Shown here: in pieces, positions 1 to 43,155 of the stretch | Numbering within the stretch: the stretch's first letter is position 1 | How the letters are laid out: each line of letters opens with the position of its first letter | Origin: Anaerolineae bacterium | GTDB taxonomy: Bacteria; Chloroflexota; Anaerolineae; J102 | Assembly: GCA_027002405.1 (NCBI GenBank) | Contig: JALWZT010000279.1 | Span: 1-43,155 of the forward strand | Reading direction: 5' to 3' | DNA: 43,155 bases | Notes under the pieces: generated by a model | The model's input: the letters and a program-made list of their open reading frames with translations, nothing else | What the model was told of the DNA's origin: nothing | The model's database searches: none | Translations under genes and position numbers: made by a program

Positions 1-18
1 CCCAAAGGTTAGCATAAG

Positions 19-105
19 TGTCAACTATGTCTTGAGACTTTTTGAGCCGTACTTGTCAACTATGTCTTGAGACTTTAGTTGTAAACGATGTGTTGAGACT
101 TTACA
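19..105. mobile_element. Insertion-sequence-like end made of three direct repeats
   Basis: Three copies of a 23-bp word lie at 19-41, 54-76 and 80-102. The first two are identical (TGTCAACTATG followed by TCTTGAGACTTT); the third has several changes. Read on the minus strand, the end begins with TGT at 105-103. Multiple terminal repeats of about 20 bp are known from IS21-family and some other DDE transposons, so this looks like one end of an element whose body lies left of the window. No transposase is visible, so the family is unproven. It abuts the palindromic part of an intergenic repeat at 106. Confidence 0.4.
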
Positions 106-215
106 AATACGGAATACGAGTCACGCCGCCCTGGCCGCGAGGCGTTTTCCTCGGTATTGGTGCGCGGCCGCGCGTGGCGACTGCTAGCACATGGCCATCT
201 TGCATAGAAACGCTC
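106..215 (-). repeat. Truncated 190-bp mosaic repeat unit
   Basis: The sequence from AATACGGAATACGAG through the GGCCGCGAGGCGTTTTC box to GGCGACTGCTA matches the second half of the mosaic units seen whole at 23990-24183 (same orientation) and 2770-2961 and 10634-10823 (opposite orientation). The first half, including one arm of the GTATTSC palindrome, is missing where the insertion-like end starts. The rest of the ftsH upstream gap, 216-245, holds only the ftsH ribosome binding site. Confidence 0.75.
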
Positions 216-245
216 ATCCCTGATGGGCTTTTACGGAGGATATTC

Positions 246-2192
246 TTGAAACAGAACTGGTCACGAAATGCTTTCGTCTATATCCTGATCATCGTTGCCG
301 CGGTGGCCCTCTTTTTGGGGGTAAGCCCCATGGGCGATACCGGGCCCAAGCAGATGGATATCTCGACTCTGGCAACGAAGATTCAGGCAGGCGAAGTCGA
401 ATCCATTGTGATTCGCGATAACAACCTCACGGTCACCCTGAAAAACGGGGACCTCTATCAGTCTTATAAAGACGAGGGCGCGAGCCTGCTGGAAACCCTC
501 AGGGCGATGGGGGTTTCGACGGACGCGCTGCGCACTGTGCAAATCCGGGTGGCCCCGCCCAGTCAGCTCAACAATTGGCTGACCGTGCTGGGTGCGATCT
601 TGCCTTTGCTGCTGGTGGGCGCGCTTTTTGTTTTCCTTATGCGACAGGCCCAGGGTTCCAATAGCCAGGCCATGAGCTTTGGCAAAAGCAGGGCCAAAAT
701 GCTCACCGGGGATAAACCAACCATCACTTTCGATGATGTGGCGGGCGCGGAGGAAGCCAAGGAAGAGTTGAAAGAGGTGGTGGAGTTCTTGCGGGAGCCG
801 GAGAAATTCGCGGCCCTGGGCGCGCGCATCCCCAAGGGGGTGCTCATGGTGGGCCCCCCTGGCACCGGGAAGACCCTGATGGCCAAGGCCGTGGCCGGGG
901 AAGCCGGGGTGCCTTTCTTTTCCATCTCCGGGTCGGAGTTTGTGGAGATGTTTGTGGGCGTGGGCGCCAGCCGGGTGCGGGACCTGTTCGAGCAGGCCAA
1001 GCGCAACAGCCCCTGCATCATCTTCATCGATGAGATCGACGCGGTGGGTCGGCATCGGGGCGCGGGCCTGGGCGGCAGTCATGATGAGCGGGAGCAGACC
1101 CTGAACCAGATCTTGGTGGAGATGGATGGGTTCGATACCGACACCAATGTTATTGTCATCGCCGCCACCAATCGGCCCGATATCCTGGACCCCGCGCTGC
1201 TGCGGCCCGGGCGTTTTGATCGACGCGTGGTTTTGGATCGCCCCGATGTCCGGGGGCGCCGGGCCATTTTGGATATCCATGTGCGGGGCAAACCCCTGGC
1301 CGAGGATGTAGACCTGGACGTGCTGGCCCGGGCCACCCCTGGTTTTGTGGGCGCGGACCTGGAAAACATGGTCAACGAAGCCGCGATCCTGGCCGCGCGG
1401 CGGGGCAAACGCCGAATCAGCATGCGGGAATTTGAAGAGGCCATCGAGCGTGTGGCCTTGGGTGGGCCGGAACGGCGCACCCGGGTTATTGGCGAAGAGC
1501 AACGCAAACTGACCGCGTATCACGAAGCCGGTCACGCGGTCGCGGCCAAAGTCCTGGACCCCCAGAACCCCGTGCAAAAGGTGACCATCATTCCGCGAGG
1601 CCAGGCCGGAGGGTATTCCTGGCAGGTGCCGGAAGAAGAAAAAACGCTGCAAGACGTGGAAGAACTCAAAGCCCGCATCGCAGTGGCTTTGGGCGGCCGT
1701 ATTGCCGAAGAGATCGTCTTCGGCGATATCTCCAGCGGGGCTGCTTCGGACCTGCAACAAGTGACCGCGATTGCCCGAGCCATGGTCACCCGGTATGGCA
1801 TGAGCCCTAAATTGGGGCCCATGGTCTTTGGCAAACGCAGCGAGCTGGTCTTCCTGGGGAAGGAGATCCACGAACAGCGGGATTACAGCGAAAAGACCGC
1901 GGCCGAGATTGACGAGGAGGTGAGCCGCATTGTGCGGGAGGGGTATCAGATGTGTTACCAGGCCCTGAGCACCCATCGGGAAAAGCTGGACTTGGTGGCC
2001 CAGGCCCTATTGGCCCGGGAAACCCTCACCCGGGAGGAATTCGAGACCCTTTTCGAAACAGGGAAACTCCCCGAGCCTCCATCCACGCCGCCTTCGGCCT
2101 CCCGGTCTCCGCGCGAACCCAAGCTGGTCTCTGCCACCGGCCACGAAGGCGCGCCGGGGCCCTCTACCCCTCCGGCTCCTGCTCCGGCCTGA
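246..2192 (+). CDS. ftsH: ATP-dependent zinc metalloprotease FtsH
   Basis: Membrane-anchored AAA+ protease that unfolds and degrades membrane and short-lived cytosolic proteins as a hexamer. From the TTG at 246 the protein is 648 residues, the family's usual length. It shows a first membrane helix (about 8-26), an extracytoplasmic region, a second helix (about 110-131), Walker A GPPGTGKT (203-210), Walker B IIFIDEID (about 258-265), the AAA second region of homology, and the zinc-site HEAGH at 426-430. The tail after about residue 600 is rich in Pro and Ser. The TTG start is chosen because GGAGGA lies at 235-240, five bases upstream; the reading frame stays open upstream only through repeat DNA. 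The gene stands alone, convergent with the minus-strand block that ends at 2953. Confidence 0.95.
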
Positions 2193-2257
2193 TCGGCAGT
2201 CCGAGCCACAGCTCGCTGATACGGGTGGAAAGGGAACGCAGATTTGCGCCGATGCTC

Positions 2258-2369
2258 GTCATGCTGAGCGACCGGAGGGAGCGAAGCATCTAGCGAGCGA
2301 AGCGAGCGCCATGCCGAGGTTTTTTGCGCTTCGCTAGATTCCTCGGTCGCTTCGCTCCCTCGGAATGAC
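2258..2369. repeat. 112-bp GAAGCG long-hairpin module, copy 1
   Basis: Runs from GTCATGCTGAGCGACC to CGGAATGAC. Outer arms GTCAT/ATGAC, middle arms GAGGGAGCGAAGC/GCTTCGCTCCCTC and inner arms ATCTAGCGA/TCGCTAGAT fold it into one long hairpin with a T-rich loop. Other copies are at 17692-17803 and 31322-31432 (inverted) and 40233-40564 (same orientation, interrupted). A short ATCTGCG-type word (2238-2252) precedes it and the heptamer array follows it, the same module order as at 31278-31455 read in reverse. It lies 65 bp past the ftsH stop and could act in transcript ending, but has no U-run typical of an intrinsic terminator. Confidence 0.85.
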
Positions 2370-2382
2370 GTCGCGGGGCTCT

Positions 2383-2413
2383 ACTGATTACTGATAACTG
2401 ATCACTGATTACT
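2383..2413. repeat. Heptamer array, ACTGATT type
   Basis: Tandem 7-bp units of the form ACTGATT, ACTGATA, ACTGATC. It is the reverse complement of the ATCAGTA-type arrays at 17440, 21044, 26191 and 31278. Each unit has TGA on this strand, so stops occur in all three frames. Confidence 0.85.
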
Positions 2414-2961
2414 CTACTTTCAAAGCAGCCGAGCCCGGGATGCGTAATGCGTGATGCGTAAGGTTCTCACGTTTCACGTTTCACGCATCACGTCCGTTGT
2501 CGCCTCGCTCAACGTCGGCCTGGCGATCCTTCCGCAACCGACGATCATGCTATTTTCAAAGCAGTCGCCACGAGCGGCGGCTCGCCGATACCGAGGAAAA
2601 CATCTCGCGGCCACGTTGGCGCGGGAAGCCGATTTCGTCAAGCGTCAAACGTCATGCGTCATGACCTGACGTTTCACGTTTTACGTTTGACGCCCGTTGT
2701 CGCCTCGCTCAACGTTGTCCTGATGATCTCAATCCTAATCCTGATCCAAATCCTATTTACAAAGCAGTCCAACGGCGGGCTCGCCCGCGCCGATACCGAC
2801 GAAAATGCCTCGCGGCCAGGGCGGCGTGACTCGTATTCCGTATTGCGTATTGCGTAACGACTGGACGGAATACGGAATACGCAATACGAACCTTTGCCGC
2901 CTCGCCCAACGTCGGCCTGGCGACTCCTCAGCAACCAGCGATCATTCTATTTTCATAGCAG
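2414..2961 (-). repeat. Three tandem 190-bp mosaic units
   Basis: Three units are delimited by boxes resembling TATTTTCAAAGCAGTC (ends near 2428, 2566, 2769 and 2961): 2429-2566 (left-truncated), 2567-2769 and 2770-2961. Each has a border with CGATACCGAGGAAAA and CGCCTCGCGGCCA, a variable palindrome, the box CGCCTCGCTCAACGTCGG and a second variable stretch (AATCCT hexamers, or the sequence with CAGCAACCAGCGATC). The palindromes differ by unit: GTGATGC type (2440-2495), GTCAAAC type (about 2636-2692) and GTATTSC type (2832-2888). The last unit is nearly identical to 10634-10823. The rightmost box supplies the stop codon of the next gene. Confidence 0.9.
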
Positions 2962-3636
2962 ATTGATAAGGCTACTCAAAGCCAAGATGAATGGCACGGC
3001 CACCGCCATAAGAAAGGCGGTGGCTATCTCTTTGGATTCACCGCGCCGCCTCGAGCGTAGAAACCACACCACGCCCGCGACCAATGTGATCACACATATC
3101 CCCAGGCTGATGGGCCACACCCAAGCAGTGGTCTCCCCCGTCCATTCGTGGATGAGGATTGCGGTTGTATAGGCGGCCATGGCCGCAAGGAAGAAGATAA
3201 AGCCTGTATCTCGGGATCGGGAAGCTCCCCATTCATTGACCAGGGCGACGAAAAAGGTGGGGACCGTGAGGCTGTACATCGACTTGACCGCCAGGTCCAT
3301 AAAGCGGGACTCGCAGGCACAGGGGCCAGCCGCGGGCTGTAGCCGGGCCACCGGAGGGGAAGTCAGATACGCAGCCATGCTTTCGCTACTTCCGGCTGCC
3401 ACGTGGATGATCCCGATAATCAAAATGAAAGCCAGCAAGGCCATGCTGGTGATTATGGCTTCGCGGGCAAACTGGCGCCTAAGGGGAGATGCGAGGGTGC
3501 GGGATAGAAGCCATCCTCCTATGCCCAAGGCAAGGGCTAATCCCAAAGCCAGGCCGGGCATGAGCAGGAACCACAGCACGCCAGCGATGCCAAAGAGTGC
3601 GATCCAGGACCCGGAACGCCAGTTTGTTTGTGACAT
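2953..3636 (-). CDS. Uncharacterised multi-pass membrane protein
   Basis: 227 residues with about six hydrophobic segments (roughly 12-48, 60-82, 115-135, 145-165, 170-193, 205-226) and a short basic loop (RSRRRGE) before the last one. I recognise no family. A GGGAGG motif sits just upstream of the ATG, and the gene starts 12 bp after prfB on the same strand, so it is probably the last gene of the clcA-CPBP-ftsY-prfB transcript. Its final codons and stop (CTG CTA TGA) coincide with the first bases of the adjoining repeat box TGCTATGAAAATAG, so the C-terminus may have been reshaped when the repeat arrived. Confidence 0.7.
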   Translation of the reverse strand: MSQTNWRSGSWIALFGIAGVLWFLLMPGLALGLALALGIGGWLLSRTLASPLRRQFAREAIITSMALLAFILIIGIIHVAAGSSESMAAYLTSPPVARLQPAAGPCACESRFMDLAVKSMYSLTVPTFFVALVNEWGASRSRDTGFIFFLAAMAAYTTAILIHEWTGETTAWVWPISLGICVITLVAGVVWFLRSRRRGESKEIATAFLMAVAVPFILALSSLINLL

Positions 3637-3648
3637 GACTGCCTCCCA

Positions 3649-4759
3649 TTAGACTTTTTCTTCTTTCCCGATTTGTTGCTTCAACCAGGCATCGATGAAG
3701 GGGTCCAGTTCGCCATCCAGCACAGCCTGGGCATTGCCTGTCTCGTAGCCGGTCCGCTCGTCCTTCACCATTTGGTAAGGATGGAGCACATAGTTGCGGA
3801 TGCGGGTACCAAACCCAGGTTTGACGTATTTGCCTCGCAGTGCGGCCTCTCGGGCTTGCTTCTTTTCCAGCTCCATCTGATACAGCCGGGCTTTGAGGAT
3901 TTTCATCGCGGTTTCCCGGTTTTGCGTTTGACTGCGCTCATTCTGGCAGGTGACCACAATGCCCGTGGGCAGATGGGTGAGCCGGACCGCAGTGGCATTC
4001 TTCTGCACATTCTGGCCCCCCGCACCGCCGGAAAGGAACACATCCATGCGGATATCATTGGGATGGATCTCGATCTGGATATCGTCATCCAGGACCGGGA
4101 GCACTTCCACCTTGGCGAAGGAAGTGTGGCGCCGGGCCCCGGAATCGAAGGGGCTGATCCGCACCAGCCGGTGATTGCCCTTTTCCCCTTTCAGGTAACC
4201 GTAGGCATAGGGGCCTTTGACTTCGACCGTGGCACTTTTGATACCTGCTTCTTCGCCAGGGGTGCGATCCAAAAGGGTGGTTTTGAATCCGTGCTTTTCG
4301 GCCCAACGCAAATACATGCGGAGAAGCATCTCCGCCCAATCCTGGGCTTCTGTGCCTCCCTCGCCGGCATGGATGCTGAGGATGGCATCGTGATCATCGA
4401 ATTCACCCGAAAGCGCCAGCATCAGCTCACGGCGGTCGATCTCCTCCTGCAACGCCTGAGCTTCTTCTTCCAGCTCCGCCAGGGCCTCGGCGTCGCCCTC
4501 CTCCCTGGCCATTTCGTATAATTCCAGCGCGTCCTGAACCCGCTCTGTGAGCTCCTCCCAGCCCTGGATCAAATCGCGCAAAGAAGCCAGGCGACGCATG
4601 GTGGCCTGGGCCTGCTTGGGATCAGCCCAGAAATCCGGGGCTGTGGACGTTTTTTCAAGCTCCTCCAGTTCTTTTAGCCGGGCAGGCCAGTCAAAGACGC
4701 CCCCGGATTGTCTGGAGGCGTTGCTCCAGAGATTGTAACGTGCTCAATGTGTCGCTCAT
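3649..4759 (-). CDS. prfB: Peptide chain release factor 2, with programmed +1 frameshift
   Basis: Releases finished peptides at UGA and UAA codons. The frame-zero start is the ATG at 4759-4757, behind a GAGG; 22 codons lead to an in-frame TGA at 4693-4691, preceded by CTT and by a GGGGG Shine-Dalgarno-like run three bases upstream. This is the classical RF2 slippery site CTT TGA C. Shifting +1 gives a continuous protein of 369 residues, matching the usual 365 or so; residues just after the shift read DWPARLKELEELEK, as in RF2 coiled-coil domains. Codon-recognition motif SPF is at about 202-204 and the catalytic GGQ at 247-249. A simple ORF call would start wrongly at the ATG at 4599. Autoregulation is expected: low RF2 favours the frameshift. 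Confidence 0.96.
4691..4705 (-). promoter_or_regulatory. RF2 recoding site (+1 frameshift)
   Basis: On the minus strand the site reads CGGGGGCGTCTTTGAC. The in-frame stop is TGA at 4693-4691, the slippery CTT is at 4696-4694, and the G-run stimulates slippage by pairing with the anti-Shine-Dalgarno, as established for bacterial prfB. The upstream peptide is only 22 residues and the downstream frame is open to 3649. Confidence 0.95.
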
Positions 4760-4792
4760 AAGATACCTCAGGGGATAGAGAGTTCTTTATTT

Positions 4793-5758
4793 TTATTCTA
4801 CACGTAGCAGGGATTCAACAAACACCCAGGGGTCGAATTCAGCCACGTCCTCGATCCCTTCGCCTGTGCCTACGAAGCGCACAGGCACGCCCAGGCGGTC
4901 CGCGATGGCAATGACCACGCCCCCCTTCGCCGTGTTATCCAGCTTGGTGAGGACCACGCCCGTAACGCCTACGCTTTCTTTGAATTTTTCGGCCTGGGTG
5001 ATGGCATTCTGGCCGGTGGTGGCATCCAGCACCAACAGCACTTCGTGGGGGGCTTTGTGCACCTGGCGGCGGGCCACGTTGCGGATTTTCTCCATTTCCT
5101 TCATGAGGTTGTAATTGGTGTGCAATCGGCCCGCGGTGTCGATGAAGAGGATATCCGCGTCTCGAGATTCCTGGCTGGCCCGGATCGCGTCATAGACCAC
5201 CGCGCCGGGGTCCCCACCCGGTTTGTGGGCAATAACCGCCACGCCCGCGCGCTGGCCCCAGATCTTCAGTTGGTCAATGGCGGCCGCGCGGAAGGTATCC
5301 GCCGCGGCCAGGACCACGCGCTTGCCTTTTTGGCGATAGTGATAGGCGAGCTTGCCAATGGTGGTGGTCTTGCCCGATCCGTTCACCCCCACCACCAGAA
5401 CCACGGTCAACAGACGGTGAGGATTCTCGATATCCAGGGGAGGCGCATCGGCCTGCAAGATGCGTACCATTTCCTCCTTCAGAACCTGATACGCGTCCTC
5501 CACCTTCTTGATGCGTTCCTGCTCTACTCGGGCTCGGGTGGCGTCCACCAACTTCATGGTGGTCTCCACCCCCACATCGCCCATGATCAGGATCTCTTCC
5601 AGCTCCTCCCACAGCTCTTCGGTGATTTCACTGGCCTGGAAAAGCGTGCCCAGACGGCCCAGAATGCCGCCCCGGGTTTTCTCCAGGCTGCGATCCAGTT
5701 TCTCCTGGTCTTCAACATCAACTTTGGCACGACGAAATAGATTCAGTGGCACAGGCAT
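4793..5758 (-). CDS. ftsY: Signal recognition particle receptor FtsY
   Basis: SRP-receptor GTPase that docks ribosome-nascent chain complexes at the membrane. 321 residues: a short N-terminal helix region with no long acidic A domain, the four-helix N domain (about 20-100), then the G domain with P-loop [10 protein letters not shown] (124-133), DTAGR (207-211) and TKLD. The ATG at 5758 has GAGG only one base upstream, whereas the in-frame GTG two codons later (5752) has GAGG at a good distance, so the true start may be that GTG (319 residues). The gene lies 33 bp before prfB and 26 bp after the CPBP gene, in one likely transcript. Confidence 0.95.
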
Positions 5759-5784
5759 ACCTCAGCAAGATCAAAGGATGACGC

Positions 5785-6453
5785 TTAATTATACCTTAGA
5801 GTGGCATCCAGAACCAATTGCATCACGTTCATCAACCAATGGGCCACAATCACCACCAGCACGCTTTCCCGCCACAAAAATACCAGACTCAGTATCACAC
5901 TGACCAAGATCACCCCGATTACGCCCCATTCCCCTTGGGGGAGATGCAGTAATCCGAATAGAACCGAAATCCCAATCACAAAATAAAAGATGTTGACGTG
6001 CGGGATGAACGCGCCCAGAAGCAGCGAACGGAAGAGCAGTTCTTCCATAATGGCCACTGGCAACAAGGCCAGGACCACCCAGGGCCATTCCCGTTGGTTG
6101 CGAGGACGGATGCTGCGCAGCACCACATCCGAATACCACTGGGGATGATGGGTCTCAATCCATCGACTGGGATAAAAGAGCACCAGGGGCATCCCCACCC
6201 CCAACGCCAGGCCCAAAGCCATATCCTGCCAGGGATGTTGGGGATGCCAACCAAGGAGCCTGGGATCTTCGCCGCTTAGCAAGCCCAGCCCGATAAGCAG
6301 GGCAATGAAAACCAGGCGCGCGAGGTTTTCGGCCGGGGCCAGAAGCAGGTTTTCTTCTGGTTCCCAGGTTTGCAGAAGCTGGTTGGTTCGATAGGTAGCA
6401 AAGGCAAAAAAGCCCAAAAAGATCGCAAGGCCCAGGAGAAAAAGGGTCGACAT
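5785..6453 (-). CDS. CPBP-family intramembrane glutamic endopeptidase
   Basis: Putative membrane protease of the Abi/CPBP (Rce1-like) family; substrate unknown. 222 residues, mostly hydrophobic, with all family motifs: EE at 137-138 followed by R142, FxxxH ending at H170, and HxxxN at H205/N209. Its start codon overlaps the clcA stop by one base (TAATG), which points to translational coupling. Members of this family process prenylated proteins in eukaryotes or bacteriocin-related peptides in some bacteria. Nothing nearby identifies a substrate. Confidence 0.88.
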   Translation of the reverse strand: MSTLFLLGLAIFLGFFAFATYRTNQLLQTWEPEENLLLAPAENLARLVFIALLIGLGLLSGEDPRLLGWHPQHPWQDMALGLALGVGMPLVLFYPSRWIETHHPQWYSDVVLRSIRPRNQREWPWVVLALLPVAIMEELLFRSLLLGAFIPHVNIFYFVIGISVLFGLLHLPQGEWGVIGVILVSVILSLVFLWRESVLVVIVAHWLMNVMQLVLDATLRYN

Positions 6454-8600
6454 TATTCAAACGGCCCAGTATCGGGGCGCCAGGTTTCGGGCACTGGCTT
6501 TTTAGGACGGAACATGGCTTTGAGTTTTTCAACAACATCCGGCTCTGCCAAGGCCAAGACCATATCACCCGGCTCTAGCATATCGTCCCCATGAAGAAGG
6601 TGGTGCTCATTACCATGGAAGCGGGTGGTAAGGAGCACCCCTGCGGGCAGATCAATTTCCTTGACCTTTTTATTGGCCACCGAGGAACCAGGCTCCACTC
6701 GCAATTCGATGAATTCGGTGCCACCAGAGCGGCTAGCCCGCATCTGCGTAGCTCGCTCGGTGAGCACATCCCGCCGCAAAATGCCTCGCTGGTAAGCCCG
6801 GGCGATGTCGGTCCGACGCACCGCGCCTAACAGTTTTTTGGGATTCTTCCGATCCACCACAGGCATGCGGCCGATATCCCGCAAAGCCAGTCGGTGCAAT
6901 GCCTCGCCAATAGTCTCATCGGGATACGCGACGAGAAGATCCCGGGTCATCAAGTCTTTCACCTGCAACTTCTTACAGTTCTCCCGCTCGCTCAAGCATC
7001 GTTCCAAATCTTGCAAGGTGATGACCCCTACCAAATCCCCATGATCGTTTAACACCATGGCGCCATGATGGTGCGTGGCCAGGAAATAGGATTCCAGTTC
7101 GGCCATGGTGTCATTTTCATTTACTGTGGGAGGATTTTGTGTCATCACCTCACTGACCAACACCCCATCCAATACATCCACGTCCCGCCCGAACCGCAGG
7201 CGCAGACCGCGACGGGCCAGTTTCAGGGTGTAGATGGATTCTGGGTGAATGTGATGTGCAACGACCAGGGCGAAGATGGTGGCCGCCATCAGGGGGAGGA
7301 TAACCCGGTAGTCGTTGCTCATTTCAAATGCGATGAGAATGGCGGTGAGCGGTGCCCGGGCCGCGCCCACAAACACAGCAGCCATGCCCGCCAACGCATA
7401 GGTACCCGGGTTGATTCCCAGGGAAGGGAAGAGCATATCCACCACCAGGCCAAAGAAGCCGCCCAGCATGGCCCCCATGAAAAGGGAAGGGGCAAAGACA
7501 CCGCCCGAGTTGCCGGAGCCGAGGGTTAGGGAGGTGGCCAATAGTTTGAGGAAGAGCAAGGAAATCAAAAAAATCCAGGGAAGGGGGCCCACCAGGGCTG
7601 CTTCGATGGTGTCGAACCCCGCACCAAAGATGTGGGGGATATTGCGGATGACAGGCAGGCCTGCCCGGGCCAGGACTGGATTGATGCCCAACTTCAACAA
7701 AATGGGGGGATAGACAAAGCCTGTGATCCCCAGCAATACCGCACCGATCGCTGGGCGCCCCCACATGGGCATACGTTCCCAGTTATCAAAAACATCTTCC
7801 ATCCAGTAAAGGACCTTGATGAAGGCCACACCCATCAACCCGGAGAGAATCCCTAGAATAGCATAGAAGAGGATCTGAATGGGATGTTTGAAAATATAGT
7901 TAGGGACGTGGAACGCGGGAGACGCGCCCAAGAAAGCCTGGCTGACAATGGCCGCGGTGACCGAAGCAATGACCACATTGCTCACTACACTAATACTTAA
8001 ATCGCCTGCAAGCACTTCGATGGCAAAGGCTACACCCGCGATAGGTGCGTTGAAGGTGGCGGCAATCCCCGCGGCTGCACCACAGGAGACCAAATTGCGA
8101 ATACGACGGTCGGACATGCGAAAGAGCTGCCCCATGGTGGAGCCAAAGGTGGAGCCCACCTGCACAATGGGACCCTCACGCCCGGCCGAACCCCCCGTAC
8201 CAATACACACCGAAGAAGCCGCGATCTTGGCCACGGCCACTCGGGGACGGATACGCCCCCCGTTGAGCACCATGGCTTGCATCACTTCGGGAACCCCATG
8301 CCCCTTGGCTTCACTGGCAAAGAAGGCAATGATCGGGCCGCTAATAAGACTGCCGATCACCGGGATAATGATGAGCCATCCTCGCCCCAAGCCGGTGGCC
8401 AGTTCAGGAATGGTTCCAAAAGAAAATTCCGTGATCCAATCAATGAGATAAATGAAAATAACTGCGGCAAACCCAGTCACCAGCCCGATGACAATGGAGA
8501 GCATCAATAAAAGGTTGGTCTCCGATGGCTGATACCGTTCCAATAAATGAGTAAGCCGTTGGGACCAGCGTTGCATCCAGGGTTGGGTGAAGGCATTCAC
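6453..8600 (-). CDS. ClC-family chloride transporter with CBS and TrkA-C domains
   Basis: ClC anion channel or H+/Cl- exchanger. 715 residues: the membrane domain (about 25-440) has GHGVPEV (about 100-106), the GREGP motif at 140-144 whose glutamate (E142) is the gating/proton residue of exchangers, and GNSGGVFAPSL. Two CBS domains follow (about 485-610, LVSEVMTQNPPT and VKDLMTRDLLV), then a TrkA-C/RCK-C-like domain (about 635-705, ending GDMVLALAEPDVVEKL). The CBS and RCK-C domains suggest control by a nucleotide or other small ligand. The start is a GTG at 8600 with GGAGG 11 bases upstream. Confidence 0.93.
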   Translation of the reverse strand: MNAFTQPWMQRWSQRLTHLLERYQPSETNLLLMLSIVIGLVTGFAAVIFIYLIDWITEFSFGTIPELATGLGRGWLIIIPVIGSLISGPIIAFFASEAKGHGVPEVMQAMVLNGGRIRPRVAVAKIAASSVCIGTGGSAGREGPIVQVGSTFGSTMGQLFRMSDRRIRNLVSCGAAAGIAATFNAPIAGVAFAIEVLAGDLSISVVSNVVIASVTAAIVSQAFLGASPAFHVPNYIFKHPIQILFYAILGILSGLMGVAFIKVLYWMEDVFDNWERMPMWGRPAIGAVLLGITGFVYPPILLKLGINPVLARAGLPVIRNIPHIFGAGFDTIEAALVGPLPWIFLISLLFLKLLATSLTLGSGNSGGVFAPSLFMGAMLGGFFGLVVDMLFPSLGINPGTYALAGMAAVFVGAARAPLTAILIAFEMSNDYRVILPLMAATIFALVVAHHIHPESIYTLKLARRGLRLRFGRDVDVLDGVLVSEVMTQNPPTVNENDTMAELESYFLATHHHGAMVLNDHGDLVGVITLQDLERCLSERENCKKLQVKDLMTRDLLVAYPDETIGEALHRLALRDIGRMPVVDRKNPKKLLGAVRRTDIARAYQRGILRRDVLTERATQMRASRSGGTEFIELRVEPGSSVANKKVKEIDLPAGVLLTTRFHGNEHHLLHGDDMLEPGDMVLALAEPDVVEKLKAMFRPKKPVPETWRPDTGPFE

Positions 8601-8658
8601 AGCAAAGCATTCCTCCGAGACTTTGGGGTGACGGAAAAAGCCAGAACCACATCAAAGG

Positions 8659-8690
8659 ATTATAGGGGATTTGAAAAGCGGATCGCTAAT
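8659..8690 (-). promoter_or_regulatory. Probable promoter of the clcA-ftsY-prfB transcript
   Basis: A perfect minus-strand TATAAT lies at 8664-8659 in the 119-bp gap between the SDR gene and clcA. The -35 region is weak (only TTAGCG-like, 19 bp away). Transcription would start near 8652, about 50 bases before the GTG start. Confidence 0.4.
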
Positions 8691-8719
8691 ATCTGAGCTG
8701 GTGCGGAGACCGAGGAACG

Positions 8720-9511
8720 TCAAACTCGTTTTAAGGAAATGCCCCCGAGGGATTGGCCTCCATCCACCACCACCGTGGCTCCGGTCGTGAAATCAGACGC
8801 GGGCGAGGCCAGATAGAGGGCAATCCCCGCCACTTCGTCGGGTTCAGCCATGCGTTTTTGTGGGATGGTTTGGATGATGGCTTGATAAAGGCTGGGATTG
8901 CGCCACAACGCGGCACTGAACTGGGTTTTGATCAAACCCGGAGCAATGGCATTAACCTGGATATTCATGGGCGCCAGTTCCACGGCCAGGGCTTCGGTGA
9001 GCATGATCACCCCAGCTTTACTGACAGAATACACGCCCATACCAGGCAGGGGGATACGACCGGCAATCGAAGCCAGATTGATGATTTTGCCCTGGCCTCG
9101 TTTCTGCATCCATGGCACACAGGCTTTCGCCATGCGAAAATACCCCACCACATTCACATCCAGAATTTTCTGCCAGTGACTTTCTTCCGCCGAAAGCAAA
9201 GGCCCGAAATGGGGGTTGGTGGCCGCATTGTTCACCAGGATATCAATTCCTCCCCACGTGGTGACGGTGCGTTCCACCAATGCCTGCACCGCGGCCGTGT
9301 CTCCCGTATGCGCGGGCATGCCTTGCACGGCTAAACCCGCTTCTTGCAACTGGGCCACAGCCTGAGCCACATTCGCTTCTTTGCGACTGGCAATCATCAC
9401 CTGGGCCCCGGCCTGGGCCAGGGCGCGGGCAATGGCCAGACCAATGCCGCGGGTGCCGCCTGTGACGATCGCGACCTTGCCTGTGAGGTCAAAGGATGGC
9501 ATCGGATCCAT
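8720..9511 (-). CDS. SDR-family NAD(P)-dependent oxidoreductase
   Basis: Classical short-chain dehydrogenase/reductase, 263 residues. Visible are the cofactor motif TGGTRGIG (17-24), NNAA (94-97), catalytic Ser148 and YSVSK (Tyr161, Lys165), and the C-terminal [10 protein letters not shown] typical of the FabG-like group. Substrate cannot be told from sequence. A strong AGGAGGAG precedes the ATG at 9511; an in-frame ATG three codons later (9502) is an alternative. It follows the DUF333 lipoprotein gene by 47 bp on the same strand. Confidence 0.92.
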
Positions 9512-9558
9512 GGGTCACTCCTCCTGTCGGGGAAAGGTGGATGGTAGCCTCGTTGAGT

Positions 9559-10218
9559 TCATTTTTCCAACAGGGCATTGAATGTTTTGACAAAAGCCTG
9601 GGGCGGGCGAATGGTCATCCCCTGCCAATAATCCTGATCGCCGAAAAGCCCACAAATGCCCAGATGAAAGGTCTGAACCCGGCCATCCTTCAGATGGAAA
9701 CGCAGCTCATAAGGGGCAGGGCACCGTTTGGGCGGCACCAAAGGCAGGGTGGCATCCAAAGGCGCTACCAACGCGTGCACCGTTTCCCGGTCTTCCACGG
9801 TAAGGATGAGCTCCATTCCTCCTTCGCGAGGATGTCGGGAGGCATCTGGGTCCACCGAGGTGGTTTTGGGGGCTAGAATCTCGATGCGTATCGTATCGTT
9901 CAAGTCGGCCTGTTCTACCAGATTCAACTTCAAGTTTTTGGCCTGATTCTGCCCGCATTCCCCGCGAAAATAAGCCCACGCGTCGCACTCGCTCCCATCA
10001 TCAAAGATACAAATTCCCGTTTCATTCCCTTGGTCATCCTGACGGATTTCGTAACGAAAGCCCTGATCTTGGCAGTAAGCGGCCGCGGGATTGGCCAACT
10101 TGGCCTTATCCAGGGTCGGAGTGGCTGGCCGTGTTCCTGGGCCGGGCTGGGCACAGCCTATCAGAAGGAAGAAGGCAGCCAAGGAGAAAAAGAAAAGGAA
10201 TCGCTTTGCGTGGGTCAT
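9559..10218 (-). CDS. DUF333-containing lipoprotein
   Basis: 219 residues from the ATG at 10218, which has AGGAG upstream; the longer open frame to 10290 would overlap the promoter and is rejected. The signal peptide ends in a lipobox with Cys22 (LLIGC). Residues about 42-88 match the DUF333 type (NPAAAYC ... FDDGSECDAWAYFRGEC), a small cysteine-containing domain often mislabelled putative hemolysin. The rest (about 95-219) is an unrecognised domain with two more cysteines. It is probably membrane-anchored on the outer face; function unknown. Confidence 0.8.
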   Translation of the reverse strand: MTHAKRFLFFFSLAAFFLLIGCAQPGPGTRPATPTLDKAKLANPAAAYCQDQGFRYEIRQDDQGNETGICIFDDGSECDAWAYFRGECGQNQAKNLKLNLVEQADLNDTIRIEILAPKTTSVDPDASRHPREGGMELILTVEDRETVHALVAPLDATLPLVPPKRCPAPYELRFHLKDGRVQTFHLGICGLFGDQDYWQGMTIRPPQAFVKTFNALLEK

Positions 10219-10261
10219 GATGAGCTCCTGTAGGGAAATTGTGAAAAGAAAACCACACTCA

Positions 10262-10290
10262 AAGATAAGACAGAGAAAACAATTTGTCAA
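10262..10290 (-). promoter_or_regulatory. Sigma70-type promoter for the DUF333 lipoprotein and SDR genes
   Basis: Minus-strand -35 TTGACA (10290-10285) is a perfect match, followed by a 17-bp spacer and -10 TATCTT (10267-10262). The start would lie near 10255, about 37 bases before the ATG at 10218, with AGGAG in between. Confidence 0.75.
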
Positions 10291-10362
10291 AGTTTGAAAG
10301 AACGATTTTCAAAATGCATAAGACTCATGCTATGATTTCGGGAACATGCGCCACCTGCGGCA

Positions 10363-12313
<1,951 letters not shown>

Positions 12314-12340
12314 TCTCCCCTCGTCTTCTCTATTTCTCCC

Positions 12341-14020
12341 ATGCGTCTTTTTCTACAGATAAGCCTTTCCGCACTCCTCCTGCTGGTCCTGGTGGCGTGT
12401 CGTGGCGTGGTGCCCCCTGAAACACCCACCGCGCCGGCGCCTGGTTCTCCCACTCCTCAAGCCACGCCCACGCCCATCCCTCCCATTCTCACCATCCCTC
12501 TCAAAACCTACACCGCACCCCACGAGCTTTTCCGCCTGGAGATCCCGGAATCTTGGGAGGATTTCAAAGAAGGGGGTGGGATTCGCTTCCAAGACCCCGC
12601 GGACCCGTACGTTAGCCTGACCGCCTATTATTATCCCTTGCCCAAAAGCGCGGACCCCGATACCTTTCTGGACCAGGAGGCGGAACGGGCCCTATCTCGC
12701 GCGCGGCTCAATGATCCCAATAGCCTTTCTTTGATCATCAACAATAACGATGAAGACAATCACCGGCATTTGGAAGCCATAGGGCGATTTTTCATGGATC
12801 AGCCCCTCCAACACCTGCGCGCGGAAATCTGGTTGGATAATGGGGTACTTTTGGGCTTGAATCTGATGGCGCCCGAGAGCAAATGGCCGCAGGTAGAACC
12901 CATCTGGCCCTTGCTTCGACAAAGCTACCAGGTGTTGCAGCCGGATCCCAGCCAGATACCGGGCATGGCTTACATTCACCCAGGGGGGCTTTTTACCCTC
13001 ACCGTGCCTCTTTATTGGGGGGTGTTAGATGAATCATATGAAGGAGTCATCTTGCAAGATATGGAGGGCCTGGCTCAATTCAGTGTGGGGGTGCAGGAGA
13101 TGGATCACTATCCTACCCCTCAGGAATTGGATGACGCCCTGGCCCACATGGTGGGCGAAACCGCGCAGGCACCAGGGTATCAGATATTGCAGAAGATTGA
13201 CAATCAGCCCAATCTCCGACTCATTCAATTTGAGGTCCCCACAGAACATGATGGCATCTACAGGACGGAAATCCGGGTATTTCGGGACCGCAACTTGCTG
13301 ATTACCACCGCATTCGGGGCGCCTTCTCATGATTGGGAGACCTTCGCGGCCGACTACCGACTTCTGTTGGAAAGCCTGAAAACCCGGGGAAATGCTCCCC
13401 CTGACGAAGCGACCCAAGACGAGGATCCTCTGGCCGGCATCGAAGTGGGTGTGGTGCATTTTTACGTGGCTCGCAACGGCCGCTTGCAAGTTTCCGCGCC
13501 TATTCGCAATTTCCGAACTCGGAACGTCACCCGGTTGACCGCGTCGGTGATCATGTATGATAAAGATGGGCAATTTTTGGCTGCGGAATCGTGGCGCATG
13601 CTCCAGCAAATCCTGGGGAAGGGAAAGACCACGTATCTTTATCTTGCCATCCCCAAAGCCTCCGTGAACCCCAAGAAGGTGGCCAAAGTCACCATTCGGC
13701 TCATCGATGCCCGAGACGCGGTGAAAGAGCCCTACCCGGCTTGGGGTTACCAGCATGGGAATGCCGAAGTCAATGCCCAGGGGGATGTGGTGGTTCGGGC
13801 GACCATGCGCAATACCGGCAACCAAACCCAAAAATACATTTTCCTGGCCGTGTTGCTGTATGATGCCCAGGGCAATCTTCTTTTTGTTCGAACCGAACGT
13901 CAACGTTTGCCTCATGCGGTTCCCCCGGGCAAGGAAGTGGATGTAAAAATGACCATCCCCGGACCTCTGGAAGCCATCGGCACCTTTGATGTCGTTGGCG
14001 AACGGCCTTTATTGGATTAG
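12341..14020 (+). CDS. Large lipoprotein with repeated PsbP/DUF1795-like domains
   Basis: 559 residues. The signal peptide ends in lipobox LVAC with Cys20, followed by a Pro/Thr linker of TPTP type, so the protein is anchored outside the cell. Two similar blocks (about 55-195 and 205-350) read like PsbP/DUF1795 stress-type domains (HELFRLEIPESWEDF and GGLFTLTVPLYWGV). The C-terminal third has two beta-rich blocks resembling FxLYD-type domains (VSAPIRNFRTRNVTRL, VVVRATMRNTGNQTQKY). I name no function. It starts 27 bp after guaB and ends 10 bp before glk; its stop is part of the glk ribosome binding site. Confidence 0.75.
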   Translation: MRLFLQISLSALLLLVLVACRGVVPPETPTAPAPGSPTPQATPTPIPPILTIPLKTYTAPHELFRLEIPESWEDFKEGGGIRFQDPADPYVSLTAYYYPLPKSADPDTFLDQEAERALSRARLNDPNSLSLIINNNDEDNHRHLEAIGRFFMDQPLQHLRAEIWLDNGVLLGLNLMAPESKWPQVEPIWPLLRQSYQVLQPDPSQIPGMAYIHPGGLFTLTVPLYWGVLDESYEGVILQDMEGLAQFSVGVQEMDHYPTPQELDDALAHMVGETAQAPGYQILQKIDNQPNLRLIQFEVPTEHDGIYRTEIRVFRDRNLLITTAFGAPSHDWETFAADYRLLLESLKTRGNAPPDEATQDEDPLAGIEVGVVHFYVARNGRLQVSAPIRNFRTRNVTRLTASVIMYDKDGQFLAAESWRMLQQILGKGKTTYLYLAIPKASVNPKKVAKVTIRLIDARDAVKEPYPAWGYQHGNAEVNAQGDVVVRATMRNTGNQTQKYIFLAVLLYDAQGNLLFVRTERQRLPHAVPPGKEVDVKMTIPGPLEAIGTFDVVGERPLLD

Positions 14021-14030
14021 GAGGCTTTCT

Positions 14031-15035
14031 ATGTTGTTAGCCGGTGATGTAGGGGGCACCAAAACCATCCTGGCCCTTTATCCTGCCAATGGTCACGCCC
14101 GCACGCCTGTGGTGCAAGCACGCTATGCCAGCCGGGATTTTCCCAGCCTCACCCGGATTTTAGACACCTTCCTGGCCGAACACCCGGCCACCATTGAAGC
14201 GGCATGTCTGGCTGTGGCCGGGCCCGTGGTGCGGGGCAAGGCCGAAGCCACCAACCTCTCGTGGGTGGTCACCGAGGAGGGGCTGCGGGCCCGCCTGGGG
14301 TCGATCCCTGTGCGGCTGGTGAATGACCTCCAGGCCACCGCTTATGCCATTCCCATCCTCGATGATAAGGATTTATACCCATTGCATTCCGGTGAGCCCG
14401 AACCCCAAGGGGCGCTGGCGGTCATCGCGCCAGGGACCGGGTTGGGTGAAGCCTATTTGGTGTGGGATGGTCGGCAATATCGGGCGTATCCTTCCGAAGG
14501 GGGACACGCGGATTTCGCACCTCGGAATGAGCTGGAGATGGCCCTGCTGCGCTATCTTCAACAACGGATGGATCATGTCAGTTATGAGCGGGTGTGCTCC
14601 GGGATGGGCGTGCCGAACCTGTATGCGTTCTTCAGAGATAGCGGCTACGCGCCCGAACCACCCTGGTTGGCCCAGGCACTCTTGCAGGCCCGGGACCCCA
14701 CGCCGGTTATTCTCCAGGCCGCGTTGCAAGCTGATCCCCCATGTGCGTTATGCACAGCCACCCTGGACCTTTTTGTCTCCATCCTGGGGGCAGAAGCCGG
14801 GAACCTGGCCATGAAAGTCCTTTCCACCGGAGGCATCTATGTGGCCGGTGGTATCCCTGTTCGCATTCTGGAAGCGTTGCGCCATGGTCAGTTCATGAAA
14901 AGCTTTGTGCACAAAGGCCGCTTGGCCGAACGCCTGGTGCGCATGCCTGTTTATGTGGTGCTCAATACCCAGACCGCGCTCATCGGTGCAGCTCGCTACG
15001 GGCTGGCACTGATGGCTGGTTCCGAGGATTTTTGA
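14031..15035 (+). CDS. glk: Glucokinase
   Basis: Phosphorylates glucose with ATP. From the ATG at 14031, with TAGGAGG at 14018-14024, the protein is 334 residues. The phosphate loop GDVGGTKT (5-12), APGTGLGEA, EGGHADFAPRNE and a late GGIYVAGGIP belong to the bacterial Glk group rather than to ROK kinases, because the CxCGxxGCxE zinc motif of ROK proteins is absent. It sits between the lipoprotein gene and add with gaps of 10 and 8 bp. Confidence 0.9.
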   Translation: MLLAGDVGGTKTILALYPANGHARTPVVQARYASRDFPSLTRILDTFLAEHPATIEAACLAVAGPVVRGKAEATNLSWVVTEEGLRARLGSIPVRLVNDLQATAYAIPILDDKDLYPLHSGEPEPQGALAVIAPGTGLGEAYLVWDGRQYRAYPSEGGHADFAPRNELEMALLRYLQQRMDHVSYERVCSGMGVPNLYAFFRDSGYAPEPPWLAQALLQARDPTPVILQAALQADPPCALCTATLDLFVSILGAEAGNLAMKVLSTGGIYVAGGIPVRILEALRHGQFMKSFVHKGRLAERLVRMPVYVVLNTQTALIGAARYGLALMAGSEDF

Positions 15036-15043
15036 GGTCGTTC

Positions 15044-16150
15044 ATGATCATGCCCTCTGATTCCCAAAAAAACGCTTTGTGTGCCTTTGCCCAGGCCATG
15101 CCCAAAGTGGAACTCCACTTGCACCTGGAAGGCAGCATTGAACCTGAAACCGCGCTGGCTCTCGCCCGTCGACATGGTGTCTCCCTCCCTGCCGAAACCC
15201 CCGAGGCATTGCAGTCATGGTTTCGATTTCGGGATTTCCGCCATTTTATTCAAGTATATCTCACCCTTTCCGACTTGCTACGCACCCCCGAAGATTTCGC
15301 GTTCATCACCACGGCCCTGGCTCGTTCCCTGGCCCGTCAGAATGTGCGCTACGCGGAGGTCACCTTTACCGCATACACCCATTTGTGGCAAAACAAGGGC
15401 TTGCACCCCGATGATCTCATCGCGGGGTTAGAGGCTGGCCGGGCACAGGCTTGGGATGAGCATCATGTGGAACTGGCCTGGATTCTCGACATCCCCCGCA
15501 ATCTCAGCTTTGACCCGACCACAGGGCGCTATACCGGCGCGGCCAGTGATCCCACCGTGGAGATGGCGTTGGCCTGGCGTGACCGGGGGGTGGTGGCTCT
15601 GGGGCTGGGCGGGCACGAGGTGGGAGCGCCTCCTGAACCTTTTGCCCCCGCGTTTGAACGAGCCCGGGCCGGGGGGCTCCACAGTGTTCCTCATGCGGGG
15701 GAACACGTAGGGCCAGAAAGCGTATGGGGGGCGCTCCGGGCCTTGGGAGCCGAGCGGATCGGGCATGGGGTGCGGGCCGTTGAAGACCCGGCCCTGGTGG
15801 CCTTCCTGGTCGAACAGCGGATCCCCCTGGAGCTGAACCCTACCTCCAATATCCGTTTGGGGGTGTATCCCGACTTTCCTTCTCATCCCCTGCCTCAGTT
15901 GTGGGATGCGGGCGTGGTGGTCACTGTCAATAGTGACGACCCCCCTCTTTTCAACACCACCCTGAATCAAGAATACCTGTTGTTGATAGAGGTCTACGGG
16001 TTTGACGCGAAGGCGCTGGAACAGGTATCATTGAACGCTCTACGGGCCAGTTTTCTCCCTTCAGAACGGAAACAGGCCCTGGAAGCCGAATTTCGGCAGA
16101 CCTTTCAACGCCTGCGATCCCAGGTGTCATTGTCGGATGCCTCCCTATGA
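15044..16150 (+). CDS. add: Adenosine deaminase family protein
   Basis: Hydrolyses adenosine (or a related purine) to inosine. 368 residues from the ATG at 15044 (an in-frame ATG at 15050 is also possible). Metal ligands are visible: HLH at 25-27, HAGEH beginning at His217, and NSDDPP with Asp298 and Asp299; GHGVRAV follows the expected order. The upstream open frame lies inside glk and is rejected. With guaB in the same operon, its product could feed IMP-based purine salvage. Its stop overlaps the next gene (ATGA). Adenine deaminase or another subfamily member cannot be excluded by eye. Confidence 0.88.
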   Translation: MIMPSDSQKNALCAFAQAMPKVELHLHLEGSIEPETALALARRHGVSLPAETPEALQSWFRFRDFRHFIQVYLTLSDLLRTPEDFAFITTALARSLARQNVRYAEVTFTAYTHLWQNKGLHPDDLIAGLEAGRAQAWDEHHVELAWILDIPRNLSFDPTTGRYTGAASDPTVEMALAWRDRGVVALGLGGHEVGAPPEPFAPAFERARAGGLHSVPHAGEHVGPESVWGALRALGAERIGHGVRAVEDPALVAFLVEQRIPLELNPTSNIRLGVYPDFPSHPLPQLWDAGVVVTVNSDDPPLFNTTLNQEYLLLIEVYGFDAKALEQVSLNALRASFLPSERKQALEAEFRQTFQRLRSQVSLSDASL

Positions 16151-17022
16151 CCATCACTCTCCATCCTGCCTCCCAATTTCCCCTCCAGGACCTGGCCGAA
16201 GTCCTTAATCTGTGTTATGAGGACTACGCCACGCCCATCCGTTTTAATCCTCGCCAGTTGGATTTTTTTATCCGTGCCCATGACATTGCCCTGGATGCTT
16301 CGGTCGTGGCCCGGGCGAGGCATGGCTTGGTGGGCGTGGTCTTGCTTGGCCGCCGGGGGACGCGGGGATGGGTAGCGGGCTTGGGGGTAAAGCCTTCCTA
16401 CCGGGGCCAGGGATTGGCCCGTCGCTTGATGGAGGAGCTCATGGTCCAGGCCGCGTCCCGGGAGCTCACCCGGTTGCAGTTGGAGGTGCTGAGCACGAAC
16501 ACCCGAGCGCAAAAGCTGTACAAGGACCTGGGCTGGCGCGTAGAGCGAGAGCTTTTGATATGGGAGCGGGCCGGATATGAGGGCCCCTTGCCCATTCATC
16601 GCGAGCGGGCCCGAGAAATGGACCCCATGCCTTTGCTGGAAGATGTTTTTGATGCCTGGCATCCGGTGCGTCCCTGCTGGCAACGGGAAAAGGAAACCCT
16701 GCTGCATTATGCTCAAGGCGGGATGCAGGCCTGGGGCGTGGTGCGTGCAGGAAAGCCTGTAGCTTATGTGATGGGCTTTGCTCCCCAGCATGGGCGCATG
16801 CCCCTGTTGGATGTGGCGGTGGACCCGCAAGTAGGATATCGTTCTGCGGGCCGGGCCATGATCCAGAATCTGCATCTGATGTTCAACGCGACGGTGCAGC
16901 TCCCCAATGAACCTGTGGCCTCCGAGCTGAATTTTCTTTTCACTGCTATGGGATATCGGGTGGTGCTCCGTCAGTATGAGATGATCTTTGACATATCTAA
17001 TATCAGATCAGGTGTGCTATGA
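16147..17022 (+). CDS. GNAT-family N-acetyltransferase with two GNAT-like halves
   Basis: 291 residues. The N-terminal half (about 1-145) has a good acetyl-CoA loop (VKPSYRGQGLARRLMEEL) and the typical end TRAQKLYKDLGWRV. The second half (about 150-288) looks like a degenerate GNAT fold (PLLDVAVDP, FLFTAMGYRVV) without the RxxGxG/A loop. The start overlaps the add stop (ATGA) and the stop overlaps the osmC start (ATGA), so translation is probably coupled. Substrate unknown. Confidence 0.85.
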   Translation: MTITLHPASQFPLQDLAEVLNLCYEDYATPIRFNPRQLDFFIRAHDIALDASVVARARHGLVGVVLLGRRGTRGWVAGLGVKPSYRGQGLARRLMEELMVQAASRELTRLQLEVLSTNTRAQKLYKDLGWRVERELLIWERAGYEGPLPIHRERAREMDPMPLLEDVFDAWHPVRPCWQREKETLLHYAQGGMQAWGVVRAGKPVAYVMGFAPQHGRMPLLDVAVDPQVGYRSAGRAMIQNLHLMFNATVQLPNEPVASELNFLFTAMGYRVVLRQYEMIFDISNIRSGVL

Positions 17023-17435
17023 CGAAAAAAGTGTTGTTACGTTGGACTCAAGACCGAGAATTCGTGGCCATCGATCTGGATGGCGACGGCGCAGTGGGCA
17101 TTACTGGCCCGAATCCACCAGAAAGCAAATCCATGGGTGCCAGCCACCTCCTTTTGGCGGCCCTGGGAGGCTGCATGGGCACCACCATCATCGCGGTGAT
17201 GCTTAAGCGCCGCCTCAATATTGAGTTTTTTGAGATCGAAGTCACCGGCGAACATATCCCCAAATGGCCCATGACCTTTACCCACTATCATTTGGTCTAT
17301 CGCATCAAGGGCGAAGGTGTCACCCCCAAGATCATGGAAACGGCCATCTATCTGGCCCATGAACGCTATTGCACTGTCTCCAGTTCTACATGCGGGGAGA
17401 AGACCTATGAGTATGAGATTCTTCCTGCTTTGTAA
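17019..17435 (+). CDS. OsmC/Ohr-family protein
   Basis: 138 residues, the family's usual size. The first redox cysteine lies in LAALGGCMG (about residue 52); further cysteines occur in YCTVSSSTCGE near the C-terminus. OsmC-type proteins reduce organic hydroperoxides or handle sulfur compounds using such a cysteine pair; the subgroup here (OsmC, Ohr or YhfA-like) is not certain. Last gene of the guaB operon. Its stop TAA (17433-17435) is immediately followed by ATAGAGTAATCAG, the border of the heptamer array. Confidence 0.85.
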   Translation: MTKKVLLRWTQDREFVAIDLDGDGAVGITGPNPPESKSMGASHLLLAALGGCMGTTIIAVMLKRRLNIEFFEIEVTGEHIPKWPMTFTHYHLVYRIKGEGVTPKIMETAIYLAHERYCTVSSSTCGEKTYEYEILPAL

Positions 17436-17439
17436 ATAG

Positions 17440-17470
17440 AGTAATCAGTAATCAGTTATCAGTAATCAGT
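17440..17470. repeat. Heptamer array, ATCAGTA type
   Basis: Four 7-bp units of the type ATCAGTA/ATCAGTT directly after the osmC stop. Same family as 21044-21074, 26191-26221 and 31278-31308, and the inverse of 2383-2413. Confidence 0.88.
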
Positions 17471-17471
17471 A

Positions 17472-17510
17472 GGAATCTGCGTCGAATCTGCGCAAATCTG
17501 CGTTCCCTTT
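17472..17510. repeat. ATCTGCG word cluster
   Basis: Three ATCTGCG words about 10-11 bp apart follow the heptamer array. Similar clusters are at 17804-17858, 21077-21088, 26222-26258, 31433-31455 and (inverted) 2238-2252 and 40188-40232, in most cases next to a heptamer array or GAAGCG hairpin. Confidence 0.75.
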
Positions 17511-17537
17511 TCGTCGTTATTTGGCGCTCCAGTTTTT

Positions 17538-17622
17538 AACGCAGAGGCGCAGAAGGCGCAGAGAGACGCAAAGGTTTTTATCTTTTCTCTGCGCCTCCTT
17601 GCGTCTTTGCGTCTCTGCGTTT
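17538..17622. repeat. GCGCAGAG inverted array
   Basis: The left arm has repeated GGCGCAGA/ACGCAGAG words and the right arm has the complementary CTCTGCG/GCGTCT words, separated by a TTTTTATCTTTT spacer. It is built like the heptamer palindromes but with less regular spacing. A partial mosaic border (GTCGTTATGCGGTGAGC, about 17623-17663) follows. Confidence 0.75.
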
Positions 17623-17691
17623 CCATTTTCGTCGTTATGCGGTGAGCTATCGCTCGTGGCGACCGTTCCGAGTTCAGTAGCGCTGTACGAC

Positions 17692-17803
17692 GTCATTCCG
17701 AGGGAGCGAAGCGCAAAAAGCACGGCATGGCGCTCGATTCGGTCGCTAGATGCCCTTCGATTCCTCAGGGCAGGCTTCGCTCCCGCCGCTCGCTCAGCAT
17801 GAC
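17692..17803. repeat. 112-bp GAAGCG long-hairpin module, copy 2
   Basis: Inverse orientation of copy 1, from GTCATTCCGAGGGAGCG to CGCTCAGCATGAC, more diverged in the middle than copy 3. Followed by ATCTGCG words (17804-17858). It lies in the convergent gap between osmC and the PspC gene and ends 80 bp before the latter's stop. Confidence 0.82.
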
Positions 17804-17883
17804 GAACATCTGCGTCAATCTGCGCTGCGAAGCATCGGCGTGAATCTGCGTTCTCTTTTCATTCGTATCGACGAAGCCGTGGC

Positions 17884-18693
17884 TCAGGACGCCCGGTGGA
17901 TTGACTCCGTCATGTTGGGAGCATCGACGATTTCCCCTTCCACGGTTTCGATGGCGCCGCCGTCATCCTCTTCGGGCATGATGAGGGCCAATAGCACATA
18001 GAGGATAACCCCTGTGCCCATGCCGCCCAGGCTGAAAAGCACCCACAGGATGCGGACAATCGCGGGGTCGATGTGCAACCAATGGGCGATCCCTGCACAC
18101 ACGCCCAAAAGCATGCGGTCATCCTTGCTGCGTTTGAGGGGCGTCTTTTCGCGCACGCTGCGGTAGCCTTCCTCCATGCTGGCTTTCACCGCGTCGGATG
18201 TGGGGACCTTTTCAGAAAGCCCATGCATATACCCCAACCGGTTCAAAATCAGCCATCCGGCAGCGATGAGAAGCAAAGGCCAGAAAACCAGCCCGATCAC
18301 ATGGAGCACCCCTCGCAAGCTGTGAAGCAGGGTGGGCAGAATGCCGAAATTGGCCAAAATCCAGAGGACGCCCAAGGCCACCAGGCCCCAGGCCAAAAGG
18401 CCCAACGCGCTTTCACTCAGGCGAATGGCGGGATCGGCCACCTGCCCCCGGGTGTTATCTCCTATGGGCAAAAAGAGCCACAACGCCAGGTAAAGCCAGA
18501 AGATCATGCCTCCTGTGGCCAACGCGGCCAAAACCCACAACAGCCGCATTAAAGAGGGGTCCATGTTGAAGTATTCCGCCAGTCCACCGGCCACACCGGC
18601 CAGGAGTTTTTCCTGATCGCTGCGGAACAGTCGTTTGCGGGATGGATGATCGCCTTGGGGTAAGGGACGGGGTTTTTGGTACGATGCGGACAT
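17884..18693 (-). CDS. Membrane protein with two PspC domains
   Basis: 269 residues with two PspC-type units: about 18-75 (LFRSDQEKLLAGVAGGLAEYF then a long hydrophobic helix) and about 200-258 (LKRSKDDRMLLGVCAGIAHWL then another), with a membrane segment region in between (about 92-150). PspC proteins act in membrane-stress responses in other bacteria; no other psp gene is nearby. AAGGAGG stands just upstream of the ATG at 18693. The duplication within one chain is unusual next to the common single-domain form of about 60-120 residues. Confidence 0.88.
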   Translation of the reverse strand: MSASYQKPRPLPQGDHPSRKRLFRSDQEKLLAGVAGGLAEYFNMDPSLMRLLWVLAALATGGMIFWLYLALWLFLPIGDNTRGQVADPAIRLSESALGLLAWGLVALGVLWILANFGILPTLLHSLRGVLHVIGLVFWPLLLIAAGWLILNRLGYMHGLSEKVPTSDAVKASMEEGYRSVREKTPLKRSKDDRMLLGVCAGIAHWLHIDPAIVRILWVLFSLGGMGTGVILYVLLALIMPEEDDGGAIETVEGEIVDAPNMTESIHRAS

Positions 18694-18896
18694 GTCGCCT
18701 CCTTGCAGAGAAAACCAGAGAAGTTTGTTTCATCCTCTATTACGCAAGAAAGCGACGCGGGGTCGCGAATGCCCCTTTATATCCCCTAGAGGCTGTTATG
18801 CGTTTTGCCCTCGCTGGCGCATGACCTTCGCCCGAAAATCCGCCCCCGCTCGCGCGCGGCGCAGCCGCGTCCGCTGAACGCTCGGTTGGCACCACC
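18694..18896. other. 203-bp gap between the PspC and methyltransferase genes
   Basis: Contains the ribosome binding site of the PspC gene and a GC-rich part (18826-18880, GCTCGCGCGCGGCGCAGCCG) that may be a decayed border of the mosaic repeat. No gene or clear promoter seen. Confidence 0.4.
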
Positions 18897-19646
18897 TCAT
18901 TTGATGGGCCGTAAAACGGCAACATACCACATCGCTCGCTCTAATGGCACAGGTTCCACATACCGACCGTTCTCGTAATCCATCATCCCTCCAGGCTCTA
19001 CTGCTACCAACTCCAATCCCGTCCCTTCCAGCAACAACCGTAAATCGGCAGGAGAATAACAGCGCAACGATTGCTCAATGCTCTCCCCAGTTTCTTCCAA
19101 CCACCACCGGTCAAGCCACCGACAACCCTCCCCATCAAATCCATACTCGCGCTTCGCTCTTCCTATCCGCCTACCATAACCCACGGACTTCGCTGCGTGC
19201 CAGGGAGTGTACACATCGATCAACGCTTTTCCCTCAGACCTCAACCAACGATAAATGCGCTTCAGCAATGCTCGTTGGTCATCATCACTTCCAATCCCAA
19301 ATCCATCCCAATAACATACCCCATCAAAAGCTTCTTCCGGCAACTCGACTTGATAGAAATCACTTTCCACCACTTTCACTTGGGTTTGGGGATGTTGGTG
19401 GCGTAATTCGTGAATGTGCTGCACCAAAAGGGGCTCTTGTTCTATAGCAATGACCTCATACCCAAGTTCGGCCAAGGCAATAGCGTTCTGCCCACCGCCC
19501 GCGCCCAATTCCAGAATGCGCTTCGGTGGTGCTCCAAGAACAGCCCGCGCCTGTTCCGCCTTGCGGCGATGCCACGGCATCACACCACCGTGGTAAGCGC
19601 TACTCCATTTGGCCTGTTTCGCATAGAATTCACGCGTCCACGACAT
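18897..19646 (-). CDS. Class I SAM-dependent methyltransferase
   Basis: 249 residues from the ATG at 19646 (MSWTREFYAKQAKW). The open frame to 19748 would run into nfo and is not preferred. Motif I is ILELGAGGGQNAIALAELG, with an acidic residue (IEQ) ending the second strand and SDFYQVELPEEAFDGVCYWDGFGIG as motif post-I/II. The family matches small-molecule methyltransferases of the Methyltransf_25/11 type; substrate unknown. It follows nfo by 52 bp on the same strand. Confidence 0.85.
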   Translation of the reverse strand: MSWTREFYAKQAKWSSAYHGGVMPWHRRKAEQARAVLGAPPKRILELGAGGGQNAIALAELGYEVIAIEQEPLLVQHIHELRHQHPQTQVKVVESDFYQVELPEEAFDGVCYWDGFGIGSDDDQRALLKRIYRWLRSEGKALIDVYTPWHAAKSVGYGRRIGRAKREYGFDGEGCRWLDRWWLEETGESIEQSLRCYSPADLRLLLEGTGLELVAVEPGGMMDYENGRYVEPVPLERAMWYVAVLRPIK

Positions 19647-19698
19647 TATAGCAACATGGTGCCCAACACGCGAATGGAACAGATTTTCGCGGATTTTC

Positions 19699-20550
19699 TC
19701 AATGAGCCACCAGGCCGCGCAAAACCGCCAGGTTTTCCACATCCTCATGCAGGTCTTTGCTCTTGGGGGTTTCCAGGATCATGGGCACATCCTGAAACCG
19801 GGGGTCCTGAATGATATGCCGGAATCCATCCAGGCCGATAAACCCTTTTCCGATATGTTCATGGCGGTCTTTGCGGGACCCCAAGTCGAATTTGCTGTCG
19901 TTGAAATGGAAACATTTCAGAAGGTCTAGCCCGATGTGGCGATCGAATTCGGCCATGGTTTGGGCGTAGCCTTCGGGGGTACGCAGCTCATACCCCGCGG
20001 CAAACACATGACAGGTATCAAAGCACATGGCCACTCGTTCGGGATGCGCCACCGCGGCCCGCATCGCGGCCAGTTGCTCGAACCGATACCCCAGATGCTT
20101 GCCCGTCCCGGCGGTAGTTTCCAACAGGGTCAGGGTTTTGAACCCCGGGGTACGCTGATGGCAGATATCCAGGGCTTGGGCGATGCGTTGAATGCCATAA
20201 GCCTCGCCATCTTCCTTCGGCGAACCGGGATGCAGCACCACCCCCATCAGGCCCAGGGCCTCGGCCCGTTCCAATTCGTCCACAAACGCATCAATGGATT
20301 TTTGCCACAGGGCTTCGTCTGAGGAGGCGAGGTTGATGAGATAAGCCGCGTGGGAAACAATAGGGCGGATCTCGCTTTGTTCCCAGCGTTTGTACCAGCG
20401 TTGGATTTCTTGAGGATCAAGAGGTTTGCTGCTCCAACGGTTGTTGTTGCGGGTGAAAATTTGCATGGTATCACAGCCGACGGATTCGGCCCGATCAAAG
20501 GCCTTGCTGACACCGCCGGCCACGCTCACATGGGCACCAAATCGAGGCAT
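19699..20550 (-). CDS. nfo: Deoxyribonuclease IV (AP endonuclease)
   Basis: Endonuclease IV, which cuts DNA at abasic sites in base excision repair. 283 residues, the family's normal size; N-terminus FGAHVSVAGGVSKAFDRA, then MQIFTRN, the GVVLHPGS zinc-ligand strand, LLETTAG, CFDTCHVFAAGY, FHFNDSK, the GxGxIGL-like segment (HIGKGFIGLDGF) and ILETPK, in the canonical order of zinc-ligand motifs. AGGAG precedes the ATG. It follows the DUF2231 gene by 35 bp. Another repair gene (mpg) and polX lie within 6 kb. Confidence 0.95.
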   Translation of the reverse strand: MPRFGAHVSVAGGVSKAFDRAESVGCDTMQIFTRNNNRWSSKPLDPQEIQRWYKRWEQSEIRPIVSHAAYLINLASSDEALWQKSIDAFVDELERAEALGLMGVVLHPGSPKEDGEAYGIQRIAQALDICHQRTPGFKTLTLLETTAGTGKHLGYRFEQLAAMRAAVAHPERVAMCFDTCHVFAAGYELRTPEGYAQTMAEFDRHIGLDLLKCFHFNDSKFDLGSRKDRHEHIGKGFIGLDGFRHIIQDPRFQDVPMILETPKSKDLHEDVENLAVLRGLVAH

Positions 20551-20585
20551 GGGGATAAGCTCCTGTGTAGGGTTAGGGACGCAGC

Positions 20586-21014
20586 TTAGGTACCTACGCC
20601 CAATTCATAAACCAGGCGTGCACCACCGTGCCCTGCCAGGATCAGAACAACCAGGCCTAAGACCAAGAGGCCATACCAGGCCCATTGCTGATACCCCGAC
20701 AACCCACCCCGCTTGCGGCCGAGGTAATACACATACAGGGCCAGGCCGAAAATGGCCCACATGGCGATCATACCCGTGGTATGGGTATTCGCAAGTTGGT
20801 TGGCTGGGGAATCCGCGGGCAATGCGCTTTTGTCGATCAAACCCGTAATGAGCGCGGGAATGGTGAGCAGCCAGCCCACGAGAAGGGAGTAGACCCCCCA
20901 GCTTTCACCCTGGGGATGAGGCCACAGGCGGAAGAGGATGGCAGCCAGAGCACCTATCGAGAGAAAAGCAATGGGGAAATGAACCAGAAAGGGATGAAGA
21001 GGAAGACCGAGCAT
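20586..21014 (-). CDS. DUF2231 membrane protein
   Basis: 142 residues with four membrane segments (about 8-30, 40-60, 80-100, 112-132). LHPFLVHFPIAFLSIG at the N-terminus is the hallmark of DUF2231 proteins, whose conserved histidines suggest heme or metal binding (inference). First gene of the minus-strand block with nfo and the methyltransferase. The ribosome binding site is weak. Confidence 0.85.
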   Translation of the reverse strand: MLGLPLHPFLVHFPIAFLSIGALAAILFRLWPHPQGESWGVYSLLVGWLLTIPALITGLIDKSALPADSPANQLANTHTTGMIAMWAIFGLALYVYYLGRKRGGLSGYQQWAWYGLLVLGLVVLILAGHGGARLVYELGVGT

Positions 21015-21043
21015 GGGCGATTACAAGGGGAAAGTGCAAAGAG

Positions 21044-21074
21044 AGTAATCAGTAATCAGTTATCAGTAATCAGT
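21044..21074. repeat. Heptamer array, ATCAGTA type, with ATCTGCG word
   Basis: ATCAGTA/ATCAGTT heptamers after AGAGAGTAATC, then GGAAATCTGCG (21075-21085). Unlike the other copies it lies upstream of a gene start (the DUF2231 gene, minus strand) rather than at a stop codon. Confidence 0.87.
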
Positions 21075-21088
21075 GGAAATCTGCGTTC

Positions 21089-21493
21089 TGCTATGTAAAT
21101 AGGATTCGGATCAGGATTAGGATTAAGATCGCCAGGCCTACGTTGAGCGAGACGACAACGGGCGTGATGCGTGAAACGTAAAACGTGAGAACCTTACGCA
21201 TCACGCATTACGCATCACGTTTCACGGCTTGCCAGTCGGGCCGCGAGGCGTTTTCATCGGTATCGACGAATAGTCGTTCAGTCGTTCGTGGCGCCTGCTA
21301 TGAAAATAGAATGATCGCTGGTTGCTGAGGAGTCGCCAGGCCGACGTTGGGCGAGGCTGCAACGGGCGTGATGCGTGAAACGTGAAACGTGAGAACCTTA
21401 CGCATCACGCATTACGCATCACGTTTCACGGCTTGCCAGCCGGGCCGCGAGGCGTTTTCACCCGTATCGGCGAGCTATCGCTCGTGTCGCCTT
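21089..21493 (+). repeat. Two tandem 190-bp mosaic units
   Basis: Unit one (21089-21295) starts TGCTATGTAAATAGGATTC, has AATCCT-type hexamers (inverse), the CGTTGAGCGAG box, a GTGATGC palindrome and the GCGAGGCGTTTTC border. Unit two (21296-21493) starts TGCTATGAAAATAGAATG and has the GCTGGTTGCTGAGGAG stretch otherwise linked to the GTATTSC palindrome, but here carries a GTGATGC palindrome. It is therefore a recombinant of the two unit types. From 21494 to 21581 I see nothing recognisable. Confidence 0.9.
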
Positions 21494-21581
21494 GTCATTA
21501 TACCCTGCTGTGGGAGAAGAGCACAAAACCTCCCGAATCCCCTAAAAGGAAGCCATCTTCCTTTCGATGAATGAAAAGAGG

Positions 21582-21610
21582 TTGATGACGCCCTTTGTTT
21601 GTGCTAATAT
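21582..21610 (+). promoter_or_regulatory. Probable promoter of the HTH-NosL/PCuAC unit
   Basis: -35 TTGATG (21582-21587), 17-bp spacer, -10 TAATAT (21605-21610), each 4 of 6 to consensus. Transcription would start near 21617, about 47 bases before the ATG at 21664, with GGGAGGAGG just upstream of the start codon. Confidence 0.5.
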
Positions 21611-21663
21611 ACGATACATTGAAAACATTTTGTCTCTATTCTTCACATCTTTAGGGAGGAGGT

Positions 21664-22221
21664 ATGCTTGCTGTTGAGCGCCGTACCTACATTTTGAATA
21701 AGTTACGAAAGGAAGGGCGGGTGCAAGTTGGGGAATTAAGTCGGGAGCTCCAGGTCTCTCGCATGACCATTCATCGCGACTTGGATTATCTGGCCGAAAA
21801 GGAGACACGAGTCAAAAAAGTTTTTGGTGGGGCCGTCTTCGAAGGAGAAGTGCATCATGAGCATGGTAAATGCGCCATGTGTGGAAAACCCATCCCCTCT
21901 CGCACCGCGGTGGTGCTGCAAACCATTTCGGGGGAGCGAGTAGAGGCCTGTTGTCCTCACTGTGCCCTTTTGCTCATCGAAACCCGAGATGACATTCTTT
22001 CGGGCATGGCCACCGATTTTATCTACGAACGGATCATGAACATGAAATCCGCGGTGTATCTGGTACACCCCGACGTGGTGGTTTGCTGTGATCCCCCTGT
22101 GTTATGTTTTGGTGATGAAAGGGACGCTCAGCGTTTTCAATGTGGATTCCAGGGAGAGATTATGTCCTTGGAAGAGGCTAAAGAGCATGTGGTTTTCCAT
22201 ATGACTTTAGCGATGACATAA
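21664..22221 (+). CDS. DeoR-type HTH regulator fused to a NosL-like metal-binding domain
   Basis: 185 residues. Residues 5-55 are a DeoR-type winged helix (RRTYILNKLRKEGRVQVGEL, VSRMTIHRDLDYL). The sugar-binding half of DeoR proteins is absent. Instead residues 65-175 hold HHEHGKCAMCGKPI (Cys70, Cys73), ACCPHCALLL (Cys96, Cys97, Cys100), VCCDPPVLC (141-148) and an end (ERDAQRFQC ... SLEEAKEHV) that resembles the C-terminal part of NosL, a copper-binding lipoprotein. There is no signal peptide, so it would sense metal in the cytosol. The next gene, 57 bp on, is a PCuAC copper chaperone, supporting a copper-responsive repressor or activator (inference). Confidence 0.72.
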   Translation: MLAVERRTYILNKLRKEGRVQVGELSRELQVSRMTIHRDLDYLAEKETRVKKVFGGAVFEGEVHHEHGKCAMCGKPIPSRTAVVLQTISGERVEACCPHCALLLIETRDDILSGMATDFIYERIMNMKSAVYLVHPDVVVCCDPPVLCFGDERDAQRFQCGFQGEIMSLEEAKEHVVFHMTLAMT

Positions 22222-22278
22222 AACCGACGTCCCCGAGTCGATAAACCATCCGTTCTATCCCCATTTTAGGAGGCTCTT

Positions 22279-22743
22279 ATGCATCTTTCATCCAAACGTA
22301 TTGTCATGGTCGTTTTGTTGTTGATCCTGGGCGTGCTTGGACTCGCAGCCTGTGGCGGCAGCAAAGGCCCGGATATCCGCATTTCGAACCCTTGGGCCCG
22401 GCCTTCCCCCAAGATGGCTTCCAGCGGGGCCGCTTACATGATCATTGAAAACAAAGGGAAGGAGGACGACGCCCTGATTGGCGTGGAAGGCGATGTCAGC
22501 AATGCCATCGAAATTCATGAGATGGTGGTGGATGAAAACAACGTGATGCACATGAAGCCTGTGGAAGGTCAGCGCCTGGTGATTCCCGCAAAAGGCAAAG
22601 TGGAACTGAAGCCGGGGGGCTATCACATCATGCTTATTGGCCTCAAGCATCAGCTCAAGGAGGGGGAAGTGGTTCATCTCACCCTGAAGTTTGAAAAATC
22701 CGGCGAAATCCAAGTCGATGCCCCGGTAAAAATGGGGGGATGA
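22279..22743 (+). CDS. PCu(A)C copper chaperone lipoprotein
   Basis: 154 residues: signal peptide with lipobox LGLAAC (Cys25), then the PCu(A)C/DUF461 beta-sandwich (about 32-150). The family's copper ligands are visible as the EIHEMVVDENNVMHM and GGYHIMLIGL segments. Such proteins bind Cu(I) outside the membrane and deliver it to the CuA site of cytochrome c oxidase. AGGAGG at 22270-22275 precedes the ATG. It is probably co-transcribed with and regulated by the HTH-NosL gene; no oxidase gene is in the window. Confidence 0.9.
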   Translation: MHLSSKRIVMVVLLLILGVLGLAACGGSKGPDIRISNPWARPSPKMASSGAAYMIIENKGKEDDALIGVEGDVSNAIEIHEMVVDENNVMHMKPVEGQRLVIPAKGKVELKPGGYHIMLIGLKHQLKEGEVVHLTLKFEKSGEIQVDAPVKMGG

Positions 22744-22822
22744 GCCCAAAAACTAGTCATAAACAATACCCGCAAAACGCTTTACTACGAAAGCTCGAAG
22801 CATTTCGAAGACAATAGGGGAT

Positions 22823-22915
22823 TGCAAGTTTGCAGGTCGCAAGTGGCAAGTCCTTACTGGCGACGACATTTCTTACTTGCCACCTGCTACCTGCTACTTG
22901 CCACCTGCCACTTTT
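22823..22915. repeat. Inverted heptamer array, GCAAGT/ACCTGC type
   Basis: Left arm: GCARG words at 22824, 22832, 22839 and 22846 (spacing 8, 7, 7). Right arm: CYTGC words at 22876, 22883, 22890, 22897 and 22904, exactly 7 apart, then CTTTT at 22911. The arms are complementary and separated by about 20 bp. It lies in the convergent gap between the PCuAC gene and mpg. A CCTTCACGCCTTCG word cluster follows (22925-22960). Confidence 0.85.
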
Positions 22916-22989
22916 CTCTTTGTGCCTTCACGCCTTCGTATTTTCGTGGTTTTTGCCTCGGTATGGAAGGGTTAAATGGATAATTATGT

Positions 22990-23610
22990 TTAAGGCCAGC
23001 GGGTGGCCCGGTTGTTGAGAGGCGTGCGGGAAACAAAGGGGTTCCCATCCAGAAAGAAACGCCAGGCCCGCTGCAGGGCCAGGGAATCCCCCCGCACGCC
23101 CACTCGCGGGCTGGTCGCGATGGGTTCTTGGGGAGAGGGGCCGGGTTCCACCCACAAAATTTGTCCCAGACACAGGTCATGCCCATCCAGCTTGCGGTCA
23201 ATGGCCAGGGCCTGACAAAGCTTCCCCGGGCCGTTGGTGAGCTGATGAAGGTCCCTTTTCCCTCGCAAGGCTTGCATCATCTCGATCCCTTCCAGGGGCT
23301 CCAACGCCCGGATTAAAACAGCCTGGCCGTCCCCCTCCCGACCTGTGACGATATTCAAACAGTGGTGCACGCCATAAATGAGATAGACATAGGCATGACC
23401 TGCCGGCCCGAACATGCTGCGATTGCGAGGGGTAGGCCCCCGAAAGGCATGGGAAGCCGCGTCATCTCCTCCCGAGTAAGCTTCGACCTCCACTATTCGT
23501 CCCGCCAGGCACTGCCCCTTCCATGTCCGCACCAGGATCTGCCCCAACAGTTCCGGCGCGACTTCCACCGCGTGTCGGGCGTAAAAGGCCCGGGGCAAAG
23601 GCTCAGCCAT
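22990..23610 (-). CDS. mpg: 3-methyladenine DNA glycosylase, AAG/MPG family
   Basis: Removes alkylated purines and hypoxanthine from DNA. 206 residues from the ATG at 23610 (MAEPLPRAFYARHAVEVAPELLG), typical length. Family motifs: AGRIVEVEAY with the catalytic Glu, DDAASHAFRGPTPRN, SMFGPAGHAYVYLIYG, CLNIVTG and LTNGPGKLC. The upstream open frame lies inside the MoaD-like gene, which it overlaps by 8 bp; the GGAGGAGC that encodes the MoaD Gly-Gly also serves as its ribosome binding site. Confidence 0.93.
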   Translation of the reverse strand: MAEPLPRAFYARHAVEVAPELLGQILVRTWKGQCLAGRIVEVEAYSGGDDAASHAFRGPTPRNRSMFGPAGHAYVYLIYGVHHCLNIVTGREGDGQAVLIRALEPLEGIEMMQALRGKRDLHQLTNGPGKLCQALAIDRKLDGHDLCLGQILWVEPGPSPQEPIATSPRVGVRGDSLALQRAWRFFLDGNPFVSRTPLNNRATRWP

Positions 23611-23899
23611 CAGGTGCTCCTCCCACCACAGGCAACACGATCTGGACCTGATCCCCATCTTGCAATAGGGTTTGAGCGTAATGGCCCGCGGTGACCGGGC
23701 GTCCTTGGAGAAACACAATATAGGGGGTTTCCCGTCCCAAATCCTCCCCGCGCCAGGCCGCTTCAAAACCGGGATAACGGGCCGCCAGCTCCTCCAAAAG
23801 CTGGGTTACCGTGGTTTGTTCAGGAAGCTCAAGGGTCACGCGGCGTTGTCCCACGGCTTTGCGCAGGGGTTCGCCAAAACGAATCGTTACACGGATCAT
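23603..23899 (-). CDS. MoaD/ThiS-like sulfur carrier with residues beyond Gly-Gly
   Basis: 98 residues from the ATG at 23899; an ATG six codons upstream (23917) is possible, and the longer open frame (to 24145) is repeat DNA. The ubiquitin-like fold is recognisable (VTIRFGEPLRKAVG ... LLEELAARYP ... GDQVQIVLPVVGG). Family members need a C-terminal Gly-Gly for adenylation and thiocarboxylation; here GG (93-94) is followed by APDG before the stop, within the overlap with mpg. No other molybdopterin or thiamine gene is adjacent, so the sulfur acceptor is unknown. Confidence 0.82.
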   Translation of the reverse strand: MIRVTIRFGEPLRKAVGQRRVTLELPEQTTVTQLLEELAARYPGFEAAWRGEDLGRETPYIVFLQGRPVTAGHYAQTLLQDGDQVQIVLPVVGGAPDG

Positions 23900-23989
23900 C
23901 GTGGGCCATTTTGCCATAAAAAGGAATCGAACGCCAATTCCTCTTGCTTTTGTCTCTCGCCCTTCTTGTGCTAGGATGAAGAAGGACCC

Positions 23990-24382
23990 TGCTATGAAAA
24001 TAGAATGATCGCTGGTTGCTGAGGAATCGCCAGACCGACGTTGGGCGAGGCGGCAAAGGTTCGTATTGCGTATTCCGTATTCCGTCCAGTCGTTACGCAA
24101 TACGCAATACGGAATACGAGTCACGCCGCCCTGGCCGCAAGGCATTTTCGTCGGTATCGGCGCGGGGTGGCCCGCCGTTGGACTGCTTTGAAAATAGGAT
24201 TCGGATCAGGATTAGGATTAAGATCGCCAGACCCACGTTGGGCGAGGCGACAACGAGCGTAATGCGTGAAACGTGAAACGTGAGAGCCTTACGCATCACG
24301 CATTACGCATCACGTTTCACGGTCCGCCACTTGGCTGCGAGGCGTTTTCATTCGTATCGGCGAGCTATCTCACGGTGACTGC
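23990..24382 (+). repeat. Two tandem 190-bp mosaic units
   Basis: Unit one (23990-24183): box TGCTATGAAAATAGAATG, GATCGCTGGTTGCTGAGG, CGACGTTGGGCGAGGC, GTATTSC palindrome (24062-24118), border GGCATTTTCGTCGGTATC. It is the near-exact inverse of 2770-2961 and 10634-10823. Unit two (24184-24382): box TGCTTTGAAAATAGGATTC with two AATCCT-type hexamers (inverse), GTGATGC palindrome (about 24258-24320) and GCGAGGCGTTTTCATTCG border. The rest of the gap (23900-23989, 24383-24429) shows nothing clear. Confidence 0.9.
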
Positions 24383-24429
24383 TTCCTGTATCCCTTTCCT
24401 ACCGCCCATGCTTGATCCATTTCTGCCCT

Positions 24430-26190
24430 ATGTTTACCAATCATGATGTGGCCGAACATTTACGTTTGATTGCCACCCTCAAAGAAATCAAAGGGGAAGG
24501 ACGTTTTCATTATCTGGCTTTTTACAACGCCGCGGACCTCATCGACAACCTGCCCGAAGATATCAACGATATCGCCGAAGCCGGGCGGCTGACGGATCTG
24601 CCCGGCGTGGGCCAGGGGGTGGCCGAAGTGATTCAACAATTCCTGACCAGCGGGGATAGCGAATTGGCCCGCAAGCTTCGTTCTCAGGTGCCGGTAAGCC
24701 TGGTGGAACTGACCGAAATCCCAGGGTTGGGTGCGAAGAAGGTCGCGCGACTCTGGAAGGAGCTTGGCATTACCACCCTGGCCCAATTAAAAACCGCGGC
24801 CGAAGCGCATCGTATTCAAACCCTCAAAGGCTTTGGTGCCAAAACCGAAGCCAACATCCTGAAAGGCATCGCCCAATTGGAAGCCCGGGCCCACGCGCGC
24901 ACACCCCTGGGCGTGGCCCGTCCCCTGGCCCTCAAACTCATCCAGGCCCTGCGCCAGGCCCTCCCTCCTGACGCGCTCACCGCCATCGAGGCCGCGGGCA
25001 GCCTGCGCCGATGGAAAGAAACCGTGGGGGACCTGGACATCCTCGCGGCCAGCTCGCAACCGGATGAAGTGATGGAGGCTTTTCAGCATGTGCCCCTGGT
25101 GGAAGAAATCTTGCTGGGGGGTGAAACCAAAAGCCGGGTCCGGCTGCATGGCGGTTTGGAATGTGATCTGCGGGTGGTGGCACCGGAACATTGGGGCACA
25201 GCGTTCCAGTATTTTACCGGCAACAAGCAGCATAACATTGAATTGCGTGAGCTGGCACTGGAGCAAGGCTGGAGTTTAAGTGAGTATGGCCTGAAAGCCA
25301 CGGGCGAAGGCGAGGCCCCCGCGGGCGAAGTCCGGCATTTTCGCACCGAAGAGGCCTTGTACGCCTTCCTGGGTTTAGATTGGATCCCGCCCGAGATGCG
25401 GGAGAACCGGGGGGAGATCCCGCTGGCGCAAGCCCACGCGCTGCCGACTCTGATCACCGCCCAGGATATTTTGGGAGAGCTCCATGGGCATTCCGATTGG
25501 AGCGATGGCCGGGCCGATATCGAAACCATGGCTCAGGCCGCGATAGACCGGGGCTACCGTTACTGGTTGCTCAGCGATCACAGCGTGGGGCTGGGGGTTA
25601 CCGGCGGGGTGGATGGCGAAAAGTTGAAGCAACAACGCCGTGTGGTGGACGCACTCAATGAGCGTTGGGCCCGGGCAGGTGTGGACTTTCGTTTGCTCCT
25701 GGGGGTGGAACTGGAGATTCTGGCCGATGGCTCCTTGGCCCTTCCAGATGAGGTGTTGGCCACGTTGGATGTGGTCGTGGCCAGCATTCACAGCAGCCTG
25801 CGCCAGGATCAGAAAACCATCACCCAACGTTGCCTGAAAGCCCTTCGCAATCCTCATGTGCATATTTTGGGGCATCCCACCAGTCGTTTACTGGGGCGGC
25901 GTCCCCCCACCGCGCTGGATATGGATCAGGTATTGGAGGCCTGCGCGGATTTGGGCGTAGTGGTGGAAATCAACGCCCATCCCTGGCGATTGGACCTGAA
26001 CGATATCTACGCCCGCCGCGCGGTAGACCTGGGCTGTAAGATCGCGATCAGCACCGATGCCCACCAGCCTTCGGACATGGATTACCTGGTGTATGGTGTG
26101 GCCATGGCCCGACGGGCCTGGCTCACCCCCGAGGATGTCATCAATACCCGGCCTGTGGATGACATGTTGGGGATGCTGGTGCGGAAATAG
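24430..26190 (+). CDS. polX: PolX-type DNA polymerase with PHP domain
   Basis: Family X DNA polymerase for gap filling in base excision repair. 586 residues from the ATG at 24430: helix-hairpin-helix motifs ([44 protein letters not shown]), the nucleotidyltransferase site [16 protein letters not shown] with its two aspartates, [15 protein letters not shown], and a C-terminal PHP phosphoesterase domain ([32 protein letters not shown]) that gives 3'-5' exonuclease and AP-endonuclease activity in relatives. No clear ribosome binding site. The stop TAG (26188-26190) directly joins the heptamer array. Confidence 0.94.
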
Positions 26191-26258
26191 AGTAATCAGT
26201 GGTCAGTTATCAGTAATCAGTGGAAATCTGCGTCGCATCTGCGCCAATCAGCGCCCCC
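26191..26258. repeat. Heptamer array (ATCAGTA type) plus ATCTGCG words
   Basis: Heptamers at 26191-26221 start at the base after the polX stop (GGAAATAG then AGTAATCAG). They are followed by GAAATCTGCG, GCATCTGCG and CAATCAGCG (26222-26258). Same order as after osmC. Confidence 0.87.
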
Positions 26259-26274
26259 AAAATTCTCTCTTGTA

Positions 26275-26303
26275 TTGGCTGAACCATAAGGTGTTGTGAT
26301 AAA
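26275..26303 (+). promoter_or_regulatory. Possible promoter for a small RNA or the gltB leader
   Basis: -35 TTGGCT (26275-26280), 17-bp spacer, -10 GATAAA (26298-26303) with the extended element TGT directly upstream. Each hexamer is 4 of 6 to consensus. Predicted start near 26310. Confidence 0.45.
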
Positions 26304-26309
26304 ATGCGA

Positions 26310-26404
26310 CACGCTTCCTTCTGTGCTGGATAGCATCATCCTCGCCACCCCAAGGCAACGACGCCCCTGGACGACTTCAAGCCGCCCAGGGGTCTTTTTG
26401 TTTT
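26310..26404 (+). ncRNA. Candidate small RNA or attenuated leader upstream of gltB
   Basis: Between the promoter at 26275 and the terminator at 26364-26404 lie about 95 bases with small possible stems (GTGCT/AGCAT around GGAT, or GGAT/ATCC). I match it to no known family: it lacks the SRP RNA apical GGAAG motif, the T-box GGTGG word and the glutamine-riboswitch signature as I know them. It may be a free-standing sRNA, or a leader that controls gltB about 250 bp downstream. Confidence 0.4.
26364..26404 (+). terminator. Intrinsic terminator
   Basis: The stem CCCCTGG (26364-26370) pairs with CCAGGGG (26386-26392). The arms continue inward as CG/CG and CU/AG pairs separated by two A-C mismatches. 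The hairpin is followed by TCTTTTTGTTTT (26393-26404), the clearest Rho-independent terminator in the window. Confidence 0.85.
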
Positions 26405-26410
26405 GGGTGT

Positions 26411-26600
26411 ATCCTTTTTCGGTTGAAGCGTTGCATTGCCGTACTCACCGACTGAAGTCGGACACTTAAGGCCTGCGGCCAATGGACGGCCTTCGCCGTC
26501 CAGTCGTCCGGTCGACGAAGGTCGACCGTCGGCGCGAAGCGCCTAAAGAGCCCGAGTTTACTCGGTGAGGATGCTGGCGCCAACTCATTTAGAACGCCCC
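26411..26600 (+). repeat. Hairpin-string element, copy A
   Basis: A run of tight hairpins: CCGACT-GA-AGTCGG (26448-26461), GGCC-TGC-GGCC, GGACGGC-CTTC-GCCGTCC (26484-26501), GGTCGAC-GAAG-GTCGACC (26510-26527), GGCGC-GAA-GCGCC (26531-26543), CCGAGT-TT-ACTCGG (26552-26565), then GGCGCCAACTCATTTAG. About 90% identical to copy B (39995-40176); copy C (38778-39031) is inverted and diverged. It lies just upstream of gltB. Confidence 0.92.
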
Positions 26601-26659
26601 CTTTTGTTTTCTGACAACGTGCTTTCCCCATGGTATCCACACCCCCCAGGAGTCTCGCC

Positions 26660-29600
26660 ATGCAAGCTTTGTTCGCGTCGGATCCCGTGTTGCTTCATCA
26701 GTCTGTTTATCACAAAGAAGCCTGTGGCATTGGCGTCATCGCGGATATCCCCGGTCGCAGGAGTCATGAGTTGGTGCAGATGGCCGTGGAAGCCCTGGCC
26801 GCGATGGAACATCGCGGGGGCGTGGCCGCGGACGCGGGCACAGGCGATGGTGCGGGCTTGCTGACGCAAATCCCAGTTCGTTTTTTTGGTAAGTTGCTGG
26901 GGTTGCCTCAGATCAAGTATGGCGATCTGGCTGTAGGGGTGTTTTTTGTACCGCAGAATTTGGAAGATGCCGCGTGGCAAGAGGTGGTTCAGGCCGAGCT
27001 GAACATGTTGGGCACGCCGCTGCTCACCTGGCGATTGGTGCCCGTCAATACCGACGCTTTGGGAGCTTTTGCGGCTCGAACCCGGCCCCAGGTTTGGCAA
27101 GGATTCATCCCTCGCCCCGATTTCATCGATCGCAATGAGCCTTTTGAACGAACCCTTTACCTGGCACGGCGCCGGATTGAGCGCGCCTTTGCGCAGGCCG
27201 GATGGGATATCTACATCCCTTCTTTTTCCAGTCGAACCCTGGTGTATAAGGGGCTCATGTTAGGCTCTCAGGTGACAAGCTTTTATCCTGATCTGGCGGA
27301 CTCTGACTATCGAAGCGCGATGGTGCTTTTCCACCAGCGCTACGCGACCAACACCGCGCCCGATTGGCGTCGGGCCCAGCCTTTCCGACTGCTGGCTCAT
27401 AACGGCGAAATCAATACCCTGCAAGGGAATGTCAATTGGATGCGGGCCCGGGAAAAATGGCTGGCAGAGGAGGATGAATTTGTGCGAGCTATCGCTCCCA
27501 TCCTGGACCTCCAGGGCTCCGATAGTGCCATGCTTGATAACGCGGTGGAGGCTTTGGTGCGCCGGGGCCGAGAGCTGCGTCATGCCATCATGATGTTGAC
27601 TCCCGAAGCCTGGGAGCATGTGAAAGACATGCCACCTGCCTTACGCGCGTTTTATCGCTATCATGCCGCCCTGACCGAGCCCTGGGATGGCCCCGCGGCC
27701 TTGGTTTTTACCGATGGGCGAGTGGCCGGTGCTTCGTTGGACCGGAATGGGTTGCGGCCATTGCGGTATGTGCGCACCCTGGATGGCTTGCTGGTCGCCA
27801 GTTCGGAAGCAGGGGTGATTCCCTTTTCCCCCCGGCAGGTGGCCCGGCGGGGTAAGCTGGGACCAGGCCAGATGGTCTTGGTAGATACGCATCGGGGGCG
27901 TCTTTTGCTCAATGATGAGGTCAAGGCCGAAGTGAGTGGCCGCCGTCCTTATATGCAGTGGTCCCACAATCATTTTTACCACATTGACAAATTGGAGCGG
28001 GCCATCCGACATCGCGAGAATTTCTTGTTGCAAGAGGTCAATGGCGAACCGGTGGAGCCCGTGTATGAAGAGGGCGCGCTTTTCGATCCCGAGGAGGGAA
28101 AGGTTTCGGATTTGCTGCCCCTGGAACAGGCTTTTGGCTATACCGCGGAATCCATTGGCATGATGCTTAAACCCATGGCGATTGCCGGTAAAGAACCCAC
28201 CGGCGCCATGGGCGACGATACACCCCCTGCTGTCATGTCCCAATTGCCGCAGCCTTTGTATCACTATTTCTACCAGCGCTTTGCCGAAGTCACCAACCCG
28301 CCCATTGATCCCCTGCGGGAACGGTCGGTGATGTCGCTACAGATGCTTTTGGGTCGCCGACGCAGTCTTTTCACCGAAACACCTCAACACGCCCAGCTTA
28401 TCATCTTAGAAAGTCCGGTTTTGGATGCCGAAACCATGGGGCTGTTGCGTCGCCTGGCGCGTGACCGCCACGCTCACTTCGACGACGCCCATGACGGCTT
28501 GCCCTTTTCCCTGGTCCTCATCGATATCACCTTCCCGGTGGAGGAGGGCGAAGCGGGCTTAATGGCCGGGCTGGACCGGATTACCGCGGAAGCAGAAGAA
28601 GCCTTTCGGAATGGACACAATCTGATTTTGCTCAGTGATCGGGCTGTGGGCCCCGACCGCGCGCCTATCCCTGCCCTGTTGGCTGTGGGCGCGGTGCACC
28701 ATCATCTGATCCGTCAGGGTTTGCGCATGGCCGGGAGTCTTTTGGTTGAGGCCGGGGATGTGGTCAGTGTCCATCGTCTGGCCACGTTGATCGGGTATGG
28801 CGCGAATGGGGTGTATCCCTGGCTGGCACTGGATACCGTGACCCATATGGCTGCCGAAGGCCGGTTGAAAGGGGTGAGTGATCCTGCCACGGCCCGGGCC
28901 AATTACATCCGGGCTCTGGAGATGGGCCTGTTGAAAATCATGTCCAAAATGGGCATCAGCACGGTGGAAAGTTATTGTGGGGCCCAGATTTTTGAAATCA
29001 TTGGTCTGAATCAAGAGGTGGTGGACCGCTGTTTCACTGGAACCCCCAACCGCTTGGGGGGCGTGGGGTTCGATAAGCTGGCCGATGACGTGCTGTATCG
29101 GCATCATCTGGCTTATCAGACGTCGGTTAATAAGCTGGAGCATTGGGGGCAATTTAAGTATCGCAAACAAGGGGAGGTGCATGCTCTTTCGCCCCAAGTG
29201 ATTGAGGCCCTGCATCAGGCTGTGCGTACTCCGGACGCGTTGGGCGGGCATTTCTCGCTAGCCTATGCGCGTTATTTGCAATACAGCCGGCTTTTGCAGG
29301 AAAAGCCCCCCACCGATTTACGCGACCTGCTGGAAATCCGTTCGGATCGAGCCCCTATCCCCGTGGATGAGGTGGAGCCTGTGGAAGCTATTCTGCGGCG
29401 TTTTAGCACCGCGGCCATGTCCATGGGCGCGTTGAGTCCCGAAGCCCACGAAGTGTTGGCCGAGGCCATGAACCGTCTGGGGGCTCGTTCCAACAGCGGC
29501 GAGGGGGGCGAAGACCCCTCCCGTTATGGCACCATCCGTAATAGCGCGGTGAAGCAGGTGGCTTCTGGCCGTTTTGGTGTCACCCCGGCTTATTTGATAA

Positions 29601-31282
29601 GCGCCATGGAACTCCAGATCAAAATGGCCCAGGGGTCCAAGCCCGGGGAGGGGGGGCATCTGCCCGGGCATAAGGTCACAGACCTGATCGCGTCCATCCG
29701 CCTCACCACGCCGGGGGTTCCTTTGATTTCGCCTCCGCCTCATCATGATATTTATTCCATCGAAGATTTGGCTCAGCTCATTGATGACCTGCGCCAGATT
29801 CATCCCGAGGCGGAGATTTCGGTGAAGCTGGTGGCCCAAGCTGGCGTGGGGGCCATTGCTTCCGGGGTGGCGAAAGGCCGGGCCAATATCATCCTCATCT
29901 CCGGTCATGACGGGGGCACCGGCGCTTCGCCCCTGACCTCCATCAAGCACGCGGGCGCGCCGTGGGAAATGGGCCTGGCCGAAACCCAACAGGCGCTGCG
30001 TATGGGGGGATTGCGAGACCGGGTCGTTGTGCGTGCAGATGGCGGCTTGCGTAACGGGGTGGATGTGCTGAAAGCGGCTCTGTTGGGTGCGGATGAGTAT
30101 TCCTTTGGCACCCTGGCCATGCTGGCCGAAGGATGCATTATGGCCCGGGTATGCCATCGCAATACCTGCCCGGTGGGGGTGGCGACTCAGGACCCCAAGC
30201 GACGGGCCAAATTCCAGGGCCGGGTGGAGCATGTCATGGCCGCGTTTACCTTCATCGCTCAGGAGGTGCGGGAGCTCCTGGCCGCGATGGGGTATCGCTC
30301 CCTGGATGAAGTTATTGGCAAAAGCCATTTGTTGGTGCAAAAGGGAACCGGGAATCCCGCGCTGGATGCATTGGACCTGTCTCCCCTATTGGCACAACCG
30401 GAAACAGGAACCCCGCGTCATTTTGTGCGCTGGCCCGAATATGACGTGCCCAATGCCCTGGGCAACCGGGTGGCCGAGGCCGCGGTGGCTGCTCTGGCTT
30501 TGAACCAGCTCCCCCTTGCTCGCGGGTTTGAGATTCAGAATACCGATCGGGCGGTGGGTGCGCGCCTCAGCGGGCGTTTGACCCAGTTGGGTTACACCGA
30601 GCTTCCCCAAGACGCGATTCATTTCACCTTCCGAGGCAGCGCGGGCCAGTCCTTTGGCGCGTTCCTGAACCAGGGCGTGCGTTTTACCCTCATCGGCGAG
30701 GCCAACGATTATGTGGGCAAGGGGTTGGCCGGAGGTGTGATCGCAATTCGGCCCGACGAGGAAACCATCTACCCCTGGCATGAGCATTTTTTGGTGGGAA
30801 ATACCTGCCTCTACGGGGCCACTGGGGGGGAGCTCTATGTGGCAGGCCGCGCGGGCGAACGTTTCGCGGTACGTAACAGCCGGGCCCAGGCTGTGGTCGA
30901 AGGGGTAGGGGATCACGGATGCGAGTATATGACCGGAGGTGTGGTTGTGGTTTTGGGCCCTACGGGATATAACTTCGGGGCCGGTATGACCGGGGGCCAG
31001 GCTTTTGTGCTGGATGACGCGGATTGGCCCCGTTTTCTCAAGCGGTTGAATCGAGAACTGGTTTATGCCACACGGGTGGACGATGAAGGAGCGGCCCTGC
31101 TTTTGCGAAAGTTGGTGGAGGCTCATTACCGGCACACCCAAAGTCCGTGGGCCGCGGAACTGCTTGCCCAATGGTCCCAGGTGCTGCCTCGTTTTTGGCA
31201 TGTACGGCCCAAATGGATGAAAGAAGCGCGAGGGAATGAAGCCTCCCGGCTGGAAACAACGCGCTTGCTTGGGAAAGAGTAA
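26660..31282 (+). CDS. gltB: Glutamate synthase large subunit
   Basis: Makes glutamate from glutamine and 2-oxoglutarate. 1540 residues from the ATG at 26660, behind AGGAG at 26648-26652 (an ATG at 26630 would add 10). A short propeptide precedes the catalytic cysteine of the class II amidotransferase domain (Cys22, in ACGIGVIADIPG). The central and FMN domains follow (SNSGEGGEDPSRYG, KPGEGGHLPGHK), the 3Fe-4S cysteines are Cys1159, Cys1165 and Cys1170 (CIMARVCHRNTCPVG), and the GXGXG beta-helix domain closes the chain (GGVVVVLGPTGYNFGAGMTGG). No gltD follows; the electron-donating subunit or ferredoxin must be elsewhere. The stop TAA lies inside AGAGTAATCAG, the edge of the heptamer array. 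Confidence 0.96.
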   Translation: MQALFASDPVLLHQSVYHKEACGIGVIADIPGRRSHELVQMAVEALAAMEHRGGVAADAGTGDGAGLLTQIPVRFFGKLLGLPQIKYGDLAVGVFFVPQNLEDAAWQEVVQAELNMLGTPLLTWRLVPVNTDALGAFAARTRPQVWQGFIPRPDFIDRNEPFERTLYLARRRIERAFAQAGWDIYIPSFSSRTLVYKGLMLGSQVTSFYPDLADSDYRSAMVLFHQRYATNTAPDWRRAQPFRLLAHNGEINTLQGNVNWMRAREKWLAEEDEFVRAIAPILDLQGSDSAMLDNAVEALVRRGRELRHAIMMLTPEAWEHVKDMPPALRAFYRYHAALTEPWDGPAALVFTDGRVAGASLDRNGLRPLRYVRTLDGLLVASSEAGVIPFSPRQVARRGKLGPGQMVLVDTHRGRLLLNDEVKAEVSGRRPYMQWSHNHFYHIDKLERAIRHRENFLLQEVNGEPVEPVYEEGALFDPEEGKVSDLLPLEQAFGYTAESIGMMLKPMAIAGKEPTGAMGDDTPPAVMSQLPQPLYHYFYQRFAEVTNPPIDPLRERSVMSLQMLLGRRRSLFTETPQHAQLIILESPVLDAETMGLLRRLARDRHAHFDDAHDGLPFSLVLIDITFPVEEGEAGLMAGLDRITAEAEEAFRNGHNLILLSDRAVGPDRAPIPALLAVGAVHHHLIRQGLRMAGSLLVEAGDVVSVHRLATLIGYGANGVYPWLALDTVTHMAAEGRLKGVSDPATARANYIRALEMGLLKIMSKMGISTVESYCGAQIFEIIGLNQEVVDRCFTGTPNRLGGVGFDKLADDVLYRHHLAYQTSVNKLEHWGQFKYRKQGEVHALSPQVIEALHQAVRTPDALGGHFSLAYARYLQYSRLLQEKPPTDLRDLLEIRSDRAPIPVDEVEPVEAILRRFSTAAMSMGALSPEAHEVLAEAMNRLGARSNSGEGGEDPSRYGTIRNSAVKQVASGRFGVTPAYLISAMELQIKMAQGSKPGEGGHLPGHKVTDLIASIRLTTPGVPLISPPPHHDIYSIEDLAQLIDDLRQIHPEAEISVKLVAQAGVGAIASGVAKGRANIILISGHDGGTGASPLTSIKHAGAPWEMGLAETQQALRMGGLRDRVVVRADGGLRNGVDVLKAALLGADEYSFGTLAMLAEGCIMARVCHRNTCPVGVATQDPKRRAKFQGRVEHVMAAFTFIAQEVRELLAAMGYRSLDEVIGKSHLLVQKGTGNPALDALDLSPLLAQPETGTPRHFVRWPEYDVPNALGNRVAEAAVAALALNQLPLARGFEIQNTDRAVGARLSGRLTQLGYTELPQDAIHFTFRGSAGQSFGAFLNQGVRFTLIGEANDYVGKGLAGGVIAIRPDEETIYPWHEHFLVGNTCLYGATGGELYVAGRAGERFAVRNSRAQAVVEGVGDHGCEYMTGGVVVVLGPTGYNFGAGMTGGQAFVLDDADWPRFLKRLNRELVYATRVDDEGAALLLRKLVEAHYRHTQSPWAAELLAQWSQVLPRFWHVRPKWMKEARGNEASRLETTRLLGKE

Positions 31283-31308
31283 TCAGTGATCAGTTATCAG
31301 TAATCAGT
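31278..31308. repeat. Heptamer array, ATCAGTA type
   Basis: Begins within the last codons of gltB, so the gltB stop TAA (31280-31282) is the first TAA of the array. Followed by AGAGCCCCGCGAC and the GAAGCG hairpin, the exact inverse of the order at 2258-2413. Confidence 0.9.
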
Positions 31309-31321
31309 AGAGCCCCGCGAC

Positions 31322-31508
31322 GTCATTCCGAGGGAGCGAAGCGACCGAGGAATCTAGCGAAGCGCAAAAACCACCGCATGGCGCTCGCTTCGCTCACTAG
31401 ATGCTTCGCTCCCTTCGGTCGCTCAGCATGACGAACATCTGCGGAAATCTGCGTCCCCATTTTCCTCGGTATCGGCGCGGGCGAGCCAGTCGTTGGACTG
31501 CTATGAAA
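31322..31508. repeat. GAAGCG hairpin copy 3, ATCTGCG words and mosaic border
   Basis: GAAGCG module 31322-31432 (inverse of copy 1, nearly complementary arms), then CATCTGCGGAAATCTGCG (31435-31452), then a mosaic border TTTTCCTCGGTATCGGCG and a box remnant GACTGCTATGAAAAG (31494-31508). From 31509 to 31609 only a short word GGGACGCACCCC, shared with hairpin-string copy B, is recognised. Confidence 0.85.
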
Positions 31509-31609
31509 AGGGTAGGTGTATATCGTTATGCGTGGGGTTATGTTCGCGGCCTGCAGGGCTTCACAAAGGGAGCCCGGGGTATTTGGGACGCACCCCTTAA
31601 GAGCAAAAA

Positions 31610-31638
31610 TTGCCATCTTGATGGGATGCTGCTATACT
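31610..31638 (+). promoter_or_regulatory. Strong candidate promoter of the uptake (liv) cluster
   Basis: -35 TTGCCA (31610-31615, 5 of 6), 17-bp spacer, -10 TATACT (31633-31638, 5 of 6). Predicted start near 31645, giving a leader of about 265 bases before livG. Confidence 0.65.
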
Positions 31639-31698
31639 TTTGCCCTAACCGCCTTTCCGGCCATGCTTCATTATTTGAACTACAAGGAACTTGACAAA

Positions 31699-31720
31699 TG
31701 CTACCACGTCTTTCGTAGCA
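31699..31720. promoter_or_regulatory. Inverted repeat, possible operator
   Basis: TGCTAC (31699-31704) and GTAGCA (31715-31720) form a perfect 6-bp inverted repeat around a 10-bp spacer, directly after a TTGACA at 31691. It lies about 55 bases downstream of the predicted livG transcription start. It could bind a dimeric regulator or form an RNA hairpin. Confidence 0.35.
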
Positions 31721-31728
31721 AGATGGTT

Positions 31729-31815
31729 GATATTTGGTATTGGGTATTCGATACTGGATATTCGAATCGCCTTGAAACAGGAGAGTATTCGCTATCTAAT
31801 ATCCAATATCCATTC
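31729..31815. repeat. Inverted heptamer array, GGATATT/AATATCC type
   Basis: Left arm: GATATTT, GGTATTG, GGTATTC, GATACTG, GATATTC in exact 7-bp register. Right arm: GCTATCT, AATATCC, AATATCC. The arms are separated by about 25 bp. Located in the livG leader. Confidence 0.85.
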
Positions 31816-31908
31816 ACCCACAGCCAATCTGTCAGGCTACAAAGCGTCCATGTGAACCACGCCTCAAGCTCCAAACACCCTGGCAGCTACCCCCAAAAAG
31901 GAATCGTT

Positions 31909-32754
31909 ATGGCTCACGTAATGCAACACACCCTCAATGGGAGCACACTGAAGCCCGGTGACGTGCAACTGGAAGTGGAGAATGTGAAGTTGCGTTTTGG
32001 CGGCGTCACGGCATTGGCTGGGGTATCCTTGGAAGTGAAGCAGAGCGAGATTATCGCCATCATTGGCCCTAACGGGGCGGGCAAAACCTCGCTGCTCAAT
32101 TGCATTAGCGGCCTTTATCGGCCTCAGGAAGGGAGGATTACTTTTCACAATTACGGGAAAGCCTATGATCTCACACGGATGCCGCCTCATCGAATCGCCA
32201 AAGCAGGGGTGGCCCGTTCTTTTCAGAATATCGAGCTATTTAAGCACATGACCGTATTGGAGAATCTTCTGGCCGGATGTCATGTGCACATGAAAACTGA
32301 TATCTTCAGCGCCGCATTGTATTGGGGACGAGCACAACGGGAGGAGATCGCGTTTCGCAAGTTCGTGGAGGAGATCATCGACCTTTTGGAGATCGAATCG
32401 ATTCGGAAAAAGACCGTGGGGACTTTGGCGTATGGGTTGCAAAAGCGAGTGGAATTGGGGCGAGCGTTGGCGATGAAGCCCGCGATCCTTTTGTTGGATG
32501 AACCCATGGCGGGCATGAATACCGAAGAAAAAGAGGATATGGCCCGTTTCATTTTGGATGTCAATGAGGAACATGGCGTCACCATCGTGCTCATCGAACA
32601 TGATATGGGCGTGGTGATGGACATTTCCGATCACGTGGTGGTATTGGACTTTGGCCAGAAAATCGGCGATGGGACACCTGACGAAGTGCGCCAAAACCCC
32701 CGCGTCATCGAAGCATATTTGGGTGAAGAATCCGGTACCTTTGCTTTGTTCTAA
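31909..32754 (+). CDS. livG: Branched-chain-type ABC transporter ATPase LivG
   Basis: One of two ATPases of a Liv/HAAT-type importer. 281 residues from the ATG at 31909 with AAGGA upstream; the longer open frame to 31516 crosses leader and repeat DNA. Walker A GPNGAGKT (53-60), signature LAYGLQKRVELGRALAM (LAYGLQ in place of LSYGQQ), Walker B ILLLDEPMAGM, then LIEHDMGVVMDISDHVVVLDFG. The C-terminal end PRVIEAYLG is typical of LivG. First gene of a cluster in which the second gene is an acyl-CoA ligase, so the substrate may be an organic or fatty acid rather than an amino acid (inference). Confidence 0.92.
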   Translation: MAHVMQHTLNGSTLKPGDVQLEVENVKLRFGGVTALAGVSLEVKQSEIIAIIGPNGAGKTSLLNCISGLYRPQEGRITFHNYGKAYDLTRMPPHRIAKAGVARSFQNIELFKHMTVLENLLAGCHVHMKTDIFSAALYWGRAQREEIAFRKFVEEIIDLLEIESIRKKTVGTLAYGLQKRVELGRALAMKPAILLLDEPMAGMNTEEKEDMARFILDVNEEHGVTIVLIEHDMGVVMDISDHVVVLDFGQKIGDGTPDEVRQNPRVIEAYLGEESGTFALF

Positions 32755-32793
32755 TCTATCCTCTCCCGTTTTTCGTTTTTCTGTCAACATACC

Positions 32794-34701
32794 ATGCAGC
32801 CCGAAACCTTCCCACAATTTTTGGTCGAAAAAGCGAAGCTTTACGGCGACAAGAAAACCGCCCTGCGCGAAAAGGAGTATGGCATCTGGCAAAGTGTGAG
32901 CTGGGCGGAGTATTTGGAGCATGTGAAATACTTTGCCCTGGGCCTGGTAAGCATGGGGTTTGGTCCCCACGATACGGTTGCGATTATCGGCGATAACCGT
33001 CCCGAATGGGTCTATGCGGAACTGGCCGCACAAAGTGTGGGGGGCAAGTCCATCGGCATTTACCAGGATAGCATTGTCAATGAAGTGGCTTATATCGTGA
33101 CCCACAGCGACGCCAAGTTCATGGTGGTCGAAGACCAGGAGCAGGTGGATAAAGTCATTGAGCTTTGGCCCCAGTTGCACACGGTGGAAAAGGTCATCTA
33201 CTACGATCCAAAGGGTTTGCGAAATTACACAGAGCCTTATTTGATGTATTTCCCCGAAGTGGAGGAACTGGGGCGGTTGTATGAAAAGGAGCATCCTGGT
33301 TGGTGGGAAGCAAGGGTCGCGGAAGGCCGTGGGGAGGATGTGGCTATCCTCTCGACGACGTCGGGCACGACGGGGTATCCCAAACTGGCGATTCTCACCC
33401 ACAACAATCTCATCAGCATGGGGCGCAATTTGATGAAGGTCGACCCCATGACGGAAAAGGATGAGTTTGTCAGCTTCTTGCCTTTGGCCTGGATCGGTGA
33501 ACAAATGATGTCCCTGGCTTGTGGTTTGCAGGCCGGATTCACGATCAATTTCCCGGAAGAGCCAGAAACCGTTCAGGAAAATATCCGAGAAATCGGCCCT
33601 CAGACCATGTTTTCGCCCCCCCGCATTTGGGAAAACATGGTCAGCCGGGTTCAGGTGAAGATTGAAGATACCACCTGGTTCAAAAGGAAGGTGTATGATT
33701 GGGCTTTGCCCATTGGCTATCGCATGGCCGATGTCCGTTTCAAAAAGCAGACGCCCGGATTGGGGCTGCGGTTGAAGTATAAGCTCGCAGATTGGGTGAT
33801 GTTCCAGGAGATCAAAGACCATCTGGGGCTGCGGCATATCGTGCGGGCCTATACTGGGGGTGCCGCCTTGGGCCCCGATGTGTTTCGCTTTTTCCACGCA
33901 CTGGGGGTTAATCTCAAGCAGATTTACGGCCAGACCGAGGTCAGTGGTATCGCGGTGTTGCATCGAGATGGGGATATCAAGTTCCAAACCGTGGGGACGC
34001 CGATTCCCGAAACCGAAATCCGCATTGCCGAGAATGGCGAGATCCTGGTCAAAAGCCCGGCCGTGTTCAAGGGGTATTACAAAAACGAGGAGGCCACTCG
34101 AACCGCGTTGGTGGATGGATGGCTGCACACAGGGGATGCAGGGTATCTGGATGAAGATGGCCATCTTATCGTCATCGACCGGGCAAAGGATGTGATGACT
34201 TTGGCCGATGGCACCAAATTCAGCCCGCAGTTTATCGAAAACAAACTGAAATTCAGTCCTTACATCAAGGAGGCCGTGGTCTTCGGAGGCGAAGATTTAC
34301 CCTACGTCACCGCCATGATCAACATCGACATGGAGAATGTAGGGAAATGGGCAGAGAAAAATCAGATCGCCTATACCACGTACACCGATCTGGCCCAAAA
34401 ACCGCAGGTCTATCAACTGGTGCGCAATCATGTGGTGCAAGCTAACGAAGATTTGCCTCCGGCTGCTCGGATTCGGCGTTTCCTGTTATTGCACAAGGAG
34501 TTGGATGCCGATGACGCGGAGTTGACTCGCACCCGAAAAGTGCGCCGGCGTTTTGTGCGGCAACGGTATCAGGAAATTGTCAATGCCCTTTACGGCGAAA
34601 ACGATTATCTGGACGTGGAATCCACCATCACTTACCAGGATGGACGCACAGCGGTGATCAAGACCCGCTTGAAGATCGAGGAGCTGGATACCTATGGATA
34701 A
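32794..34701 (+). CDS. AMP-dependent acyl-CoA synthetase (long-chain type)
   Basis: ANL-family ligase that adenylates a carboxylic acid and transfers it to CoA. 635 residues: P-loop STTSGTTGYPK (187-197), YGQTEVSG, the hinge region GWLHTGDAGYLDEDGHLIVIDRAKDV, and a C-terminal segment LTRTRKVRRRFV holding the likely catalytic lysine. Length and motifs fit the FadD15/FAA1-like group of long-chain ligases. It lies 39 bp after livG and its end overlaps livH by 8 bp, so it is translated with the transporter and probably activates the imported acid. Acid chain length cannot be read from sequence. Confidence 0.9.
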   Translation: MQPETFPQFLVEKAKLYGDKKTALREKEYGIWQSVSWAEYLEHVKYFALGLVSMGFGPHDTVAIIGDNRPEWVYAELAAQSVGGKSIGIYQDSIVNEVAYIVTHSDAKFMVVEDQEQVDKVIELWPQLHTVEKVIYYDPKGLRNYTEPYLMYFPEVEELGRLYEKEHPGWWEARVAEGRGEDVAILSTTSGTTGYPKLAILTHNNLISMGRNLMKVDPMTEKDEFVSFLPLAWIGEQMMSLACGLQAGFTINFPEEPETVQENIREIGPQTMFSPPRIWENMVSRVQVKIEDTTWFKRKVYDWALPIGYRMADVRFKKQTPGLGLRLKYKLADWVMFQEIKDHLGLRHIVRAYTGGAALGPDVFRFFHALGVNLKQIYGQTEVSGIAVLHRDGDIKFQTVGTPIPETEIRIAENGEILVKSPAVFKGYYKNEEATRTALVDGWLHTGDAGYLDEDGHLIVIDRAKDVMTLADGTKFSPQFIENKLKFSPYIKEAVVFGGEDLPYVTAMINIDMENVGKWAEKNQIAYTTYTDLAQKPQVYQLVRNHVVQANEDLPPAARIRRFLLLHKELDADDAELTRTRKVRRRFVRQRYQEIVNALYGENDYLDVESTITYQDGRTAVIKTRLKIEELDTYG

Positions 34702-35569
34702 ATTTTTACAACTCACCCTCACCGGCCTGACCAGCGGCGCGGTCTACGCGCTGGTCGCCCTGGGCTTTGTGCTCATCTACAAATCGAGCGACGTGATCAA
34801 TTTCGCCCAGGGAGAGTTTCTGCTTATCGGCGCCTATATGGCTTATTTCTTCCTGGGCCAGATGGGGGTTCACTGGAGCCTCGGTATCATCCTGACCATC
34901 ATCGTGGCCGCGGCCATTGGCGTGATCATCGAACGTCTGGTTTTGCGTCCCCTGATCGGCGAACCCATTATCTCGGTGATCATGGTCACCATTGGTCTTT
35001 CCAGCTTGCTCAAAGCCATCGTAGGGGGCATTTGGGGCACCAATCCTCAGGTTTTCCCTGTTTTCATCCCTAAGGATGAGGTCCATATCTTGAACGCCGT
35101 GGTAACGACCGATAAATTGTGGGCCATTGTCATTGCTTTGGCCTTTTTGGTGATTTTCACCCTCTTTTTCCGTTACAACAAAGAAGGGGTGGCCATGCGT
35201 GCGGTCGCGGATGATCAGCAAGCGGCGCTGAGCGTAGGCATCAGTGTGCAGAAAATTTTCGCCTGGGCCTGGTCCATCGCGGCCATCACCGCGGCCGTGG
35301 CTGGGATTATTGTGGCCAATGTGCTGGAAGTAAGCCCTAATCTTTCGGGCGTGGGGCTGCGTGTCTTCCCTGTCGTTATCCTGGGGGGATTGGATAGCAT
35401 CCCCGGCGCCCTCATCGGCGCGGCCATTATCGGCCTGCTCGAAGCTTACGCAGGAGGCTATGTAGGGGATGGCAGCCTGGCCCAGGTGATCTCGTACATC
35501 GTTTTGGTGATCATTCTCATGATCCGGCCTTATGGCCTGTTTGGAAAGGAGATCATCGAACGCGTTTGA
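34694..35569 (+). CDS. livH: Branched-chain-type ABC transporter permease LivH
   Basis: 291 residues, about eight membrane helices. LTSGAVYALVALGFVLIYKSSDVINFAQGEFLLIGAY is the LivH N-terminal pattern, and GVAMRAVADDQQAALSVGI matches the coupling-loop EAA-like segment. The ATG at 34694 has GAGGAG upstream and overlaps the ligase gene by 8 bp. It pairs with LivM as the channel. The gap to livM holds a short heptamer array. Confidence 0.93.
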   Translation: MDKFLQLTLTGLTSGAVYALVALGFVLIYKSSDVINFAQGEFLLIGAYMAYFFLGQMGVHWSLGIILTIIVAAAIGVIIERLVLRPLIGEPIISVIMVTIGLSSLLKAIVGGIWGTNPQVFPVFIPKDEVHILNAVVTTDKLWAIVIALAFLVIFTLFFRYNKEGVAMRAVADDQQAALSVGISVQKIFAWAWSIAAITAAVAGIIVANVLEVSPNLSGVGLRVFPVVILGGLDSIPGALIGAAIIGLLEAYAGGYVGDGSLAQVISYIVLVIILMIRPYGLFGKEIIERV

Positions 35570-35604
35570 GGATACTGGATATTAGATATTGGATATTCTG
35601 ATAT
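35570..35604. repeat. Heptamer array, GGATATT type, within the operon
   Basis: GGATACT, GGATATT, AGATATT, GGATATT, CTGATAT: five units in exact 7-bp register, starting at the base after the livH stop (35569). It is the only repeat module seen inside an otherwise tight gene pair (livH-livM gap, 94 bp), and shares its heptamer with 31729-31815. Confidence 0.8.
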
Positions 35605-35663
35605 ACTTTCTTAGCCATTGTTTTCGTCTTCTTACCCCATATTGACCATCTCAGATTATTTCT

Positions 35664-36713
35664 ATGGAAAGCGGCATTTTTCATTCGACTTACGAAAAAG
35701 ATATGGCCTTGCGCCATACACCCATCGAAAAAGCCCGATTGGCGCTGGTGGTGTTGTTTTTGCTAGTGTTCCCCTTTATTGCCGATAACTATTGGCTGAA
35801 TCTGGCCAATACCATTGGCGTGGTTTCCATCGGAGCCATCGGGTTGAACATCCTCACCGGGTTCACCGGGCAGATTTCTTTGGGCCAGGGTGCGTTTATG
35901 GCCGTGGGCGCGTATGTGGCCGCGCTCATGTCCATCCATTGGGGCGCGCCCATGTGGCTCACTATCCCCGCGGGCGCTATCGCTACCTCCATCATCGGCG
36001 CCATCTTTGGCATCCCTTCCTTGCGCCTGAAAGGGCTTTACCTGGCCATTGCCACCCTGGCTGCCCAGGAGATCATCATCTGGGTGATCACCCACTGGGA
36101 TGCTGTCACAGGTGGGGTGGACGCGTTGAACACCAAGAATTATCTGTGGTTCGGTGGTGAGAATCATTACTTCAGTGAATTCCAATTTTATTGGATTATT
36201 CTGATCGTGGCTGCGGTGGTCACCACCGTTTCGGTGAATATTTTCCGCACCCGCATCGGCCGGGCTTTTATCGCGATTCGGGATCAAGATATCGCGGCCG
36301 AAGTCATGGGCATCAATCTTTTCAAATATAAGATGTTGGCTTTTGCCACTTCGTCCTTTTTTGTGGGACTTTCAGGAGCCCTGATCGCTCATTGGCGCCA
36401 GATTGTTACTTGGGAACGCTTTACCATCGAAGTCTCCATCTTCTACTTGGCCGTGATCATCATCGGAGGTCTCGGATCGGTATCGGGTTCCATTTACGGC
36501 GCCATCTTCATGGTCATGCTGCCCGCGATCCTCAACAACATTGGCAAGGCGCTTTCGGGCGTTATCCCCAGTATGGATATTCTCATCCCCTTTGTGCAGC
36601 AAGCTGTCTTTGGCCTCGTGATCATCCTTTTCCTGATTTTCGAGCCCGAAGGCATCAACAAAATGTGGAAGAATATCCGGGATTATTTCCGCTTATGGCC
36701 GTTTAGTTATTAA
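35664..36713 (+). CDS. livM: Branched-chain-type ABC transporter permease LivM
   Basis: 349 residues, about ten hydrophobic segments. TIGVVSIGAIGLNILTGFTGQISLGQGAFMAVGAY and GRAFIAIRDQDIAAEVMGINLFKYKMLAFATSSFFVG are LivM signatures. No good ribosome binding site precedes the ATG at 35664; an in-frame ATG at 35703 is an alternative start. Second permease subunit of the importer. Confidence 0.93.
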   Translation: MESGIFHSTYEKDMALRHTPIEKARLALVVLFLLVFPFIADNYWLNLANTIGVVSIGAIGLNILTGFTGQISLGQGAFMAVGAYVAALMSIHWGAPMWLTIPAGAIATSIIGAIFGIPSLRLKGLYLAIATLAAQEIIIWVITHWDAVTGGVDALNTKNYLWFGGENHYFSEFQFYWIILIVAAVVTTVSVNIFRTRIGRAFIAIRDQDIAAEVMGINLFKYKMLAFATSSFFVGLSGALIAHWRQIVTWERFTIEVSIFYLAVIIIGGLGSVSGSIYGAIFMVMLPAILNNIGKALSGVIPSMDILIPFVQQAVFGLVIILFLIFEPEGINKMWKNIRDYFRLWPFSY

Positions 36714-36756
36714 ACTCACGCGTTTTCCTTTTGATTAAACTTTCTGGAGGCTTCTC

Positions 36757-37431
36757 ATGTTTGTACAGGATGTTATGACCCGAAACCCCGTCACCGTGAC
36801 GGTGGATGCGACTTTACCCGAGATTGCGCGTTTGATGCACGATAAAAAGATCCGCCGGGTGCCCGTGCTGGATCATCAGGGGAAACTTGTAGGCATCATC
36901 TCTGATCGAGATGTGCGAGAAAACATGCCATCCCCCGCGACCACGTTAAGCAAATGGGAAATCAATACGTTGCTGGATAAACTCAAGGCCGATGAGATCA
37001 TGACCTCCCCCGTGATTGTCACCATGCCCGATTGCCCCTTGGAAGAAGCGGCCCGAGTTCTCGTGGAAAAGAAAATCGGCGCCCTGCCCGTGGTTCAGGG
37101 GGGCGAGCTGGTGGGCATCATCACAGAGACCGATTTCTTCCGCGCGTTTGTGGATATGCTCAGCGGCGGTGATGTGCCCGGCCTGCGGTTTGTGCTGCGG
37201 GTGGAACGCCACAAAGGGATCCTTTCCACCCTGGCTCGCATTATCAATGAAAATGGCGGCGGTATCATTGCCATTGCCACCGAAAACGAAGCCGATGGCA
37301 AACACAAAAAGGTACTCGTCAAGGAAGAAGGCGCAGACGCGGCGTCGGTACGCCAGGCCCTGGCCGAAGTAGACATCGAGGTCCTGGATGTCCGCGAACG
37401 TCGCACGTGTGCGTTCCCTACTGTGCCGTGA
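36757..37431 (+). CDS. CBS-CBS-ACT domain protein (AcuB-like)
   Basis: 224 residues: CBS domain 1 (about 5-58, VQDVMTRNPVTVTVDATLPEIARLM), CBS domain 2 (about 77-133, ADEIMTSPVIVTMPDCPLEEAARVLVEKKIGALPVV), then an ACT-like domain (about 143-215). This is the AcuB layout, thought to sense adenine nucleotides or CoA-related ligands in acetate or acyl-CoA metabolism. GGAGG precedes the ATG. Its place inside the liv/ligase cluster suggests ligand-dependent control of the ligase or importer (inference). Confidence 0.85.
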   Translation: MFVQDVMTRNPVTVTVDATLPEIARLMHDKKIRRVPVLDHQGKLVGIISDRDVRENMPSPATTLSKWEINTLLDKLKADEIMTSPVIVTMPDCPLEEAARVLVEKKIGALPVVQGGELVGIITETDFFRAFVDMLSGGDVPGLRFVLRVERHKGILSTLARIINENGGGIIAIATENEADGKHKKVLVKEEGADAASVRQALAEVDIEVLDVRERRTCAFPTVP

Positions 37432-37472
37432 TCGTTTCATCCCATCCCACTCTTTCCCAAAAGGAGGAGACC

Positions 37473-38675
37473 GTGAAAAAGAAGTACCTCATTGCATTGG
37501 TCCTGTTGCTTGCTTTTGCCCTGGCCCTGGCGGCCTGTGGCGGCAAGGGAGGCCAGCAAGGCCCCATCAAGATCGGTGGGTTGTTTGATCTCACCGGGCC
37601 CACGGCCGACGTCGGTACCCCCTATGCCAATGGCGAAAAAGGCTTTGTGGACTGGCTGAACCAGCACGGCGGCATCAATGGCCGCAAGGTGGAATTGGTG
37701 GGCCAGGACTACGCCTACAAAGTGGATCAGGCCGAACAGCTCTACTCTCAGTATGTCACCCAGGATAAGGTTGTGGCTTTCTTGGGGTGGGGCACGGGCG
37801 ATACCGAAGCGCTGCGCGGCCGTATTGCCAAAGACAAGATCCCCTTCATGTCCGCGTCCTATTCCATCAACCTGGCCAAGCTGGATGAAGCGCCCTACAA
37901 CTTCCTGATAGGCACCACCTACTCCGACCAGATGGTCATCGCGCTCAAATGGATCATGGAAGACGCCAAACAAAAAGGAGTGGAGCCCAAGGTGGTGGTC
38001 TTCCATCATGACAGCCCCTTTGGCGAAAGCCCTGTGCCCGATGGCAAGAAATTCGCGGACGACAATGGCTTTGCTTACACGAACATCGCCATGCCCAAGG
38101 GCGCGACCGACCTGACCCCGCAACTCACCCAGGCCCAGGATTTCGGCGTGAATTACGTGGTCATCCAGAACGTTTCCAGCGGTGGTGCTTTGCTGCTGAA
38201 GAATGCTAAAAGCCTGGGGATGACCGACAATGTCCAATTCATCTGCCTGAACTGGTGTGCGGATGAGCTCTTCATCAAGCTGTCCGAAGGCGCGGCCGAA
38301 GGAGCTCTGGGCGTCATGCCCTTCACCTCCGACTTCTCTGTGCCCGGCGCCAAAGACCCTGCCGAATACCTGAAGGCCAAGGGAGATAGCCTGGATAATC
38401 AAGGGTTGCACTATGTGCAAGGCTGGTGGACCGCGGCCACCATGGTGGAAGGCATCAAGCGCACCTTGGACGCGGGCAAGGATATCTCTGACGGGGCCAA
38501 TATCAAAGCCACGCTGGAGGCCATGCAGAACTTCAGCACGGGCGATGTCACCGCACCCATTTCCTTCTCTCCCACCGACCATCGCGGCAACGACAAAGCC
38601 AAGATCCACCAAGTCCAGAATGGCAAGTGGGTCCCCATCACCGATTATCTGCAAAGTCGCATTCCGGTCCAATAA
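37473..38675 (+). CDS. livK: Branched-chain-type substrate-binding lipoprotein LivK
   Basis: 400 residues from the GTG at 37473, set by AAGGAGGAG at 37461-37469; the longer open frame overlaps the CBS-ACT gene. Lipoprotein signal with Cys22 (LALAAC). The mature protein starts GPIKIGGLFDLTGPTADVG and follows the type I periplasmic-binding fold of Liv/HAAT receptors (GRKVELVGQDYAYKVDQAEQLY, AFLGWGTGDTEAL, FPTSxF-like PFTSDF). It gives the importer its specificity; the ligand is not predictable by eye. Confidence 0.93.
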   Translation: MKKKYLIALVLLLAFALALAACGGKGGQQGPIKIGGLFDLTGPTADVGTPYANGEKGFVDWLNQHGGINGRKVELVGQDYAYKVDQAEQLYSQYVTQDKVVAFLGWGTGDTEALRGRIAKDKIPFMSASYSINLAKLDEAPYNFLIGTTYSDQMVIALKWIMEDAKQKGVEPKVVVFHHDSPFGESPVPDGKKFADDNGFAYTNIAMPKGATDLTPQLTQAQDFGVNYVVIQNVSSGGALLLKNAKSLGMTDNVQFICLNWCADELFIKLSEGAAEGALGVMPFTSDFSVPGAKDPAEYLKAKGDSLDNQGLHYVQGWWTAATMVEGIKRTLDAGKDISDGANIKATLEAMQNFSTGDVTAPISFSPTDHRGNDKAKIHQVQNGKWVPITDYLQSRIPVQ

Positions 38676-38691
38676 TCCCATCCATGCATTC

Positions 38692-38730
38692 CTGCCGGGT
38701 CCCGAGGCTTCTTCGGGGCCTGGCAGGCCT
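38692..38730. repeat. Hairpin after livK
   Basis: CCTGCC/GGCAGG outer arms and CCCGA/TCGGG inner arms fold a two-part hairpin starting about 17 bp past the livK stop. No U-run follows, so a terminator role is uncertain. Confidence 0.5.
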
Positions 38731-38777
38731 TGAGGGAGCGTCCAGAAATAACCTCCTTTTTTTGCCGCAACACTTGC

Positions 38778-39031
38778 CGAGTAAACTCGTGCCTATGGAG
38801 GCGCAAGCCCCCTCCTTTGGTTCCTCCCCCACTCCGGGACGGGCGGGGGAGGAAGTAGGGAAGGCGGATTCGATGGCGCCAATGGTCGCCCTTCGGCGAC
38901 CCCTTTTGTCGCCGTTTTGGACGGCGGAGGCCGTCATCTGATTCCCTTCCGCTATTCTCCCCCGCTTGCGGGGGAGATGAAAGAGGGGGTCTGGCCGTAG
39001 GCCTTAAGTGTTCGACTTCAGTCGATGAGCA
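38778..39031 (-). repeat. Hairpin-string element, copy C (inverted, diverged)
   Basis: Read on the minus strand it starts with TCGACT-GA-AGTCGA (39025-39012), ACACTTAAGGCCTACGGCC, GACGGC-CTCC-GCCGTC (38935-38920), GGTCGCC-GAAG-GGCGACC (38901-38884) and ends CGAGT-TT-ACTCG (38789-38778), the order of copies A and B. Extra hairpins include a 10-bp perfect stem TCTCCCCCGC/GCGGGGGAGA (38956-38977). The stems differ from A and B by paired changes. It separates livF from livK. Confidence 0.88.
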
Positions 39032-39142
39032 CAAAAGCGGAAACTAATTTTTAGACGGTTACTAAGATGGATGGGGATACCCACCGGCATCTCCTCACCC
39101 ACTGCCCCTATCCCATACCCTCATCTCTCCAGATAGTCGCCT

Positions 39143-39937
39143 ATGCTTACCCTGAACAATATCGAAGTCATTTACGACGAAGTGATCCTGGTGTTGAAAG
39201 GGATGTCTCTGGAAGTTCAGGAAGGCCAGATCGTGGCCCTTCTGGGCGCGAACGGTGCGGGGAAGTCCACGACCCTGAAAGCCATCTCGGGTCTGCTTAA
39301 GCCCGAAGATGGGGAAGTGACCGATGGTGAAATCCTTTTTATGGGAGAACCCATTCATAACCAGGAAGCTTCGCAGATCGTACGCAAGGGCATCTTTCAG
39401 GTGATGGAAGGCCGGCGCGTGTTCGAGCATCTCACGGTGGAAGAAAACCTGCGCACCGGCGCGTACACCCGTAAGGACCGGCGCAATATCCCTCGGGATT
39501 TGGAGATGGTCTACACTTACTTCCCCCGCCTGAAGGAACGGCGCAAACAGACCGCAGGGTATCTTTCGGGGGGCGAACAGCAGATGTTGGCCATTGGCCG
39601 GGCGCTTATGGCCCAACCCAAATTGATGATGCTGGATGAGCCCTCCTTGGGCCTGGCACCATTGCTTGTAAAAGAGATCTTCCACATCATTCAACGCATC
39701 AACCAGGAACGTGGGGTGACGATCTTGCTGGTGGAACAGAACGCGCGATTGGCTTTGGGCATTGCGGATTACGCGTACATCATGGAAAGCGGGCGGATCG
39801 TATTGGAAGGAGACCCCAAAGTCCTGGCCGATAATCCTGATGTGCGGGAGTTCTATCTGGGGTTGACCGAAGTGGGGAAGCGTAAAAGCTATCGCGAGGT
39901 CAAGCATTACAAGCGCCGCAAGCGCTGGCTTTCCTGA
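39143..39937 (+). CDS. livF: Branched-chain-type ABC transporter ATPase LivF
   Basis: 264 residues: Walker A GANGAGKST (35-43), Q-loop region VMEGRRVFEHLTVEENL, signature LSGGEQQMLAIGRALM, Walker B MMLDEPSLGLAPLLV, and LVEQNARLALGIADYAYIMESG, all typical of LivF. The C-terminus is basic (YKRRKRWLS). The ribosome binding site is weak. It is separated from livK by 467 bp of hairpin repeats and stands between inverted hairpin-string copies C and B, unlike the other tightly packed liv genes. Confidence 0.93.
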   Translation: MLTLNNIEVIYDEVILVLKGMSLEVQEGQIVALLGANGAGKSTTLKAISGLLKPEDGEVTDGEILFMGEPIHNQEASQIVRKGIFQVMEGRRVFEHLTVEENLRTGAYTRKDRRNIPRDLEMVYTYFPRLKERRKQTAGYLSGGEQQMLAIGRALMAQPKLMMLDEPSLGLAPLLVKEIFHIIQRINQERGVTILLVEQNARLALGIADYAYIMESGRIVLEGDPKVLADNPDVREFYLGLTEVGKRKSYREVKHYKRRKRWLS

Positions 39938-39950
39938 AAAGCTCATTCCA

Positions 39951-40176
39951 GCGCGGGCGCCACGCGCGGCAGCGCGCCGATACCGAGGAAAGGGGTCCTA
40001 TTTCGGTTGAGGCTGTACTCACCGACTGAAGTCGGACACTTAAGGCCTACGGCCAATGGACGGCCTTCGCCGTCCAGTCGTCCGGTCGACGGAGGTCGAC
40101 CGTCGGCGCGAAGCGCCTAAAGAGCCCGAGTTCACTCGGACAGGAGGCTGGCGCCGACTCATTTAGGACGCACCCC
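39951..40176 (+). repeat. Mosaic border fragment and hairpin-string element, copy B
   Basis: A border fragment (GGCAGCGCGCCGATACCGAG, 39968-39987) is followed by copy B (39995-40176): CCGACT-GA-AGTCGG (40022-40035), GGACGGC-CTTC-GCCGTCC (40058-40075), GGTCGAC-GGAG-GTCGACC (40084-40101), GGCGC-GAA-GCGCC (40105-40117), CCGAGT-TC-ACTCGG (40126-40139). Differences from copy A fall mostly in loops and linkers. Confidence 0.9.
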
Positions 40177-40187
40177 GGACGAAAATA

Positions 40188-40564
40188 GGACGCAAATTTG
40201 CGCCGATGCTCCGCAGATTTCCGCAGATGTTCGTCATGCTGAGCGACCGAAGGAAGTGAAGCATCTAGCGAGCGAAGCGAGCGCCATGCGGTGGTTTTTG
40301 CGCTTTGCTAGAACCTGTTATGAACTTATCGCCAGTTTCACGCGATTTTGTGGATGGCGGGCGTTTCAATTCGCCACGGATGACGCTGATGCGACGGATC
40401 AACACGGATTTTTTGGGAAAAAGCATGGTATCTGTTTGAAAAATCCGCGAAAATCTGCTTTATCCGCGTTATCCGCGGCCAATTCCAACCTCCGATGCGG
40501 CGATCCTGAGCTTTGAGGGAAGCAAAGTGCATAACAGTCGGTCGCTTCGTTCCCCCGGAATGAC
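40188..40564. repeat. ATCTGCG words and interrupted GAAGCG module, copy 4
   Basis: GCAAATTTGCG and CCGCAGAT words (40188-40230) precede the left part of the GAAGCG hairpin (40233-40312). The right arm resumes at 40538-40564. In between is a 225-bp stretch containing CCACGGAT/AACACGGAT words and three ATCCGCG words (40371-40482), another dispersed-type word cluster. Copies 1 to 3 lack this stretch, so it is an insertion. Confidence 0.75.
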
Positions 40565-40679
40565 GTTTCGTTGTCGTCTTTTTCGTGGCCCTATTTCTTG
40601 CGTTGTCTAGCCGACCGAAGTAGCGTCTGCTACGCCCGCCCGGCGATGAACGAGTACGCCGAATAAATTCAGGTCTAGG

Positions 40680-41073
40680 GGCGTTTCGCCGCATGTCCCC
40701 CTTCGGGGACATGTTTTCCGCCCGGTTGGGCTTGTCTGCGCAGGCAGACAGGCGGCCAGAGGCCCCCAGCCCCGACTTCGAGTCGGCGGGGCCAAGGCGC
40801 CCAGCAGCCTGCTCGAGGTTTGCCAACAGTATCATGAAGTCGCCGGGCTATAAAACGGCGCCGGATAATTCCGGCTGGCTCCGCAGGGGCGTTGTTTCTT
40901 CTGCTCGGAGCTAAACCTCCGAGCTACAGATACAAAGCCCTGCGGGCTGGCCACGTGAAGCCCCGAAGGGGCTTTGTACCCGGAGCCCGAGGGTTCAGCC
41001 TCGGGCGCGAAGGAACGGCGCCGGATAATTCCGGCTAGTCCCGCCGCGCTGTTTCTTCTGCTCGGAGCTAAAC
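40680..41073. repeat. GC-rich hairpin cluster with a 60-bp direct repeat
   Basis: Closely packed hairpins: ATGTCCCC-CTTC-GGGGACAT (about 40692-40711), CCGAC/GTCGG, TACAAAGCC/GGCTTTGTA (about 40930-40979) enclosing GCCCC-GAA-GGGGC, and GCCCGAGG/CCTCGGGC. A direct repeat of about 60 bp, starting ACGGCGCCGGATAATTCCGG and ending CTCGGAGCTAAAC, occurs at 40855-40916 and 41015-41073. No open frame here looks coding. From 40565 to 40679 I see small inverted words only. Confidence 0.75.
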
Positions 41074-41187
41074 TGAACACTGAACACTGAACACTGACCA
41101 CTGATTACTGATAACTGATCACTGATTACTTCTGCTCGCGCCTAACCTCGGCCTGACAATCCTCAATCCTAATCCTGATCCTATTTA
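41072..41187. repeat. Heptamer array (ACTGAAC/ACTGATT) and mosaic-unit remnant
   Basis: Eight perfect-register heptamers (41072-41127): three ACTGAAC, then ACTGACC, ACTGATT, ACTGATA, ACTGATC, ACTGATT, then ACT. It is the longest heptamer run in the window. A decayed mosaic unit follows (GCCTAACCTCGGCCTGAC, AATCCTAATCCTGATCC, CTATTTAC), whose last box contains the stop codon of the methyltransferase gene (TAA at 41187-41185). Confidence 0.88.
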
Positions 41188-42141
41188 CGGAATAGGTACC
41201 CCCACGGCCCGGATCACGTCGGCTCCATGGAAAAGGGCCGCGGTCAGGCCAAAGCCCCAGCCCATGGCCTGGAATAAGGGATGACGGCCCCAGGAAGCGC
41301 GATGGAGGCGATAGGCCAGCCCGTGGGCCAACCCGTGGGGGTTGGGGATGTGCTGGATGGACAGCACACGAAAGCCTCCCTGCTCCAGCGCCAGCTTCAA
41401 GCTGTGGGGCGCGAAATGGACCCGGTGCCGAGGTAAATCCCAGTGATACCAGGTGGGGCCCAGGCATCTGGCTCCCCAACTGGCCCGATTGGGCACCTCG
41501 ACCCATAACAGCCCATCCTCCCGCAGAGCCGGGCGTAATCGACGCAGGACCGCCACTGGGGAGCTTACGTGCTCCAGGACATGCCACATGGTGATGACAT
41601 GATAGGCGTTTGGGGGGAGTTCCGCGGCTTCGATGGGGACGTTTTGGACGCGCAGACCTTGGGCTCGGGCCAGAGCCGCGGCCTGGGGGTCCGGTTCCAC
41701 GCCATCCACCTGCCAGCCCAGGCGAATCAAGCTGGCCCCATACGCGCCGCTGCCGCATCCCACATCCAACAAACGCCCGGGCGGAGGCGGGGGCGGCATC
41801 CAGGTCCAGGAACGCATCCACCTCAGGGGCCGGACCAAAAAGCCAGGCAGAGGCAGGGCATCATCTTGAGGATACCCCCAGCTCGCGCGTATCGTCGCGG
41901 CCAGGCGCCCCCGCCATCCCTGGGCGGGTTGACTGATCAAACGATGGGGCTCATAGTCCCCTTCATATGCCGCGGCCCGGGCCGCATCATCCCACAAGGT
42001 GGTGGCCGTGACCCCCGCGCCGCAGTGGGGGCATGCCCACACAGGATAACGGGGTGTGACGCGGCCCAGGCGAAAGTCGGGGGCAGCTATCACCAGCTCG
42101 GTGGTGGCATGCCCGCAGATAGGACAACGGGGGTTGCTCAT
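41185..42141 (-). CDS. Zinc-ribbon class I SAM-dependent methyltransferase
   Basis: 318 residues. The N-terminal zinc ribbon uses Cys6/Cys9 (CPIC) and Cys37/Cys40 (CPHC). The methyltransferase core starts at LLDVGCGSGAYGASL (about 123) and continues with VDGVEPDP and ITMWHVLEHVSSPVAVLRRL. The layout resembles methyltransferases of cell-surface glycan and lipid pathways (inference). A hydrophobic stretch near the C-terminus may touch the membrane. The start overlaps the stop of the ThiB-like gene (ATGA, 4 bp), and the TAA stop lies in a repeat box. Confidence 0.85.
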   Translation of the reverse strand: MSNPRCPICGHATTELVIAAPDFRLGRVTPRYPVWACPHCGAGVTATTLWDDAARAAAYEGDYEPHRLISQPAQGWRGRLAATIRASWGYPQDDALPLPGFLVRPLRWMRSWTWMPPPPPPGRLLDVGCGSGAYGASLIRLGWQVDGVEPDPQAAALARAQGLRVQNVPIEAAELPPNAYHVITMWHVLEHVSSPVAVLRRLRPALREDGLLWVEVPNRASWGARCLGPTWYHWDLPRHRVHFAPHSLKLALEQGGFRVLSIQHIPNPHGLAHGLAYRLHRASWGRHPLFQAMGWGFGLTAALFHGADVIRAVGVPIP

Positions 42142-43155
42142 TCTCGCAACATCACATCGGTCCAGGCTTCAATCCAGGCTTCCCGGTTTGCGGCGATGGT
42201 TTCTGGGTCCAAACGCACCGGTTCCGCGGGGACTTGAGCCCATTTTTCAAAGAGCTCTCCCACCGCGGCCTTGCTGTTGGTGGGATATACCCACATGTGG
42301 GTGGGGATGTCTTCCTGGAATGTGGGGCTGAGGAGGAAATCGACCAAGGCTTGGGCGGCCTTCTGGTGGGGGCTTTTGGCCAGCACGCCCACGAATTCAA
42401 TCTGTTCGAAGCTATTGCCCGGGGTGTTGACACTGGCGGTGGGTGGCTCGGGCAGATCATTGAAAAAGACCTCCGCCGCGGGGCTGGTGGCATAACTGAC
42501 CACAATGGGGCGCTCGCCCTGGCCACCTGAGCCCACAGTGAATTGCCCGAAGTAAGCATCGCTCCATCCGTCGGTGACCAGCACATCATTGGCTTTCAAC
42601 TGGCGCCAGTAATCCAACCAGGCCTCGTTGTCGGTGCCGAAGCGCCCTACTGTGATGAAAAGGAAAGCCAAACCGGGCGAGGAACTGGCCGGATTTTCCA
42701 CCACTGTCAGGCCTTTGTATTCGGGTTTGACCAAGTCCGTGATGTCCGAGGGCGGAGAAAGCCCTTTGTCCTTGAACCATTGAATATCATAGTTCAAGGT
42801 GACGTATCCGTAATCCACGGGCAACAGGCGATGGTCAGGGTCTAGTTGAAATTTTTCGGGGATATCCGCCAGATGGGGGGAGGCATAGGAGGCAAAGATC
42901 CCTCCTTCCAAAGCCCGACTCAAAAAGGTGTTATCAACCCCATAGACCACATCCCCTAAGGGCGCGTCTTTGGAAAGAAGCAACGCGTTGAGCATTTCCC
43001 CTGCATCTCCACTCTTGAGGATTTTCAACTGGATGCCGGTTTCATCCTGAAATTTTTGGATGACTTCTTCGCTGGCATCGAAACTATCGTGGGTGACCAG
43101 AGTCACTTCTTTGGGCGTGGAGGCCGTGGGGGCAGAGGTGGGGGTGGGTTTGGAG
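42138..43155 (-). CDS. Thiamine-type ABC transporter substrate-binding protein (partial)
   Basis: The gene runs off the right edge; 338 codons are visible and the signal peptide is missing. The first residues in the window are a Pro/Thr/Ser linker (SKPTPTSAPTAST) typical of lipoproteins, then VTLVTHDSF, the start pattern of ThiB/TbpA-type receptors. GDVVYGVDNTFLSRALEGG, VDYGYVTLNYD, TDLVKPEYKGLTVVENP and TPGNSFEQIEFVGVLA follow the family. The GTG at 43106 is internal, not a start. Related iron or spermidine receptors are possible but fit less well. Permease and ATPase genes are not visible. Confidence 0.8.
   Translation of the reverse strand, partial: SKPTPTSAPTASTPKEVTLVTHDSFDASEEVIQKFQDETGIQLKILKSGDAGEMLNALLLSKDAPLGDVVYGVDNTFLSRALEGGIFASYASPHLADIPEKFQLDPDHRLLPVDYGYVTLNYDIQWFKDKGLSPPSDITDLVKPEYKGLTVVENPASSSPGLAFLFITVGRFGTDNEAWLDYWRQLKANDVLVTDGWSDAYFGQFTVGSGGQGERPIVVSYATSPAAEVFFNDLPEPPTASVNTPGNSFEQIEFVGVLAKSPHQKAAQALVDFLLSPTFQEDIPTHMWVYPTNSKAAVGELFEKWAQVPAEPVRLDPETIAANREAWIEAWTDVMLRE

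Follow-up and report, generated by a model that had tools for sequence, protein, structure and literature searches.

The window (the whole stretch of DNA that was analyzed, 43,155 nt) is contig C279 of genome G000, from an uncultured Anaerolineae lineage, and contains, on its plus strand, the end of polX at 26190 and, downstream of it on the same strand, gltB. The features of the gltB upstream region are as follows.

26275 to 26305, plus strand: gltB promoter, TTGGCT, a 19-nt spacer ending in TGA, and the -10 hexamer TAAAAT at 26300 to 26305 (from the sequence and its orthologues)
26312 to 26404, plus strand: gltB leader through the terminator, from a predicted start site, giving a terminated RNA of about 88 to 90 nt
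26328 to 26341, plus strand: possible non-conserved hairpin GGAT-AGCATC-ATCC (from the sequence; present in the centroid fold)
26354 to 26365, plus strand: P2 hexaloop hairpin GGC-AACGAC-GCC (A1, G4), putative ANTAR-binding site and antiterminator (GGCNNNGNNGCCCCT in 15/15 orthologues)
26363 to 26393, plus strand: intrinsic terminator stem-loop GCCCCTGG...CCAGGGGT (from sequence, folding, and conservation in 15/15)
26394 to 26404, plus strand: U-tract CTTTTTGTTTT, in which the final 9 bases form the left target-site duplication of an inserted element
26405 to 26601, no strand assigned: MITE-like element of 197 bp (hairpin-string copy A), with 9-bp duplications TTTTGTTTT at 26396 to 26404 and 26602 to 26610
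26660 to 31282, plus strand: gltB, glutamate synthase large subunit, the regulated gene (NF008730, 1708.5 bits)

The promoter combines a -35-like TTGGCT (26275 to 26280) with a TGN motif at 26297 to 26299 directly ahead of the -10, and the position of the -10 places the expected transcription start at about 26312. An extended -10 promoter had been proposed here in the initial annotation, and we confirm it, with the correction that the end given for it (26303) is 2 bases short. The intrinsic terminator that the same annotation had seen upstream of gltB is likewise present, with a stem that begins at 26363 and pairs 26363 to 26370 with 26386 to 26393 over 8 bp (seven Watson-Crick pairs and one G-U). 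The GCC at 26363 to 26365 is common to the 3′ arm of P2 and the 5′ arm of the terminator. The hexaloop of the hairpin at 26328 to 26341 has the A at position 1 (A1) but an A at position 4, so it is not a canonical P1, the name used here for a first hexaloop upstream of P2. For gltB itself, the ATG at 26660, which is preceded by the ribosome-binding site CAGGAG and lies about 255 bp past the terminator, is a likelier start than that at 26630. Between polX and the promoter (26191 to 26260) lie two types of dispersed repeat, AGTAATCAGTGG units and a 35-bp piece (26225 to 26259) that has many copies in the window's genome and its relatives.

Since a DNA search with the entire 451-bp region was swamped by dispersed repeats, we used its repeat-poor part and then the leaders of orthologous gltB genes. 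Orthologues were collected by protein search (E below 1e-90) and were present in 15 of 20 genomes of the family, representing seven genera. All 15 share one arrangement directly upstream of gltB, namely a sigma-70 promoter, GGCNNNGNNGCCCCT with its GGC-NNNGNN-GCC hairpin, a GCCCCTG...CAGGGGY-type terminator with CAGGGG or CGGGGG in its 3′ arm, and a T-tract that provides the U-tract of the RNA. In each of them, the last three bases of the P2 hairpin begin the terminator stem. The -35/-10 pair is found in every leader, with a spacer of 17 nt in 13 of them, 18 nt in G017, and 19 nt in the window, and the distance from the -10 to P2 ranges from 22 to 52 nt. The genes upstream of the leader vary and include polX, a tRNA cluster, a thiolase gene, and genes for Crp, Memo-like, and cytochrome c proteins. 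A lack of conservation in close relatives, which the initial annotation had named as the outcome that would refute its proposal, is thus not what we observed.

The covariance search with gltB leaders that had been suggested as a check was also carried out. A model (R1) built from eight leaders recovered each of the 15 family leaders and added a sixteenth, in G008, which lies at the edge of a contig. Of the further R1 matches (E up to 1), fifteen were inspected and, besides the G008 leader, none resembles a gltB leader; the majority fall within long open reading frames, and one (G019:C453) looks like an ordinary terminator. In 298 genomes of the class, searched with stricter filters, R1 returned 10 of the family leaders and two chance matches inside reading frames, and nothing convincing outside the family; these filters also missed the window's own copy (G000), so weak relatives may escape them. 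No convincing P2-terminator unit was found at 14 gltB loci outside the orthologue set, where L044 and L047 gave weak, unlike matches, and no such leader was found upstream of glnA (22 loci of 26 matches, with one spurious match).

By composition the leader is unremarkable, and its claim to be more than chance comes from this conservation. The leader segment has a fold z-score of just -1.63, and 13 of 200 shuffles fold equally well. A scan of the window for consensus promoters and terminators reported no promoter and missed the gltB terminator, and it returned three terminator-like sites elsewhere, where chance alone would give 2.3. The leader pattern is expected 0.24 times per window-sized shuffle, and a second, unrelated match to it occurs in the window at 23294 to 23308. 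The hexaloop pattern by itself matches 194 times in the genome and is uninformative. What sets the leader apart is the combination of promoter, GGCNNNGNNGCCCCT, and terminator at 15/15 gltB orthologues.

The conserved overlap suggests how the leader could work. When folded from the predicted start, all 15 leaders have the terminator in their minimum fold, and forcing P2 to form yields a fold that is 3.2 to 12.3 kcal/mol worse. Given this preference, gltB transcription looks to be OFF by default in the folding model, from which the state in cells is extrapolated, and something would have to hold P2 for read-through to occur. In addition, the distance from the terminator stem to the first in-frame start is 33 to 43 nt in five genomes (G005, G014, G016, G018, and G019), which leaves no space for a second promoter; therefore, the terminator must sit inside the gltB leader. 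We consider it very probable that the segment is a transcription attenuator of gltB.

The P2 loop is nearly free of pairing duty, and its sequence is nonetheless constrained. Position 4 is G in 15/15 leaders, position 3 is a pyrimidine in 15/15, and position 2 is A in 14/15; G4 belonged to the search pattern, but the leader sequences had been read before that pattern was written. Position 1 is A in 7/15, including the window (AACGAC). In all nine leaders outside the window's genus, which represent six genera, a P1 hairpin (GGC-NNNGNN-GCC) lies 5 to 8 nt upstream of P2. The G4 of P1 is present in 9/9 by virtue of the pattern used to find these hairpins, and position 1 of its loop is A in five and G in four (G009 being counted by the hairpin 6 nt from P2). 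A fourth P1 pair forms in six of the nine as three pair types (T-A, C-G, and G-C), which amounts to modest covariation, while the three-pair stems of P1 and P2 are invariant at this gltB copy (gltB-1) and so lend no covariation support. The G009 leader (L039) has three tandem hexaloop hairpins before its terminator rather than two, as well as an array of AGTATTC-type repeats downstream of it.

This architecture resembles that of published ANTAR antiterminator targets, which are described as dual hexaloops with A1 and G4, separated by linkers of 5 to 12 nt, with P2 overlapping an intrinsic terminator (PMC3369931). Tandem hexaloops are present in the nine leaders of the other genera and absent from the window and its genus; the linkers of the nine dual leaders (5 to 8 nt) fall within the expected range of about 5 to 12 nt, and the shared GCC makes P2 and the terminator mutually exclusive in 15/15. 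The same account places ANTAR targets mostly at nitrogen genes, including the glutamate synthase genes of Desulfotomaculum reducens (PMC3369931). In the reported EutV-RNA structure, G4 is the sole base contacted in a specific manner, and the minimal binding motif comprises one hexaloop (PMC8934654). An invariant G4 beside an A1 that is kept in only some of the P2 loops fits this picture. As the initial annotation had stated, no known RNA family is matched in Rfam (no match in the window at the gathering threshold, and nothing at the leader in six loci with E up to 1), but the statement does not extend to the published ANTAR targets, whose architecture the leader shares.

A candidate regulator is available in most of these genomes. 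The ANTAR model PF03861 finds one match each in 17 of the 20 family genomes and none in 14 controls. Among the 15 genomes with a leader, 13 have a match, the only one in G018 being divergent, and none was found in G004 and G014 (76% and 81% complete). G007, G010, and G013 have an ANTAR gene and no detected gltB-1. Across the class, 199 of 296 genomes have PF03861, most of them without the gltB leader; because ANTAR genes are this common, their co-occurrence with the leader is not specific. The ANTAR gene does not neighbor gltB: the two lie 8 kb apart in the congener G002 and on separate contigs elsewhere.

The ANTAR protein of the window's genome consists of a Response_reg domain (91.2 bits) and an ANTAR domain (84.3 bits), and the adjoining kinase contains GAF_PdtaS (75.5 bits) and HisKA_2 (66.2 bits) domains. 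By sequence, the ANTAR protein is closest to the structure 1S8N (3e-59), followed by EutV 6WSH (6e-39). We take 1S8N to be PdtaR; the structure entry itself reads putative antiterminator. As judged from these matches, the regulator is a PdtaR-type ANTAR response regulator beside a PdtaS-type kinase. We then compared RNA-contacting residues in 16 aligned ANTAR proteins (the shortened copy of G010 was left out); EutV numbering was carried over by means of the alignment and of the residues that the structure paper lists. The equivalents of EutV R142, K149, M172, and R175 are kept, with Phe at Y164, in 15 of 16, the exception being G018, whereas the positions of R168 and R177 have other residues (Q and P). 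The aligned residues suggest that the ANTAR protein of the window's genome would be able to bind RNA. In G018, the only ANTAR protein found (L094) is divergent, with Gln at the Met172 position, though the leader of this genome is of the standard dual type; an ANTAR orthologue may be absent from this assembly, which is 85% complete.

Altogether, we favor a model, somewhat more probable than its competitors taken together, in which the gltB attenuator is opened by an ANTAR-family regulator acting on the hexaloop. RNA polymerase would start at the conserved promoter and, by default, halt at the terminator, which would yield an RNA of about 90 nt. As the P2 3′ arm is part of the terminator 5′ arm, both could not fully form together. 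A PdtaS-type kinase would activate the PdtaR-type ANTAR regulator, which would probably bind the P2 hexaloop via G4 and hold P2, such that polymerase reads into gltB. In six of the seven genera P1 would complete the classical dual target, and in the window's genus the target would be a single hexaloop. The promoter, the terminator, the overlap of the terminator with P2, their conservation, and the ANTAR gene are observed, and to these the model adds a presumed OFF state in cells, a presumed binding, a presumed activation, and a presumed signal, which the initial annotation linked to nitrogen metabolism. Several findings weigh against the ANTAR part of the model: P1 is absent from the window's genus, A1 occurs in only 7/15 P2 loops, R168 and R177 of EutV have no counterparts, the ANTAR and gltB genes are unlinked, and the presence of ANTAR genes does not follow that of the leader closely.

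A second gltB paralogue (gltB-2) offers a comparison. In G011, G013, G014, and G017 (L228, L230, L231, and L232), gltB-2 is preceded by a promoter of its own and by one or two terminators with hexaloops. The hexaloops sit on CGC-NNNGNN-GCG (or GCT) stems and have A2 and G4 in 7/7, G4 having been in the search pattern. Such retention of the same loop features on a different stem speaks for a trans factor that reads the loop. Against gltB-2 as a target, the hexaloop occupies the inner end of the terminator arm, so that the lower stem could still form, and the leaders are homologous. We regard the gltB-2 leaders as a possible second ANTAR target. It also counts against them that no hexaloop-bearing terminator was found at gltB-2 of G015 and G056; at the former (L229), a hairpin GCGC-ACTGTC-GCGC lies downstream of a promoter-like site and has no terminator.

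The main competitor of the ANTAR model retains the gltB attenuator and assigns the hexaloop to another agent, which could be a small molecule, a ribosomal protein or another protein that binds RNA, or a pause of the polymerase. Neither the attenuator anatomy nor the loop conservation names a ligand, the window's genus has no P1, and ANTAR genes are not specific to leader-bearing genomes, all of which leave room for such an agent. However, tandem G4 hexaloops with a linker of 5 to 8 nt and a terminator overlap are the ANTAR signature, Rfam returned no match, and a three-pair P2 is probably small for a metabolite pocket. We therefore judge this explanation rather unlikely, though the likeliest of the alternatives. 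A riboswitch as such was rated low, and a leader peptide is unlikely, the sole ATG near the start (26304) being upstream of the predicted start site.

The remaining explanations do without regulated termination by a hairpin. If GGC-N6-GCC were a DNA operator for a repressor, with the terminator merely lowering expression by a constant amount, one would expect short inverted repeats downstream of a strong promoter, which is what P1 and P2 are. Yet the overlap between P2 and the terminator arm is exactly three bases in 15/15, the distance from the -10 varies in a way that is unlike an operator, and the gltB-2 leaders keep the loop and its pairing on a different stem, making an operator improbable. 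An independent small RNA with trans targets would have the promoter and terminator needed to release an RNA of about 90 nt; it is nonetheless highly improbable, since the segment is always found immediately before gltB, conservation does not extend to the 5′ half of the RNA, the length varies from 61 to 91 nt among the modelled leaders, and no second full copy of the RNA was found in the genome. Consequently, of the two readings that the initial annotation had offered, a small RNA or a leader that ends early, the leader prevails, supported by its presence in 15/15, the changing upstream genes, and the lack of promoter room in five genomes. Finally, polX ends on the same strand and a simple scan reports no promoter, but a polX terminator behind a chance promoter match hardly merits consideration, as the upstream genes differ while the promoter, P2, and terminator stay with gltB.

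Returning to the ANTAR-controlled attenuator, the window's genus departs from the dual form. No G4 hexaloop was found upstream of P2 in its six leaders; those of G005 and G006 have only about 15 nt of RNA ahead of P2, which starts 22 nt past the -10. The P2 loop has A1 and G4 in all six (AACGAC, AACGTC, or ATTGTC). On the protein side, position 173, which in EutV is the RNA-contacting Asn173, is Asp in 7/7 proteins of the window's genus and Asn in 8/8 others, with G018 set aside. The loss of P1 thus coincides with an Asn-to-Asp change, which, as one event on one branch, is suggestive only. Either one hexaloop suffices in this genus or control has changed. We tentatively propose, as a possibility more than an expectation, that an ancestral dual target lost P1 while its regulator changed Asn173 to Asp, producing a natural single-hexaloop ANTAR antiterminator. 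Deletion of P1 is reported to have abolished eutP induction (PMC3369931). If the proposal is true, antitermination needs no more than one hexaloop, contrary to the current model in which the protein has to visit both hairpins, and it would bear on the question about single hexaloops that the EutV-RNA structure left open. The same terminator and gene are preceded by three hexaloops in G009, by two in the other dual leaders, and by one in the window's genus, a natural series that offers a direct test of how far single hexaloops suffice.

Comparison with known systems indicates which parts are familiar. As in the Enterococcus faecalis eutP leader with EutV-EutW, there is an A1/G4 hexaloop whose 3′ arm is part of the terminator 5′ arm, the genome has an ANTAR-domain response regulator and a histidine kinase, and the sister genera have two hexaloops with linkers in the eut range. 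Unlike eutP, the window's genus has a single hexaloop, the P2 of sister genera often lacks A1, and the regulator and its putative target are unlinked. The Klebsiella nasF leader with NasR similarly has a hexaloop that overlaps a terminator ahead of a nitrogen-assimilation gene. NasR detects nitrate directly, by means of its NIT domain; in contrast, the regulator of the window's genome has a receiver domain and a separate kinase. Desulfotomaculum reducens belongs to the Firmicutes, a different phylum from that of the Anaerolineae. An ANTAR leader is predicted at its glutamate synthase gene as well, but the published motif is dual with A1 and G4 in both loops (Ramesh et al. 2012, PMC3369931). 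With Mycobacterium PdtaS-PdtaR, the system shares an ANTAR protein closest to 1S8N, a kinase with a GAF_PdtaS domain, and, as in 1S8N, Asp at position 173 in the protein of the window's genome. Mycobacterial PdtaR targets are reported to undergo translational repression (PMC8164766), whereas in the gltB leader a terminator overlaps the hairpin. The literature searched, which left out most subscription journals, contained no ANTAR leader in Chloroflexi or Anaerolineae. The mechanism is already known; what looks new is its lineage, the conservation of its target, and the form with a single hexaloop. The gltB leaders would bring ANTAR-like attenuation to nitrogen assimilation in Anaerolineae.

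A search for further targets covered 1.15 Mb, or about 18%, of the G017 genome and was not exhaustive; it recovered gltB-2 but not gltB-1, probably owing to the reading-frame mask. At 88 intergenic terminators there are 75 overlapping hexaloops, 25 of them with G4, which is no enrichment over C4 (also 25). One further candidate hairpin (G017:C50, about 228633 to 228703, L245), CGC-AACGAG-GCG, overlaps a terminator that precedes a xanthine phosphoribosyltransferase-like gene by 61 nt; this gene scores below the NCBIfam cut-off, and the hairpin lies nearly at the predicted transcript start.

The hairpin-string copy A that the initial annotation had placed after the terminator is indeed there, but it is a separate MITE-like insertion and not part of the gltB switch. 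The element has 44 matches in the genome (E up to 1e-10), and its ends are inverted (GGGTGCGTCCTA...TAGGACGCACCC in the better-kept copies). Nine-base-pair target duplications flank the window copy. The flanks of five other full copies were read; four show such duplications, and the fifth (L164) also has TTTTGTTTT at both ends; a second window copy (40012 to 40175) shows no clear duplication. In G004, the gltB leader has no element and the site is uninterrupted. The insertion split the gltB T-tract yet left a full U-tract behind the terminator stem. Other copies of the element also lie in T-rich targets, at least one of them (L164) directly behind a terminator.
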